Shown here one piece after another: positions 1 through 52,100 of a stretch of 52,100 bases of DNA; the first letter of the stretch is position 1, and the number at the start of each line of letters is the position of its first letter. The notes under the pieces were generated by a model that saw only the letters and a program-made list of their open reading frames with translations, had not been told where the DNA came from and did not search any database. The translations under genes were made by a program, and so were the position numbers. The stretch comes from Spirochaetota bacterium (GTDB lineage: Bacteria; Spirochaetota; UBA4802; UB4802), in NCBI GenBank assembly GCA_040756435.1, contig JBFLZD010000026.1, positions 1 through 52,100 of the forward strand. Reading direction: 5' to 3'.

Positions 1-1
1 G

Positions 2-334
2 TATCAACAAGGTGGAAAAAATAATCTTGAAAAGGCGCTGGCTGAATTTAGGGTTATTAATAATAAATATCCTGATTACATTCAGGTAGCAATAATTATT
101 AACAAAATTGAATCACAATTGCGATTTGAAGTAACTGAAGAACGTGAAGCCAAAAAGCTGACACCCCGTCAGCAGGAACTTATACGTGAATACTATTTTA
201 AAGGTATCAATTATTATAGTAATAATCAATTTGAACTTGCTATCACTGAATGGCGAAAGGTTTTAGCAATTGACCCTACTCATGAAAAAGCAAAGAATAA
301 TATCAAAAAGTGTTTAATATTACTGGGCAGGTAA
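2..334 (+). CDS. TPR-repeat protein, C-terminal part (cut by window edge)
   Basis: The open frame runs in from the left edge, so only the last 110 or so codons are present. An internal TTG at 119 is not the likely start, because the frame is open and protein-like from base 2. The visible part holds TPR-like helices: a tail of one repeat near the edge (KALAEFRVINNKYPDY) and a clear one near the end (YYSNNQFELAITEWRKVL, then IDPTHEKAKNNI). This pattern suggests a scaffold for protein-protein contacts; no catalytic domain is visible. The stop lies three bases before the RsbU-like gene, so the two are probably co-transcribed and the TPR protein may belong to the same signalling pathway (inference). 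Confidence 0.8.
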   Translation, partial: YQQGGKNNLEKALAEFRVINNKYPDYIQVAIIINKIESQLRFEVTEEREAKKLTPRQQELIREYYFKGINYYSNNQFELAITEWRKVLAIDPTHEKAKNNIKKCLILLGR

Positions 335-337
335 ACA

Positions 338-1939
338 ATGGCTGAAGAAAAAAAGATCAAAAAAGAAAAAAAAGAACAAAAAGAAAATAAAAAAAATAAA
401 GGTAAAAATTCCAAAGGCGAACAAAACGTAACATCATCAAAAGAAGTACGTTTTAGCCTCCGTTTAAAGTTTTCATTAGCAATTATTCTTTTGGCAAGCA
501 GTATAATTGCTGTTATGACGTATTATTTTATACAGCAAGAATCTGAATTACTTCGTAAACAAATAATACAATTTGCTAATCGTGAAACTGAACGCCTGGC
601 GGTTATTGCCAGAGAATCAATAAGTCAAAAAGATGAGTTACCTCTGGTTGGAGCTGTTCAGGATCTTAAAAATCTGGAATTTGTTCATTATATTTATGTA
701 TTAGATAACAATAAACGTATAATCCAGAATTTTGATCCTGAAAAAAACGGTACTATTCTTGATGATGATTTAACAAAAAAGGCTATAGATAATACCAATA
801 CAGAAAAACCAAAACTCGTGGTATATAAGGATGCAAAAACCGGGATTAATTTTTATGATTTATCTCTGCCACTTTTTCATACAGTACAAAAAGTGAGAAT
901 AGGAATAGTACGATTGGGTTTTAGTGAGGAAATTATTTTATCAGAAATCCGAAAAATGACAATCACAATTCTCTTAATAGGTGCATTTTTTATTGGACTT
1001 TCTGTAATAGGTTCAATTGTTCTAGCAAGTATAATTATTAAACCAATTAAAAAACTTACTGAAGGTGCAGTAATTATTGGTAATGGCAATCTTGATTATA
1101 AAATTGAGTTAGATAGTACTGACGAAATTGGCAAATTGGCTTCAGAATTTAATCAGATGACCGAGCGATTGAAGGTTGCTCAGAAGATGGAGATAGAAAG
1201 CCGTATTATGCAGGAGCAGATTGATTTAGCTCGTGAGATTCAGGAAGGGTTGAATCCAATGGGTTTTTACAATAAAAAGGGAATAGAGATTAAAGGATTC
1301 ACCCGTGCAGCAAAAGGTGTTGGTGGTGATTATTTTGATTATATAGATATTGATCAATACAGGGTGGGGGCTCTAATAAGCGATGTCTCAGGGAAGGGGG
1401 TTCCTGCATCACTTGTTATGGTTATGATACGGACAGTGTTCGTTTCATACATAAGAAAAGGCGATGTTCAGTGTGCTGATGTTGTGAAAGCTATTAATGA
1501 TTCCCTCAGTGCTGACTTTGCAGTGGATAAATTTGCAACTCTTTTTTTCATGATATATGACCGCTCCACTCACGAACTATCATTTTCAAATGCTGGGCAT
1601 GGACCATTATTCTGCTATCGATCTGCTTTAGATGCTTGTACTTTAGCAAAATTGGATGGAGTGCCTATTGGTATAATGGAGGATGTTGATTATAAACAGG
1701 CAAAAGTGCCTTTAAATGTTGGAGATATTGTTGTACTTTATACAGATGGAGTTACAGAAATGCGTAATGCCAATAAAGAAGAATACGGGCAGAAGCGATT
1801 AAAAGATTTGATTGTTTCAAATAAACATCTCAATGCAAAGGAACTGGCTGAATTAATTGTACAGGATGTGGATAATTTCAGGGGGGAAGTACCCCCACAT
1901 GATGACATGACACTACTTGTATTAAAAAGAACAGCTTAA
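338..1939 (+). CDS. RsbU-type membrane PP2C serine phosphatase with HAMP domain
   Basis: 533 residues. A Lys/Glu-rich cytoplasmic tail (1-36) precedes a membrane segment at about 44-66. An extracytoplasmic sensor loop (67-205), a second membrane segment (207-234), a HAMP domain (about 235-285), a short coiled coil and a C-terminal SpoIIE/PP2C phosphatase domain (about 300-530) follow. Metal-binding motifs are visible: GGDYFD with D331 and D334, SDVSGKG with D349, YTDGVTE and HDDMT. Family members dephosphorylate an anti-anti-sigma STAS protein and so release a sigma factor or another output. A convergent STAS gene lies nine bases downstream and is the obvious candidate substrate. The signal sensed by the loop cannot be read from the sequence. 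Confidence 0.93.
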   Translation: MAEEKKIKKEKKEQKENKKNKGKNSKGEQNVTSSKEVRFSLRLKFSLAIILLASSIIAVMTYYFIQQESELLRKQIIQFANRETERLAVIARESISQKDELPLVGAVQDLKNLEFVHYIYVLDNNKRIIQNFDPEKNGTILDDDLTKKAIDNTNTEKPKLVVYKDAKTGINFYDLSLPLFHTVQKVRIGIVRLGFSEEIILSEIRKMTITILLIGAFFIGLSVIGSIVLASIIIKPIKKLTEGAVIIGNGNLDYKIELDSTDEIGKLASEFNQMTERLKVAQKMEIESRIMQEQIDLAREIQEGLNPMGFYNKKGIEIKGFTRAAKGVGGDYFDYIDIDQYRVGALISDVSGKGVPASLVMVMIRTVFVSYIRKGDVQCADVVKAINDSLSADFAVDKFATLFFMIYDRSTHELSFSNAGHGPLFCYRSALDACTLAKLDGVPIGIMEDVDYKQAKVPLNVGDIVVLYTDGVTEMRNANKEEYGQKRLKDLIVSNKHLNAKELAELIVQDVDNFRGEVPPHDDMTLLVLKRTA

Positions 1940-1948
1940 ATGATAAAA

Positions 1949-2272
1949 TTACAGCAGATCCTCCTCACTTTCGTATATGGTAAAAAATTTATCTAAAGTT
2001 GCTAATTTTAATATATTTAGCACATCATCGTGAATATTCATCAATGCAAATTTACCATTGTGTGCTCTCATCTTTTTTTGGCCAGCAACAAGAGCACCAA
2101 TACCTGAAGAATCCATATAATTAACATCTTTCAAATCTACAACAACACTTGAATATGAACCGTCAGTTACGCTAAATAATGCTTTTTTCAATTCACTGAC
2201 ATTATATAAGTCAACCTCACCGCTTACAGAAATTACTTTATGTTCACCAATATCCTTAAATTCTATTTCCAT
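1949..2272 (-). CDS. Anti-anti-sigma factor (STAS domain, SpoIIAA/RsbV-like)
   Basis: 107 residues covering one complete STAS domain. The phosphorylation-site motif MDSSGIGAL is present, with S55/S56 as the candidate acceptor. In the known family a switch kinase phosphorylates this serine and an RsbU phosphatase removes the phosphate; the unphosphorylated form binds the anti-sigma kinase. The frame could begin five codons earlier at a TTG (2287). The ATG at 2272 is preferred because GGGAG sits eight bases before it and that run would otherwise lie inside the coding region. It is convergent with the RsbU-like gene and followed upstream by a receiver-kinase gene. No anti-sigma kinase of the RsbW/SpoIIAB type is encoded in the window. 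Confidence 0.92.
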   Translation of the reverse strand: MEIEFKDIGEHKVISVSGEVDLYNVSELKKALFSVTDGSYSSVVVDLKDVNYMDSSGIGALVAGQKKMRAHNGKFALMNIHDDVLNILKLATLDKFFTIYESEEDLL

Positions 2273-2354
2273 CGAGCTATCTCCCAAACTATTTTACATT
2301 AATGCAATTGATGTATATTATATGAAATTATAATTTTAATTTCAAGCATATTTT

Positions 2355-3425
2355 TTAGTTAACCGGTAAACTAAAATAAAATTTTACCCAACTGCCGTAT
2401 TCTGACTCAGCCCAAATTCTTCCCTTATGTTTTTCAATTATTGACTTGCAAATATACAATCCTAATCCTGAACCTTTAATGCCTTCAGTTCCTTTTTGTT
2501 TTAGACGTGAAAACTTTTTAAATAGCTTGTCCATACCTTCAGGAGGAATACCAACACCTTCGTTAAAAACTGAAAATACATATTCGTTATTTGTTTGTTT
2601 TAATTCAATATTAATAGTGGTGTCAGCTTTACCGTATTTGATTGCATTATTAACAAAATTCGTAACAACAATTTTAAGCAAATTAGCATCAGCTTTTATT
2701 TTAGGTTTTACATCTATAGTAAGATTAAGTTTCATGTTCTTAATATTGTTTGCATGTTCAGGCATTTCTACTATTGGTTTAATAACATCCTCATAAAGGT
2801 CAATTTCCTGCTCAAAAGACTCTAAAGAATCAAGCTCCATTTTTGATAAATCTAAATAATTGCGAATAATATCCTCTAAATACTGGCAGTTGCGTAAAAT
2901 TGTTTCAATAATTTTTTGCTGTTCAGGCGATAGATTACCAAAATAGCCTTTATACAGTGTTTCGGCAGTTGTATGAACTACCGAAACCGGGCTCTTTAAT
3001 TCATGTGACACTATTGCCATCAAGTCAAGCATTGCAGCTTCGGCCTTATTCTGGCGGGCATTAATTGCATTATCCACAACATTCCGCAATTCATCTGGTG
3101 TAAAAGGTTTAGGAATATAATCAAAAGCGCCTAATTTCAATGCTTCTCTTGCAGTATCAACTGTTGCAAATCCAGTAAAGATTATGACGGTAACATCTGG
3201 CTGTTCTTTTCGTAATGTTTTTAATACCTCCATACCACCTAACTGTGGCATCTTTAAGTCCGTAATAACGATATCATATTTTTTAGATTTGGCTTTTTCA
3301 AGCCCTTCTAAGCCGTTTTGGGCGGTATCTATCTCTAAATCTTCTCTTTTTTTTAAAATCTTTTCGCAACTTTTTAGTATAATATCTTCATCATCAATAA
3401 TCAGGATTTTAATTGTATTTGCCAT
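2355..3425 (-). CDS. Receiver-histidine kinase hybrid (REC-HisKA-HATPase)
   Basis: 356 residues and no membrane segment, so a soluble signalling protein. An N-terminal receiver domain (about 5-120) has acidic D11/D12/E13, phospho-acceptor D56 (VITDLKMP), T84 and K106. A HisKA dimerisation domain has the H-box SHELKSPVS with H141. A HATPase domain has the N-box NFVNNAIKYG, a GVGIP box and a GSGLGLYI box near the C-terminus. The receiver-first order suggests that an upstream kinase controls this kinase's activity. The frame can be read from a TTG at 3449, but the ATG at 3425 gives the normal receiver N-terminus and has GGTG eleven bases upstream. It lies behind the STAS gene on the same strand and may feed the partner-switching module (inference). 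Confidence 0.9.
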   Translation of the reverse strand: MANTIKILIIDDEDIILKSCEKILKKREDLEIDTAQNGLEGLEKAKSKKYDIVITDLKMPQLGGMEVLKTLRKEQPDVTVIIFTGFATVDTAREALKLGAFDYIPKPFTPDELRNVVDNAINARQNKAEAAMLDLMAIVSHELKSPVSVVHTTAETLYKGYFGNLSPEQQKIIETILRNCQYLEDIIRNYLDLSKMELDSLESFEQEIDLYEDVIKPIVEMPEHANNIKNMKLNLTIDVKPKIKADANLLKIVVTNFVNNAIKYGKADTTINIELKQTNNEYVFSVFNEGVGIPPEGMDKLFKKFSRLKQKGTEGIKGSGLGLYICKSIIEKHKGRIWAESEYGSWVKFYFSLPVN

Positions 3426-3598
3426 AGTAATTAAAACACCATTAATCAAGATTTTATAATAATTTTATCTATTTACATTTAATACTTGTAAAGTGTCAAG
3501 TAAATAGAAGTTCATGCAGTATTTATTATATAATCCCATTTATGAACAAAATAATTATTGTGTTCGTCCAGGCATTAACAGGTACCTGGTTATTAAAA

Positions 3599-4963
3599 TT
3601 ACCTTTTTTGTATAAACAGCGTATCTATGAAGTGGGATAGATCCAGGAAGTTTTTAACTTCACGCATTTCAGTACAATGGGGGATATAAATACTTGCTAT
3701 ACTATCACTCCAGTCCCATAAATGTTTTCTGTCGGGGTTAAGCCAGTAAATATTGCGTGATCGCTCTTTGATTTTGATAAAAGAATCCAGGCCAGGATCC
3801 TGATTATTATTTCGTGCATCTCCAAGAATTAATACTGTTGTCTTGCTTGTTAAGGCATCACTGTAATTCTGAATGAACTGGTTAAAGCTGTTTCCATAAT
3901 TGCTTCCCCAGCCATACGTGAAATTGGTGTCGTTAAAAATTGAATTCAAAGCCCTTTCAGGATCCATTTCCCTGAATAAATCAGTGATTTCCACCAGGTT
4001 GCTGATAAATGCAAACGACCGCACTTTTGCAAATAAAGACTGCAACGTATACGTGAGCAGCAACATAAATCGTGAATACTGGTTAACCGAACTGGAAATA
4101 TCACACATAACAACAAGCTGGGGCCTGTCAACCTTGCGGTCTCTGTGGAAAATCTTAAAAGGTACTCCACCATATTGAAGATTACGGCGCAATGTCCTTT
4201 TAATATCAATCGAGCCCCGTTTTACTCGCTTTTTACGCAATGAAATTCTATTTTTCATCTTCTGGCCAAAGCGCTTGATAAGCTCACGCATTTCTTTGAT
4301 TTCATCAGGTTTCAGTTGATAAATATATTTGTTCAAAAGATAATCTTCACGCTGTTTTATGGCACTGCCCATATTCCGCTCAAACATCCTTCGCCGGAGC
4401 AACCCCATAATAGCTTCAAATACCTGGGGCGATAGTTCCTGCTGGATGGAGTCGTCGGAGCCACCGGATGCATAGCGTGACCTTCTGTTGAAAAGCGATA
4501 ATCCTATTGCACCACCAGCCTCTGATGATTGTATTTCATCGATAAGAATTTTGGTTAAATATTCATTGGATTTTTTGAAAAACGATTGTGGATGTGAATC
4601 AAGAAAATCATCTATAAGAGATTCTAATAAGGATTTCTCTTCCTGAGAAAAAATAAAATCCTCAGCATTAGTATGTGAAGTATACACTTCCAGTAATGAA
4701 TCATTGCCTTTTTTTCTCTGGAAAAATTCTTCAAAGCATTGATTGAATATGGGTATATCAGTATAATCCTTAACTAATGTGGTTGCAAGGGTTTGTTTAA
4801 AGATTTCTTTTTCTGCGATTGAAATTAAAGGTAGTGCTTGCATCATATCCATTATTTCAACAATGGATAGGTTAACGCCCGCTTTTTTTAATACTTCAGC
4901 AAACTCAAAGAAAACGCCTTTTGCTTTGTCTTCTTCACTAATAAATGCTTTATCATATAGCAT
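3599..4963 (-). CDS. VWA-domain protein, CoxE-like partner of MoxR ATPase
   Basis: 454 residues. The N-terminal half is helical without a recognised domain. The C-terminal half is a von Willebrand A domain with a MIDAS start CDISSSV at about residues 285-290 and a later threonine region (FNDTNFTYGWGS). There is no signal peptide or membrane helix, so it should be cytoplasmic. MoxR/VWA pairs are AAA+ chaperone-like systems that insert metals or remodel target complexes; CoxD/CoxE in carbon monoxide dehydrogenase maturation is the characterised example. The MoxR gene ends three bases upstream, which indicates co-translation. No dehydrogenase or other client gene is nearby, so the target is unknown. 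One copy of the GCGATAGTTCCT word lies inside this gene. Confidence 0.85.
   Translation of the reverse strand: MLYDKAFISEEDKAKGVFFEFAEVLKKAGVNLSIVEIMDMMQALPLISIAEKEIFKQTLATTLVKDYTDIPIFNQCFEEFFQRKKGNDSLLEVYTSHTNAEDFIFSQEEKSLLESLIDDFLDSHPQSFFKKSNEYLTKILIDEIQSSEAGGAIGLSLFNRRSRYASGGSDDSIQQELSPQVFEAIMGLLRRRMFERNMGSAIKQREDYLLNKYIYQLKPDEIKEMRELIKRFGQKMKNRISLRKKRVKRGSIDIKRTLRRNLQYGGVPFKIFHRDRKVDRPQLVVMCDISSSVNQYSRFMLLLTYTLQSLFAKVRSFAFISNLVEITDLFREMDPERALNSIFNDTNFTYGWGSNYGNSFNQFIQNYSDALTSKTTVLILGDARNNNQDPGLDSFIKIKERSRNIYWLNPDRKHLWDWSDSIASIYIPHCTEMREVKNFLDLSHFIDTLFIQKR
4429..4440 (+). repeat. GCGATAGTTCCT word, copy 1 (long form)
   Basis: Exact 12-base GCGATAGTTCCT inside the VWA gene. On the coding strand it reads as codons for Glu-Leu-Ser followed by Pro. 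It is one of five copies of the extended form in the window. Confidence 0.7.
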
Positions 4964-4966
4964 GGT

Positions 4967-5875
4967 TTAATGTACTATAATGGTATTAATATTTTTCTTA
5001 ACCAGTTCAATATCCTTTTCATATTTTAAGATAAAATTTAATGTGTCAATTGCAATATCACGGTTCAATACTTCACAACCAAGTAAAGCTAATGCTTTTG
5101 CCCAGTCTAATGTTTCGCTTATGCTTGGATCTTTCTTTAACGGGAGTTTTCGTATTTCATGAATTGTATTAATAATTTCTTTTATGAGATAATTGCCACA
5201 TTCTGGTACTTTTAATTTTACTATCTGTTCTTCAAGTTCCTTTGTTGGATAGTCAATGTAAAGATGAAGACACCGCCGTTTAAGCGCATCAGACATTTCG
5301 CGGGCATTATTTGAGGTAAGAAGTACAAATGGCTTTTTATTAGCAGTAATGGTACCAATTTCAGGTATTGTAACCTGAAAATCGGAAAGCACCTCAAGTA
5401 AAAATGCTTCAAACTCTGAATCTGATTTATCAATTTCATCAATAAGCAATACCGAAGGTGTTTCATTAGTAATAGCTTTTAAGATGGGGCGTGCAACCAG
5501 AAATTTTTCAGAAAAGAATACGTCTTCTTCGGTTGACAATTTGTTCACAGCATCTTTTAATGTAGCCTGATCTTCTAGAATTTTTGATAATTTATCCTTG
5601 AGTATCTGGGTATACAAAAGCTGTTTTGCATATTCCCACTCATAGAGCGCTTTTGCCTCATCAAGGCCTTCATAGCATTGAAGGCGTATAAGCTCATATC
5701 CTAACGCCTGAGCAATACATTTTCCTAAATCAGTTTTGCCTACACCTGCAGGCCCTTCAACCAGAACTGGTTTTTCCATTTTTAACGCTAAATATATCGT
5801 AGTTGCTATTTCTTTAGAACAGATATACTTTTGCTTTTCTAACTCTTGAATTGTATCTTTTATTGAACCAAACAT
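4967..5875 (-). CDS. MoxR-family AAA+ ATPase
   Basis: 302 residues, the normal size for a MoxR ATPase. Walker A GPAGVGKT lies at 41-48 and Walker B VLLIDEIDKSD near 143-153. A sensor-like TSNNAREMSDALKRR carries the arginine-finger region. AAGAAGG stands a few bases before the ATG and fixes the start. MoxR proteins act with a VWA partner, here the adjacent downstream gene, in assembling or activating client complexes. The gene is transcribed away from the argG block, across a 184-base spacer (5876-6059) with nothing recognisable except a 12-base direct repeat (TAATATGAGTAT) and a GTGTACACC segment at 5993. Confidence 0.92.
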   Translation of the reverse strand: MFGSIKDTIQELEKQKYICSKEIATTIYLALKMEKPVLVEGPAGVGKTDLGKCIAQALGYELIRLQCYEGLDEAKALYEWEYAKQLLYTQILKDKLSKILEDQATLKDAVNKLSTEEDVFFSEKFLVARPILKAITNETPSVLLIDEIDKSDSEFEAFLLEVLSDFQVTIPEIGTITANKKPFVLLTSNNAREMSDALKRRCLHLYIDYPTKELEEQIVKLKVPECGNYLIKEIINTIHEIRKLPLKKDPSISETLDWAKALALLGCEVLNRDIAIDTLNFILKYEKDIELVKKNINTIIVH

Positions 5876-6059
5876 TATAAAGCCTTCTTTACACTGTTTT
5901 ATGCCATTAATATGAGTATAGCGTAATTATCAAGAAAATTATATAAAAAATGGTAATATGAGTATGCACCACTATTTATATCTCAAAGAAAAGTGTACAC
6001 CACGCCACAATAGGCATCGTGTTGCCAATATTTTTTATACTGAATTTAAAAGTATATGT

Positions 6060-6992
6060 TTACAATCGTATTTTGTTAAAAAGATTAAGATCGTTTATAC
6101 GTAATTGGATGGGTTTGTTTAAGGAATCGGGATGTTCCATACAATAATTTGCAATCTTCTGTGTAATATTGAGAACACGTGCCACATCTCCTAATGTGTC
6201 AACATACTTATCAGAGAATGCATTTTCCAATTGTTCCCGAGAAAAATTCATTTGTAACGACAGCAATTCTTCTGCTTCGCGAAGAGTATGATCCTGATTT
6301 GGTAAGGGGATATTTTTGGAAAGATAGCACAAAAATGCAATATATGCTTCACCAATGAGTGAACGTTCAATTAGGCTCCACTTCTTTAATATTTTTCGTA
6401 GTTCTTTGTCCTTTACAGGTGAGATTTGTGAAGCATCGCAGGTAAAATCTGTAAGTGTTAAAGACGAATGTCTGATAGTTGGCAATATTGAAAGATTGAT
6501 ATCTTGCAATGCATTTTCAGGGAGGCTTTTAACCGGTATATACATCATCTTAGTAAATTTATCTTCGCCCGGCCTTCTGGCAGTAATTAATAGCATATCT
6601 GCATCTGAACCACCAGAGATATAGTTCTTTTTACCAGAAAGCACAAGTGTATTTGTATCCATATATCGGGCAATCATACGGTTACTATCTGGTTCGGTAT
6701 GAGCCATAGCACCTATTGTAGCATTATCAATCTGAATTGTCCATGGCTGTAGCTGATTGATGTTGTAGATGATACATCGTATAAGCACAGATTGGACAAT
6801 CCAGAGCAATGCAAATCCTAAATCTCCTGAATGTAGTGCAACGTTTGTTGAAGGCAATTCTTTGAAATCAAGAAGACAGTGTGTGGGTGGATAGTCACCA
6901 ACAAATAAATTCCATGCATCGTTAAACAATGCATGGTTCTGTATACGGTTGGGATAGCTCTGTTCCAGTTTTTGTAGGGTACTATCGCTCAT
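6060..6992 (-). CDS. Divergent, shortened acyl-CoA dehydrogenase-like protein
   Basis: 310 residues, against about 380 for typical acyl-CoA dehydrogenases. The middle beta-domain is recognisable: GAMAHTEPDSNRM matches the usual TEP...GS flavin/substrate segment, and LSGKKNYISGGSDADMLLI matches the LNGxKxWITNG...AD segment. The N-terminal helical domain is short. I cannot find the C-terminal Gly-rich segment that carries the catalytic glutamate and part of the FAD site in classical members. It may be a non-catalytic or altered flavoprotein (inference). The start codon lies one base after the argG stop, so it is translated with argG, although no link between the two functions is known to me. 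The first codons contain a GCGATAGT word. Confidence 0.7.
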   Translation of the reverse strand: MSDSTLQKLEQSYPNRIQNHALFNDAWNLFVGDYPPTHCLLDFKELPSTNVALHSGDLGFALLWIVQSVLIRCIIYNINQLQPWTIQIDNATIGAMAHTEPDSNRMIARYMDTNTLVLSGKKNYISGGSDADMLLITARRPGEDKFTKMMYIPVKSLPENALQDINLSILPTIRHSSLTLTDFTCDASQISPVKDKELRKILKKWSLIERSLIGEAYIAFLCYLSKNIPLPNQDHTLREAEELLSLQMNFSREQLENAFSDKYVDTLGDVARVLNITQKIANYCMEHPDSLNKPIQLRINDLNLFNKIRL

Positions 6993-6993
6993 A

Positions 6994-8199
6994 TTATTTT
7001 CTTTTTTGCTTTAATAATGCTTCAATCTTTGTTTGTAAACCAAACAGGTTAATAAATCCGGTTGCATCACGGTGATCGTACAATGCACTTTCATCAAATG
7101 TTGCAATATCCGGCTCATACAAGGTAACAGGGGATTTGCGCCCTACCGCCATGCAGGTACCTTTAAACAACTTTACACGGACAGTACCGGTTACATTTTT
7201 TTGCGTTTCATTAATAAATGCATCTAAAGCTTCACGACGTTTGGTAAACCACTGACCATAATAAACCAGTTCGGCATATTCTATTGCCAGCCTGTCTTTT
7301 AAATGCTGGGTATCCCTGTCCAGTGTTATAGCTTCAAGATCGCGATGCGCTACATGTAACACTGTACCTGCGGGAGTTTCATATACACCGCGTGATTTAA
7401 TGCCAACAAGCCTGTTTTCTACTATATCAATCCTGCCAACACCATTTTCGCCGGCAATTTTATTGAGCGTTTTCATTAAAACTACAGGATTCATGCGTTT
7501 GCCATCTATTGCAACTGGTATTCCCTGTTCAAATTCTATTTCAACATAGGTAGGTGTATCAGGTGCTTTTTCAGGTGATTTTGTTAATATGAACATACTT
7601 TCATCTGGTTCACGCCACGGATCTTCCAGTATCCCACCTTCATACGATATGTGAAGTATATTGCGGTCCATACTATATGGCTTATCTTTTGTTACAGGAA
7701 CTGGTATATTATGTTTTTCGGCATAGTCAAAAAGGGATGAACGTGAAGTCAAATTCCATTCTCGCCATGGTGCAATGATCTTCAATTGTGGAGCCAGAGC
7801 CTTAAATGTCATTTCAAAGCGTACCTGATCATTGCCTTTCCCCGTTGCACCGTGACACACAGCATCAGCACCTTCTTTTAAGGCTATCTCTACCTGACGT
7901 TTAGCAATAACCGGGCGAGCAATAGATGTTCCAAGTAAGTATCTATTTTCATAAATGGCATTTGCCTTAATACATGGGAAGATAAAATCGCGCACAAATT
8001 CTTCTTTGAGGTCTTCAATATAACATTTTGAAGCACCGGTATTGATTGCCTTTTGTTCAAGTCCATCAAGTTCTTCTTCCTGGCCAACATCAGCAGCATA
8101 ACAAATTACTTCACATTTATAGGTTTCAAGCAACCATTTTACAATGACGGAAGTATCAAGGCCACCTGAATATGCAAGTACAACTTTTTTAATACTCAT
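6994..8199 (-). CDS. argG: Argininosuccinate synthase
   Basis: 401 residues, full length. It catalyses ATP-dependent condensation of citrulline and aspartate, the penultimate step of arginine synthesis, in the cytoplasm. The N-terminal ATP pyrophosphatase motif [13 protein letters not shown], the family segment [14 protein letters not shown] and the conserved YSMDRNILH stretch are all present. GAGGG lies at normal distance before the ATG and supports the start. The other arginine genes in the window (argD, argF) are about 6 kb away, so the pathway is split. argH is not in the window. The next gene downstream is coupled by a one-base gap. Confidence 0.98.
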
Positions 8200-8364
8200 A
8201 GCATATCCCTCAAATATAATTTATAATTAACTAATTTTGCAATTTGCAGTATTCTGATTTATAGTCAAGCGATTAATCTAATTTAATCTTATAGTATTTA
8301 TTGTGTAAATTGATAGTATTGTTCCGCTTCAATGAAAACGGGAAAAAATAGGGTAAAAACTTGT

Positions 8365-9903
8365 TTAATCACTAACAACAACTTTATTGCGACCCTGGCT
8401 TTTTGCTTCATATAGCGCTTTGTCAGCATCACGTATGATATCTTCAATTGTTTGAGAATATTCTTTAATTTGTGAAACTCCCAAACTTAATGAAATTTTG
8501 AATTGATTGTTTTGTTTATCATGAAATGTAAGATCATTGATACATGACCTTATGCGTTCTGCTACATTTTGCGCAGCAATAATACTGGTTTCAGGAAGAC
8601 ATATAATAAATTCTTCTCCACCATACCGTGCAAATATATCTAAAGAACGTAATGATTCTGCAATGCTTTTTGCAATAGTTTTTAAAACATCATCTCCAAT
8701 TGCATGGCCGTATGTATCATTAACTATTTTAAAATAGTCTATATCCATAATAATGATAGAAAGTGGGTTTTTATTTCTTTTTGCTCTATTAAATTCCCTC
8801 AAAGCTACTTCATTAAATTTTCTTCGGTTATAAATACCTGTTAATTCATCAGTTATTGCTAATTTTTGTAATTTCTCAGCCATCATTCTGTATTCAGTGA
8901 TATCACGCAGTAAGAAAATATATCCCATGGATTTATTTTTTATTGATGTAAGCGGTATATTCTGTATATTATAAATTCTTTCATTAATTGTTGTTTCAGT
9001 AACTATCTGTAAATCCTGGTTATCATTTATTGATGAAGATAATTCATTCAATACATCTTTAATATTTTTACCAATAATAGATTCTTGGTTAGATAAGATA
9101 TTTTCTGCACTGCGATTGTAATCAATAATTAATCCATTGTTATCAAGAACAAAAGCAGCATCATATATATTTTCAAATACTAAATCTCTTGCAATGGGTA
9201 GAATATCTATAAGATATTGCTTTTTTACACCAATATATAAAATAATTGCCATGATTGTAAATGAAAACGGATTTATATCTAAAGGCCAGGTAATTATTCC
9301 AGAAAGATATATAAACATAGTAATCCACGGAATTAAAGTACTAAGAAAGATTATGACAGTTTGTTTTTTAAAACGCGAATGGCTTTTTATAAAAATTCTT
9401 AGAAAAATTATATTAGAAATTAACAAAGCAACATTATAATACACTATATGAACCCAGTACCAAATCCCCTTTTCAAAAGAAACTACTGGAAAAGGACCTG
9501 AGTAATCTATAAATGGATTTTTATGCAGTAAATTGTGATAGGGATCAGTTAGTACTACTATAAAAGTAATTATTGGAATCACGTAAATGAAAAATTTTAA
9601 ATATAAAGGGATTCTATCAATATCAGTTAAATACGATAAAGCTAATAAGATTAAAAATGCAGGTAAAAATGAAATACCAATATATTCAAAGATCAGTGAT
9701 ATATGCACCCATTGTAAGGTTTGTCCCTGGATTTCTATAGTATAACCAATAGTATATATTGCAAATGCTAATAAAAGTAACAATAAATATTTTCTTTCTT
9801 TAACTTTCTTACGGATGATAATTATCATACACAGCGATAGTAATATTGCTGATGATAAAAATAACAAAGATGAAACTAATATTTTTGCCGTCATAAAATT
9901 CAT
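8365..9903 (-). CDS. Membrane diguanylate cyclase (7TM sensor-PAS-GGDEF)
   Basis: 512 residues. The first 225 or so contain about seven hydrophobic helices, like the 7TM sensor regions found on histidine kinases and cyclases. A PAS domain follows (about 240-340; DAAFVLDNNGLIIDYNRSAE), then a GGDEF domain (about 345-510). The active-site signature is GGEEF near residue 425, and an RSLD motif sits five residues before it. This is the position of the inhibitory c-di-GMP site, so an active, feedback-controlled cyclase making c-di-GMP from two GTP is expected. No ribosome site is obvious, and ATG at 9894 is an alternative start. A GCGATAGT word lies at 9834. Confidence 0.9.
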   Translation of the reverse strand: MNFMTAKILVSSLLFLSSAILLSLCMIIIIRKKVKERKYLLLLLLAFAIYTIGYTIEIQGQTLQWVHISLIFEYIGISFLPAFLILLALSYLTDIDRIPLYLKFFIYVIPIITFIVVLTDPYHNLLHKNPFIDYSGPFPVVSFEKGIWYWVHIVYYNVALLISNIIFLRIFIKSHSRFKKQTVIIFLSTLIPWITMFIYLSGIITWPLDINPFSFTIMAIILYIGVKKQYLIDILPIARDLVFENIYDAAFVLDNNGLIIDYNRSAENILSNQESIIGKNIKDVLNELSSSINDNQDLQIVTETTINERIYNIQNIPLTSIKNKSMGYIFLLRDITEYRMMAEKLQKLAITDELTGIYNRRKFNEVALREFNRAKRNKNPLSIIIMDIDYFKIVNDTYGHAIGDDVLKTIAKSIAESLRSLDIFARYGGEEFIICLPETSIIAAQNVAERIRSCINDLTFHDKQNNQFKISLSLGVSQIKEYSQTIEDIIRDADKALYEAKSQGRNKVVVSD

Positions 9904-10134
9904 TATTACATTTATTTTAATAATTAGAAAATGTGTACATATTTATTTGTCAAATAATAATTTGTCATGTGTATCGGTGTATTTGTAAATATTACAATAA
10001 ATTTTGAAAATTAGTCTATTAAAAAAATTGTATATTAAAACCCTAAACTCAATTGACAATACATTCATTATCAATATTCTTGACAGTAATACTACTGATA
10101 TTTGGTGTAATGGAGAAAAACAACCAAGTTAGTA

Positions 10135-10162
10135 AATCCTCCAAAAAACATACTGGAGGATT
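10135..10162 (+). repeat. Inverted repeat that can sequester the transposase ribosome site
   Basis: AATCCTCCA and TGGAGGATT form a perfect nine-base stem around a ten-base loop. The right arm contains the GGAGGA ribosome site of the orfA remnant, whose ATG begins at 10165. Insertion sequences are known to use such hairpins to block transposase translation from read-through transcripts; that role here is inferred. Confidence 0.6.
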
Positions 10163-10164
10163 AA

Positions 10165-10341
10165 ATGAGCAAGAAGAAGAGAAGGCTCTTTAGCACTGAG
10201 GAAAATTTTAATACCGTCAAGCAGGTACTTGGCAAAGCAAAGACAGTTACATAGATAAGTGAAGAATATGGCATTCATCCAAATTTGTACTATCGCTGGC
10301 AGGGTGAATTTTTTGAAGCAGCCCTTAATGGTTTTAAATGA
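10165..10341 (+). pseudogene. IS3-family transposase OrfA remnant, interrupted and truncated
   Basis: The reading frame starts at the ATG after GGAGGA with MSKKKRRLFSTEENF. It hits an in-frame TAG at 10252-10254 and continues with ISEEYGIHPNLYYRWQGEF before TGA at 10339. This is the N-terminal helix-turn-helix of IS3/IS911-type OrfA (K-R-R-x-F-[ST]-x-E ... EYGIHPNLxYRW). A full OrfA is about 90-100 residues and is followed by an OrfB with a DDE core; neither the C-terminal leucine zipper nor OrfB is present. The element is therefore dead. No terminal inverted repeats or target duplication could be identified in the surrounding AT-rich spacer (9904-10587), which holds no other gene. Confidence 0.85.
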
Positions 10342-10445
10342 TTGAAGCAAGACAGTAATTATTTTTGTAATACAATGAGCAATTTTAGTGCACGTTAAAC
10401 TTATGGACTATTTTTTATTGACACAAAAAATTTTTTATATCATTA

Positions 10446-10454
10446 TGGTATAAT
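10446..10454 (+). promoter_or_regulatory. Extended -10 promoter candidate for the CsgG-like operon
   Basis: TGGTATAAT matches the extended -10 consensus (TGn then TATAAT) exactly. It lies about 135 bases before the first gene of the 10588-14227 operon. A TTGACA at 10418-10423 is spaced better for a weaker CATTAT at 10441. The match is to consensus only, in very AT-rich DNA. Confidence 0.4.
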
Positions 10455-10587
10455 AATTTTATTTACAATTCATCATTTTAACACTATAGAGCTTGTCTTA
10501 GAGTATTTTATATAGATTTCTGCACCTCATACACATTACTCACCTCTATAATGATAATTATGATGATTTACAAATAGTAAATATTGT

Positions 10588-11487
10588 ATGAATTACAAAT
10601 TCAAAATTTTAATTAATACTTTAATGTTTGTACTCATTATCGAAGTATTCTCCTCCTCATATGAATTATTAACCATATCATTTTATATGCCAGTATCAAC
10701 TAATAATGATGGTTTGGTATCAGAAAATATACATATATTTAATCAATTATTAACCAATTTAAAAAATAAACATAAAATAAATGTTAATGATCGAAAAGAA
10801 TTATCTAATATTTTAAATGATTTAGAAAAAGACATGGCCATCTACGATATGACCGTTATAAAGGATGCAAAGAAAATTGCCTCAGATTTTTTTATTACTG
10901 GTATTATCTATCATGAAAGTCATGTTAAAGTCCTCTTGCGAATTATCGAGGTAAAAACAGCAAAACTTATTGGAATAATAAATAAACAAATAATTGAGAT
11001 TCCAAAAAGCGATTATGAAATTATTTCTGTTATTAATGAATACTCTAAAGTTAAACAATCAATCCATTCAATTATTTTTGCTCCATTTAAAGATAATAGT
11101 TACAAACGTGAATATAAAGGAAAAGAATTTATCTTTTATGATTTAATTGCTGATTCGCTAATTAAAAATAGCTCATTTGCAATTTCAGTTGTTGATAGAA
11201 GTGAGATATCACGAATATTATCTGAACAAAGCTTAAATCTTTCAGGTATTGATAGTTCTGATGATTATATTAAATCCCTCAGATTAACAGGGGCTGATTT
11301 AATAATATTTTGCTCTATTCAAAAGTCAGGAAATAAAATCAGAATTTCATCCAGGGCTATAAATCCTACAGATGGGTCTATAGCTTTTTCCATATTCAAT
11401 GATTCATCTGTAGGAAATGAGGAAAAGTTATGTGTTGAAGTTGGAAAACAAATTTGTAATAAAATATATGAGGAAATACAACGATGA
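10588..11487 (+). CDS. Exported protein with two CsgG/LpoB-like domains
   Basis: 299 residues with an N-terminal hydrophobic segment (about 6-26) that looks like a signal peptide or anchor; no lipobox cysteine is visible. Two related halves follow. The second (about 165-290) shows the CsgG/FlgO/LpoB pattern: VVDRSEISRILSEQSL, then LTGADLIIFCSIQ, then IRISSRAINPTDGSIAF. The first (about 30-145) is a more worn copy (VNDRKELSNILNDLE ... ASDFFITGIIY ... LLRIIEVKTAKLIG). Family members sit in the periplasm or outer membrane as secretion pores or activators of envelope enzymes. The specific function is unknown. It has no clear ribosome site and overlaps the next gene by ATGA. Base composition is visibly more AT-rich than the arg or clp genes. 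Confidence 0.65.
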   Translation: MNYKFKILINTLMFVLIIEVFSSSYELLTISFYMPVSTNNDGLVSENIHIFNQLLTNLKNKHKINVNDRKELSNILNDLEKDMAIYDMTVIKDAKKIASDFFITGIIYHESHVKVLLRIIEVKTAKLIGIINKQIIEIPKSDYEIISVINEYSKVKQSIHSIIFAPFKDNSYKREYKGKEFIFYDLIADSLIKNSSFAISVVDRSEISRILSEQSLNLSGIDSSDDYIKSLRLTGADLIIFCSIQKSGNKIRISSRAINPTDGSIAFSIFNDSSVGNEEKLCVEVGKQICNKIYEEIQR

Positions 11488-12566
11488 GAAAAATAATTAT
11501 AATTTTTTTATCTATATTTTTAACACTCATATCGATAACACTTTTTGCGAATAAAAAAGATTCAATTATATTTCTTTCATATTATGTAAACTATAAAACA
11601 GGATATGTAATCGACTTTGAACCATGGTTTTATGCATATAATGCAAAATATAATCAATCAGATACTTCAAATGATTTTGTCATAGAAGCACAAAATGGCG
11701 AAGCATGGAGTTTTAGTAAAAGTTTCCTAACTAATGAAAGTTATGCAGTCAATGATATTCGCTTTATAATAGATGGGCTATGTAAAATGTTTCCTACAAT
11801 GACTCAGGAACAGATTAAGCCTGTAGCTCAGACTTTTATAGATTATGGTCGAATACCTGAGAAAACAGAACCAGATATGCCTGATATGCTTGCATATCTG
11901 CAACCTCACCCACAGAATAAAAATTTTTTACAGGCTTTTACTTTTTTTAAGTCAGGAAACAAAGGGGTAATCATACAATCTATGGTGCTCGCTACCAAGG
12001 AGGCTTCAGATCAGCTGGCATCGATTATGTATAAATTTAGATTTCTTTCTACAAAGGAATATTCTATTAATGAAAATTCCTATAAACATAATTACTTTAA
12101 ATTTCAATTCACTACTTCTAATGATTATGTTATAATCCCACAAAGTAGAGGTTTTGACAGGTTTTTTATGTTAAGTTCAATATATTCACCTCTGGATAGT
12201 GTAAAACCATTATTTGCTACTATCTACAAAGTGCAGGTTGATGAAACTCTTCCGGCTGAAGAACAGATTCAAGATATAGCTGAAGCTCATATAAGCAATA
12301 CTCAAAAAGGACAAATTCAGAATTATTTTAATATGCTTTTGAGTATTATAAAAAAGCCTCAGATAATAAAAACAAATTATGGTAAGTCAAACGGTCTCAG
12401 GGCAATATATGCAGTTTCTGGGTTCAATCAGTTAGGTATAGTTTATGATTTAATAAAAGTTGGAAATAATTATATTCTTATAGTTGTCCAAATAAAAAAT
12501 ATAGATTCCAAAGAGATTAATAATTATGTTAATGAATTTACGAAAGGGTTAAAAGTTGAAATATGA
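11484..12566 (+). CDS. Exported protein of unknown function, middle gene of CsgG-like operon
   Basis: 360 residues. An N-terminal hydrophobic run (about 3-22) ending in LFANKK looks like a signal peptide, so the protein should be exported. I recognise no domain in the remainder. It contains aromatic-rich segments (FLSYYVNYKTGYVIDFEPWFYAY) and a C-terminal part alternating predicted beta strands (GLRAIYAVSGFNQLGIVYDL; NYILIVVQIK). Start and stop both overlap the neighbouring genes by four bases (ATGA), so the three proteins are almost certainly made together and probably act in one envelope complex (inference). Confidence 0.6.
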   Translation: MRKIIIIFLSIFLTLISITLFANKKDSIIFLSYYVNYKTGYVIDFEPWFYAYNAKYNQSDTSNDFVIEAQNGEAWSFSKSFLTNESYAVNDIRFIIDGLCKMFPTMTQEQIKPVAQTFIDYGRIPEKTEPDMPDMLAYLQPHPQNKNFLQAFTFFKSGNKGVIIQSMVLATKEASDQLASIMYKFRFLSTKEYSINENSYKHNYFKFQFTTSNDYVIIPQSRGFDRFFMLSSIYSPLDSVKPLFATIYKVQVDETLPAEEQIQDIAEAHISNTQKGQIQNYFNMLLSIIKKPQIIKTNYGKSNGLRAIYAVSGFNQLGIVYDLIKVGNNYILIVVQIKNIDSKEINNYVNEFTKGLKVEI

Positions 12567-14227
12567 AGTATTTGCGTATAATATCAATATTTTTTTCTAT
12601 TTTATTTTATTGTATTACTGCTCAAGCACAGGTAATACGAGTGGCTGTTATTGGTTTTGAAAAATATGGTGGGATATCGCTTGATTTTGAATTGGGGTTA
12701 GCTCTTCAGCAGGGAATTATTGATTCTTTAGCTCCATATCAAAAATATGGAATTACAGTTATAGATAGAGGTAATTTGGAGCATATTATACAAGAAAATA
12801 ATTTACAAAAAGCAGGATTGATAACTGAAAGAGATAGCAATCAATACAAGGGGCTTGCACATTGTGATATTATTATCGGTGGAAACTATCAGGTAACAGA
12901 AGAAAACATAAAAGTGTTAATAAGGGTAGAAAATATTAAGAATGAAAATATAGTTATTTCTGAAATTATCAAAACATGTACTGAAAATACATTGTTTGAT
13001 ATTTTTGAACCAGCTACAAATGAAATAATAAAATTAATAGGGCTCTCTCAAAAAAAAGAAAAACCAATTATTGACAACACTATGAATGCAAAATCTTTTA
13101 TGCTATATTTAAAAGGAAAAGAATCACTTCTTTGTGGACCAAATTATGAGTCAAGAATGACTAAAACATTACAATATTATAAGCAGGCTCTGGAATTATC
13201 GCCTGATGAACCCCTATACAAAGCATCATATGTGGAAGTAAATTGCTTGCTATCTGAATATAAGAGAATTATTGGGAAAAATAAGGAAGCATTCCAACAC
13301 CTTGTTGAAGCTATAAAAAATGCAAAGGATTTATTTTACAGATACCCTTGGATTCCTCAATGTACATCTGCATGGGCAATGAGCCTTGATTCATTGACTC
13401 CTTATTACTTTTCTGTTTTAGAATATTCAAAAAAATACAATATTAATTGGATAAAACAATACCAATCAGTGTATGAATTCAGGAAAAATGAAATAATTCC
13501 ATTATTTGAAGATGCCCTGAAAAATAATCCATATTCATATTCATTATTGATAATGATGTCCAAAGCGTTAATGGAAAATCAAAAATACATTGATGCTGAA
13601 GAACTTTTAAAACGTGCTATTGATATTGAACCGTTATCATTTTACTCAAGAACAATGCTTGCCCGCTGTTATATAATGCAAAACCGTAACCGAATGGCCA
13701 TCCATGTTATAAAAAATTCGGAAGAATATATTGGTTCTGATATTTTATCATTATGGTATATCACCAATGCCTATATAAATATTGATGAATATGAAAAATC
13801 AATTGGTTATGCTAACAAAATGATGAATCTTGAACCATTTAATCATCTTGGATATTATACTAAAGGATTAGTATGTTTAAAATTGGGAAAAAGTGATGAA
13901 GCAGCACAATATTTTAAGCAAGCATTAGTATATTACCAATTACATGGCCCTAGCTTGCTACAGATGGGGAAATATTATTATAACCAATCTAATAAAAAGG
14001 AGTCCTTAAAATATTACAATACCATAATAAATCAATTAGACTCTGATAAGGAATTTTATGAAGATGAAATTCTGGCGATAGCGTTTGATGCAATAATAAA
14101 CTCAGGTGATGTAACATCAATAAAAACCTTAAAGGATAAGCTGAATTTTCTTATAAAAACAGGTAATAATGAATTTTATGTTTATTATAAAAATCTAGCT
14201 GAAAAAAAACTAGAAGAATTAAAATAA
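12563..14227 (+). CDS. Exported CsgG-like / TPR protein
   Basis: 554 residues. A signal peptide (about 1-22, ending AQAQ) is followed by a CsgG/TolB-N-like domain (about 23-155). Its landmarks are IRVAVIGFEKYG, TVIDRGNLEHIIQENNL, CDIIIGGNYQ and VLIRVEN. The rest (about 170-554) is TPR-like helical repeats, for example MLYLKGKESLL, YYKQALELSPDEPLYK, AEELLKRAIDIEPLSFYS and AAQYFKQALVYYQLHG. The CsgG-like domain is related to both halves of the first gene of the operon. The combination suggests a periplasmic sensor or assembly factor with a protein-binding TPR tail. No enzyme motif is seen. The gene is convergent with argF; the 44-base gap holds no terminator I can recognise. Confidence 0.7.
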   Translation: MKYLRIISIFFSILFYCITAQAQVIRVAVIGFEKYGGISLDFELGLALQQGIIDSLAPYQKYGITVIDRGNLEHIIQENNLQKAGLITERDSNQYKGLAHCDIIIGGNYQVTEENIKVLIRVENIKNENIVISEIIKTCTENTLFDIFEPATNEIIKLIGLSQKKEKPIIDNTMNAKSFMLYLKGKESLLCGPNYESRMTKTLQYYKQALELSPDEPLYKASYVEVNCLLSEYKRIIGKNKEAFQHLVEAIKNAKDLFYRYPWIPQCTSAWAMSLDSLTPYYFSVLEYSKKYNINWIKQYQSVYEFRKNEIIPLFEDALKNNPYSYSLLIMMSKALMENQKYIDAEELLKRAIDIEPLSFYSRTMLARCYIMQNRNRMAIHVIKNSEEYIGSDILSLWYITNAYINIDEYEKSIGYANKMMNLEPFNHLGYYTKGLVCLKLGKSDEAAQYFKQALVYYQLHGPSLLQMGKYYYNQSNKKESLKYYNTIINQLDSDKEFYEDEILAIAFDAIINSGDVTSIKTLKDKLNFLIKTGNNEFYVYYKNLAEKKLEELK

Positions 14228-14271
14228 AATGAGTTTTATATAACTTTTCAATAATCTAATATTATCTAATT

Positions 14272-15213
14272 TTACTTCATCAATGTGCAAAGAATAGCTT
14301 TCTGTACATGCATTCTGTTCTCAGCCTGGTCCAGCACAATGGATTGTGGCGAATCAATAACATCATCGGTTATTTCCTCACCCCTGTGAGCTGGCAGACA
14401 ATGCATCACTTTGCATTCGGGGGAACATTTATCCAGTATCTTTCGTGTTATTTTATATTTAGCAAAATCCTTTTTTCTTCGTGAAGCTTCTTTTTCCTGG
14501 CCCATGCTAACCCAGACATCGGTGTAAAGATGTGTAGCATTTTCAACAGCCAATGCTATATCACTGGTAAGCGTTATAACACTTCCTGATTTTGAAGCAA
14601 TAGAAAATGCCAGTTCTACCACCTCTTTTTTTGGATAATAGCCTTTAGGGCAGGCCAATGCAAAATCAACACCTAACATTGCAGCAGTTAACATTAATGA
14701 TTGTGCTACATTATTGCCATCTCCTACAAAAGCTAACTTAACATTTTTAAAATTTCTATTAGATTCATATATAGTGAAAAAGTCAGCTAATGCCTGGCAT
14801 GGATGAAACATGTCGGTAAGGCCGTTGATTACAGGAATTGTAGAATTTTGAGCTAACTCTATAGCAGTTGCATGTGCATAACACCGTATCATAATACCAT
14901 CTAAATATCGTGATAATACTTTTGCAGTATCCGCAACGGTTTCCCCGCGTCCTAATTGTATATCATCCCTGCTTAAGAAAAGAGCATAACCACCTAATTG
15001 AAACATAGCCACTTCAAATGATACCCGTGTACGGGTGGATGTTTTTTCAAATATCATGCCCAGGGTTTTCCCTTTAAGATATGAATTGATTTTTCCCTGT
15101 TTCAGTTCATCTTTAAGCTTTTTTGACAGTTCAAATATTGAAATAATTTCTTCTTTTGAAAAATCAGTTACGGATAATAAATCTTTTGATTTTACCCTGG
15201 GTATCTTTATCAT
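14272..15213 (-). CDS. argF: Ornithine carbamoyltransferase
   Basis: 313 residues, full length. It makes citrulline from ornithine and carbamoyl phosphate. The carbamoyl-phosphate motif STRTRVSFE, the HPCQALAD motif and the ornithine-site HCLPAHRGEE are all intact. An aspartate carbamoyltransferase is excluded by the HCLP motif. The ATG overlaps the argD stop as ATGA, so argD-argF is one operon. Confidence 0.97.
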   Translation of the reverse strand: MIKIPRVKSKDLLSVTDFSKEEIISIFELSKKLKDELKQGKINSYLKGKTLGMIFEKTSTRTRVSFEVAMFQLGGYALFLSRDDIQLGRGETVADTAKVLSRYLDGIMIRCYAHATAIELAQNSTIPVINGLTDMFHPCQALADFFTIYESNRNFKNVKLAFVGDGNNVAQSLMLTAAMLGVDFALACPKGYYPKKEVVELAFSIASKSGSVITLTSDIALAVENATHLYTDVWVSMGQEKEASRRKKDFAKYKITRKILDKCSPECKVMHCLPAHRGEEITDDVIDSPQSIVLDQAENRMHVQKAILCTLMK

Positions 15214-16430
15214 ACTGTTGCTCCTGCAAAAATGCTATCAAGAATCAAAAGGCCTTCTTTAACAAGCTTAGTTGATATTGTTAACGGTGGCATGATTCGT
15301 ATTACTTTCTCAGCAGTGCAGTTTATAACCAACCCTTTTTGTAACGCTTCAAGTACTAAAGGCTGACCTGGAATTGATAATTCTACACCAATATGAAGCC
15401 CAATCCCTCTAACATCAACTATCAGTTTAGGATATTTTGATTTCATGAGCGATAGTTCCTTAATAATTAATTCGCCTGTTTTGCGGATATTATGAAGTGC
15501 AGTTTCTTTACTTAATGTCTCAAGTACTGCCTTTGCTGCAGCAGTGGCTAAATGGTTACCACCAAATGTTGTACCGTGTGTACCTTTGGGGAAATAATCC
15601 ACAAGAAAATCTTTTGTGTGGATTGCACCGATAGGTACGCCGCCACCCAGGCCTTTTGCCATTGTAATGACATCTGGAGTTATATCGTAATGCTGAAATG
15701 CAAACATCTTTCCAGTTCTGGCAATGCCGGTCTGAACCTCATCTATTATCAAGAGAATACTGTTTTCTTTTGTAACAGTATCTATCGTTTTGATAAATGC
15801 ACTGTCAGCAATTTTGATGCCACCTTCGCCCTGTACAAGCTCTGTTATTACAGCACATATTTTTCCTTTGTATTTTCTTACAGTTTTTTTAAATGCAGTG
15901 ATATCATTGAATGGAACATAGATAAATCCAGGAACTATCGGTCCAAACCCTGAATGAATTTTTTCCTGTGCTGTTGCCGACATGGCACCAAATGTTCTTC
16001 CGTGAAATGAATTGGTAAATGATATAATGTGATATTTTTTTGGTGATTGTGATAAACCAAATTTTCGTGCTAATTTTATTGCTGCTTCACTGGCTTCCGT
16101 ACCACTGTTGGTAAAAAGTGTTTTTCCAGGAAATGCAGTTTTTGATATTAGCCTGGCTGCTTCAATCTGTTCTTTATTAAAATACCAATTTGAAGAATGG
16201 AGTATTTTATTAACCTGACCATGCAAAGCTTTATTCAATGCTGGATGATTATATCCTAATGAATTGACTGCAATACCTGCAAAAAAATCAATATACCGTT
16301 GGCCATCCTGATCAAATAGAATGCAACCGTTTCCATGTGTAAAACAAACCGGAAGGCGTGTTCCATAATTCTGAAAAAGATACTGTTTGTCCAGTTGCAT
16401 TAAAGCCTGTAATTTTTTGGATTCTTTCAT
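15210..16430 (-). CDS. argD: Acetylornithine aminotransferase
   Basis: 406 residues from the chosen ATG. This PLP-dependent class III aminotransferase interconverts N-acetylglutamate semialdehyde and acetylornithine; some homologues also act on succinyl-diaminopimelate. Motifs include FTNSGTEASEAAIKLAR, LLIIDEVQTGIARTG and the PLP lysine in TMAKGLGGGVPIGA. The frame is open 25 codons further upstream to a TTG at 16505. That extension reads through a hairpin and begins on what looks like a -35 box, and it does not resemble the family. The ATG at 16430 (MKESKKLQALMQLDKQYL) gives the normal N-terminus. It is transcribed together with argF, and the GCGATAGTTCCT word lies at 15449. Confidence 0.96.
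   Translation of the reverse strand: MKESKKLQALMQLDKQYLFQNYGTRLPVCFTHGNGCILFDQDGQRYIDFFAGIAVNSLGYNHPALNKALHGQVNKILHSSNWYFNKEQIEAARLISKTAFPGKTLFTNSGTEASEAAIKLARKFGLSQSPKKYHIISFTNSFHGRTFGAMSATAQEKIHSGFGPIVPGFIYVPFNDITAFKKTVRKYKGKICAVITELVQGEGGIKIADSAFIKTIDTVTKENSILLIIDEVQTGIARTGKMFAFQHYDITPDVITMAKGLGGGVPIGAIHTKDFLVDYFPKGTHGTTFGGNHLATAAAKAVLETLSKETALHNIRKTGELIIKELSLMKSKYPKLIVDVRGIGLHIGVELSIPGQPLVLEALQKGLVINCTAEKVIRIMPPLTISTKLVKEGLLILDSIFAGATV
15449..15460 (+). repeat. GCGATAGTTCCT word, copy 2 (long form)
   Basis: Exact 12-base copy within argD. On the coding strand it falls on Glu-Leu-Ser-Leu codons. Confidence 0.7.
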
Positions 16431-16441
16431 ACAAACATCCC

Positions 16442-16471
16442 ATAAAAAAAATAAATCGGGTTGCCCCGATT
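16442..16471 (-). terminator. argD: Terminator-like hairpin in the argD leader
   Basis: On the minus strand AATCGGG, loop GCAA and CCCGATT form a seven-base stem with a GNRA-type loop. It is followed by TATTTTTTT, a good U-tract. It lies 12 bases before the argD ATG, an unusual place for a terminator. It could insulate argD from read-through, stop transcription conditionally, or protect the 5' end of the mRNA. Confidence 0.6.
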
Positions 16472-16477
16472 GCAAAC

Positions 16478-16505
16478 TACATATAGTATATTTGTATAAT
16501 GTCAA
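16478..16505 (-). promoter_or_regulatory. argD: Promoter candidate for argD-argF
   Basis: On the minus strand a perfect TTGACA (16505-16500) is followed after 16 bases by TATGTA (16483-16478). Transcription would start near the base of the hairpin at 16442-16471. The -10 match is only fair. Confidence 0.35.
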
Positions 16506-16670
16506 TACATTTTGATATTTTTTAATAAAAATTAATATATTGTTTTTATTGCAACAAAATCATAAATTTTTGCCAAAATGATTTAAAAATGGTTTGCATA
16601 TACACATATTTTATAGTATTATATAATTTGATAGTATCATTATGTGAGATAGTAACCATGAAGAGGATTT

Positions 16671-17195
16671 ATGTTGTGTGAACGATGTAAACAACGTGAA
16701 GCAACTGTTCATTTGACTGAAATCATCAGAAATGAGAAGACTGAAGTACACTTGTGTGACAATTGTGCACGGGATATGGGTTTAAGTTCTCATGGTGGGG
16801 GGTTTTCGTTAACGGTTTCTGATATGATGTCATTTTTGGATGCCAAAGAAATGACGGATATGGTTGACAGCAATACCTGCGCCACCTGTGGTTGGACTTT
16901 AATTGATTACAAACGTACTGGCAAAGTAGGGTGTGCTGATTGTTACAGCTTCTTCAAAGAATCGCTGACCCCCATTTTAGCCGGATATCATGGTTCAACA
17001 TACCATATTGGCAAAATGCCGCTTAAATACATTGAGCACAGAAAATCCAGGGGAATGATTGATACGGTGAGGTCAAAGAATGTTGCCACATTGTCGTTGC
17101 ACGATCTTGAAAAGATGCTGGAAATAGCAGTTCAAAATGAAAATTATGAAGAAGCAGCTAAACTTAGAGATGAAATAAAAAGACTAAAAGGTTAA
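16671..17195 (+). CDS. mcsA: McsA-like zinc-finger activator of McsB
   Basis: 174 residues. Paired CxxC motifs (C3/C6, C29/C32 and two further pairs near CATCGW and CADCYS) are expected to bind zinc. A C-terminal UVR motif (ENYEEAAKLRDEIKRLK) is the typical ClpC/UvrB-like coiled contact. In Firmicutes McsA activates the arginine kinase McsB. GAGG before the ATG supports the start. mcsB begins eleven bases after the stop. TATAAT at 16622-16627 is a possible -10 element, but no good -35 is paired with it. Confidence 0.9.
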   Translation: MLCERCKQREATVHLTEIIRNEKTEVHLCDNCARDMGLSSHGGGFSLTVSDMMSFLDAKEMTDMVDSNTCATCGWTLIDYKRTGKVGCADCYSFFKESLTPILAGYHGSTYHIGKMPLKYIEHRKSRGMIDTVRSKNVATLSLHDLEKMLEIAVQNENYEEAAKLRDEIKRLKG

Positions 17196-17206
17196 AAGAG
17201 GCTTTA

Positions 17207-18256
17207 ATGTTTGAACAGCTGCTTTCACAGTCACCATTCTGGTCACAGGTAGGGCCTTCGGCTGATGTTGTCATGACCACACGAGTCAGACTGGCAAGAA
17301 ATTTGCCGTCATTACCTTTTGGAAACAAGATGGATGAAGCTGATATATCAACGCTGGAATCAATTGTTCACCAGGCAGTAATAACATCAAAATATTTTGG
17401 AAATGCTCAGTTTATTAGTTTAAAAGATTGCTCTTCAGATGACAGACGCTTTTTACGTGAACGGGATATAATAACTCATGAAATGGAATTGAACAACGAT
17501 AGTTGTGTTGTTTTTGATCCCCGCCAGCAATATTCTATTCTGATAAATGAAGAAGATCATATCAGGATTCAGGTCATTAAACCAGGTTTGCAGATGCTAT
17601 CGGCATTTAAATTAGCTGATGAAATAGATGATGAATTAAATAAATATATTTCGTATGCATTTACTGATGATTTTGGCTTTTTAACTACCTGTCCTTCCAA
17701 TGTTGGTACTGGCATGCGTGTTTCAGCTATGCTTCATTTACCAATGCTTACCGCTGCAAAAAATATGGGTGAAGTAATAAAATTGGTCAGAGAATACCAG
17801 GCACAGTTAAAAGGAATTGTCCATGATGCAACAAAAACCGTTGGTAGCATGTATATTATCAGTAATAAAGCCACATTGGGAAAATCTGAGATAGATATAA
17901 TAGAAGAAATTGATAAAGTAATAAGCCTCATTATTGATCTTGAAAATGAAGCACGGGACGAGTATTATCAGCATCACAAGGATGTACTGGAAGATATGGT
18001 ATGGCGTTCGTATGGTATAGTAACATTTTCACGGTCAATGAGTTATGCAGAAGCCATAGAGCATCTATCTTTAATAAGATTAGGGGTTGTTTTGTCGATA
18101 ATAAAAAATATTGAACTTTCTGTAATTAATGATTTAATGATACATATACAGGTATCTCATCTTCAGAAAATTGCAGGCAGGCAATTTGCAAGCAGTGAAG
18201 AAGGAGATGCCTTCAGAGCAGCATATCTTCGAAAAAAATTCGAAGATAAGGAGTAA
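17207..18256 (+). CDS. mcsB: Protein-arginine kinase McsB
   Basis: 349 residues of the ATP:guanido phosphotransferase fold. It phosphorylates arginines on client proteins and so marks them for ClpC:ClpP degradation. VMTTRVRLARNLP matches the N-terminal nucleotide-binding segment. TTCPSNVGTGMRVSAMLHLP carries the conserved catalytic-region Cys and the N-x-GTG-x-R loop. Near the C-terminus the allosteric phospho-arginine motif, usually RDxxRA, appears as GDAFRA: the first arginine is replaced by glycine while D, R and A remain. AGAGG precedes the start. The gene lies between mcsA and clpC with short gaps. Confidence 0.95.
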   Translation: MFEQLLSQSPFWSQVGPSADVVMTTRVRLARNLPSLPFGNKMDEADISTLESIVHQAVITSKYFGNAQFISLKDCSSDDRRFLRERDIITHEMELNNDSCVVFDPRQQYSILINEEDHIRIQVIKPGLQMLSAFKLADEIDDELNKYISYAFTDDFGFLTTCPSNVGTGMRVSAMLHLPMLTAAKNMGEVIKLVREYQAQLKGIVHDATKTVGSMYIISNKATLGKSEIDIIEEIDKVISLIIDLENEARDEYYQHHKDVLEDMVWRSYGIVTFSRSMSYAEAIEHLSLIRLGVVLSIIKNIELSVINDLMIHIQVSHLQKIAGRQFASSEEGDAFRAAYLRKKFEDKE

Positions 18257-18262
18257 AAAAAT

Positions 18263-20728
18263 ATGTTTGATTATACCAAGAGGTCACGCAAGGTATTAGA
18301 AGTTTTAGCACAGGCAGAAGGGCGGCGATTAAATTCAGATGCATTGGGACCAGAGCATATAATGCTCGCCCTTTTAAAAGATGATGATTCAGTTGCAGCC
18401 CGCATATTGAAAAATATGGGGGTTAACTTTGAAATACTACGAAGAAATATAGAACAGGCTATACGCAAATCTGGATCCACTATTATTTTAGGCAATCTAC
18501 CACTCAGTGCACGTTTTACACGAATTATTGAAATTGCAAAAGATGAAGCGCGTAAATTAAAAAATAATTATGTAGGCACCGAACATTTATTATTATCAAT
18601 TTTTCGTGATGGGACTTGTTCGGGGATTGATACCCTTATACGAGCAGGTATTGACTATAATGTCATAAAGGGCGAAGTACAAAAGATTTTAGGCGTTACA
18701 CCTGAAGGTAATTCTCAACAAAAAACCAATGATAAAACCAAAACACCAACATTAGATGAATTTGCTATAGAACTGACCCGTTTAGCAGCAGAGGATAAGT
18801 TAGACCCGGTTATAGGACGTAATTCCGAAATTGAAAGAGTTATAAGGATTCTATCACGTAAAACCAAGAACAATCCAGTTTTGATTGGTGAAGCTGGTGT
18901 TGGGAAAACAGCTATAGTTGAAGGGCTTGCACAGCGTATTGTACACCATGATGTCCCTGAACCACTTTTTAACAAAAGGGTACTGGCGCTTGATTTAGCT
19001 TCTGTGGTAGCTGGGACCAAATACAGAGGCGAATTTGAAGAACGCCTGAAACGAATCATGAAAGAAATCAAAGCATCAGATAATGTTATTTTGTTTATTG
19101 ATGAGTTGCATACCATTATAGGCGCAGGTGCAGCTGAAGGAGCCATAGATGCTGCAAATATCTTGAAGCCTGCATTGGCAAGGGGTGAATTGCAGTGCAT
19201 AGGTGCTACAACCTTAAATGAATATCGCATGTACATAGAAAAAGATGCTGCATTGGAACGCCGATTCCAGACAGTTATGGTTGATGAACCTTCAGTAGAT
19301 GAGGCTATTGAAATACTGTTTGGCCTGCGTGAACGCTATGAAATGCATCACAAAGTACGATATACTGATGATGCAATTAAAAAAGCTGTATTATACGCTG
19401 ACAGATATATCCATGACAGATACCTGCCTGATAAGGCTATAGATGTTATTGATGAAGCAGGATCCAAAGCAAGGCTTGAAAATTGTGAACGTCCTGTAGA
19501 TATAGAATTGCTTGAACGTGAAATTGAAGATTTAAATAACCGTAAAAACGAACTTGTAAAAGCACAGGAATATGAACAGGCAGCATCTATACGGGATACA
19601 ATCATAGAAAAGAAAGCACTGTTATCACAGAAAATAAGTGACTGGCAACAGCGCATTAATGACTATGCAGTAATAGTTGATGAAAAACAGATAGCAACTG
19701 TAGTTGCACAATGGACAAAAATACCTGTTGAAAAACTTGAAGAGTCTGAATCTCAGAAACTGTTACGCATGGAACAGGAATTGCATAAACGTATAATAGG
19801 ACAGGACGATGCAATAAGCGTCATAAGTAGAGCTATCAGAAGGTCACGTACAGGCCTTAGAAGCGCCAGAAGGCCTATTGGTTCATTCATCTTTCTGGGC
19901 CCTACGGGTGTTGGAAAAACTGAACTTGCAAAAGCCCTGGCAGAATTTCTGTTTGATGATGAAGATGCGCTAATACGGTTTGATATGTCCGAGTTTATGG
20001 AAAAGCATGCTGTTTCCAGACTGATAGGTGCACCTCCTGGATATGTAGGTTATGAAGAAGGAGGGCAGTTAACTGAAAAAGTAAAACGAAGGCCGTATTC
20101 GGTAATTCTTTTTGATGAGATTGAAAAAGCACACCCTGATGTATATAATATATTACTGCAGGTACTTGAAGAAGGTGAATTAACCGACAACTTTGGTTCA
20201 ACAACAAGCTTCATTGATACAGTAATTATTATGACATCCAATGTTGGCAACAGGGAGTTCCAAAAGATAGGTAAAATGGGCTTTAATGAAGTTGATCCAC
20301 AAATTGCACAATTTCAGAATGTAGATGAAGAAGTTAAAAGATTATTTAGCCCTGAATTTTTAAATCGCATTGATGCAGTAGTCCATTTCCACAAATTGAA
20401 TGAAAACCACATCAAACAAATACTTGATTTGATGTTACAGGAAGTAAATGAACATCTTGAGGAGCAGGGTATTGAATTAATTGTTTCCTCAAAAGTCAAG
20501 CAATACCTGGTTAAACGTGGATTTAATGAAAAGTATGGAGCACGGTACCTCAGAAGAACTGTGCAAAACGAAATAGAAGACAGATTGGCTGTGGAAATAT
20601 TAAATGGACGCTTTAAAGACTGCCATCGTGTATATGCTGGGATAAAATATGATGCAATATATTTTAAACCAGAGAAAAACGGTAATACTGGCAAAATTTC
20701 AGAACCTGAAGTTGTACATCATTCATAA
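18263..20728 (+). CDS. clpC: ClpC-type AAA+ unfoldase
   Basis: 821 residues, normal length. Two Clp-N repeats (about 1-145) are followed by the first AAA domain with Walker A GEAGVGKT (209-216) and Walker [14 protein letters not shown] middle domain with a UVR-like [12 protein letters not shown] places it in ClpC rather than ClpA or ClpB. The second AAA domain has Walker A GPTGVGKT near residue 550 and [11 protein letters not shown]. ClpC hexamers unfold McsB-marked substrates for ClpP, which is not in the window. AAGGAG precedes the ATG seven bases after mcsB. No ctsR gene precedes the cluster. A GC-rich hairpin lies about 105 bases downstream. Confidence 0.98.
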
Positions 20729-20832
20729 AGTACTAACTTAACGAATATCATTTCTATATATTTAACTGAAATATATATTTAAATCATTAATTATTCCTAA
20801 ATGTTGAAATTTGAATAAAATATAAAATAGTC

Positions 20833-20864
20833 TACACCCCGCCGCCGAAGGCGGCGGGGGTGTA
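20833..20864 (+). terminator. Strong GC-rich hairpin after clpC
   Basis: A stem of about 13 pairs with one bulge (arms ACACCCCGCCGCC and GGCGGCGGGGGTGT) closes on a three-base GAA loop. It is by far the most GC-rich segment of an AT-rich neighbourhood and should be very stable. The T-tract behind it is broken (CACTTTATTCTTT), so it may be a terminator or a dispersed hairpin element. It separates clpC from the next plus-strand gene. Confidence 0.65.
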
Positions 20865-20923
20865 CACTTTATTCTTTATGAAATTTTTTTTAATGAATTA
20901 TTACTATATTTAAATAATATATA

Positions 20924-22180
20924 ATGCTATCTGTTAGAAAAAATTTGATTACTCAATCTAAGTCTCATCAAAAAATTATTAATACAAAAATAAGTTATAA
21001 TTATATAATCAAAAAGATAAAAAACAGGTTTTTCCTGCCACAATTTCTGCGCTCATTAAAAAAATTTGGTATTTCAGGATTTTACGGTGGTAATAAAGTT
21101 ACTCTTATAACTGATGGTGATGTATTTTTTGATGAGTTATTCAAAGCTGTAGACAGCGCGCTTTTGAGCATTAACCTGGAAACATATATATTTAATAGTG
21201 ATGACATCGGATGGAAATTAGCTAAAAAATTAGCTGCAAAAGCAAAGAAAGGTATTGAGGTTAATGTGATTTATGATGCTATAGGCTGCATTAATACTTC
21301 AACTTTGCTTTTTGAATACATGAAAAAAATGGGTATTGAATTAATAGAATACCATCCTATTGTACCCTGGCGAAAATATTTTAATCTTTATATACGTGAT
21401 CATAGAAAATTGATGGTTATCGATGGCAAAATAGCTTTTATTGGTGGTATGAATATTGGAAATGAATATGCTGGTAAAAAATACCGTGGACAGAATTGGC
21501 GTGATACACACATAAAAATAGAAGGGCCAGTGGTAAAAGACATTGAGTACTTTTTCCTTGAAAACTGGCACAGGCAGGGAGGAGCCCTGGTTGATATTTC
21601 AAAGTATTTTCCTGTAATTAAACCTGTTGGGGATACAATTGTAATGGCTTTAAGCAGCCATTCACGAAGAAGAATTAAACCAATTTATCATACATATTTA
21701 GCAGCTATAGCAAATGCACGTAACTATATTTATATTACCAATGCATATTTTATCCCCGACATGAGGATAGTAAAGTCTTTAATATATGCAGCAAAAAAAG
21801 ATGTTGATGTAAGAATATTGTTACCAGCAATAAGTGATATACCATTTGTGCAGCATGCCAGTAGATATTTATATAAACGGTTCTTGAAAAATAATGTTAA
21901 AATATATGAATATCAACGTGCTATTCTGCATGCAAAAACAGCTGTTATAGATGATATATGGGCAACGGTTGGTTCTTCAAATTTAGACAGAAGAAGCTTT
22001 ACTGCAAATTTAGAGGTGAATGCTATTATACTTGACCAGGCATTTGGTGAAAAGATGAAAAAGCAATTTTTAAAGGATATAAAAACTAGCAATGAATTAC
22101 ACCTGGAACATCTTAAACGACGCCCTTTTGTACAATATTTAAAAGAGTGGTTTTGCTATAGATTCAGATATTTATTATAG
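20924..22180 (+). CDS. Phospholipase D-family protein, probable cardiolipin synthase
   Basis: 418 residues with two HKD phosphodiesterase motifs. The first is HRKLMVIDGKIAFIGG (H160) and the second HAKTAVIDDIWATVGSSN near residue 345. Two motifs in one chain with the spacing GGMN...GSSNLDRRS is the pattern of bacterial cardiolipin synthases, which join phosphatidylglycerol molecules. The usual N-terminal membrane helices are missing; instead there is a basic, amphipathic stretch (1-50) that may bind the membrane. No ribosome site is seen before the ATG. The gene converges with the PtsN-fusion gene four bases away. Confidence 0.88.
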   Translation: MLSVRKNLITQSKSHQKIINTKISYNYIIKKIKNRFFLPQFLRSLKKFGISGFYGGNKVTLITDGDVFFDELFKAVDSALLSINLETYIFNSDDIGWKLAKKLAAKAKKGIEVNVIYDAIGCINTSTLLFEYMKKMGIELIEYHPIVPWRKYFNLYIRDHRKLMVIDGKIAFIGGMNIGNEYAGKKYRGQNWRDTHIKIEGPVVKDIEYFFLENWHRQGGALVDISKYFPVIKPVGDTIVMALSSHSRRRIKPIYHTYLAAIANARNYIYITNAYFIPDMRIVKSLIYAAKKDVDVRILLPAISDIPFVQHASRYLYKRFLKNNVKIYEYQRAILHAKTAVIDDIWATVGSSNLDRRSFTANLEVNAIILDQAFGEKMKKQFLKDIKTSNELHLEHLKRRPFVQYLKEWFCYRFRYLL

Positions 22181-22184
22181 GGAA

Positions 22185-23000
22185 TCATACTATAATTAAA
22201 AATCTACCGCAATAAGTACATACAGCTAAGGATTTCTTCCCTTTGATTTTTGCCATTTCTACTGGTGGGATTACCATATGGCAACCACCACAGGTATTTT
22301 TTTCAAGAATAGCAAAAGGATTCTGGCATTTTTGCCGCATTCTCTCATAATATGAAAGTGAGCGGTTATCAATAAATCGACGCAATTCATTGATTTTTTT
22401 TGTGAGTGTTTCTGATTTATCACCACTATCTAAAAGGCGATATAATTGATCAAGCCTGATTAGAAGGTCAAGATCAGATGAAGGTACACCAGCCAAACTT
22501 TCAATATGATTTTCTTCTTTATTTATTTCTGTTATTGAGTCAAAATATAATTTGGCTTCTTTGGTGAGTATAGGATAAATTTTTGAAGGAGTCCGAGCAG
22601 CATCAATTTTCTCTCTTTTTTCAGTATTGGAAAAAATTCTTGCCATCATCCCAACAAGGTAAAGGTACTTGGTGCTTAAAGAAGTTGGGAAAATGCTGAG
22701 CATAACATATTTAACAGGTTGATTGTCAAAGGATTCATATTCTACAGGTTCATTGCATATTCCAAAAATGGTCAGTAGTTTTTTAACTGAATCGGTTCGC
22801 ACGTGGGGAATAGCAAACCCATTCCCAACACCCGTATTTTCCAGTGTTTCACGGTGCATTACCTGAGTGTAGTATCTATCAGCATTATCCAGTTTCCCTA
22901 AATCCTGTAATTTCTGAATCAACTCTTTGATAACCAGTTGCTTTTCATTGCTTTTAACAGTTATTACATGTTCTTTAGGTAATAGTTCTGATAGATCCAT
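22185..23000 (-). CDS. PtsN-like EIIA domain fused to a C4 zinc ribbon
   Basis: 271 residues. The N-terminal 150 or so form a type-2 PTS EIIA (PtsN/EIIA-Ntr) domain with the phosphorylatable histidine H66 in GNGFAIPHVRTD. A helical linker (about 165-230) leads to a zinc ribbon with C237, C240, C261 and C264 (CGGCHMVIPP ... AVCTYCGRF). The ribbon closely resembles that of the coiled-coil protein encoded at 27967-28665. PtsN proteins are regulatory phospho-acceptors, not sugar transporters. The ribbon could give this one nucleic-acid or protein binding (inference). AAGGAG before the ATG fixes the start. No PTS enzyme I or HPr gene is nearby. The 230-base spacer upstream (23001-23230) lies before folC and shows nothing recognisable. 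Confidence 0.88.
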   Translation of the reverse strand: MDLSELLPKEHVITVKSNEKQLVIKELIQKLQDLGKLDNADRYYTQVMHRETLENTGVGNGFAIPHVRTDSVKKLLTIFGICNEPVEYESFDNQPVKYVMLSIFPTSLSTKYLYLVGMMARIFSNTEKREKIDAARTPSKIYPILTKEAKLYFDSITEINKEENHIESLAGVPSSDLDLLIRLDQLYRLLDSGDKSETLTKKINELRRFIDNRSLSYYERMRQKCQNPFAILEKNTCGGCHMVIPPVEMAKIKGKKSLAVCTYCGRFLIIV

Positions 23001-23230
23001 TTTCTAAACTCCTTGTGAATTTAAATTTATTTCTTGTGAAATTCAAATCGTAAAACTTGTTAAGAATATTTAACATTGCTTCATTAATTATCATAAAACA
23101 AATAATTATATTTATTGTACCATAAAATTATAAATAAAACTAAAATCAAGAAGATATTTTCAAAATTTTTTAACAAATAGCTTACAATTGGCAATAGATG
23201 TTGCAGATGGAAATCTTTATAATACAAACA

Positions 23231-24520
23231 TTACTGTAGCAATGAACAAATAGATTTGCTATAAGGATATAACCTGAAAGTTCCAGTAAAAATTATCATG
23301 GTATTAGAGTAAAGATGTGGTTTTATTAGGTTTGCAATTGATTCTGTTTCAGTAAAAACATCCATTAAAAATATATTTTTTATTTCTTCATCAGGTATGT
23401 AACACCGATTATCAGGTATCTGGAGATAAAGGAGCGGTTTTGAAGTAAAATGCTGTATTATTGAAAGCATTTTGGTAACATCTTTATCCTTCATGAAGCT
23501 GATGCAGAATATTTTTTCGTAGTCAGCATATTGTTTGCACATGTTTCTTAATGTATTTTCTAATGCTTCAGGATTATGTGCACAATCAAATATAATAAGA
23601 GGCTTTCTGCTTAGAACTTCACTCCTTCCAGGAATATAAAGATTTGACATGGCATGGTATATATGTTCAGGTACTATCGCCCAATTATTGTTTTTTAAAA
23701 TTAATGCTGTGGCGATAGCAACCGTTGCATTTGCCGCCTGAAAATCTCCCATTAGGGAGCAGTGAATGTTTTGAATCTTTTTATATTCACCAAATATAGT
23801 ATGGTTATATTCACCATCAAAGGTGAGAGGGCTTTGTGATTTAATTAAAAAATTTATATCGTGATTAACAAACACTATGGGTGATTGTTTTAGTATTGCT
23901 TCCCTTTGTAATACTTCTTTTACTTCAGGTTTTTGTATGGCACTTACTACTGGAATATGTTTTTTAATTATTCCTGCTTTTTGATATGCAATTTCTTCTA
24001 ATGTAGTACCCAGTATTGCTGTATGGTCATAAGATATAGGAGTGATAACACTGACAAGTGGAGTGACAACGTTTGTGGAATCAAGTCTGCCACCAAGCCC
24101 TGTTTCAATCACAGCAATATCCACTGAATTATAGAAGTGAAGAAAAGCAATTATAGTAAACGCATCGAAAAAAGTTGGAGTATAGCTATGAGTTTTACAT
24201 AGTGTTTCCAGCATTTGAGAATATTCCAATATTTCTTCATCAGTGATCTCTTTGCCATTTATTGTTATGCGTTCGTTATATCGTATAAGATGAGGTGATG
24301 TGTACAACCCAACTGTGTAACCCGCTGCTTGAAGGATAGCTGCAATCATATATGCCGTTGAGCCTTTTCCATTAGTTCCGGCAATGTGAATGCATGGCAG
24401 CTTGTGCTGAGGGTTACCTAAAAGATTCAATACAGAAACAATCGTATCAGGAGAATAATGAGTATAATTGCTTGCAAAGGATTCATTATTGGCAAGGGAT
24501 TGTAAATAGTGTGGAAGCAT
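23231..24520 (-). CDS. folC: Folylpolyglutamate synthase / dihydrofolate synthase
   Basis: 429 residues. It adds glutamate to dihydropteroate or folates using ATP. The P-loop HIAGTNGKGSTAYM, the family motif YTSPHLIRYNERI and TGLGGRLDSTN are intact. Mur-ligase-like C-terminal motifs (IFDCAHNPEAL) are present. The start follows the aroE stop by two bases, so aroE-folC is one transcription unit. Confidence 0.96.
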   Translation of the reverse strand: MLPHYLQSLANNESFASNYTHYSPDTIVSVLNLLGNPQHKLPCIHIAGTNGKGSTAYMIAAILQAAGYTVGLYTSPHLIRYNERITINGKEITDEEILEYSQMLETLCKTHSYTPTFFDAFTIIAFLHFYNSVDIAVIETGLGGRLDSTNVVTPLVSVITPISYDHTAILGTTLEEIAYQKAGIIKKHIPVVSAIQKPEVKEVLQREAILKQSPIVFVNHDINFLIKSQSPLTFDGEYNHTIFGEYKKIQNIHCSLMGDFQAANATVAIATALILKNNNWAIVPEHIYHAMSNLYIPGRSEVLSRKPLIIFDCAHNPEALENTLRNMCKQYADYEKIFCISFMKDKDVTKMLSIIQHFTSKPLLYLQIPDNRCYIPDEEIKNIFLMDVFTETESIANLIKPHLYSNTMIIFTGTFRLYPYSKSICSLLQ

Positions 24521-24522
24521 AG

Positions 24523-25362
24523 TTAGTGCAACGCCTGTTTCAGTGCTTGATGCATAACGTCAATAGGTGCAGTTTTTCCTGTCCATAGTTCAAATTGCAT
24601 GCATGCCTGGAACAATAACATATAATCACCAGTTATTACAGTACATCCTTTTTCCTGTGCTTTCTTAACCAACTGTGTGTGTAACGGTGAATAGATAATA
24701 TCTACAACTACATTTTGTGGATGCAGTAATGATGTGTCAATTGGTGTTAGGGATATGTCAGGCTTCATACCAACAGGTGTGGTATTTATAATGATGTCAT
24801 GGTGTGCTGTTATCTCAGGTGTAAGATCGTCAATCAGTACCGTTTCGATAGATGTAAAGTATTTGCGTAAATCATTTGTTAGTTGCGTTACATTATTTAT
24901 GTTCCGGCCACATATAGTTATGTGTGCTTTAGATTGGGCAAGGGTATATGCGATAGCTCTTGCAGAACCACCATTGCCAATGATTAAAACCTTTTTGTTA
25001 TGATAATCTATAGAATGAGTATCAAGTGAACGAAGTAATCCGTAGCCGTCGGTATTGTATCCTTTTATCATCCCATTATTGTTGACAAGGGTATTAACCG
25101 AGCCAATGCGTGAAGCTAAAGTATCAACGCTATCGCATAGCGGTAAAACATCAACCTTAAAAGGAATGGTTACACTTGCACCTTTTATTCCCAGTGCTTT
25201 TATTGCGTCAAAAGCCTGTTTAATTGAAGCTGGTTCAAATGCAACATATACTGCATTTATTTTAGTATATTCAAATGCAGCGTTTTGCATTACTGGCGAA
25301 AGTGAATGCCGTACAGGTTTACCCAAAATGCAATATACAGATGTATGTGCATTTATTGTCAT
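24523..25362 (-). CDS. aroE: Shikimate dehydrogenase
   Basis: 279 residues, standard size. It reduces 3-dehydroshikimate with NADPH. The shikimate-binding segment GKPVRHSLSPVMQNAAF, the catalytic-lysine segment SVTIPFK and the nucleotide loop IIGNGGSARAIAYTL are present, as is the C-terminal LLFQACMQFELWTG. The start overlaps the upstream small gene by ATGA. Confidence 0.96.
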   Translation of the reverse strand: MTINAHTSVYCILGKPVRHSLSPVMQNAAFEYTKINAVYVAFEPASIKQAFDAIKALGIKGASVTIPFKVDVLPLCDSVDTLASRIGSVNTLVNNNGMIKGYNTDGYGLLRSLDTHSIDYHNKKVLIIGNGGSARAIAYTLAQSKAHITICGRNINNVTQLTNDLRKYFTSIETVLIDDLTPEITAHHDIIINTTPVGMKPDISLTPIDTSLLHPQNVVVDIIYSPLHTQLVKKAQEKGCTVITGDYMLLFQACMQFELWTGKTAPIDVMHQALKQALH

Positions 25363-25703
25363 ATTGTTTTTCTTTCAATAAATTCCGTAGTAAATTCTGT
25401 TTGTTCCACTACTATAAAGTACCCTTTAGGGTCAACCTTAAAACCATTATGGTATTCGGTTACCAGTATTGCTTCATTGGGGTTTACTATATACTGTATT
25501 TCTTTCCCATCAACACTCAATAATATTCCACATGGTGCATTAACACAAATAAATAATTCAGGACAGCTGTGTTTTTCTAATTTTGTGATTTGTTCAGCAC
25601 TGGTAAATTCAGGATGATACACACCAACACGCCAATATTTTGAGTCCTGTGCAATGACAGTCCATCTATCGTTTGTTTTCAATGAAAAGGGAGTATTGTT
25701 CAT
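25359..25703 (-). CDS. Small protein of unknown function, possibly cupin-like
   Basis: 114 residues with no signal peptide. Alternating hydrophobic residues (ELFICVNAPCGILLSVDG; EAILVTEYHNGF) suggest a small beta-barrel such as a cupin, but the usual metal-binding histidine motifs are not clear. The ATGA overlap with aroE and its place at the head of the aroE-folC unit indicate that it is a real, co-expressed gene. I cannot assign a function. Confidence 0.6.
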   Translation of the reverse strand: MNNTPFSLKTNDRWTVIAQDSKYWRVGVYHPEFTSAEQITKLEKHSCPELFICVNAPCGILLSVDGKEIQYIVNPNEAILVTEYHNGFKVDPKGYFIVVEQTEFTTEFIERKTI

Positions 25704-25867
25704 GGAGCGACCTTTATATTATTATATTGTACATACATAAAATGATGTATGATAATGAATAGTAGAAATGACAAGTAATTTTTTACAACAAATAATTCTT
25801 GAAAAAAATAGTTATATAATAATAAATGTAAAACCCCTTTACTGATATATAACAACTGGATATTAAA

Positions 25868-27169
25868 ATGAAAACTTCATCTTACATTCGCAATGTCCTT
25901 AGTATTGCCGGATCAGATTCCGGTGGTGGTGCTGGTATTCAGGCTGATTTAAAAACAATAACTGCACTGGGTTGTTTTGGTATGACTGTGATTACTGCAA
26001 TAACTGCTCAAAACACACTGGGCGTTATTGATTATATGCCTGTACCATTGGACATGATTGAAAAACAGTTTGATGCAGTTGCATCTGATATTCCCATTCA
26101 TGCAGCTAAAACAGGAATGCTGGCAACACCTGACATTGTAAAGCTTGTAGCAACAAAAATTAAACAGTTTTCCATCAGCAACTGTGTTGTTGATCCGGTC
26201 ATGGTTGCAAAAGGGGGATCAAAATTATTATCAGATGACGCCATTCAATCAGTAATTCAAAATTTAATTCCCGTTGCCCATGTAGTAACCCCAAATATTC
26301 ATGAAGCTGAAGTTCTTACCGGGATAACAATAAAAAATATTGATGATATGAAAGATGCAGCAAAAAAGATATATTCATTTGGTGCGCGCTATGTAGTGGT
26401 AAAAGGTGGGCATTTAGAAAGTGATCCAAGTGATGTTATTTACGATGGTAAAAATTTTACCGTTTTGAAAAATCAGCGTATTGAAACCAAAAATACCCAT
26501 GGCACTGGATGCACATTTTCGTCAGCAATTGCAACCTATGTGGCAAAAGGGTATAATACTATTGAAGCAATAACAAAAGCAAAAGAATTTATCACAAAAG
26601 CTATTACCTTTTCGCTTCCATTAGGCAAGGGGCATGGACCAACAAATCATCTTGTGGCAATAGTTAATAATGAAGAAAAGATTCAGGTAGTAGAAGAAAT
26701 TCAAAAAGCTTTTTCAATACTCCATGCTGCTAAATGTGGCCAAATGTTTACCAGTGGAGTTTCAAACATAGCATATACTCTTCCATATGTTACTGATACC
26801 AGTGACATCGCGATGTTTCCTGGTGGTATTATAGTTTACAATGATTCAATTTTCAGAGTTAAGGATCCTGCATATGGTGTAGACCATCAAATGGCATTAT
26901 TTATGCAGAAAATTACTCCAATGAACTATCGCGCAGCTATAAATATTAAAAATGAAATTGAGTATAAAATAAATGCTCAGGCACGTGGCATTCCAGTGTA
27001 TACTTCATTAACTATTGACAATTTACAGGAAATCACCATTTCTGAAAGTAATAGGATAGTATGTGTTGAAATCAAGCAGGACAATATGCTGTATATTATT
27101 GGCAATACACCCTTTGAAATAGCAGAAACTCTATTAAAAATTAAAAAGTCGGAAAATTCACATGCATAG
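25868..27169 (+). CDS. ThiD-ThiN fusion: HMP(-P) kinase plus thiamine-phosphate synthase
   Basis: 433 residues. Positions 1-265 are a phosphomethylpyrimidine kinase (ThiD): SIAGSDSGGGAGIQADLK at the N-terminus and NTHGTGCTFSSAIA near the end. Positions of about 275-430 match ThiN: SGVSNIAYTLPYV, DIAMFPGGIIVY, GVDHQMALFM and YRAAINIKN. ThiN is the alternative to ThiE for joining the pyrimidine and thiazole phosphates. It is common in archaea and known in Thermotoga as a ThiD fusion. The pyrimidine-side genes are absent from the window. The 164-base upstream region shows no TPP riboswitch. The stop overlaps the next gene by eight bases. Confidence 0.93.
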   Translation: MKTSSYIRNVLSIAGSDSGGGAGIQADLKTITALGCFGMTVITAITAQNTLGVIDYMPVPLDMIEKQFDAVASDIPIHAAKTGMLATPDIVKLVATKIKQFSISNCVVDPVMVAKGGSKLLSDDAIQSVIQNLIPVAHVVTPNIHEAEVLTGITIKNIDDMKDAAKKIYSFGARYVVVKGGHLESDPSDVIYDGKNFTVLKNQRIETKNTHGTGCTFSSAIATYVAKGYNTIEAITKAKEFITKAITFSLPLGKGHGPTNHLVAIVNNEEKIQVVEEIQKAFSILHAAKCGQMFTSGVSNIAYTLPYVTDTSDIAMFPGGIIVYNDSIFRVKDPAYGVDHQMALFMQKITPMNYRAAINIKNEIEYKINAQARGIPVYTSLTIDNLQEITISESNRIVCVEIKQDNMLYIIGNTPFEIAETLLKIKKSENSHA

Positions 27170-27965
27170 CATAAAAGGCCTTTTTGATTATCTGGAAAAA
27201 GTATTCCCGCTTGAATATCAGGAAGAATACGATAATTCAGGAAGACAGATTTCGTTTGATGATAAACCTGTGGAAGGCATTCTTGTTGCTATGGATGTAT
27301 CTCCTGTTATTATTGATGAAGCACGTGAAAATAATTGTAATTGTATCATAACACATCACCCAATATTTTTTAAACCAATAAAAAATATATCTTTAACTAA
27401 TAGTACTGGCCAGATGGTAATTGCATGCATTCAACATGAAATCAGCATATATGCTACTCACACCAACGCAGATGCTGTATGCTGGGATTTACTGGCTAAA
27501 TCACTGGAACTTAACAATATAGAATTGCTGTTTCCAGATAAACGTTTTAATACAATAGGATATGGCGCTACGGGTAACTTTGAAAACGATATGACATTAT
27601 CAGATGTGTTGAAAAAAATATCTCAATGTTTACAGACTAACTCAATAATATACTATGGTGATTCAGGCAAATGTATTAAAAAATTGGCTTGTTTGCAGGG
27701 AGCAGGTTCACGAAAAATTAATGCGGTCATTGCACATGGTTCAGTAGATTGTATTATTACCGGTGATGTTGGATATCATGATGCTCTATTAGCCAATAAT
27801 AATGGGATTGCTGTCATTGATATTGGTCATTATGTTTCTGAAAAACCAATTATTGATTTTTTATACCAAACTGTTTACAACTACTTGACAAAAAAAATGA
27901 ACTGTAACGATATACCTTTGATGATATCAAAGAAAGAACATAATCCAATGAAGTGTGGTATGTGA
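27162..27965 (+). CDS. Nif3-like dinuclear metal centre protein
   Basis: 267 residues, the short bacterial form. Metal-ligand motifs are ITHHPIFF near residue 65, HTNADAV near 105 and the C-terminal GHYVSEKP. In relatives these bind two metals in a ring-shaped hexamer. The biochemical role of Nif3 proteins is not settled; GTP cyclohydrolase-like activity has been proposed for some. It is co-translated with thiD-thiN and followed at once by the zinc-ribbon coiled-coil gene, a pairing seen in many bacteria. Confidence 0.92.
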   Translation: MHSIKGLFDYLEKVFPLEYQEEYDNSGRQISFDDKPVEGILVAMDVSPVIIDEARENNCNCIITHHPIFFKPIKNISLTNSTGQMVIACIQHEISIYATHTNADAVCWDLLAKSLELNNIELLFPDKRFNTIGYGATGNFENDMTLSDVLKKISQCLQTNSIIYYGDSGKCIKKLACLQGAGSRKINAVIAHGSVDCIITGDVGYHDALLANNNGIAVIDIGHYVSEKPIIDFLYQTVYNYLTKKMNCNDIPLMISKKEHNPMKCGM

Positions 27966-27966
27966 A

Positions 27967-28665
27967 ATGAGCCCTGAAATATATACAATGCTTGAATTGC
28001 AATCTATATGGGATAAGGTTCTGGCAGCAAAAAATGAAATTTCCCGATCGCGGCATGCTATTGATTTCTGGCGCAATGAAATGAAAGCAATGGAAGCCAA
28101 AATGGCTGATTTGCGGTCCAGGGTTAATCAGACTAAAACAAACATTAAACAAAAAGAACTTGAACTTCATGATGTGGAATCACGCATTCAATTTCTTGAC
28201 AGCAGAAAGAATTCGTTAAAATCACAGCGTGAATTTGATTCAATGATTACAGAGCTTGAAACTCTTAATAAAAAGAAAGACGAAATTGAAAACAATATGC
28301 TGCAGTATATGGAAGATGTTGATGCAATTGAAAATGAACTGAGTGTATTACAACATGAAATGCCAAAAAGATTAAATCAGATTGAAAAAGATGTTGAAGA
28401 ATTACAGAATAAACTTGAATCTCTGCAAAAAGAAGCAGAAGATAATGCCGCACAATTTAATAAGCAAATGAGCCAGTTGCCTCCTGATTTAAGGGCCAGA
28501 TTTGCAAAAGTGGTTGAAACAAAAGGCAATGGCATAGTTCCTCTTGAAAACGGGATTTGCCAGGGATGCCATTTTCAGGTACCTGTGTATGTAAAAGATG
28601 AAGTTGCTAAATCAAAAGCAGTGACCTGCACCAATTGTGGCCGTTTTTTATATTTCAAAAATTAA
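27967..28665 (+). CDS. Coiled-coil protein with C-terminal C4 zinc ribbon (CT398-like)
   Basis: 232 residues. Almost the whole N-terminal 180 residues are charged heptad-type helix (for example AMEAKMADLRSRVNQTKTN and VEELQNKLESLQKEAED), predicting a long antiparallel coiled coil. The C-terminal ribbon has four cysteines in CQGCHFQVP ... TCTNCGRF. Relatives include chlamydial CT398, reported to contact sigma-54 and type III secretion parts; the general function is unknown. The ATG at 27967, one base after the nif3 stop, is chosen over an overlapping GTG at 27955. The ribbon resembles that of the PtsN fusion at 22185-23000. Confidence 0.88.
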   Translation: MSPEIYTMLELQSIWDKVLAAKNEISRSRHAIDFWRNEMKAMEAKMADLRSRVNQTKTNIKQKELELHDVESRIQFLDSRKNSLKSQREFDSMITELETLNKKKDEIENNMLQYMEDVDAIENELSVLQHEMPKRLNQIEKDVEELQNKLESLQKEAEDNAAQFNKQMSQLPPDLRARFAKVVETKGNGIVPLENGICQGCHFQVPVYVKDEVAKSKAVTCTNCGRFLYFKN

Positions 28666-28716
28666 TATAACATATTTAAAAGTGCTGGTTGTAGTTAAAT
28701 GTTACATTACCAAGGC

Positions 28717-28736
28717 TGGTGAAAACGTTTTCACCA
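28717..28736. promoter_or_regulatory. 20-bp perfect palindrome, LacI/CcpA-operator-like
   Basis: TGGTGAAAACGTTTTCACCA is a perfect palindrome centred on CG, 52 bases after the zinc-ribbon gene and about 110 bases before the RNase H gene. TGAAAACGTTTTCA matches the shape of cre/LacI-family operators. It could also be a simple RNA hairpin. No LacI-type regulator is in the window. Confidence 0.5.
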
Positions 28737-28844
28737 TTAGTCATCCTGATTGTATGGTGACATACCTACTAAAAGTTTTAATTTTTATAATTGATTCTGG
28801 ATCACAACCGTCATGAGAATGATTCATTTTTAGAGGAGATAATA

Positions 28845-29513
28845 ATGTTGCTGAGTATAGATAGAGTGTTACAGTTACTTGCAGAAGGCAAAAGTTTGGA
28901 AAAAATTGCTGAATTGTCAGATGTTGATGTAAGTGAAATACAATCAGTAATTGAAGAAGCACGTAAAATTATCCTTGAATATGACAAGCAACGCGCAAAA
29001 AGTAAAATAATAGTAAAAAAGAAAAGCAGTACTACAGAAAATAAAGATCAAGCTGAAGTAGCGGACAATATATTTGATGGGCTTGAAATTCTATCAACAA
29101 TACCTACTGAATCAGTTCTGACAATGTATATTGATGGTGCATCAAAAGGAAATCCAGGTCCTGCAGGTATTGGCATTGTTATTTATGATGCCGATGACAG
29201 GCTTGTAGGCAAAGTTTCCACATACATTGGCAAAAAGACAAATAATCAGGCAGAATATACTGCATTATTACGGGCAATTCAATTGGCACTGTACTTTAAG
29301 ACCAAAACTTTAAAAATAAGAAGTGATTCAGAGCTAGTAGTGCGCCAGCTCTCAGGAGAATACCAGGTAAGCAATACTAACATAAAAAAGCTTTATGAAA
29401 GAGTAATAGAATTAAAAAAGCAGATACCAAATGTTAAAATTGAGCATGTAATACGTAATTTTAATGAAAAAGCTGACTTTTTAGCCAAGAAGGCTGCTGA
29501 TAAAAAAAGATAG
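28845..29513 (+). CDS. RNase HI with N-terminal helix-turn-helix-like domain
   Basis: 222 residues from the ATG preceded by AGAGGAGA; the frame is open for 18 more codons upstream, but that part lacks a ribosome site. The RNase H domain (about 92-222) has the four acidic residues: D97 (YIDGASKGNPGP), E137 (NNQAEYTALL), D161 (RSDSELVV) and a final D in NEKADFLAKK. It cleaves RNA in RNA:DNA hybrids. Residues 1-45 (RVLQLLAEGKSLEKIAELSDVDVSEIQ) look like a small helix-turn-helix, not part of standard RNase HI. A charged linker joins the two. recJ follows after a short gap. Confidence 0.9.
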   Translation: MLLSIDRVLQLLAEGKSLEKIAELSDVDVSEIQSVIEEARKIILEYDKQRAKSKIIVKKKSSTTENKDQAEVADNIFDGLEILSTIPTESVLTMYIDGASKGNPGPAGIGIVIYDADDRLVGKVSTYIGKKTNNQAEYTALLRAIQLALYFKTKTLKIRSDSELVVRQLSGEYQVSNTNIKKLYERVIELKKQIPNVKIEHVIRNFNEKADFLAKKAADKKR

Positions 29514-29534
29514 AATACTATAAAGGTGGCATTT

Positions 29535-31532
29535 GTGTGTACCAGTACATCATCCTATGTAAAAGATTTATTATTATCTCATTTTAAAATCTCTCATCTT
29601 GTTGCTGATTTACTATTACTTAGGGGTATGAATAGCCCTTATAGTGCATACACATTCCTCAATCCTGACCTTACATTATGTTACAGCCCATTTCTTATAA
29701 ACGAGATGGATGAAGCAGTAAGGATCATTAAAAATGCTGTAACCCATAAGAAAAAAATAGGTATTTTTGCGGATTCAGATATTGACGGTCTTACTTCTTT
29801 AACATTATTAACTCATTTGCTTGATCTTTTGAAAGCAAAGTACTATTACCGTTATCCTGTTGCCGATGAATTATATGGACTAACAATACCTATTATTGAT
29901 GAGTTTAAAAAAAATAATATAGATTGTATTATAACATTGGATAGTGGTACTCGTGATGTTAATGAAATTGCGTATGCCAGAACTTTGGGTATGGATGTTA
30001 TTGTTTGTGACCACCATGAACCATCTGAAACACTACCAGATGCAGTCATCATTAACCCAAAATTAATCAGTTCTCAATATCCCTTCAAGGAACTGGCTGG
30101 TGTTGGTGTTACTTATAAATTTTGTCTGGCAGTATTGCTAAGCTATACAAAGTATCATGACAAGCATATTATAGTTGTAGCGTTATCACATGATTCTGTT
30201 TTATATAAAGTAATTCATAGAGGCAGGGCGATAGCTCATGGTTCAGTCAACAGCATACAGGAAATAAAACACCTTTTAAAACAATATACTGGTGCAATTC
30301 TTTTTAATTACGATGTACCTGATATAGCATCTTTAAAACATGGAATGTATTATGATATCAGAGACTTTGTAGATGAACTATCGCCAATTAATGAAATAAT
30401 AAAAGGTGATGTTAAGGATTTATTCCCAACCCCGGTGGATTATGCTACCATGCTACTTTTCAAGATACAATACCAGCAATCAAAAAAAATATCACAATTT
30501 ATACAGGATATGCTCCCCCTGGTGGCACTGGGTACCATTGCTGATATGATGCCACTGATAGATGAAAACAGAATTATTGTAAGTAACGGAATATCATACT
30601 TTGATAAAACTAATCATTGCGGATTAAAGGTAATAAGAGAGCATGTTGCAAAAACAATAAATTCGGATACTATTGGCTGGGATATATCACCACTTCTAAA
30701 TTCACCGGGTAGATTTGGCAAAACAAAGTTAGCTGCCGATTTTCTTCTTGAGAAAAAGCAATCAAAAGTAAAAGAACTATTGCAGGAGATTGTTCAACTT
30801 AACAGGGAACGTAAAAATATAATTCAAGCGTTAGTATCAAAATTTTCTAATAATGAATCCATTGAAAATAATGCATTACGGGTGATATGTTCTAATGAAA
30901 TACCTGACGGATTAACCGGAATTATTGCAAACAGGCTTGCTGATCAGTTGTTACAACCTGTGCTTGTAATTTCAGATAAGCCTGAGGCAAAGATAATTAA
31001 AGGTTCAGGGAGGTCACGGAATAATTTTGACTTTTTTACTACCGTATCAAAACATGAACATCTTTTCGAAAAATTAGGTGGGCATAACCATGCCTTTGGT
31101 TTTTCAATAAAAAAAGAGAATATTCCTATACTTTTAAAAGAATTGAATAGTACATTGAGCTGTACAACTATAGAAAATGATATTTCAGAATATGATTATG
31201 AATTGCCAATAGAATACATAACCTTTGAATTACTTGAAGCACTGAAATTATTTGAACCTTATGGAATAGGGCATAAGCCTTTTATTTTTTTATCAAAACA
31301 TTGCACCATCAGCCAATATTTTATCATTAATGGCAAACATTGTAAAATTATTTTTAATGGTTCTATAAAATTAGAAGCTATGGCGTGGAATTCAGCTGAT
31401 AAATATAAAGATATTTTAATACAAAAAATTCCTGTTGATATACTTTTTACAGTAAAAGCTAATGAGTATAATGGTCTTATATCGCCGCTGCTAATTATAG
31501 AAAATCTTTATCCCTCTCAGGATTTAAAATAA
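29535..31532 (+). CDS. recJ: RecJ-like single-strand DNA exonuclease with an insertion
   Basis: 665 residues from the GTG at 29535, which has AAAGGTGG five bases upstream; another GTG at 29526 lies inside that site. The DHH domain has FADSDIDG (D80, D82, D84), a further aspartate in ITLDSGT, and CDHHEP at about 158-163. VALGTIADMMPL supplies the last metal ligand. The DHHA1 domain shows GSGRSRNNFDF and LGGHNHAFGFSI. RecJ degrades single-stranded DNA 5' to 3' in repair and recombination. Between VTYKFCLAVL and LVALGTIAD there are about 110 extra residues (about 208-318) compared with standard RecJ. The stop overlaps the convergent propeller-OmpA gene by 16 bases. Confidence 0.9.
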   Translation: MCTSTSSYVKDLLLSHFKISHLVADLLLLRGMNSPYSAYTFLNPDLTLCYSPFLINEMDEAVRIIKNAVTHKKKIGIFADSDIDGLTSLTLLTHLLDLLKAKYYYRYPVADELYGLTIPIIDEFKKNNIDCIITLDSGTRDVNEIAYARTLGMDVIVCDHHEPSETLPDAVIINPKLISSQYPFKELAGVGVTYKFCLAVLLSYTKYHDKHIIVVALSHDSVLYKVIHRGRAIAHGSVNSIQEIKHLLKQYTGAILFNYDVPDIASLKHGMYYDIRDFVDELSPINEIIKGDVKDLFPTPVDYATMLLFKIQYQQSKKISQFIQDMLPLVALGTIADMMPLIDENRIIVSNGISYFDKTNHCGLKVIREHVAKTINSDTIGWDISPLLNSPGRFGKTKLAADFLLEKKQSKVKELLQEIVQLNRERKNIIQALVSKFSNNESIENNALRVICSNEIPDGLTGIIANRLADQLLQPVLVISDKPEAKIIKGSGRSRNNFDFFTTVSKHEHLFEKLGGHNHAFGFSIKKENIPILLKELNSTLSCTTIENDISEYDYELPIEYITFELLEALKLFEPYGIGHKPFIFLSKHCTISQYFIINGKHCKIIFNGSIKLEAMAWNSADKYKDILIQKIPVDILFTVKANEYNGLISPLLIIENLYPSQDLK

Positions 31533-33487
31533 AATTCTGTTCTCCTGTTCTTCTGTCTCCCTTCTTTAGTATCATTTGGTGCAATTGGCTTTGATTCACC
31601 AAATCCTTTTGCGCTAATCCTTTCAGGGCTTATTCCATGCTTAATAATATAATCGCATACCGCATCAGCACGTTTTTCAGATAATTTTTGATTATAGGTA
31701 TCATCGCCAATTGAGTCAGTATGGCCCCACACCTCAACTTTTAAGTGAGGATTTGCTTTCATCATGTCTACCAGTTTATCAAGAATATTAATCGAGTCTT
31801 TTCTGATATACCATTTATCAAAATCAAAGTGAATGTTATCCACCACTACAGCTTTGCCAGGTTGTATTTCATCAAGGACTACTTTCAATTGACTGTCGCT
31901 TTTATTGACAATTACCTTTTTGGGAACATGACCATCTGATTCAAAAATAACTTCAACATTGTCTTTGTCGGGGATAGTTATATCACCTTTTCCATTAATG
32001 GCAGTTGACTGGTTATACTCCCCATTTTCATCTTTGTATTGAATAGTTATACGTGATTTCAGTGGTGATTTATTATTATCCGTAATCTCAACGGGCAACT
32101 GACGTGTTGGCATTTGTTGTTTTGTAGGTTGTGTTGTTGGCTTTGATTCGGGTGTTTTCGTTTTATCGGCTAATTCTTTTTCAGATAGCTCTTGATCAGG
32201 TAATTTTGATGGTTCTTTTGGTTCACTCTTTTGGGTTTCTTCTGGTTTTGAAGTTTCGTAATGTTTGCTTCCCATATACCCTGCACCAATTGCATACAAA
32301 TAGTTTCCTGCAGGTAAAAATAAAATACCATCAGCAGCTACTGGTTGAGATACGCCTCCAGGGAAGGGGGCAGTGAATTCCCACCATGTATTGCCAGAAT
32401 TGATATACATTGCTTTCACTTTTGCAACTGGTTGATTTTTATCATTTTGCTGATTATACGCAATATATATAACATCACGAATGGTAACAAAGTACGGAGA
32501 GGATTGTTGTCCAACAAATATGCTGGCAATGGTATTACCACTTTCTGGACTTATGCCAACAATTGATGCATTATTCAGCGAAAACAGTATTGACCTGTCG
32601 GTAAAACTTAACGGTGATGTAATGGTGCCATTATATGACTTCTGCCATAATGTTTCACCGTTTTTTATATCCAAACAATATACGGTATTATTTATGGGTA
32701 CATATACATGTTTATTGACTACTGGTGGCAGTATTGCAACTGGTTGATTAAAATTTTTTTGCCATACTACTTTTCCAGTTCTTTGTTCCAAGCAAAAAAC
32801 GGTAAAAGTTTTTGTTTCATAATTCATTGATTGCGTTATGATATACTGATCATAGTAAACAGGAAAACCGCTGTATGTGGCAATATCCTTGTTTTCCCAA
32901 ACTATATGCCCGTTTTTTATATCCCGTGAAGCAAATATTTTTCGAGTACCATAATAAATAGTATCCTGATCAATAATGGGATCCGCATATATCCCATCTA
33001 TGGAAATTTGTGTTGTAATGCCGGTTAACCCTTGAGGTTTTGTTTCGTCAACACGCAATCCGGTACGTGCCCATATAACGTTGCCAGTTCGTTTATCAAA
33101 AGCATAAATAGCAATGGGATCGCTGACAATAACAGTATTTCCATACACAAGAGGATATTTAATTTTCCCAGCTGATTTTGAATATGCTTTAAACTGTGAT
33201 GATATGGATCGTATATCATTAAGCCAGATAATATTTCCAGAATCTTCATCAATGCAATATAGAAATGCATTTTTATCAACAAAATATAGTCTTCCATCAC
33301 TTACAACTGGATTGAATACTCTGTCTTTAGCTAAGAATAGCCATTTTAATTGATTATTTGAAACGATAATTTCATCATTATTGCCTGTAAAAAAAAGATT
33401 TCCTTTATATATTGGCCAGTTACCCGCTAATGCAAAGGTAGCGAAAGTTACTAATAAAAGTGAAATGGTTATTATGATGTTTTTCAT
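31517..33487 (-). CDS. PQQ-like beta-propeller protein with OmpA peptidoglycan-binding domain
   Basis: 656 residues. A signal peptide (1-21, ending ALAG) is followed by PQQ-type propeller repeats (about 22-410), each with an aromatic-Gly-x-V/I-x-W core such as DEDSGNIIWLNDI, DKRTGNVIWARTG, EQRTGKVVWQKNF and DIKNGETLWQKSY. A Pro/Glu/Lys-rich linker (about 415-470) and a small beta domain lead to an OmpA-C domain (about 545-656; HFDFDKWYIRKDS, VWGHTDSIGDD, GFGESKPIAPND, NRRTEF). The linker suits a periplasmic span, with the propeller held at the cell wall or outer membrane. GGAGG before the ATG supports the start. The binding partner of the propeller is unknown. Confidence 0.9.
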   Translation of the reverse strand: MKNIIITISLLLVTFATFALAGNWPIYKGNLFFTGNNDEIIVSNNQLKWLFLAKDRVFNPVVSDGRLYFVDKNAFLYCIDEDSGNIIWLNDIRSISSQFKAYSKSAGKIKYPLVYGNTVIVSDPIAIYAFDKRTGNVIWARTGLRVDETKPQGLTGITTQISIDGIYADPIIDQDTIYYGTRKIFASRDIKNGHIVWENKDIATYSGFPVYYDQYIITQSMNYETKTFTVFCLEQRTGKVVWQKNFNQPVAILPPVVNKHVYVPINNTVYCLDIKNGETLWQKSYNGTITSPLSFTDRSILFSLNNASIVGISPESGNTIASIFVGQQSSPYFVTIRDVIYIAYNQQNDKNQPVAKVKAMYINSGNTWWEFTAPFPGGVSQPVAADGILFLPAGNYLYAIGAGYMGSKHYETSKPEETQKSEPKEPSKLPDQELSEKELADKTKTPESKPTTQPTKQQMPTRQLPVEITDNNKSPLKSRITIQYKDENGEYNQSTAINGKGDITIPDKDNVEVIFESDGHVPKKVIVNKSDSQLKVVLDEIQPGKAVVVDNIHFDFDKWYIRKDSINILDKLVDMMKANPHLKVEVWGHTDSIGDDTYNQKLSEKRADAVCDYIIKHGISPERISAKGFGESKPIAPNDTKEGRQKNRRTEFYFKS

Positions 33488-33729
33488 ACTTTCCTCCTGC
33501 TGTAAAAAATGATATAACCATGGCTTTTATTTTAAAACTTTTATTTTTCAAGGTAAAGAAATTTATTTTTTACAATAATTTCATTTCGAACGCAAGTGAG
33601 AAATCTTTGCTTTTTTTATGGTAAGATTAGTCCTTATAACCATAGTATAAAATTTAGATAGATGCATACATTCGGCAGGTACAAAAAAGTATATAAATAT
33701 TTACGACAATTTAATACATTCATTGCCTA

Positions 33730-34464
33730 CTATACTCTTCTAGTGGAACTGATTGTATTGTGCATTCTCTTGTAGTTCCATATTATATGATCCAATAACC
33801 GTGGTGTAAGATGTGGATATTTACATTTTAATCCATTACATACGTGCACAAGGATTAATTGAGCTTCATAAGCTGTAATATTTTTTCCTGTAATATCATA
33901 TAAAAAATTTACAATCATTCTGTCTGGTTTAATTAAATCTTCCTCTCCAGCAAGCATCAAGAAATATTTTAATGAAATGCCACTTGACTGACCTGGTATC
34001 TTTTTGATATCTGCTTCAAAATCAGTATTTGAAACTATTTTGTTTAGATCTTGAAAATAGTCAACCTTATATTTTTTTAGCACAGTAGCAAATTGAAAAA
34101 CAGCTTCAGTTTTTAATATACCATTTTTGGTTGAAGTCCTTTGTCTTTTACCAAAAATTTCATCTGTAAACTTTGCAACACCTAATATACTCATTTTATA
34201 AAAAAAGTTTGATATTGACTCTTGATCTTCTTTTGGTGGAATACTGTATCGGTTTTCCCTTATCCGTTTAAGTTTGAAGTATTTACAATATCTACTTACC
34301 ACTTGCTTGACAGATTCATACTTTACTCCTAATGACCATACGCTGTCAATGACACAGAGCGGCAAGCTTTGATAGTAATATTCTTCGCCTAATGTGGCAT
34401 TTATTAAATTAAGTACCCGGTCACATTCATTTATTATTTTGATAATGTCCTCACGTATATACAT
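33730..34464 (-). CDS. HhH-GPD / endonuclease III-like protein without Fe-S cluster
   Basis: 244 residues from the ATG with AAGGA nine bases upstream; an in-frame ATG six codons earlier would place that site inside the gene. The C-terminal half has a helix-hairpin-helix, KKIPGQSSGISLKYFLMLAG, followed after a few residues by LIKPDRMIVNF. The spacing matches the catalytic aspartate of DNA glycosylases. The lysine used by bifunctional endonuclease III in the hairpin is absent, as is the C-terminal four-cysteine cluster. The N-terminal half (SLPLCVIDSVWSLGVKYESV) fits the glycosylase helical domain. A base-excision or nucleic-acid-binding role is inferred. It is a lone gene with spacers of about 240 bases on both sides that show nothing recognisable. 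Confidence 0.6.
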   Translation of the reverse strand: MYIREDIIKIINECDRVLNLINATLGEEYYYQSLPLCVIDSVWSLGVKYESVKQVVSRYCKYFKLKRIRENRYSIPPKEDQESISNFFYKMSILGVAKFTDEIFGKRQRTSTKNGILKTEAVFQFATVLKKYKVDYFQDLNKIVSNTDFEADIKKIPGQSSGISLKYFLMLAGEEDLIKPDRMIVNFLYDITGKNITAYEAQLILVHVCNGLKCKYPHLTPRLLDHIIWNYKRMHNTISSTRRV

Positions 34465-34713
34465 ATAAAAAGTCCTTATCATAAAATTTAAAATAATATT
34501 GTTATTAGTAATAGGTTACAATAAGGTTATTTGATAATTTTAATATGTATATCGTGTATTAAACAAGCAATTTTTAAATTTTAGAAATTTGAAAACGGCA
34601 GATTTAATAATTAATTTATTTTTTTATTTTTTACAAATTGACAATTTTTTATATTTTCCATTTCTGTTTCATACAATACTATTGACAATAATTGAATTAA
34701 TATAAACCACAAT

Positions 34714-36288
34714 ATGAAAACCGAACCAAAAGATAAAAGCCTTTTTAATACCATAATGGTTGCCACCGGCATTTTCTTAAGCAGAATAGCTGGTTTAATC
34801 CGCGACCGTGTGTTTGCGCATTACTTTGGCAATTCGGATGCTGCAGATGCATTCAGAGCAGCATTTAGAATTCCAAATTTTTTGCAAAATCTTTTTGGCG
34901 AGGGCGTCCTTTCAGCTTCATTTATACCTGTATATGCTAAATTGCTTGCAGAAAAAAAGTTTGATCAGGCTACAAAACTTGCACAGACTATTGCTGGAAT
35001 ATTGTCACTTGTAATTTCATCACTTGTATTTATTGGAATCCTGATAACACCACTTCTTATCGATATCATTGCACCTGGTTTTCACGGTGAAAAGCGAGAG
35101 CTTACCATTTTACTTGTTCGTATATTTTTTCCAGGTGCAGGAATACTTGTATTTTCAGCATGGTGTTTGGGCATTTTAAATAGTCATGGTAAGTTCTTTT
35201 TATCGTATAGTGCACCGGTATTATGGAATATCATAATCATTATAACATTATTATTTTTTGGCGATAGTTCTCAGCAAAATGACCTTGCAAAATATACTGC
35301 AGCCGGATCAGTGGCTGGTAGTTTTTTACAGTTATTGATACAATTACCATTTGTTATCGTTATCATTAAACAGCTCAAACTACGACTTTCATTTAGAACA
35401 CAGGAAGTAAGAACTGTTATTAATAATTTTATTCCGGTATTTTTTGGACGCGGAGTTGTTCAGATAAGTGCATACATTGATTCGTTACTTGCCAGTTTGC
35501 TACCTACCGGAGCTGTCGCCGCTATATCCTATGCCCAAACATTGTATATGCTACCAATAAGCCTATTTGGCATGTCAGTTTCCGCCGCTGAATTACCAGC
35601 CATGTCAAAAGTTATTGGCCCACAGGAAGAAATAGCTAAAAAACTTCAATCACGAATAAACAACGCAATAAAACGTATTGCATTTTATGTTGTGCCATCA
35701 ACTATTGCATTTTTTATATTAGGCGATATTATTGTTGGGGCTATTTATCAAACTGGTGCATTTAGTACTCACGATACAACATTTGTGTGGATGGTACTTG
35801 CTGGTTCAACAGTTGGACTGCTTGCAATAACCCAAAGTAGATTATATTCATCTGCATTTTATGCAATGAATGACACTTGCACCCCTTTAAAATTTGCAAT
35901 TTTACGCGTTATACTGTCAAGTATCATTGGTTTTTTTGCTTCTCAGTATGGGACTTTACTTCTAGGTATTAATAAACTGTATGGAACTGTAGGAATTACT
36001 GCAGCATCGGGATTTTCCGGGTGGATTGAATATAAATTGCTAAAAGCAACTATTTCTAAAAGAATTGGAGAAGTCGGATTACAAAAAAAATATCTTTTGT
36101 ATTTATGGGCAAGTTCACTTATCGCAGCTTTAATAGCATTCAATATTAAAATCCATTTGCACTATCATCCTCTTATTCTAGCTGGAATAGTGCTTCCATT
36201 ATATGGCGGTGTATACTTTGCTTGTACGTTCATATTCAGGATAGAAGAAATAATGAATATACTTAAAATGATTGGGTTTAAACGATAG
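34714..36288 (+). CDS. murJ: Lipid II flippase MurJ
   Basis: 524 residues with about 14 membrane helices (MviN/MurJ fold). It flips lipid-linked peptidoglycan precursor across the inner membrane. The N-terminal signature GIFLSRIAGLIRDRVFAHYFG and the segment FRIPNFLQNLFGEGVLSASFIPVYA are characteristic and include the conserved arginines of the central cavity. No clear ribosome site precedes the ATG. It converges with the esterase-like gene 34 bases downstream. Confidence 0.96.
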   Translation: MKTEPKDKSLFNTIMVATGIFLSRIAGLIRDRVFAHYFGNSDAADAFRAAFRIPNFLQNLFGEGVLSASFIPVYAKLLAEKKFDQATKLAQTIAGILSLVISSLVFIGILITPLLIDIIAPGFHGEKRELTILLVRIFFPGAGILVFSAWCLGILNSHGKFFLSYSAPVLWNIIIIITLLFFGDSSQQNDLAKYTAAGSVAGSFLQLLIQLPFVIVIIKQLKLRLSFRTQEVRTVINNFIPVFFGRGVVQISAYIDSLLASLLPTGAVAAISYAQTLYMLPISLFGMSVSAAELPAMSKVIGPQEEIAKKLQSRINNAIKRIAFYVVPSTIAFFILGDIIVGAIYQTGAFSTHDTTFVWMVLAGSTVGLLAITQSRLYSSAFYAMNDTCTPLKFAILRVILSSIIGFFASQYGTLLLGINKLYGTVGITAASGFSGWIEYKLLKATISKRIGEVGLQKKYLLYLWASSLIAALIAFNIKIHLHYHPLILAGIVLPLYGGVYFACTFIFRIEEIMNILKMIGFKR

Positions 36289-36322
36289 ATAACGAAAGAA
36301 AGTAAAACACTAAAATAAAGCT

Positions 36323-37261
36323 TTACGCCAACATTATGGCTTTGATCCATTCAATTATACGTTTCTGCTGTTCAATTCCACCGGCACTATGGCCTTCATC
36401 GGGGTATACTTCAATAGTTTTATCGCACTGTAAGTGATTGAAAAGGGCAAACACACATTCTGCAGGTGATAAAGAATCTTTAAAGCCAACTGTTGTTAAT
36501 ACCGGGCATGTTATAGCATTGACAAATTGCAAAGCATCAAAGTAATTGAGGTTTTTCTTTATTGTAGATTTTTTACTTCGATGTTCTTCAATAAAAGCAT
36601 TTATTTCATTTGCTATCATGCTTTTTGCAATATTCTGTGCTTTATCCAGATAACAAAATGATGGTGTATCAAGAACAAGCGCCACAACCCTGTTAGAATT
36701 TGATGTGGTGAATAAAGCTACAGCACCTCCTAATCCCTTACCAATAATTGCTACTTTACTGCAATCAAGATCATTATGTAAACGCAATGCATCAATAGTT
36801 CGTAGACCATCTAAGTAAAGTCCTTTAACATAATAATCATCCTTTTCAAGGATACCTTCAGTCATAAATCCCGGATATTTGTTTTGTTCCTGATCATAAT
36901 GAATGATGTTTCGGTGGCCTCGTAATTCTACAAAACAATATGCAAAGGGTAAATCAATGGGGAACTGAGCATAACTTTCAAGGTCATCATAATCATGAAA
37001 TAAAATAACAACATGCGGTCGTGCTATTTTATCGGGAATATATAATGTGGCAAAAAGTTGGGTTTTGCCATATCCACTGTAAGTCATATCATAGGCAGAG
37101 AATTTGCCAGTTGATTTTCTTTTGTTATGTACATACTGGACATCAATTGGAGATTTTTTTAATTCGTTAATTGCATTCTGCCAAAATTTTTCAAAGTCAT
37201 CTGGTCGGGATATTTTAGGTAGATGCAGGAAATATTTATCAAAATCGCTTACTAAAGCCAT
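36323..37261 (-). CDS. Acetyl xylan esterase-like alpha/beta hydrolase lacking the serine nucleophile
   Basis: 312 residues of the AXE1/cephalosporin-C deacetylase fold. The N-terminal DFEKFWQNAINELKK and the beta-strand TQLFATLYIPDK are typical. So are VELRGHRN, the helix YYVKGLYLDGLRTIDAL and a C-terminal DEGHSAGG with the histidine. The nucleophile elbow, normally G-x-S-Q-G-G, reads IIGKGLGGA, so position 176 is glycine (codon GGA). The expected Asp region (TVGFKDSLSP) is present. It is probably a non-hydrolytic relative, or it uses another residue (inference). There is no signal peptide, so it is cytoplasmic. It is translated seven bases after a small membrane-protein gene. Confidence 0.78.
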   Translation of the reverse strand: MALVSDFDKYFLHLPKISRPDDFEKFWQNAINELKKSPIDVQYVHNKRKSTGKFSAYDMTYSGYGKTQLFATLYIPDKIARPHVVILFHDYDDLESYAQFPIDLPFAYCFVELRGHRNIIHYDQEQNKYPGFMTEGILEKDDYYVKGLYLDGLRTIDALRLHNDLDCSKVAIIGKGLGGAVALFTTSNSNRVVALVLDTPSFCYLDKAQNIAKSMIANEINAFIEEHRSKKSTIKKNLNYFDALQFVNAITCPVLTTVGFKDSLSPAECVFALFNHLQCDKTIEVYPDEGHSAGGIEQQKRIIEWIKAIMLA

Positions 37262-37268
37262 TGGGATA

Positions 37269-37670
37269 TCACTGGTGAATTAATTTATAAAGAATCATAT
37301 AGTTTGTTTTAAGAATAAGATAAATCAATGCTATCAGTACAACTATAAAAGATAGTATCATCAAAATAAATAAAAAAATACGTAAAGGTGATACAAAAGC
37401 ATTTTTGATGCTCAATATAACAGGTATACCTGCTTTACGTAAATTTACTATTCTGTAAATTAAGAAATAGCAAATTACAGAAATAATGCCAAGATTGATG
37501 ACAATCTCAACGATTTTGGTAAATATTTTAGGATAGCTTTTGGATAAAAGGACAATTGGAAAAATAATAAGATTTGAAATTAATATTATTAATAACAGGC
37601 TTATCAGTATGGCAACAGACAGCGTTAACGATTGCATTATGATATTTTTTATTGTATTATTTTGATTCAT
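37269..37670 (-). CDS. Small membrane protein of unknown function
   Basis: 133 residues with three strongly hydrophobic segments (about 10-38, 50-70 and 95-125) and few charges. No family is recognised. The ATG at 37670 has GGGTG nine bases upstream; ATG at 37676 and GTG at 37682 are alternative starts. It overlaps the end of the HEAT-repeat gene by about 14 bases, so it is co-expressed with it and with the esterase-like gene. Confidence 0.6.
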   Translation of the reverse strand: MNQNNTIKNIIMQSLTLSVAILISLLLIILISNLIIFPIVLLSKSYPKIFTKIVEIVINLGIISVICYFLIYRIVNLRKAGIPVILSIKNAFVSPLRIFLFILMILSFIVVLIALIYLILKTNYMILYKLIHQ

Positions 37671-38844
37671 CAACATTTTCACCCATTTCTTTTAATGCTT
37701 CTTTAGCTGCCTTCTGTACTTTGGGACTTGGATCATACTGCATTTTATATTTCAAAATGTCAATAGTTCTTTTGTCTTTAAGATCTTTCATCAACTCAAC
37801 TGCTCGCAGGCGTACAACTGGATTATTACTGCGTAAAGCCTCCATCAAACGGGGAATTGCATTGCTGTCTCCCATTTTTACCAGTGCAGCAGTACAATAC
37901 ATTGAAAAAGAATAATAATCTTTTCTTTTATTTACAGGATAGCTATCTATCTCTTTTATTATTTCTAGCAGATCGCCTGCTGTATCCTTTGCCCCAATTT
38001 TTGCCAGTGCTACAGCTGCATATGAACGTATGGTTGTATCTTCATCTTTGTCTTTGACAATTCCAAGTAAAAAATCTTTTGAACCGATATCTTCCAGATC
38101 ACCAAGAAACAATATAAACAATTGCCGTAAATTATCTGTTGTTTTTGTATCTTTAATACGTTCAATGGCAAAATCTTTAAGCTGAGTAGCTTTTAATTTA
38201 CCTAATGTCCGTATAAGGGCTTCGGTAAAATTGGAATTTTCAGTAAATTTTTGTTCCTTGAGTATGCTTTCTAATTGAGGTATTGCCTCTGTAGCTTTTA
38301 ATGTGTCAATTGCATAAACAGCAGCAATTTTTACTTCCTCTGAGGTGTCGTTCAACGAAGTAATAATCCATGACGATGATGAACTGCTCTTAAGCTCGCT
38401 GACAACTGTAATAGCGGTGCGTTTAACTTCGGGATTTGTTTCCTGAGGCATAAGTTCATCCAATAGTTTTATAATTTCATTTTTTTGTGAAGGTTGCTTT
38501 AACGCTAATGTTGATTTTATTGCTTCTATTCTGTCATCCTGAATTCCATATTGAATTGTTTTTTTAATCCATTCTGTTTTTTTCTTTTCAGCTTCAATTT
38601 GTTTATCCTGTGAAATGTCCTTTTTCTTTTCATCAGATTGTTTTATATTTTCCTGTGATGTATTGCTAATATCTTTTTTTTCATCTTTAGCTGTTTCTGT
38701 AGTTACTGATGGTGTATTCTTTTCAGTTGATTTTTTCAGGGAACTATCGCCTACCGCATCCATATTTTTCTTTTCTAATTCTTGTGCATGCAAAAGCGAT
38801 AGTGAAGCAAGCAAAATGATAAAAATAAAAAATATTTTTTTCAT
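37657..38844 (-). CDS. Exported HEAT-repeat protein
   Basis: 395 residues from the ATG with GAGAG eight bases upstream; an earlier in-frame ATG (38871) would place that site inside the gene. A signal peptide (1-22, ending LLHAQ) is followed by a very charged, low-complexity region (about 23-100, rich in Lys, Glu, Asp and Ser) and at least five HEAT-type helical repeats (for example LNDTSEEVKIAAVYAID, KDEDTTIRSYAAVALAKIG and RSNNPVVRLRAVELMKD). The architecture points to a periplasmic scaffold. Three GCGATAGT-type words lie in or just before it (38743, 38796 and a variant at 38885). Confidence 0.85.
   Translation of the reverse strand: MKKIFFIFIILLASLSLLHAQELEKKNMDAVGDSSLKKSTEKNTPSVTTETAKDEKKDISNTSQENIKQSDEKKKDISQDKQIEAEKKKTEWIKKTIQYGIQDDRIEAIKSTLALKQPSQKNEIIKLLDELMPQETNPEVKRTAITVVSELKSSSSSSWIITSLNDTSEEVKIAAVYAIDTLKATEAIPQLESILKEQKFTENSNFTEALIRTLGKLKATQLKDFAIERIKDTKTTDNLRQLFILFLGDLEDIGSKDFLLGIVKDKDEDTTIRSYAAVALAKIGAKDTAGDLLEIIKEIDSYPVNKRKDYYSFSMYCTAALVKMGDSNAIPRLMEALRSNNPVVRLRAVELMKDLKDKRTIDILKYKMQYDPSPKVQKAAKEALKEMGENVDESK
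38740..38750 (-). repeat. GCGATAGTTCC word, copy 3 (long form)
   Basis: GGAACTATCGC on the plus strand, that is GCGATAGTTCC on the minus strand. Here the word itself is on the coding strand and falls on Gly-Asp-Ser-Ser codons, a different frame and orientation from the other long copies. Confidence 0.7.
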
Positions 38845-39111
38845 AAATATTCTCTCAATAAATATATTCATGGTATTATATAGTAACTATCGGCCTGATA
38901 AAGCAATTCTTTTTATGTCAACATATAAAAAGAGCTACTTTTATGTTAAAAATATAATATTATATCAATCAATTGTAAAATTCTTATGTTTAATATCTTG
39001 ACTATTGTTTTAAAATACATATATTGTATATAATTGTGTTATGTAAGAAAGTTTCAGCTAACATAATTAAGCCAGATGTTTTGTATGAAATTCTATTTCG
39101 GGTGGAATTAT

Positions 39112-40401
39112 ATGAAAGTCAGATTCTTAACAACACTATTGCTCATTATAGCTTTTTCCTCAACAGTTTTTGCTTCTAATAAATATGCATTGATTGAACT
39201 GAATGGTTCGGTAAATCCTGTCATTGCCGATTACATAGTCAATTCAATTAAAAAAGCCAATCAGGATAATATGCAATTTGTTCTGATGATTATGGATACC
39301 CCTGGCGGGCTACTTAATTCAATGCGTGACATTATCAAAGCTATACTTGATTCTGAAATTCCTGTCATTGTATATACCTATCCTAAAGGTGCTCAAGCTG
39401 CATCTGCTGGTGGATTTATTATGATAGCTTCTCATATAGCAGCAATGTCACCGGGTACTGAGATAGGTGCCATGCATCCAGTAAGCCCATTTTTAAATTT
39501 CAGCCCGGAACAAAAACAAAACGGCATAATGGAAAAGAAAGTTTTAAATGATACTGTTGCTTATGCAAAAAGTTTGGCTGAATTACGAAGACGCAATATT
39601 ACATGGGTGGAAAAAGCAGTCCGTGAAGCCATATCCAGCACCAATAATGAAGCACTCCGATTGGGTGTTATAGATGTTGTAGCTAATGATATCAATGATC
39701 TTTTAGAAAAAATCGATGGTAAAAAGATTAAAACAAAAGATATATATGTGGTTTTAAAAACAAAAAATATTCAACAACAGCAGTATACAATGGACTGGAA
39801 GGAAAAGATTTTAAATTACTTTGCTGATCCGCAGATGGTGTTCTTTTTGTTTTTAATTGCAGTTATTGGCATTGGTTTTGAATTAAAGAATCCGGGTATG
39901 ATAATTCCCGGTATCATTGGTGCTATTGCATTATTTTTATTTTTACTGGCAGTCAAAGTATTGCCAATAAATTTTGCTGGACTTACGTTTATCATTTTAG
40001 CTATAATATTGTTCATACTGGAATTAAAATTCACAAGCTATGGGTTGCTAACCTTGGGTGGTATAATTTCCTTTGTTATTGGGGCAATGATCTTATTTGA
40101 TTCTCCTTTGCCAGGTGGACAGATACCATTAACTTCAATTATTACTGTTCTTATTGTTCTGTTACTTTTTATATTTGTTGTAGTCCGTGCTGTAATTAAA
40201 GTACACACACAAAAGGCTGTTACCGGTATTGAGGGTATGATTGGTGAAAAAGGTGAGGCCACAATCGATTTTGCTGGAAAGGGAACAGTAGAAGTTCATG
40301 GAGAACTGTGGACTGCTATATCAAATGAACCTGTGAAAAAAGGTGATATAGTTGAAGTAGTAAAAATGGAAGGCATGGTGTTGCATGTAAAGAGGGTATA
40401 G
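39112..40401 (+). CDS. NfeD-family membrane-bound serine protease
   Basis: 429 residues from the ATG with GGTGG seven bases upstream; an earlier ATG (39076) is not preceded by a ribosome site. A signal peptide (1-22) is followed by a ClpP-like protease domain (about 25-230) with MDTPGGLL, the nucleophile S98 in AQAASAGGF and the general-base lysine K153 in AYAKSLAELRRRN. Four or five membrane helices (about 245-370) and a C-terminal NfeD OB-fold follow. Relatives cleave stomatin-type proteins, and a slipin gene lies directly downstream, the classical pair for membrane-domain quality control. Confidence 0.94.
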   Translation: MKVRFLTTLLLIIAFSSTVFASNKYALIELNGSVNPVIADYIVNSIKKANQDNMQFVLMIMDTPGGLLNSMRDIIKAILDSEIPVIVYTYPKGAQAASAGGFIMIASHIAAMSPGTEIGAMHPVSPFLNFSPEQKQNGIMEKKVLNDTVAYAKSLAELRRRNITWVEKAVREAISSTNNEALRLGVIDVVANDINDLLEKIDGKKIKTKDIYVVLKTKNIQQQQYTMDWKEKILNYFADPQMVFFLFLIAVIGIGFELKNPGMIIPGIIGAIALFLFLLAVKVLPINFAGLTFIILAIILFILELKFTSYGLLTLGGIISFVIGAMILFDSPLPGGQIPLTSIITVLIVLLLFIFVVVRAVIKVHTQKAVTGIEGMIGEKGEATIDFAGKGTVEVHGELWTAISNEPVKKGDIVEVVKMEGMVLHVKRV

Positions 40402-40487
40402 CAATAAATAATAGGAAACAAGTTTAATACATATTCTAATTTTTTTAAAAGTCTTTTATTTACAAATAAAATTTAAGGAGGAACATA

Positions 40488-41249
40488 ATGTTTCAAGCAT
40501 TACCTACATTGATTATACTGTTAGTTTTATTAGCTGTATCAGCAATTAAAATAATCAGGGAATATGAAAGGGCTGTAGTATTCCGATTAGGTCGTTTATT
40601 GCAACCACCAACAGGCCCCAAAGGTCCAGGCCTGGTCATTATCATTCCATTTGTAGATAAGATGATCAGGGTTAGCCTGCGAACAGTTGCCATGGATGTA
40701 CCACCACAGGATGTAATCACCCGTGATAACGTTTCTGTAAAAGTAAATGCTGTTATTTATTTCCGGGTTATAGAACCCAATAAAGCAATTACCGAAGTTG
40801 AAGATTACCTGTATGCTACATCACAGCTGGCACAGACAACGTTACGAAGCATTTTAGGTATGGTTGAACTTGATGATCTGTTAGCTGACCGAGAACGAAT
40901 CAATCATGAATTGCAAAAGATCCTTGATAAGCAAACTGACCCATGGGGTATTAAAGTGACAGCTGTTGAAATCAAGCATGTTGACCTGCCACAGGAAATG
41001 CAGCGAGCTATGGCAAAACAGGCAGAAGCAGAGCGAGAACGAAGAGCCAAGGTTATAAACGCCGAAGGGGAATACCAGGCAGCTTCAAAAATGGTAGATG
41101 CTGCAAAACTTATGGAACCACATCCTATTGCATTACAGCTTCGTTATTTGCAGACGCTGCGTGAAGTTGCTACTGAAAAAAATTCCACCACATTGTTCCC
41201 AATACCAATTGATTTGGTTGAACCATTTTTAGCAGGCCGTAAGAAATAA
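40488..41249 (+). CDS. Slipin (stomatin/prohibitin SPFH protein)
   Basis: 253 residues. One N-terminal membrane hairpin (about 3-20) is followed by an SPFH domain ([51 protein letters not shown]). A helical coiled region with [19 protein letters not shown] comes next, then a C-terminal hydrophobic tail [12 protein letters not shown]. It forms oligomers on the inner face of the membrane. A near-perfect AAGGAGG precedes the ATG. It is paired with the NfeD protease gene. The stop directly abuts the convergent mutS stop. Confidence 0.95.
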
Positions 41250-43811
41250 TTACTCAATAAGCCGCTTGAGGCGTGCAATTTCATTGAGCGCTTCAAGCGG
41301 TGTTAAATTTTCAATGTTTATATCTTTTAATGCTTGTGCCAATCTATGATGTGTTGCCTGAAATATTTCAAGTTGTTCTTCATTATCAGGAGCTTTAACT
41401 AAAGAATCAATCCGCGAAGATTTTTCAAGTTTTTCCAGAATTTTGTTTGCTTTTATAGTTACAGGCTTTGGAATACCAGCCAATTTAGCCACATGAATCC
41501 CATACGATTTGTCCGCTGCGCCAGGAACAACTTTATGCAAAAATTCTACGCCACTAATAGATTCCTTCACCATCACTGTATAATTAACAACTCCTTTTTT
41601 ATTTATTTTAGTCAATTCATGATAGTGAGTAGCAAATAATGTTTTTGCCTTGATATAATTGGCAATGTACTCAACAACTGCCCATGCTATTGACATCCCA
41701 TCATAGGTACTTGTCCCACGTCCAATCTCATCCATTATAATTAAGCTTTTATCGGTTGCATTGTTTAAGATGATAGCAGTTTCATTCATCTCAACAAGAA
41801 ATGTCGATTCACCGCGTGCAATATTGTCACTTGCGCCAATACGGGTAAAGATTCTATCAACAATACACAGATTAGCATTTTGGGCAGGTATGAATGATCC
41901 AATCTGAGCCATAAGCTGAAGTACAGCAGCCATGCGTATATACGTTGATTTCCCCGACATATTGGGACCGGTAATAATTGCTATCACGTTGTCTGTAGTA
42001 TCCAGATAAATGTCATTGGGCACAAATGGTTCTTTTATATAAAATTTTTCAACTACCGGGTGTCTTCCAGCCTTTATGTCAATGATACCTTCATTGTTCA
42101 ACACTGGCCTGACGTAGTTGTTTTGATATGCTGCCAGGGCCAATGAACAAAACATGTCAAGTATGCCAATATTATATGCTAATTCTTGAATCTGTTGCTT
42201 ATTAAATAGAATTCCCTCAACAATTGTCTCAAGTATCTCATTTTCAATCTTGATTATTGAATCATGTGCCTGCACCACATCTGTTTCAAACTTCTGCAGT
42301 GTTTCGGTTGTATAGCGCTCAGCATTAATTAACGTTTGTTTCCTGAAATAATCCTGTGGAACCTTTGCAGCTTGACCCTTGCTCACTTCAATGTAATAGC
42401 CAATAACTTTGTTATACCGTACTTTTAAGGTAGCAATATCTAAACGCTTTTTTTCTTCTTCCTGATAATTGAGAAGCCATTGTCGTGCATCAGTTTTTAA
42501 CGTATATAGCCTATCAAGTTCAGCATTGACACCTTCTTTAATCACGCGTCCCTGTTCTGAAGAAAGCGGTGGATTTTCAACAATAGTATTTTTAATTTTG
42601 AGCGATAGTTCCTGTAAAGAATCGCTGATAGTGCCCAGCATATTAAAAAGCTTATCAGGATGTTGTTGCAATAATATATATACATCATTGGCTGCTTCAA
42701 TGGATTGCTGCAAAGCAATAAAATCCCTATTGTAATATTTTTTCAAGGCAAAGCGAGAAACAAGCCGCTCCAGATCATGAATATGCGATAACGCATCATG
42801 GATTTCCTTTAAAAGATTAATATTACCCATAAGATATGATATAATGTCATAACGGCTTTCAAGAGCAACTGCGTCAAGCAATGGATACAGAAGTGCTCGT
42901 TCTAACGTCCGTTTCCCCATTGCAGTCTGTGTATGATTGAGCACACCAAAAAGCGAATGAAGTTTTGAACCATCCTGACTTTTTAAGATTTCAAGATTAT
43001 GGATAGTTTGATGGTCTAAAACCATAAATTCACTGCGGCTAACATTCTTTGGATATTTCAGGTGCACCAGCGCACTTTTGTGAGTATCCTTTAAATAGTG
43101 AAGCAGTGAACCAACAGTAAGAATTGCTGTATGTGTTAATCCCAACCCCTTAATATTGCTTAATCCATAGATATCACATATTATATTAGAAAGATATTCA
43201 ACATCATAATACCACTCATTAATAGATGCTAAAGCAATGTCATGCTGTTTTAAAAGGTCATGTAAAAATGTGAGTTCCTGCGGGGATCCGTATAACAGCA
43301 TTTCTTTTGGTGAAAAACGTGAAATTTCAGTAGCCATGAATTCACGATTATAATCTGCAGCTGAAAGAAAAAAATCGCCTGTCGATACATCAACAAATCC
43401 AGTACAAACCGTATTGTTATGAATGACCACTGAACCTAAGTAATTATTTTCATCTGATGCAATAAGGTTGCTTTCAATGACAGTACCTGGAGTAATGACG
43501 CGGATAACTTCGCGTTTTACAATAGAACTTGACGATGGAGGTTCCATCTGTTCACAAATTGCCACACGGTATCCAGATTTGATAAGTCGGGCAATGTAGC
43601 TGTCAGCAGCGTGATATGGCACACCACACATGGGAATATCATTTTGCCGTGAAGTCAGAGCAATATCTAAAACTTTGGAAGCAATCTTTGCATCATCAAA
43701 GAACATCTCATAAAAATCGCCAAGCCTGAAAAACAGTATCTCATCTTTGTAATTTTGCTTAATCGCAAGATACTGTCGCATCATGGGAGTTAGTTCTTTA
43801 TCATTGCCCAT
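41250..43811 (-). CDS. mutS: DNA mismatch repair protein MutS
   Basis: 853 residues from MGNDKELTPMMRQYL; in-frame ATGs at 43829 and 43847 would add an atypical N-terminus. The mismatch-binding Phe-x-Glu is F33-Y34-E35 in RLGDFYEMFF. The ATPase has Walker A TGPNMSGKSTYIR, Walker B SLIIMDEIGRGTSTYDG and a downstream FATHYHELT. It is a full-length MutS1 that acts with MutL, which is not in the window. It overlaps the SPOR gene by eleven bases. A GCGATAGTTCCT word lies at 42602. Confidence 0.97.
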   Translation of the reverse strand: MGNDKELTPMMRQYLAIKQNYKDEILFFRLGDFYEMFFDDAKIASKVLDIALTSRQNDIPMCGVPYHAADSYIARLIKSGYRVAICEQMEPPSSSSIVKREVIRVITPGTVIESNLIASDENNYLGSVVIHNNTVCTGFVDVSTGDFFLSAADYNREFMATEISRFSPKEMLLYGSPQELTFLHDLLKQHDIALASINEWYYDVEYLSNIICDIYGLSNIKGLGLTHTAILTVGSLLHYLKDTHKSALVHLKYPKNVSRSEFMVLDHQTIHNLEILKSQDGSKLHSLFGVLNHTQTAMGKRTLERALLYPLLDAVALESRYDIISYLMGNINLLKEIHDALSHIHDLERLVSRFALKKYYNRDFIALQQSIEAANDVYILLQQHPDKLFNMLGTISDSLQELSLKIKNTIVENPPLSSEQGRVIKEGVNAELDRLYTLKTDARQWLLNYQEEEKKRLDIATLKVRYNKVIGYYIEVSKGQAAKVPQDYFRKQTLINAERYTTETLQKFETDVVQAHDSIIKIENEILETIVEGILFNKQQIQELAYNIGILDMFCSLALAAYQNNYVRPVLNNEGIIDIKAGRHPVVEKFYIKEPFVPNDIYLDTTDNVIAIITGPNMSGKSTYIRMAAVLQLMAQIGSFIPAQNANLCIVDRIFTRIGASDNIARGESTFLVEMNETAIILNNATDKSLIIMDEIGRGTSTYDGMSIAWAVVEYIANYIKAKTLFATHYHELTKINKKGVVNYTVMVKESISGVEFLHKVVPGAADKSYGIHVAKLAGIPKPVTIKANKILEKLEKSSRIDSLVKAPDNEEQLEIFQATHHRLAQALKDINIENLTPLEALNEIARLKRLIE
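42602..42613 (+). repeat. GCGATAGTTCCT word, copy 4 (long form)
   Basis: Exact 12-base copy inside mutS. The coding strand reads Glu-Leu-Ser-Leu. Confidence 0.7.
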
Positions 43812-44925
43812 AGATATACTGCTTCCCATCCTGTTCAAATATTTCAATAATAAACCCGTTAATGCCTAACTCTTCAGCCAATTGTATTTTAATACTCATG
43901 CCTTCATCAAGTGAATTGAAATGGCCTGCATATATGTCAAAAAATTTTTCTTTCCTGACGATATGTACAGGCACCACATAATTAACAATCAATTTTTGTA
44001 ATTCTTTTGCTTTTTGTAAATTATAAAAAGGCCCAATAGTAATGGTATAATATATGGTTTGTTTTTGTTGGGTTTCTTTTTCTTCCACATCAGGTTTAAT
44101 ATCAATAGCTTCACTCTGAGCAATAATCTTTTCATCAGGCACAAACGCAACAGTTTTAGGATTAAATTTCTTTACAAGTTGAGCATAATTATACGCCTTC
44201 ACTGCTTCAGGTGATTTTGGGAATTGAGCCATCAAAAAATTATACGTTGACCAGGCTTCGTTGTACATTCTATTATATTCATAATATTGTCCCAATTGCA
44301 GTAAACAGGTGGGATATATAGCTGCTTCAGAATAGCCATGTATCAGTTCGGCAAGACCTTTAATGTATTGACGTGCATATCCGTACATCTGTCTGTCCAT
44401 CTCTGCTTTTAAGAACAAACTGTATGCCAGCGTATTTAGCTGGCGTGAGTATTCAGGTATTTTTTCACAATCGTTGACCCCATCATCATAATGGTTGTGG
44501 TTATAATGAGCTATCGCCCGAAACTGTAAAAATATTGGGCGATAGTTACTGGCGCTACACTCTTTGATTGCCTGGTTGCAGACAGCAAGCAGGTTGCCCC
44601 AATCGCTTTTTATATAATAGAGCTGACATAGTGATAAAAATGCCACATCACGTTTTGCATAATAGCGATAGTTACTGATTATTATATGATACTCTGCAAT
44701 GCTTCTATCTACTGTTGAAGCTCTGTCAGCCATTAGCATTCTGATATCAGGAATATAGTTACTGTTTGGATAAGTCTTGAAGTATTTATTTACAAGTTCC
44801 TGCTTGTTGCTACTGTTTAATTGATATGCTTTCTGAATTGCTTCAAAATCAGACTGTTCACCAGCTAACGTGATAGTGGTAAACAATACAACAATGCCTA
44901 TTGTTTTAAGCGCTACGCTCACCAT
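43801..44925 (-). CDS. SPOR-domain protein with TPR-like repeats
   Basis: 374 residues. A signal peptide (about 1-21, ending LAGEQ) is followed by a helical TPR-like region (about 25-250; for example LLQLGQYYEYNRMYNEAWSTY). A linker leads to a C-terminal SPOR domain (about 290-365; YYTITIGPFYNLQKAKELQKL ... FFDIYAGHFNSLDEGMSI). SPOR domains bind denuded peptidoglycan at division sites. The gene overlaps miaB by 20 bases and mutS by about 11, so it is translated in the same chain. Three GCGATAGT-type words lie in or just before it. Confidence 0.87.
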   Translation of the reverse strand: MVSVALKTIGIVVLFTTITLAGEQSDFEAIQKAYQLNSSNKQELVNKYFKTYPNSNYIPDIRMLMADRASTVDRSIAEYHIIISNYRYYAKRDVAFLSLCQLYYIKSDWGNLLAVCNQAIKECSASNYRPIFLQFRAIAHYNHNHYDDGVNDCEKIPEYSRQLNTLAYSLFLKAEMDRQMYGYARQYIKGLAELIHGYSEAAIYPTCLLQLGQYYEYNRMYNEAWSTYNFLMAQFPKSPEAVKAYNYAQLVKKFNPKTVAFVPDEKIIAQSEAIDIKPDVEEKETQQKQTIYYTITIGPFYNLQKAKELQKLIVNYVVPVHIVRKEKFFDIYAGHFNSLDEGMSIKIQLAEELGINGFIIEIFEQDGKQYIYGQ

Positions 44926-46222
44926 AGAGCGTTGAACCTTTTAATGATACGATAGTTACTGTGTATTTTTTCCCAATATCTTCTTTCCCACCTTTAATAA
45001 TAACAGGATGATTATAAATGGTTTTACCCATAACTTCATTTTCCGATTTTTTACTGATCCGTTCTACAATCATATCGGTAGTAGTGTGTATGTGATTCAT
45101 CAATCGTTTTTGGGAAATCTCACGCACAGTTTGTATTAACATATCAAGTCTTTCCTGCTTGACTATATCAGACACTGAATCAGCTAGTGTGAAAGCTTTT
45201 GTGCCTTCACGCGGCGAATACTTATAGGTAAACGCTTCATCAAACTGTATGGTACGTACAGCATCAATTGTGTCTTCAAAATCTTTTTGTGTTTCACCAG
45301 GAAAGCCCACAATAAGATCAGTAGATATGGAAGCCATAGGTAGTAGCTTATGTATTGCCTCTATTATTGCGTAATAGTGTTTCATGGTATACTGGCGGTT
45401 CATTGCCTGTAGTATGGTATCCGAGCCACTTTGCAAAGGAAGATGTATGCTACGAGCAATGACAGGATTATCTTGTATAACATGAAGTATTTCTATATTA
45501 AAATCTTTTGGGTGTGAAGTTAAAAAGTTTAATTTATATAATCCAGGCAACATGGCAATGTTTTCAAGCAGTGTATAAAATGGTACATCGCCTGAATCCT
45601 GACCATACTGGTTTACGTTTTGTCCTAACAATGTAATTTCAGTTATTCCGTTGTCAATGAGCAGTTTACAGTAATCAATAATCTGCTGTGAAGGGAAGGA
45701 TATAAGCTTGCCCCGTACATAAGGGACAATGCAATATGCGCAATAATTTTCACATCCATGGGATATGGTAACCCACTTATGCCATGGCAATTCATCCTTA
45801 TGAGCAACCAGTGAAGGATGAATTCGTGATGCAAAATCCTTTACATCCTGTGATGTGTACTCGCTAATACCTTGATTATGGATGAAACTTTTGATAATTG
45901 AACCAATTTTAGGTGAGTGGTAGGGACCTACAACTAAATCTACGCCGTAATTACTCCGCAATTCCCAGCTCAATCGTTGTGCCATGCAGCCGGCAACAAT
46001 AATGATGGAGTTCTTATAGGTATTACGGGCTTCAACAATATGAGCCAGGGCTCTGTCCTCTGCATGTTTGCGGACTGCACAGGTGTTGAATATGATGATA
46101 TCTCCATACGTTGTGCTTTTTACAAAACCTTCCTGTGCCAGTGAAACTTCCATTAATTCAGAATCGCTTTTATTCATCTGACAGCCAAAGGTTACTATGG
46201 TAAATGTTTTTAGTGTTTTCAT
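44906..46222 (-). CDS. miaB: tRNA-2-methylthio-N6-dimethylallyladenosine synthase
   Basis: 438 residues. The N-terminal MTTase domain holds the auxiliary cluster cysteines C14, C48 and C79. The radical SAM domain has C157, C161 and C164 in HGCENYCAYCIVPYVRG. A C-terminal TRAM domain (about 375-435) should bind tRNA. It adds a methylthio group to i6A37 of tRNA. The sequence NTCAVRKHAEDRA and the MiaB-type overall length favour MiaB over RimO or MtaB. The start overlaps the CoA-transferase gene by ATGA. Confidence 0.95.
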   Translation of the reverse strand: MKTLKTFTIVTFGCQMNKSDSELMEVSLAQEGFVKSTTYGDIIIFNTCAVRKHAEDRALAHIVEARNTYKNSIIIVAGCMAQRLSWELRSNYGVDLVVGPYHSPKIGSIIKSFIHNQGISEYTSQDVKDFASRIHPSLVAHKDELPWHKWVTISHGCENYCAYCIVPYVRGKLISFPSQQIIDYCKLLIDNGITEITLLGQNVNQYGQDSGDVPFYTLLENIAMLPGLYKLNFLTSHPKDFNIEILHVIQDNPVIARSIHLPLQSGSDTILQAMNRQYTMKHYYAIIEAIHKLLPMASISTDLIVGFPGETQKDFEDTIDAVRTIQFDEAFTYKYSPREGTKAFTLADSVSDIVKQERLDMLIQTVREISQKRLMNHIHTTTDMIVERISKKSENEVMGKTIYNHPVIIKGGKEDIGKKYTVTIVSLKGSTLYGERSA

Positions 46223-47418
46223 AGTTTGCTTTCATTAAATTTTGCTATTACATTTTTAGCATATAGTTGTTGAATTGTATGTTCATTATAGCCAATAGAT
46301 TGTAAAATTTCATCATTATTATAGCCAAGCGATACACCTGCTGAATGCGCAATATAGTTTTGCGATAAAAACTTAATTGGATTTCCAATCTGTTTAAATA
46401 CAGAACCCTTACCATCCATAATTGAAACTATCATATCGCGTTCAGAAAGCGGGGGATTGTTTATAGCTTCTTCAAGTGTTCTTACTGGTTCAATACAAGC
46501 ATCAACGTTTGAAAATACTGCAATCCAGTGTGATAAAGGTTGCGATGCAATAATAGCAGCAATCTTTTTTTTATGGAAATGAACAGCTTCAGGTGAAAAA
46601 TCCATATTTTGCAGTATATCAGTATAGCCAATTGCCTGGCAAAAACTCTGGAAAAACTTTGGTTCAATGGGCCCTACTGACAAAAAGCGTCCATCGGATG
46701 TTGGATAGTAATCATATATTCCCCCACCATTGAGCATTTGCGTTTCAGGCTGTGGTAATGGTTCGCCTTCCAGGTATGCTGCTGTGGTAAATGCACTCAT
46801 GGCAAATACGCCATCAGTAATAGAAATGTCTATATAATCTCCCTCACCAGTAGCCTGTCGTTTGATATATGCTGCTAATATACCAATTACCATATTCTTA
46901 GCACCACTGGCAATATCAGCAATCTGAATGCCGTGAAGGGAAGGGCCTGTAGTTTTCTTTCCTGAAAAGGAATCAACTCCAGATAGTGCCATGTAGTTGA
47001 TATCGTGTCCCGCTCGCAATGCGTAACTTCCTGTTTGCCCATAACCTGACAATGAACAATATATTATAGAAGAGTTAATGGTTTTTAAATCATTATATCC
47101 AAAACCCAACTTTTCCAGAACTTTTGGCCTGAACTGCTCTATAATAATGTCATAGTCTTTTACAAGTGCGTATATAATATCTTTTGCTTCCGGTGATTTT
47201 AAATCAAGTGCTAAAGACTTTTTACCACGGTTAATATGCGCATAAACAGCTGAAATACCATTAACAATTGGTGGAAGCATCCTTAACATATCGGGATTGT
47301 TGGGATTTTCCACTTTGATTATATCAGCACCTAAATCAGCTAACATCATGGTACCATAAGGACCAGGTAGCAGGTATGTGAAATCTAATATTTTAAGATT
47401 TTTCAATGGATAATTCAT
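46219..47418 (-). CDS. CoA-transferase family III protein (CaiB/BaiF), racemase-like
   Basis: 399 residues. The N-terminal motif LKILDFTYLLPGPYGTMMLADLGADIIKVE is typical of family III, as is NRGKKSLALDLKS. AGHDINYMALSG resembles the active-site histidine segment of alpha-methylacyl-CoA racemase, so that activity or a related CoA transfer is likely. The substrate is unknown. GAGG precedes the ATG. It is the first gene of the overlapping chain that continues through miaB, the SPOR gene and mutS. Confidence 0.88.
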   Translation of the reverse strand: MNYPLKNLKILDFTYLLPGPYGTMMLADLGADIIKVENPNNPDMLRMLPPIVNGISAVYAHINRGKKSLALDLKSPEAKDIIYALVKDYDIIIEQFRPKVLEKLGFGYNDLKTINSSIIYCSLSGYGQTGSYALRAGHDINYMALSGVDSFSGKKTTGPSLHGIQIADIASGAKNMVIGILAAYIKRQATGEGDYIDISITDGVFAMSAFTTAAYLEGEPLPQPETQMLNGGGIYDYYPTSDGRFLSVGPIEPKFFQSFCQAIGYTDILQNMDFSPEAVHFHKKKIAAIIASQPLSHWIAVFSNVDACIEPVRTLEEAINNPPLSERDMIVSIMDGKGSVFKQIGNPIKFLSQNYIAHSAGVSLGYNNDEILQSIGYNEHTIQQLYAKNVIAKFNESKL

Positions 47419-47753
47419 ATTTACCTCATGTTATACTACACTGTCAATGTCTATATGTATAAATAGATATTAGTCAAGTAAAAGTTTATGAGAATCTATC
47501 ATCCCTTTATTGATATTTTTCAATTGGTTGATTTTCATATAATTTCTGGCTTTATAAACTATGTCTTTATCATGATTGTAATTGGTGAAAAAGCTTTAGT
47601 ATGGCTTTCCAATGGTAAATTTGACGTTTTGAAAATTATATATCATTTTATTTGTAAAAATTTTTAGTATATTTTAATATAATTATTGTTTTTTATTTAT
47701 ACCTAGACTACATTATTTTTGGAATTTATTCAATTTTTTTATGGGGTAAATTA
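47419..47753. other. 335-base divergent intergenic region
   Basis: This region separates the minus-strand CoA-transferase gene from the plus-strand chemotaxis receptor and should hold both promoters. It is very AT-rich. I see no convincing -35/-10 pair, hairpin or RNA gene. A 59-codon open frame (47488-47667) lacks a ribosome site and is not called. Confidence 0.5.
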
Positions 47754-49880
47754 ATGCAACCAAAACAGCTTATCAAACAGTTTCAGAAATATGGGAGTGC
47801 TGTTATCTTATTTAATGCATTACTATTTGTCATTATTATGAGCAGCTCATTCCCATTATTTAAAGATATCAGGCTGTTATTAGCATTTATTATTTTCTGG
47901 GTTATATCTTTTTCATCATTATTCACATATTACATGTGGATGGTTATTAGTATACTACGATTATTTGAAAGTGAAGACCCACAAAAGCATGAAAAGATCT
48001 TTAATAAATTTAAGACAGGTGCACAACAAACAATGTTGCTTAATATGGGGTATTTAATTATTGTATATATCCCTTTGTTTTTCTTAATGTATTTTAAATT
48101 TGGGTACAATAACTTATATTATCATTTTTATGTTTTCTTTATTTTAGTGTTTGTGTTCTTATTTATTGGGTTCAATTCTATGCAGGTATGGTATACCAGG
48201 ACATATCCACTGGGACGTTTTGGGATACCAGTTGCAGTTCAAAGACTACGTAGTAAAATTATTAGCATAGTCATACCTATAACACTTTTAACATCTGTAT
48301 TTCTTCTGGTATTATTTTATCGTATAGATAAATCAAATGTTGATTCATTACTAACAGCCAGAATAAATGATAGTTTTACTACAATTCAATTAGATACTAA
48401 TGAAGCGTTTACTCAAAGCATACCAACTGTAATTAAAGAATATGGAGGCGTAATTCTTGTTTCTGAAGATAACATTGTTATTATGAGTAATAGAGATGAA
48501 TTTTTATCATTACCCCTTACGCAAACAATTAAAAAAGGAAACCAGCCACAATTTTTATATAATGATACCATTCAATTTATTCAAAATATAAAAGCTACCA
48601 GGTATTCAAAAGTAGATGGTGTATTTGAAGGCAATCACGCTGTGTTATTTGGTTATACTATGCCTCAGAGCAATCGTATTATAATGGCTGCATTTGATGA
48701 AAAGATATTGTATAAAACTGTATACAGAAGTTTATTTTTGATAATACTTGGCATGATAGTACTTAATTTAATCGTCAGATATCTTATTAACCGACAGCTG
48801 ATGAAACTTTCAAAAGCTATTGATATAGCTATGCCAGCCTTACAAAAGGCAACCAAAGGCGATCTGACAGGTGAAATTACATTAGTAAAATCACGTGATA
48901 TAATGGAGGATTTTATACGAAGTTTTATTGGTTTCAGGGAAGTTATTATTGAATTTATACAGAAATCTAATGAACTCAGCGAAAAGGTACTTATTTCATC
49001 CGAAGCCTTAGCATTCTCAGGAAAATCAATAAAGGAAGAGGCTTCACAACAGGCACAAAATATTGAACAGGTTACTTCAATTATAGCCGAAGTATCCAGT
49101 TCCTTTTATACAATTGCATCCGATGCCAATAAGCAAAGTGATATCTTGAAAAATCTTGAAGATATTGTTAATAATCTTAATGCTGCAATGAATACATTAA
49201 ATAACGATGCACAGCAGGTCATCGTAGCAATACGAGGAGTTGAAAAAAATGCTCATGATAGTGAAAATCTTGTTACCAGTACGGCAGAATCATCAAAGCA
49301 TATAGCAAGTTTTTTTGAAAATATTATGAATGTTATAGGATTAATATCTGATATTGCGGAACAGGTTAACCTTTTGTCACTAAATGCGTCAATTGAAGCA
49401 GCAAGAGCTGGTGAACATGGAAGAGGATTTGCTGTGGTTGCAGAAGAAATCTCAAGACTTGCAGACAGAACTTCGCAAAACCTTAAGGAAATTTCAAAAA
49501 TAATAAATGAAGGCAATAGTGCCATGAATAGCAACATGAGCATGATGGACACCATGCGAAAAGTATTGATGAATATCATGCAGGATATTGAACGCAGTGT
49601 AACATTAATAACAGGTTTTATTGAAACAATTAATCAAAGAGTTCAAGATTTTGCAAGGATTCATGAAGGCATTGCCAGTGCCAGCGAGTTTTCCAAAGGA
49701 CTATCGCTTTCAATGGCTGAATTGAGCGATAATACCAAAAAGATAGTCCAATCCATTGAAAACGTTAATGCAGTTGCAGGCCAATTTGTGGCATTATCTG
49801 AAAACCTTACAAACACTTCATCAGAACTTGAATCTATGGCAGCAGAACTTAAAAAAGTTATTGAGCGTTTTAAGATATGA
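47754..49880 (+). CDS. Methyl-accepting chemotaxis protein with multi-span N-terminus
   Basis: 708 residues. Four hydrophobic helices lie in the first 140 residues and a fifth at about 168-190. An extracytoplasmic loop (about 191-320), a sixth helix (about 322-342) and a HAMP-like region follow, then a long cytoplasmic coiled-coil signalling domain. The hairpin tip, about residues 535-565, reads [26 protein letters not shown], with the conserved [15 protein letters not shown] core that contacts CheA and CheW. GGGG precedes the ATG. The extra membrane helices before the usual TM-loop-TM unit are uncommon. No che or flagellar genes are nearby. A GCGATAGT-type word lies at 49700. Confidence 0.94.
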
Positions 49881-49926
49881 TGAAACGAACACTTACGCCA
49901 TTATTAGCATAAAGTGCACAATTTAT

Positions 49927-51222
49927 TTATTCCAAACCTGCTTTTTTAAATACATAATCAATATTATGCAAAAAATTTTCCAGTTTGAATATTTCTTCTA
50001 TTTCATCATGTGAAAGTTTTGCAGTTATTCTTTCATCATTCAGCGATAGTTCCTTTAAAGAGCCCCCTGCATTCCATACTTTCATTGCATTATCCTGTAC
50101 TATCTGGTAAGCTACTTCACGAGTATAACCTTTTTCTACCAGTTTAAGTAACAATCCCTGTGAATAAAACAATCCACCAGTTTTTTCAATGGTTTTCATC
50201 ATGGCATCAGGATATACATGAAGATTTTCAAGTATAAACATCATCTTTGTAAGCAGATAATCAAGTGCAATAGTGCTATCGGGCAATATTACACGCTCCG
50301 CTGATGAATGTGATATATCACGTTCATGCCACAATGTCATGTTATCCAGTGCTACCATAAGGTTTGCCTTTATGACCCGTGATAGCCCTGACACCCGCTC
50401 ACACAAGATGGGATTTCGTTTATGAGGCATTGCCGAGGAGCCTTTCTGACCTTTTTGAAAAGGTTCTTCAACTTCACGTACTTCCGTCCGTTGAAGGTGG
50501 CGTATTTCAGTTGCCAATTTATCCAGTGTTCCTGCGCAAATAGCTACAGCTGACATGTAGTGTGCATGTCTATCTCTTTGTATAATTTGTGTTGATATTG
50601 GATCAGGTTTAAGCCCCAATTTTTTACATACTATCTCTTCAACACGCGGATCAATATTGCTGAACGTGCCAACAGCACCTGAAAGCTTTCCATACGATAT
50701 TTCATCAATTGCATCCTGCATTCTTTTGCGGTTACGTAAAAATTCATGATAATACAATGCCATCTTAGTGCCAAATGTCGTTGGTTCTGCGTGAACGCCA
50801 TGGGAGCGCCCCATACATGGAGTATGTTTGTATTTGACTGCTAATTTTTTCAGTACTTGAAGAAGCTGGTCAATATCATGAAGTATAATTTCACCAGCCT
50901 GTTTCATTTGAATTGATAGTGCAGTGTCAACAATATCACTTGATGTGAGACCATAATGAATGTATCTGCTTGATGGTCCAACATATTCTGCAACGCAGGT
51001 TAAAAATGCTATCACATCATGGTGCACCTGATTTTCTATCTCTTCAATGCGGGTAACATTAAAGTTTGCTTTTTCTTTTATTATTGCCAAATCCTGCTGT
51101 GGTATAACTCCTAACTGTGCATTTGCTTCGCAGGCAGCTATCTCAATATCAAGCCATATTTTAAATTTATTTTCCAGTGACCATATATTAGCAATTTCTT
51201 TCCGTGAATACCTATCAATCAT
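49927..51222 (-). CDS. purB: Adenylosuccinate lyase
   Basis: 431 residues of the fumarase/aspartase superfamily. It cleaves SAICAR and adenylosuccinate in purine synthesis. The N-terminal MIDRYSRKEIANIWS, the HYGLTSSDIVDTA motif, MGRSHGVHAEPTTFG and the signature GSSAMPHKRNPILCE (near residue 262) are all intact. AGAGG before the ATG supports the start. It converges with the chemotaxis receptor gene. Confidence 0.97.
   Translation of the reverse strand: MIDRYSRKEIANIWSLENKFKIWLDIEIAACEANAQLGVIPQQDLAIIKEKANFNVTRIEEIENQVHHDVIAFLTCVAEYVGPSSRYIHYGLTSSDIVDTALSIQMKQAGEIILHDIDQLLQVLKKLAVKYKHTPCMGRSHGVHAEPTTFGTKMALYYHEFLRNRKRMQDAIDEISYGKLSGAVGTFSNIDPRVEEIVCKKLGLKPDPISTQIIQRDRHAHYMSAVAICAGTLDKLATEIRHLQRTEVREVEEPFQKGQKGSSAMPHKRNPILCERVSGLSRVIKANLMVALDNMTLWHERDISHSSAERVILPDSTIALDYLLTKMMFILENLHVYPDAMMKTIEKTGGLFYSQGLLLKLVEKGYTREVAYQIVQDNAMKVWNAGGSLKELSLNDERITAKLSHDEIEEIFKLENFLHNIDYVFKKAGLE
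50043..50054 (+). repeat. GCGATAGTTCCT word, copy 5 (long form)
   Basis: Exact 12-base copy inside purB, followed by TTAAAG. The coding strand reads Glu-Leu-Ser-Leu. Confidence 0.7.
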
Positions 51223-51406
51223 ATAAACCTCTTACTACACCTTATAATTCATAATAAATTAAAGAAAAAGTAAATTTTCCTTCAATAAGGAAAATAATCA
51301 AGTAAAAAAAAGATAATTTGGGATAGTTAGTAAATTACTGCTTGACGGATAGGATAACAATATAGCATCAATGTATAACAATACAAATTTTTAATCAGGG
51401 TATATC

Positions 51407-52100
51407 ATGGAATATCTTAATCAAATACGTGATTTTGTGTGGGGAGCCCCACTGATCATTTTGCTGCTGGGAACTGGAATATATCTTACCATATTGCTTA
51501 AAGGATTACAATTCAGGACGCTGTTTTCTTCATTATACCTGGCATTAATTAAACGAAAAGAGTACGGTGCACATCCTGGTGATATTTCACATTTTCAGGC
51601 TTTAATGACAGCACTGGCTGCCACTGTGGGCACTGGAAACATTGCAGGAGTTGCATCAGCTATTGCTATTGGTGGGCCTGGTGCAATGTTCTGGATGTGG
51701 CTTACCGGGTTATTTGGAATGGCCACAAAGTACAGTGAAGCTGTTTTGGCAGTCAAATATCGTGAAGTTGATGGACTGGGAACCATGTCCGGCGGGCCAA
51801 TGTATTACATAGAAAAAGGGTTAAAAAATAACTGGCTTGCCATGATTTTTGCAATATTTGCTGCATGTGCTGCATTTGGCACAGGTAACATGATACAATC
51901 AAACTCAGTTGCTGAAGCCATGAAAGCAACGTTTAACATTGACCACTGGATTACCGGGATTGCTCTTTTTATTTTAACTTTTCTTGTTATTATGGGTGGC
52001 ATCAAAAGTATCGCACGGGCAGCTTCGGCAATAGTTCCTGTGATGATTTTATTTTACATAATTGCTGGAACAATAATATTAATTATTTATCGATCAAATA
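51407..52100 (+). CDS. AGCS-family sodium:alanine/glycine symporter, N-terminal part (cut by window edge)
   Basis: An open frame from the ATG at 51407 (weak GGG six bases upstream) runs off the right edge, giving the first 231 residues of a protein that normally has about 450-500. The start [20 protein letters not shown] is a first membrane helix. The family signature [30 protein letters not shown] and the following [17 protein letters not shown] are clear, as is [16 protein letters not shown] proteins import small neutral amino acids with sodium at the inner membrane. It is divergent from purB across a 184-base spacer. Confidence 0.93.

Follow-up and report, generated by a model that had tools for sequence, protein, structure and literature searches.

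A 52,100-nucleotide stretch of the genome of an uncultured member of the Spirochaetota (the window) contains three overlapping genes, here called A, B, and C, that may well constitute a species-specific accessory operon whose soluble periplasmic products form a scaffold from CsgG-fold domains and TPRs. The CsgG-fold domain is a common building block of envelope rings and is found in curli, Pel, flagellar H-ring, Tol, and PBP activation systems. Spirochaetota have many copies of it, often fused to TPRs. What is new in this operon is a fresh arrangement of known domains, in which a tandem-domain subunit is encoded together with an orphan partner. Its main value is as a pointer to the CsgG-TPR proteins, a family with strong conservation throughout the order.

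Layout and coding status of the operon

The operon lies between an IS3 remnant and the ornithine carbamoyltransferase gene (otc), within a variable spacer that is bordered on its other side by argG. The features of this region are as follows.

6994-8199: argG, left border of the variable spacer
8365-9903, minus strand: 7TM-PAS-GGDEF gene within the otc-argG spacer, in the opposite orientation to its congener orthologues
10165-10338, plus strand: IS3-type orfA remnant with a transposase helix-turn-helix (HTH_Tnp_1, 2e-7 on a read-through fragment) and an internal stop
10418-10446, plus strand: promoter-like site (TTGACA, 17 nt, CATTAT) about 140 nt 5' of gene A, a consensus match only
10588-11487, plus strand: gene A, 299 aa; predicted signal peptide, then a tandem pair of CsgG/FlgO/LpoB-like domains (about residues 26-143 and 159-292)
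11484-12566, plus strand: gene B, 360 aa; predicted signal peptide; an orphan in which the two halves (about residues 40-192 and 193-360) are weakly suggested to be repeats
12563-14227, plus strand: gene C, 554 aa; predicted signal peptide (AQA/Q), CsgG/FlgO-like domain (residues 29-147), and TPR array (about residues 200-500)
14272-15213, minus strand: otc, right border of the variable spacer

A, B, and C are three coding ORFs that make up one overlapping unit. The original prediction described ATGA overlaps, N-terminal export signals on all three proteins, and a dead IS3 gene beside the operon, and each of these is borne out. An ORF check finds exactly ATGA at the A/B and B/C junctions, which suggests that translation of the three genes is coupled. 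A hydrophobic start can be seen by eye in each protein, and from these putative signal peptides we infer export to the periplasm. The per-codon in-frame coding signals of A (0.41), B (0.38), and C (0.34) compare with 0.27-0.55 for known genes in the window, and the other reading frames of the three genes score clearly below the in-frame ones.

The block had also been described as more AT-rich than its neighbors. Its GC content (26-29%) is lower than that of the window (about 34%), but the adjacent GGDEF gene is equally AT-rich (27.5% GC). Likewise, A, B, and C have GC3 values (0.18-0.21) close to that of the GGDEF gene (0.18) and not far under those of argG and otc (0.28). Because this neighbor has the same AT-richness and GC3, composition does not mark a foreign block, and we rejected it as a sign of foreign origin.

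CsgG-like domains and resemblance to known systems

Pfam matches in protein A to both CsgG (1.3e-6) and LpoB (3.9e-5) are over the curated cut-offs. Protein C has strong TPR matches (TPR_2, 1e-13), and its CsgG and FlgO matches are just under cut-off (17.9 bits versus 22.6 for FlgO). As a noncircular test, we used a family profile built from 37 spirochaete relatives with the operon proteins left out. It scores 21.5 bits for the first copy in A, about 61 bits for the second, and 61 bits for C, in agreement with the predicted architecture of two CsgG/FlgO-like domains in A and a single one followed by a TPR tail in C. By sequence, the same profile also matches chains of CsgG (2.6e-5) and FlgO (3.6e-4).

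An AlphaFold model of A computed with 42 relatives has a pLDDT of about 90 over the second copy (residues 159-299). Foldseek matches this copy to PDB structures of GNA1162, LpoB, the TolB N-domain, PelC, FlgT, and CsgG with E values from 4e-7 to about 1e-4. The CsgG/LpoB fold that had been proposed is thereby recovered by structure prediction for the second copy, and on the strength of this model its predicted fold class is secure. For the first copy there was no alignment to draw on, and its model has low confidence. Judged by sequence, a CsgG-like fold is well supported for C and moderately supported for the first copy of A. A segment said to be shared by all three copies is present as [VI]xDRxx[LI]xxI[LI], followed by 'D-hydrophobic' and '[IV][KR]xxxR' strands; the inner Leu position is Ile in the second copy of A. 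This motif is a signature of the whole family and is nothing peculiar to the operon.

Several systems use related domains. FlgO and FlgT belong to the H-ring of the Vibrio flagellar motor, and they have a CsgG-like domain in common with A and C, as seen in the fold match of the second A copy to FlgT and the profile match to FlgO chains. However, C is under the FlgO cut-off, and around the operon no flagellar genes of the window were recognized by eye. PelC-PelB exopolysaccharide export combines a CsgG-fold domain with TPRs, as the operon does, but no beta-barrel or Pel genes were recognized here, neither A nor C is a lipoprotein, and the domains are fused in a different way.

The middle protein and the distribution of the operon

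B had been described as matching nothing known, and searches of Pfam, NCBIfam, PHROGs, and the PDB were indeed all negative. No relatives were found in a pattern scan of GTDB genomes, and no homologues in 46 genomes of the order or 393 genomes of the phylum. Phages, plasmids, and IMG/VR contain no match to B either, and a phage or plasmid origin was rejected on this basis. Weak 'homologues' in five Spirochaetota genomes were also discarded, as every one of them is interrupted by stop codons and the single hit inspected runs antisense to a gene. B is not a third CsgG-like protein, for its family-profile score is below zero. A single-sequence AlphaFold prediction (pLDDT 39) gave an unusable model. 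The two halves of B align to each other better than shuffles do (z = 3.6-4.5), and an in-register alignment links the second of them to PsbP/DcrB-like proteins from the same phylum. With hhalign, this half scores 22.8 against PsbP/DcrB proteins of the genus versus a shuffle maximum of 17.6 (n = 60), but a few of 100 real decoys equal or exceed this score, which thus does not stand out clearly from them. We would guess from these alignments that B might consist of two PsbP/DcrB-like lobes. A PsbP_2/DcrB-like lipoprotein (L119; G000:C11:29721-30158) is present in all five genus members examined.

The original prediction implied a conserved three-gene system. This did not hold up, as a co-occurrence check finds A, B, and C together nowhere else in the genomes searched, and there is no full-length homologue of A among 393 Spirochaetota genomes. 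As far as sampled, A-B-C appears to be an accessory restricted to one species and not a known conserved machine. No paper on the operon or on spirochaetal CsgG-TPR proteins was found in the literature.

C, in contrast to the operon as a whole, has recognizable kin. Its CsgG-like domain, its TPR_2 match, and a signal peptide identified by eye make it a diverged member of a spirochaetal kind of protein. The domain order of this kind (signal peptide, CsgG-like, TPR) is phylum-wide, and CsgG-like proteins with TPRs recur across the order. Examples such as G000:C5:47372 and G032:C4:233870 are like C in size and in the order of their domains, and the profile matches them along the full length of the CsgG-like domain, but they are only about 25% identical to C and are solitary, with neither A nor B alongside. 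All relatives of C in the order are at the paralogue level (roughly 20-31% identity). At least three of these paralogues are encoded in this genome (contigs 5, 12, and 50), which has further CsgG-like proteins on contig 35 (VWA-CsgG) and contigs 6 and 81 (small proteins). The contig 35 protein (L088:1991-3922) consists of a VWA domain and a C-terminal CsgG-like domain and has matches of similar length in other genomes of the order.

Among the members of the order that were compared, the CsgG-TPR protein on contig 5 has 54-97% identity. It therefore looks core, whereas C is an accessory cousin. Its gene (L072:7379-9031) and orthologues are located near dut, RNase J-like, uppP-like, and ftsK-like genes (named by eye) in two congener contexts. 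The protein itself seems to belong to the core envelope set and would make a better target than A-B-C.

Adjacent CsgG-domain genes also exist in a distant spirochaete family. In one case, a 177-aa CsgG-like protein is encoded 8 nt from a 610-aa CsgG protein. In another (G112:C40), a double-CsgG protein is encoded beside a 550-aa CsgG protein, and B is absent. The latter pair (L162:3382-4833 and 5151-6803) comprises a double-CsgG/FlgO-like gene with a possible C-terminal beta-barrel and a CsgG-domain gene on the same strand. It resembles A and C in placing tandem CsgG-like domains next to a second CsgG-domain gene, but it differs in its C-terminal OMP-like domain (0.001, under the cut-off), its lack of a B homologue, and a 317-nt gap where the operon has overlaps. 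These pairs are loose architectural analogues of A and C without B.

The otc-argG spacer (window positions 8200-14272; L047, L048, L049, L050, and L051) is a hot spot among relatives. In congener G015 and family member G013, otc and argG are directly adjacent. The spacer contains a GGDEF gene and an adenylate cyclase in congener G017, a GGDEF gene in G014, and only a GGDEF fragment in G016, the closest of these relatives, which has a 98% identical OTC. The GGDEF gene in the window is inverted relative to those of G017 and G016. A-B-C is absent from this site in all five relatives compared, and a look for direct and inverted repeats flanking the spacer gave nothing convincing. Both flanks lie on one contig and match the relatives closely and in the same order, which makes an assembly chimera unlikely.

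These observations bear on the strongest rival to a scaffold, which is that the operon is a relic or drifting accessory gained at a variable spacer. A, B, and C would then have been copied from chromosomal CsgG-like genes and be diverging from them, perhaps dispensably, and they would form no dedicated complex. The insertions, inversion, and deletion at this site in congeners, the IS3 debris and inverted GGDEF gene, the failure to find the operon anywhere else searched, and the low identity of C to its paralogues relative to that of the order's main CsgG-TPR protein are all consistent with this explanation. On the other hand, A, B, and C are intact with good coding scores while the neighboring IS3 gene has decayed, and we regard a relic as rather unlikely.

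Proposed function and remaining alternatives

In the scaffold that we favor, the building block would be the CsgG/LpoB/TolB-N-fold domain, which is present in many copies in Spirochaetota. The tandem domains of A and the single domain of C would pack together or on a chromosomal CsgG-fold partner. The TPR array of C might then hold a client protein or polymer, and B, as an exported two-lobed protein, could be a co-folded partner or client. An envelope complex of A, B, and C is plausible, and we infer their physical association, the scaffold role, and the fold of B. Oligomerization of the CsgG-fold domains in A and C is not predictable from sequence. Every relative examined lacks the operon, so co-conservation gives no backing to a functional link between the genes. 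A scaffold is nevertheless the likeliest role, because it has precedents. CsgG-fold domains assemble into rings in CsgG, PelC, and the flagellar H-ring (PMC12141448; PMC7990780). FlgO and FlgT build periplasmic rings (PMC7990780), and the TPRs of PelB are docked and held by a ring of PelC (PMC12141448). The envelope proteins whose structures match the predicted fold of the second A copy are likewise ring or scaffold formers.

A sensor, which was one of the functions originally suggested, is improbable. The operon would act in this case as a periplasmic module that works with the neighboring GGDEF gene or other signaling genes, with a ligand bound by B or by the TPRs and the resulting state passed on. 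Signaling genes do occupy the spacer, with 7TM-PAS-GGDEF here and GGDEF plus adenylate cyclase in G017, and another CsgG-TPR protein of this genome is encoded downstream of a 7TMR-DISM hybrid kinase. However, congeners have the GGDEF gene without the operon, and in the window this gene points away from the operon with IS debris in between. The neighborhood therefore looks incidental. The hybrid kinase locus (L086:3651-9066; G000:C12) encodes a 7TMR-DISM/HisKA/REC/SpoIIE protein followed by a CsgG-like protein with TPRs and ankyrin repeats, and these two proteins are possibly a sensor pair.

The other suggested functions, an outer-membrane pore or an activator of wall synthesis, would require that A and C act in the strict sense of CsgG or LpoB. 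CsgG (PF03783) is the curli secretion channel, and LpoB (PF13036) is an activator of PBP1B, whose UB2H domain is the LpoB receptor. Resemblance to both is real at the level of the domain, since A is over the Pfam cut-off for each and has the core fold in common with CsgG and a fold match to LpoB. Nevertheless, inspection of the sequences finds no lipobox in A, B, or C. A has no cysteine within its first 241 residues, and C17 of protein C sits inside the hydrophobic stretch ahead of the AQA cleavage motif, so that neither has the N-terminal lipidated cysteine of CsgG and no cysteine in the three proteins is placed for lipidation. The match to the CsgG model covers just the periplasmic core (positions 42-105 of 210), with no room for the CsgG transmembrane hairpins, and the NCBIfam LpoB equivalog scores 12.7 bits where 110 are required. 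In addition, neither CsgE, the partner of CsgG, nor UB2H (PF14814) has a match in this genome. The missing partners make the curli and LpoB mechanisms unlikely, and both functions were rejected. A pore is disfavored by the absent lipobox cysteine and hairpins, as is an LpoB-like activator by the absent lipid anchor and UB2H domain, and we consider either one very unlikely. There is an equally slim prospect that the operon encodes a new type of self-contained periplasmic machine, which a single spirochaete species evolved or acquired. Its heteromeric ring would combine tandem and single CsgG-fold subunits and have a TPR arm, and B, as a new protein family, would supply the moving or client part.

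Elsewhere in the window, positions 31517-33487 encode a protein that by eye appears to combine a PQQ-like beta-propeller with an OmpA-type C-terminal domain.
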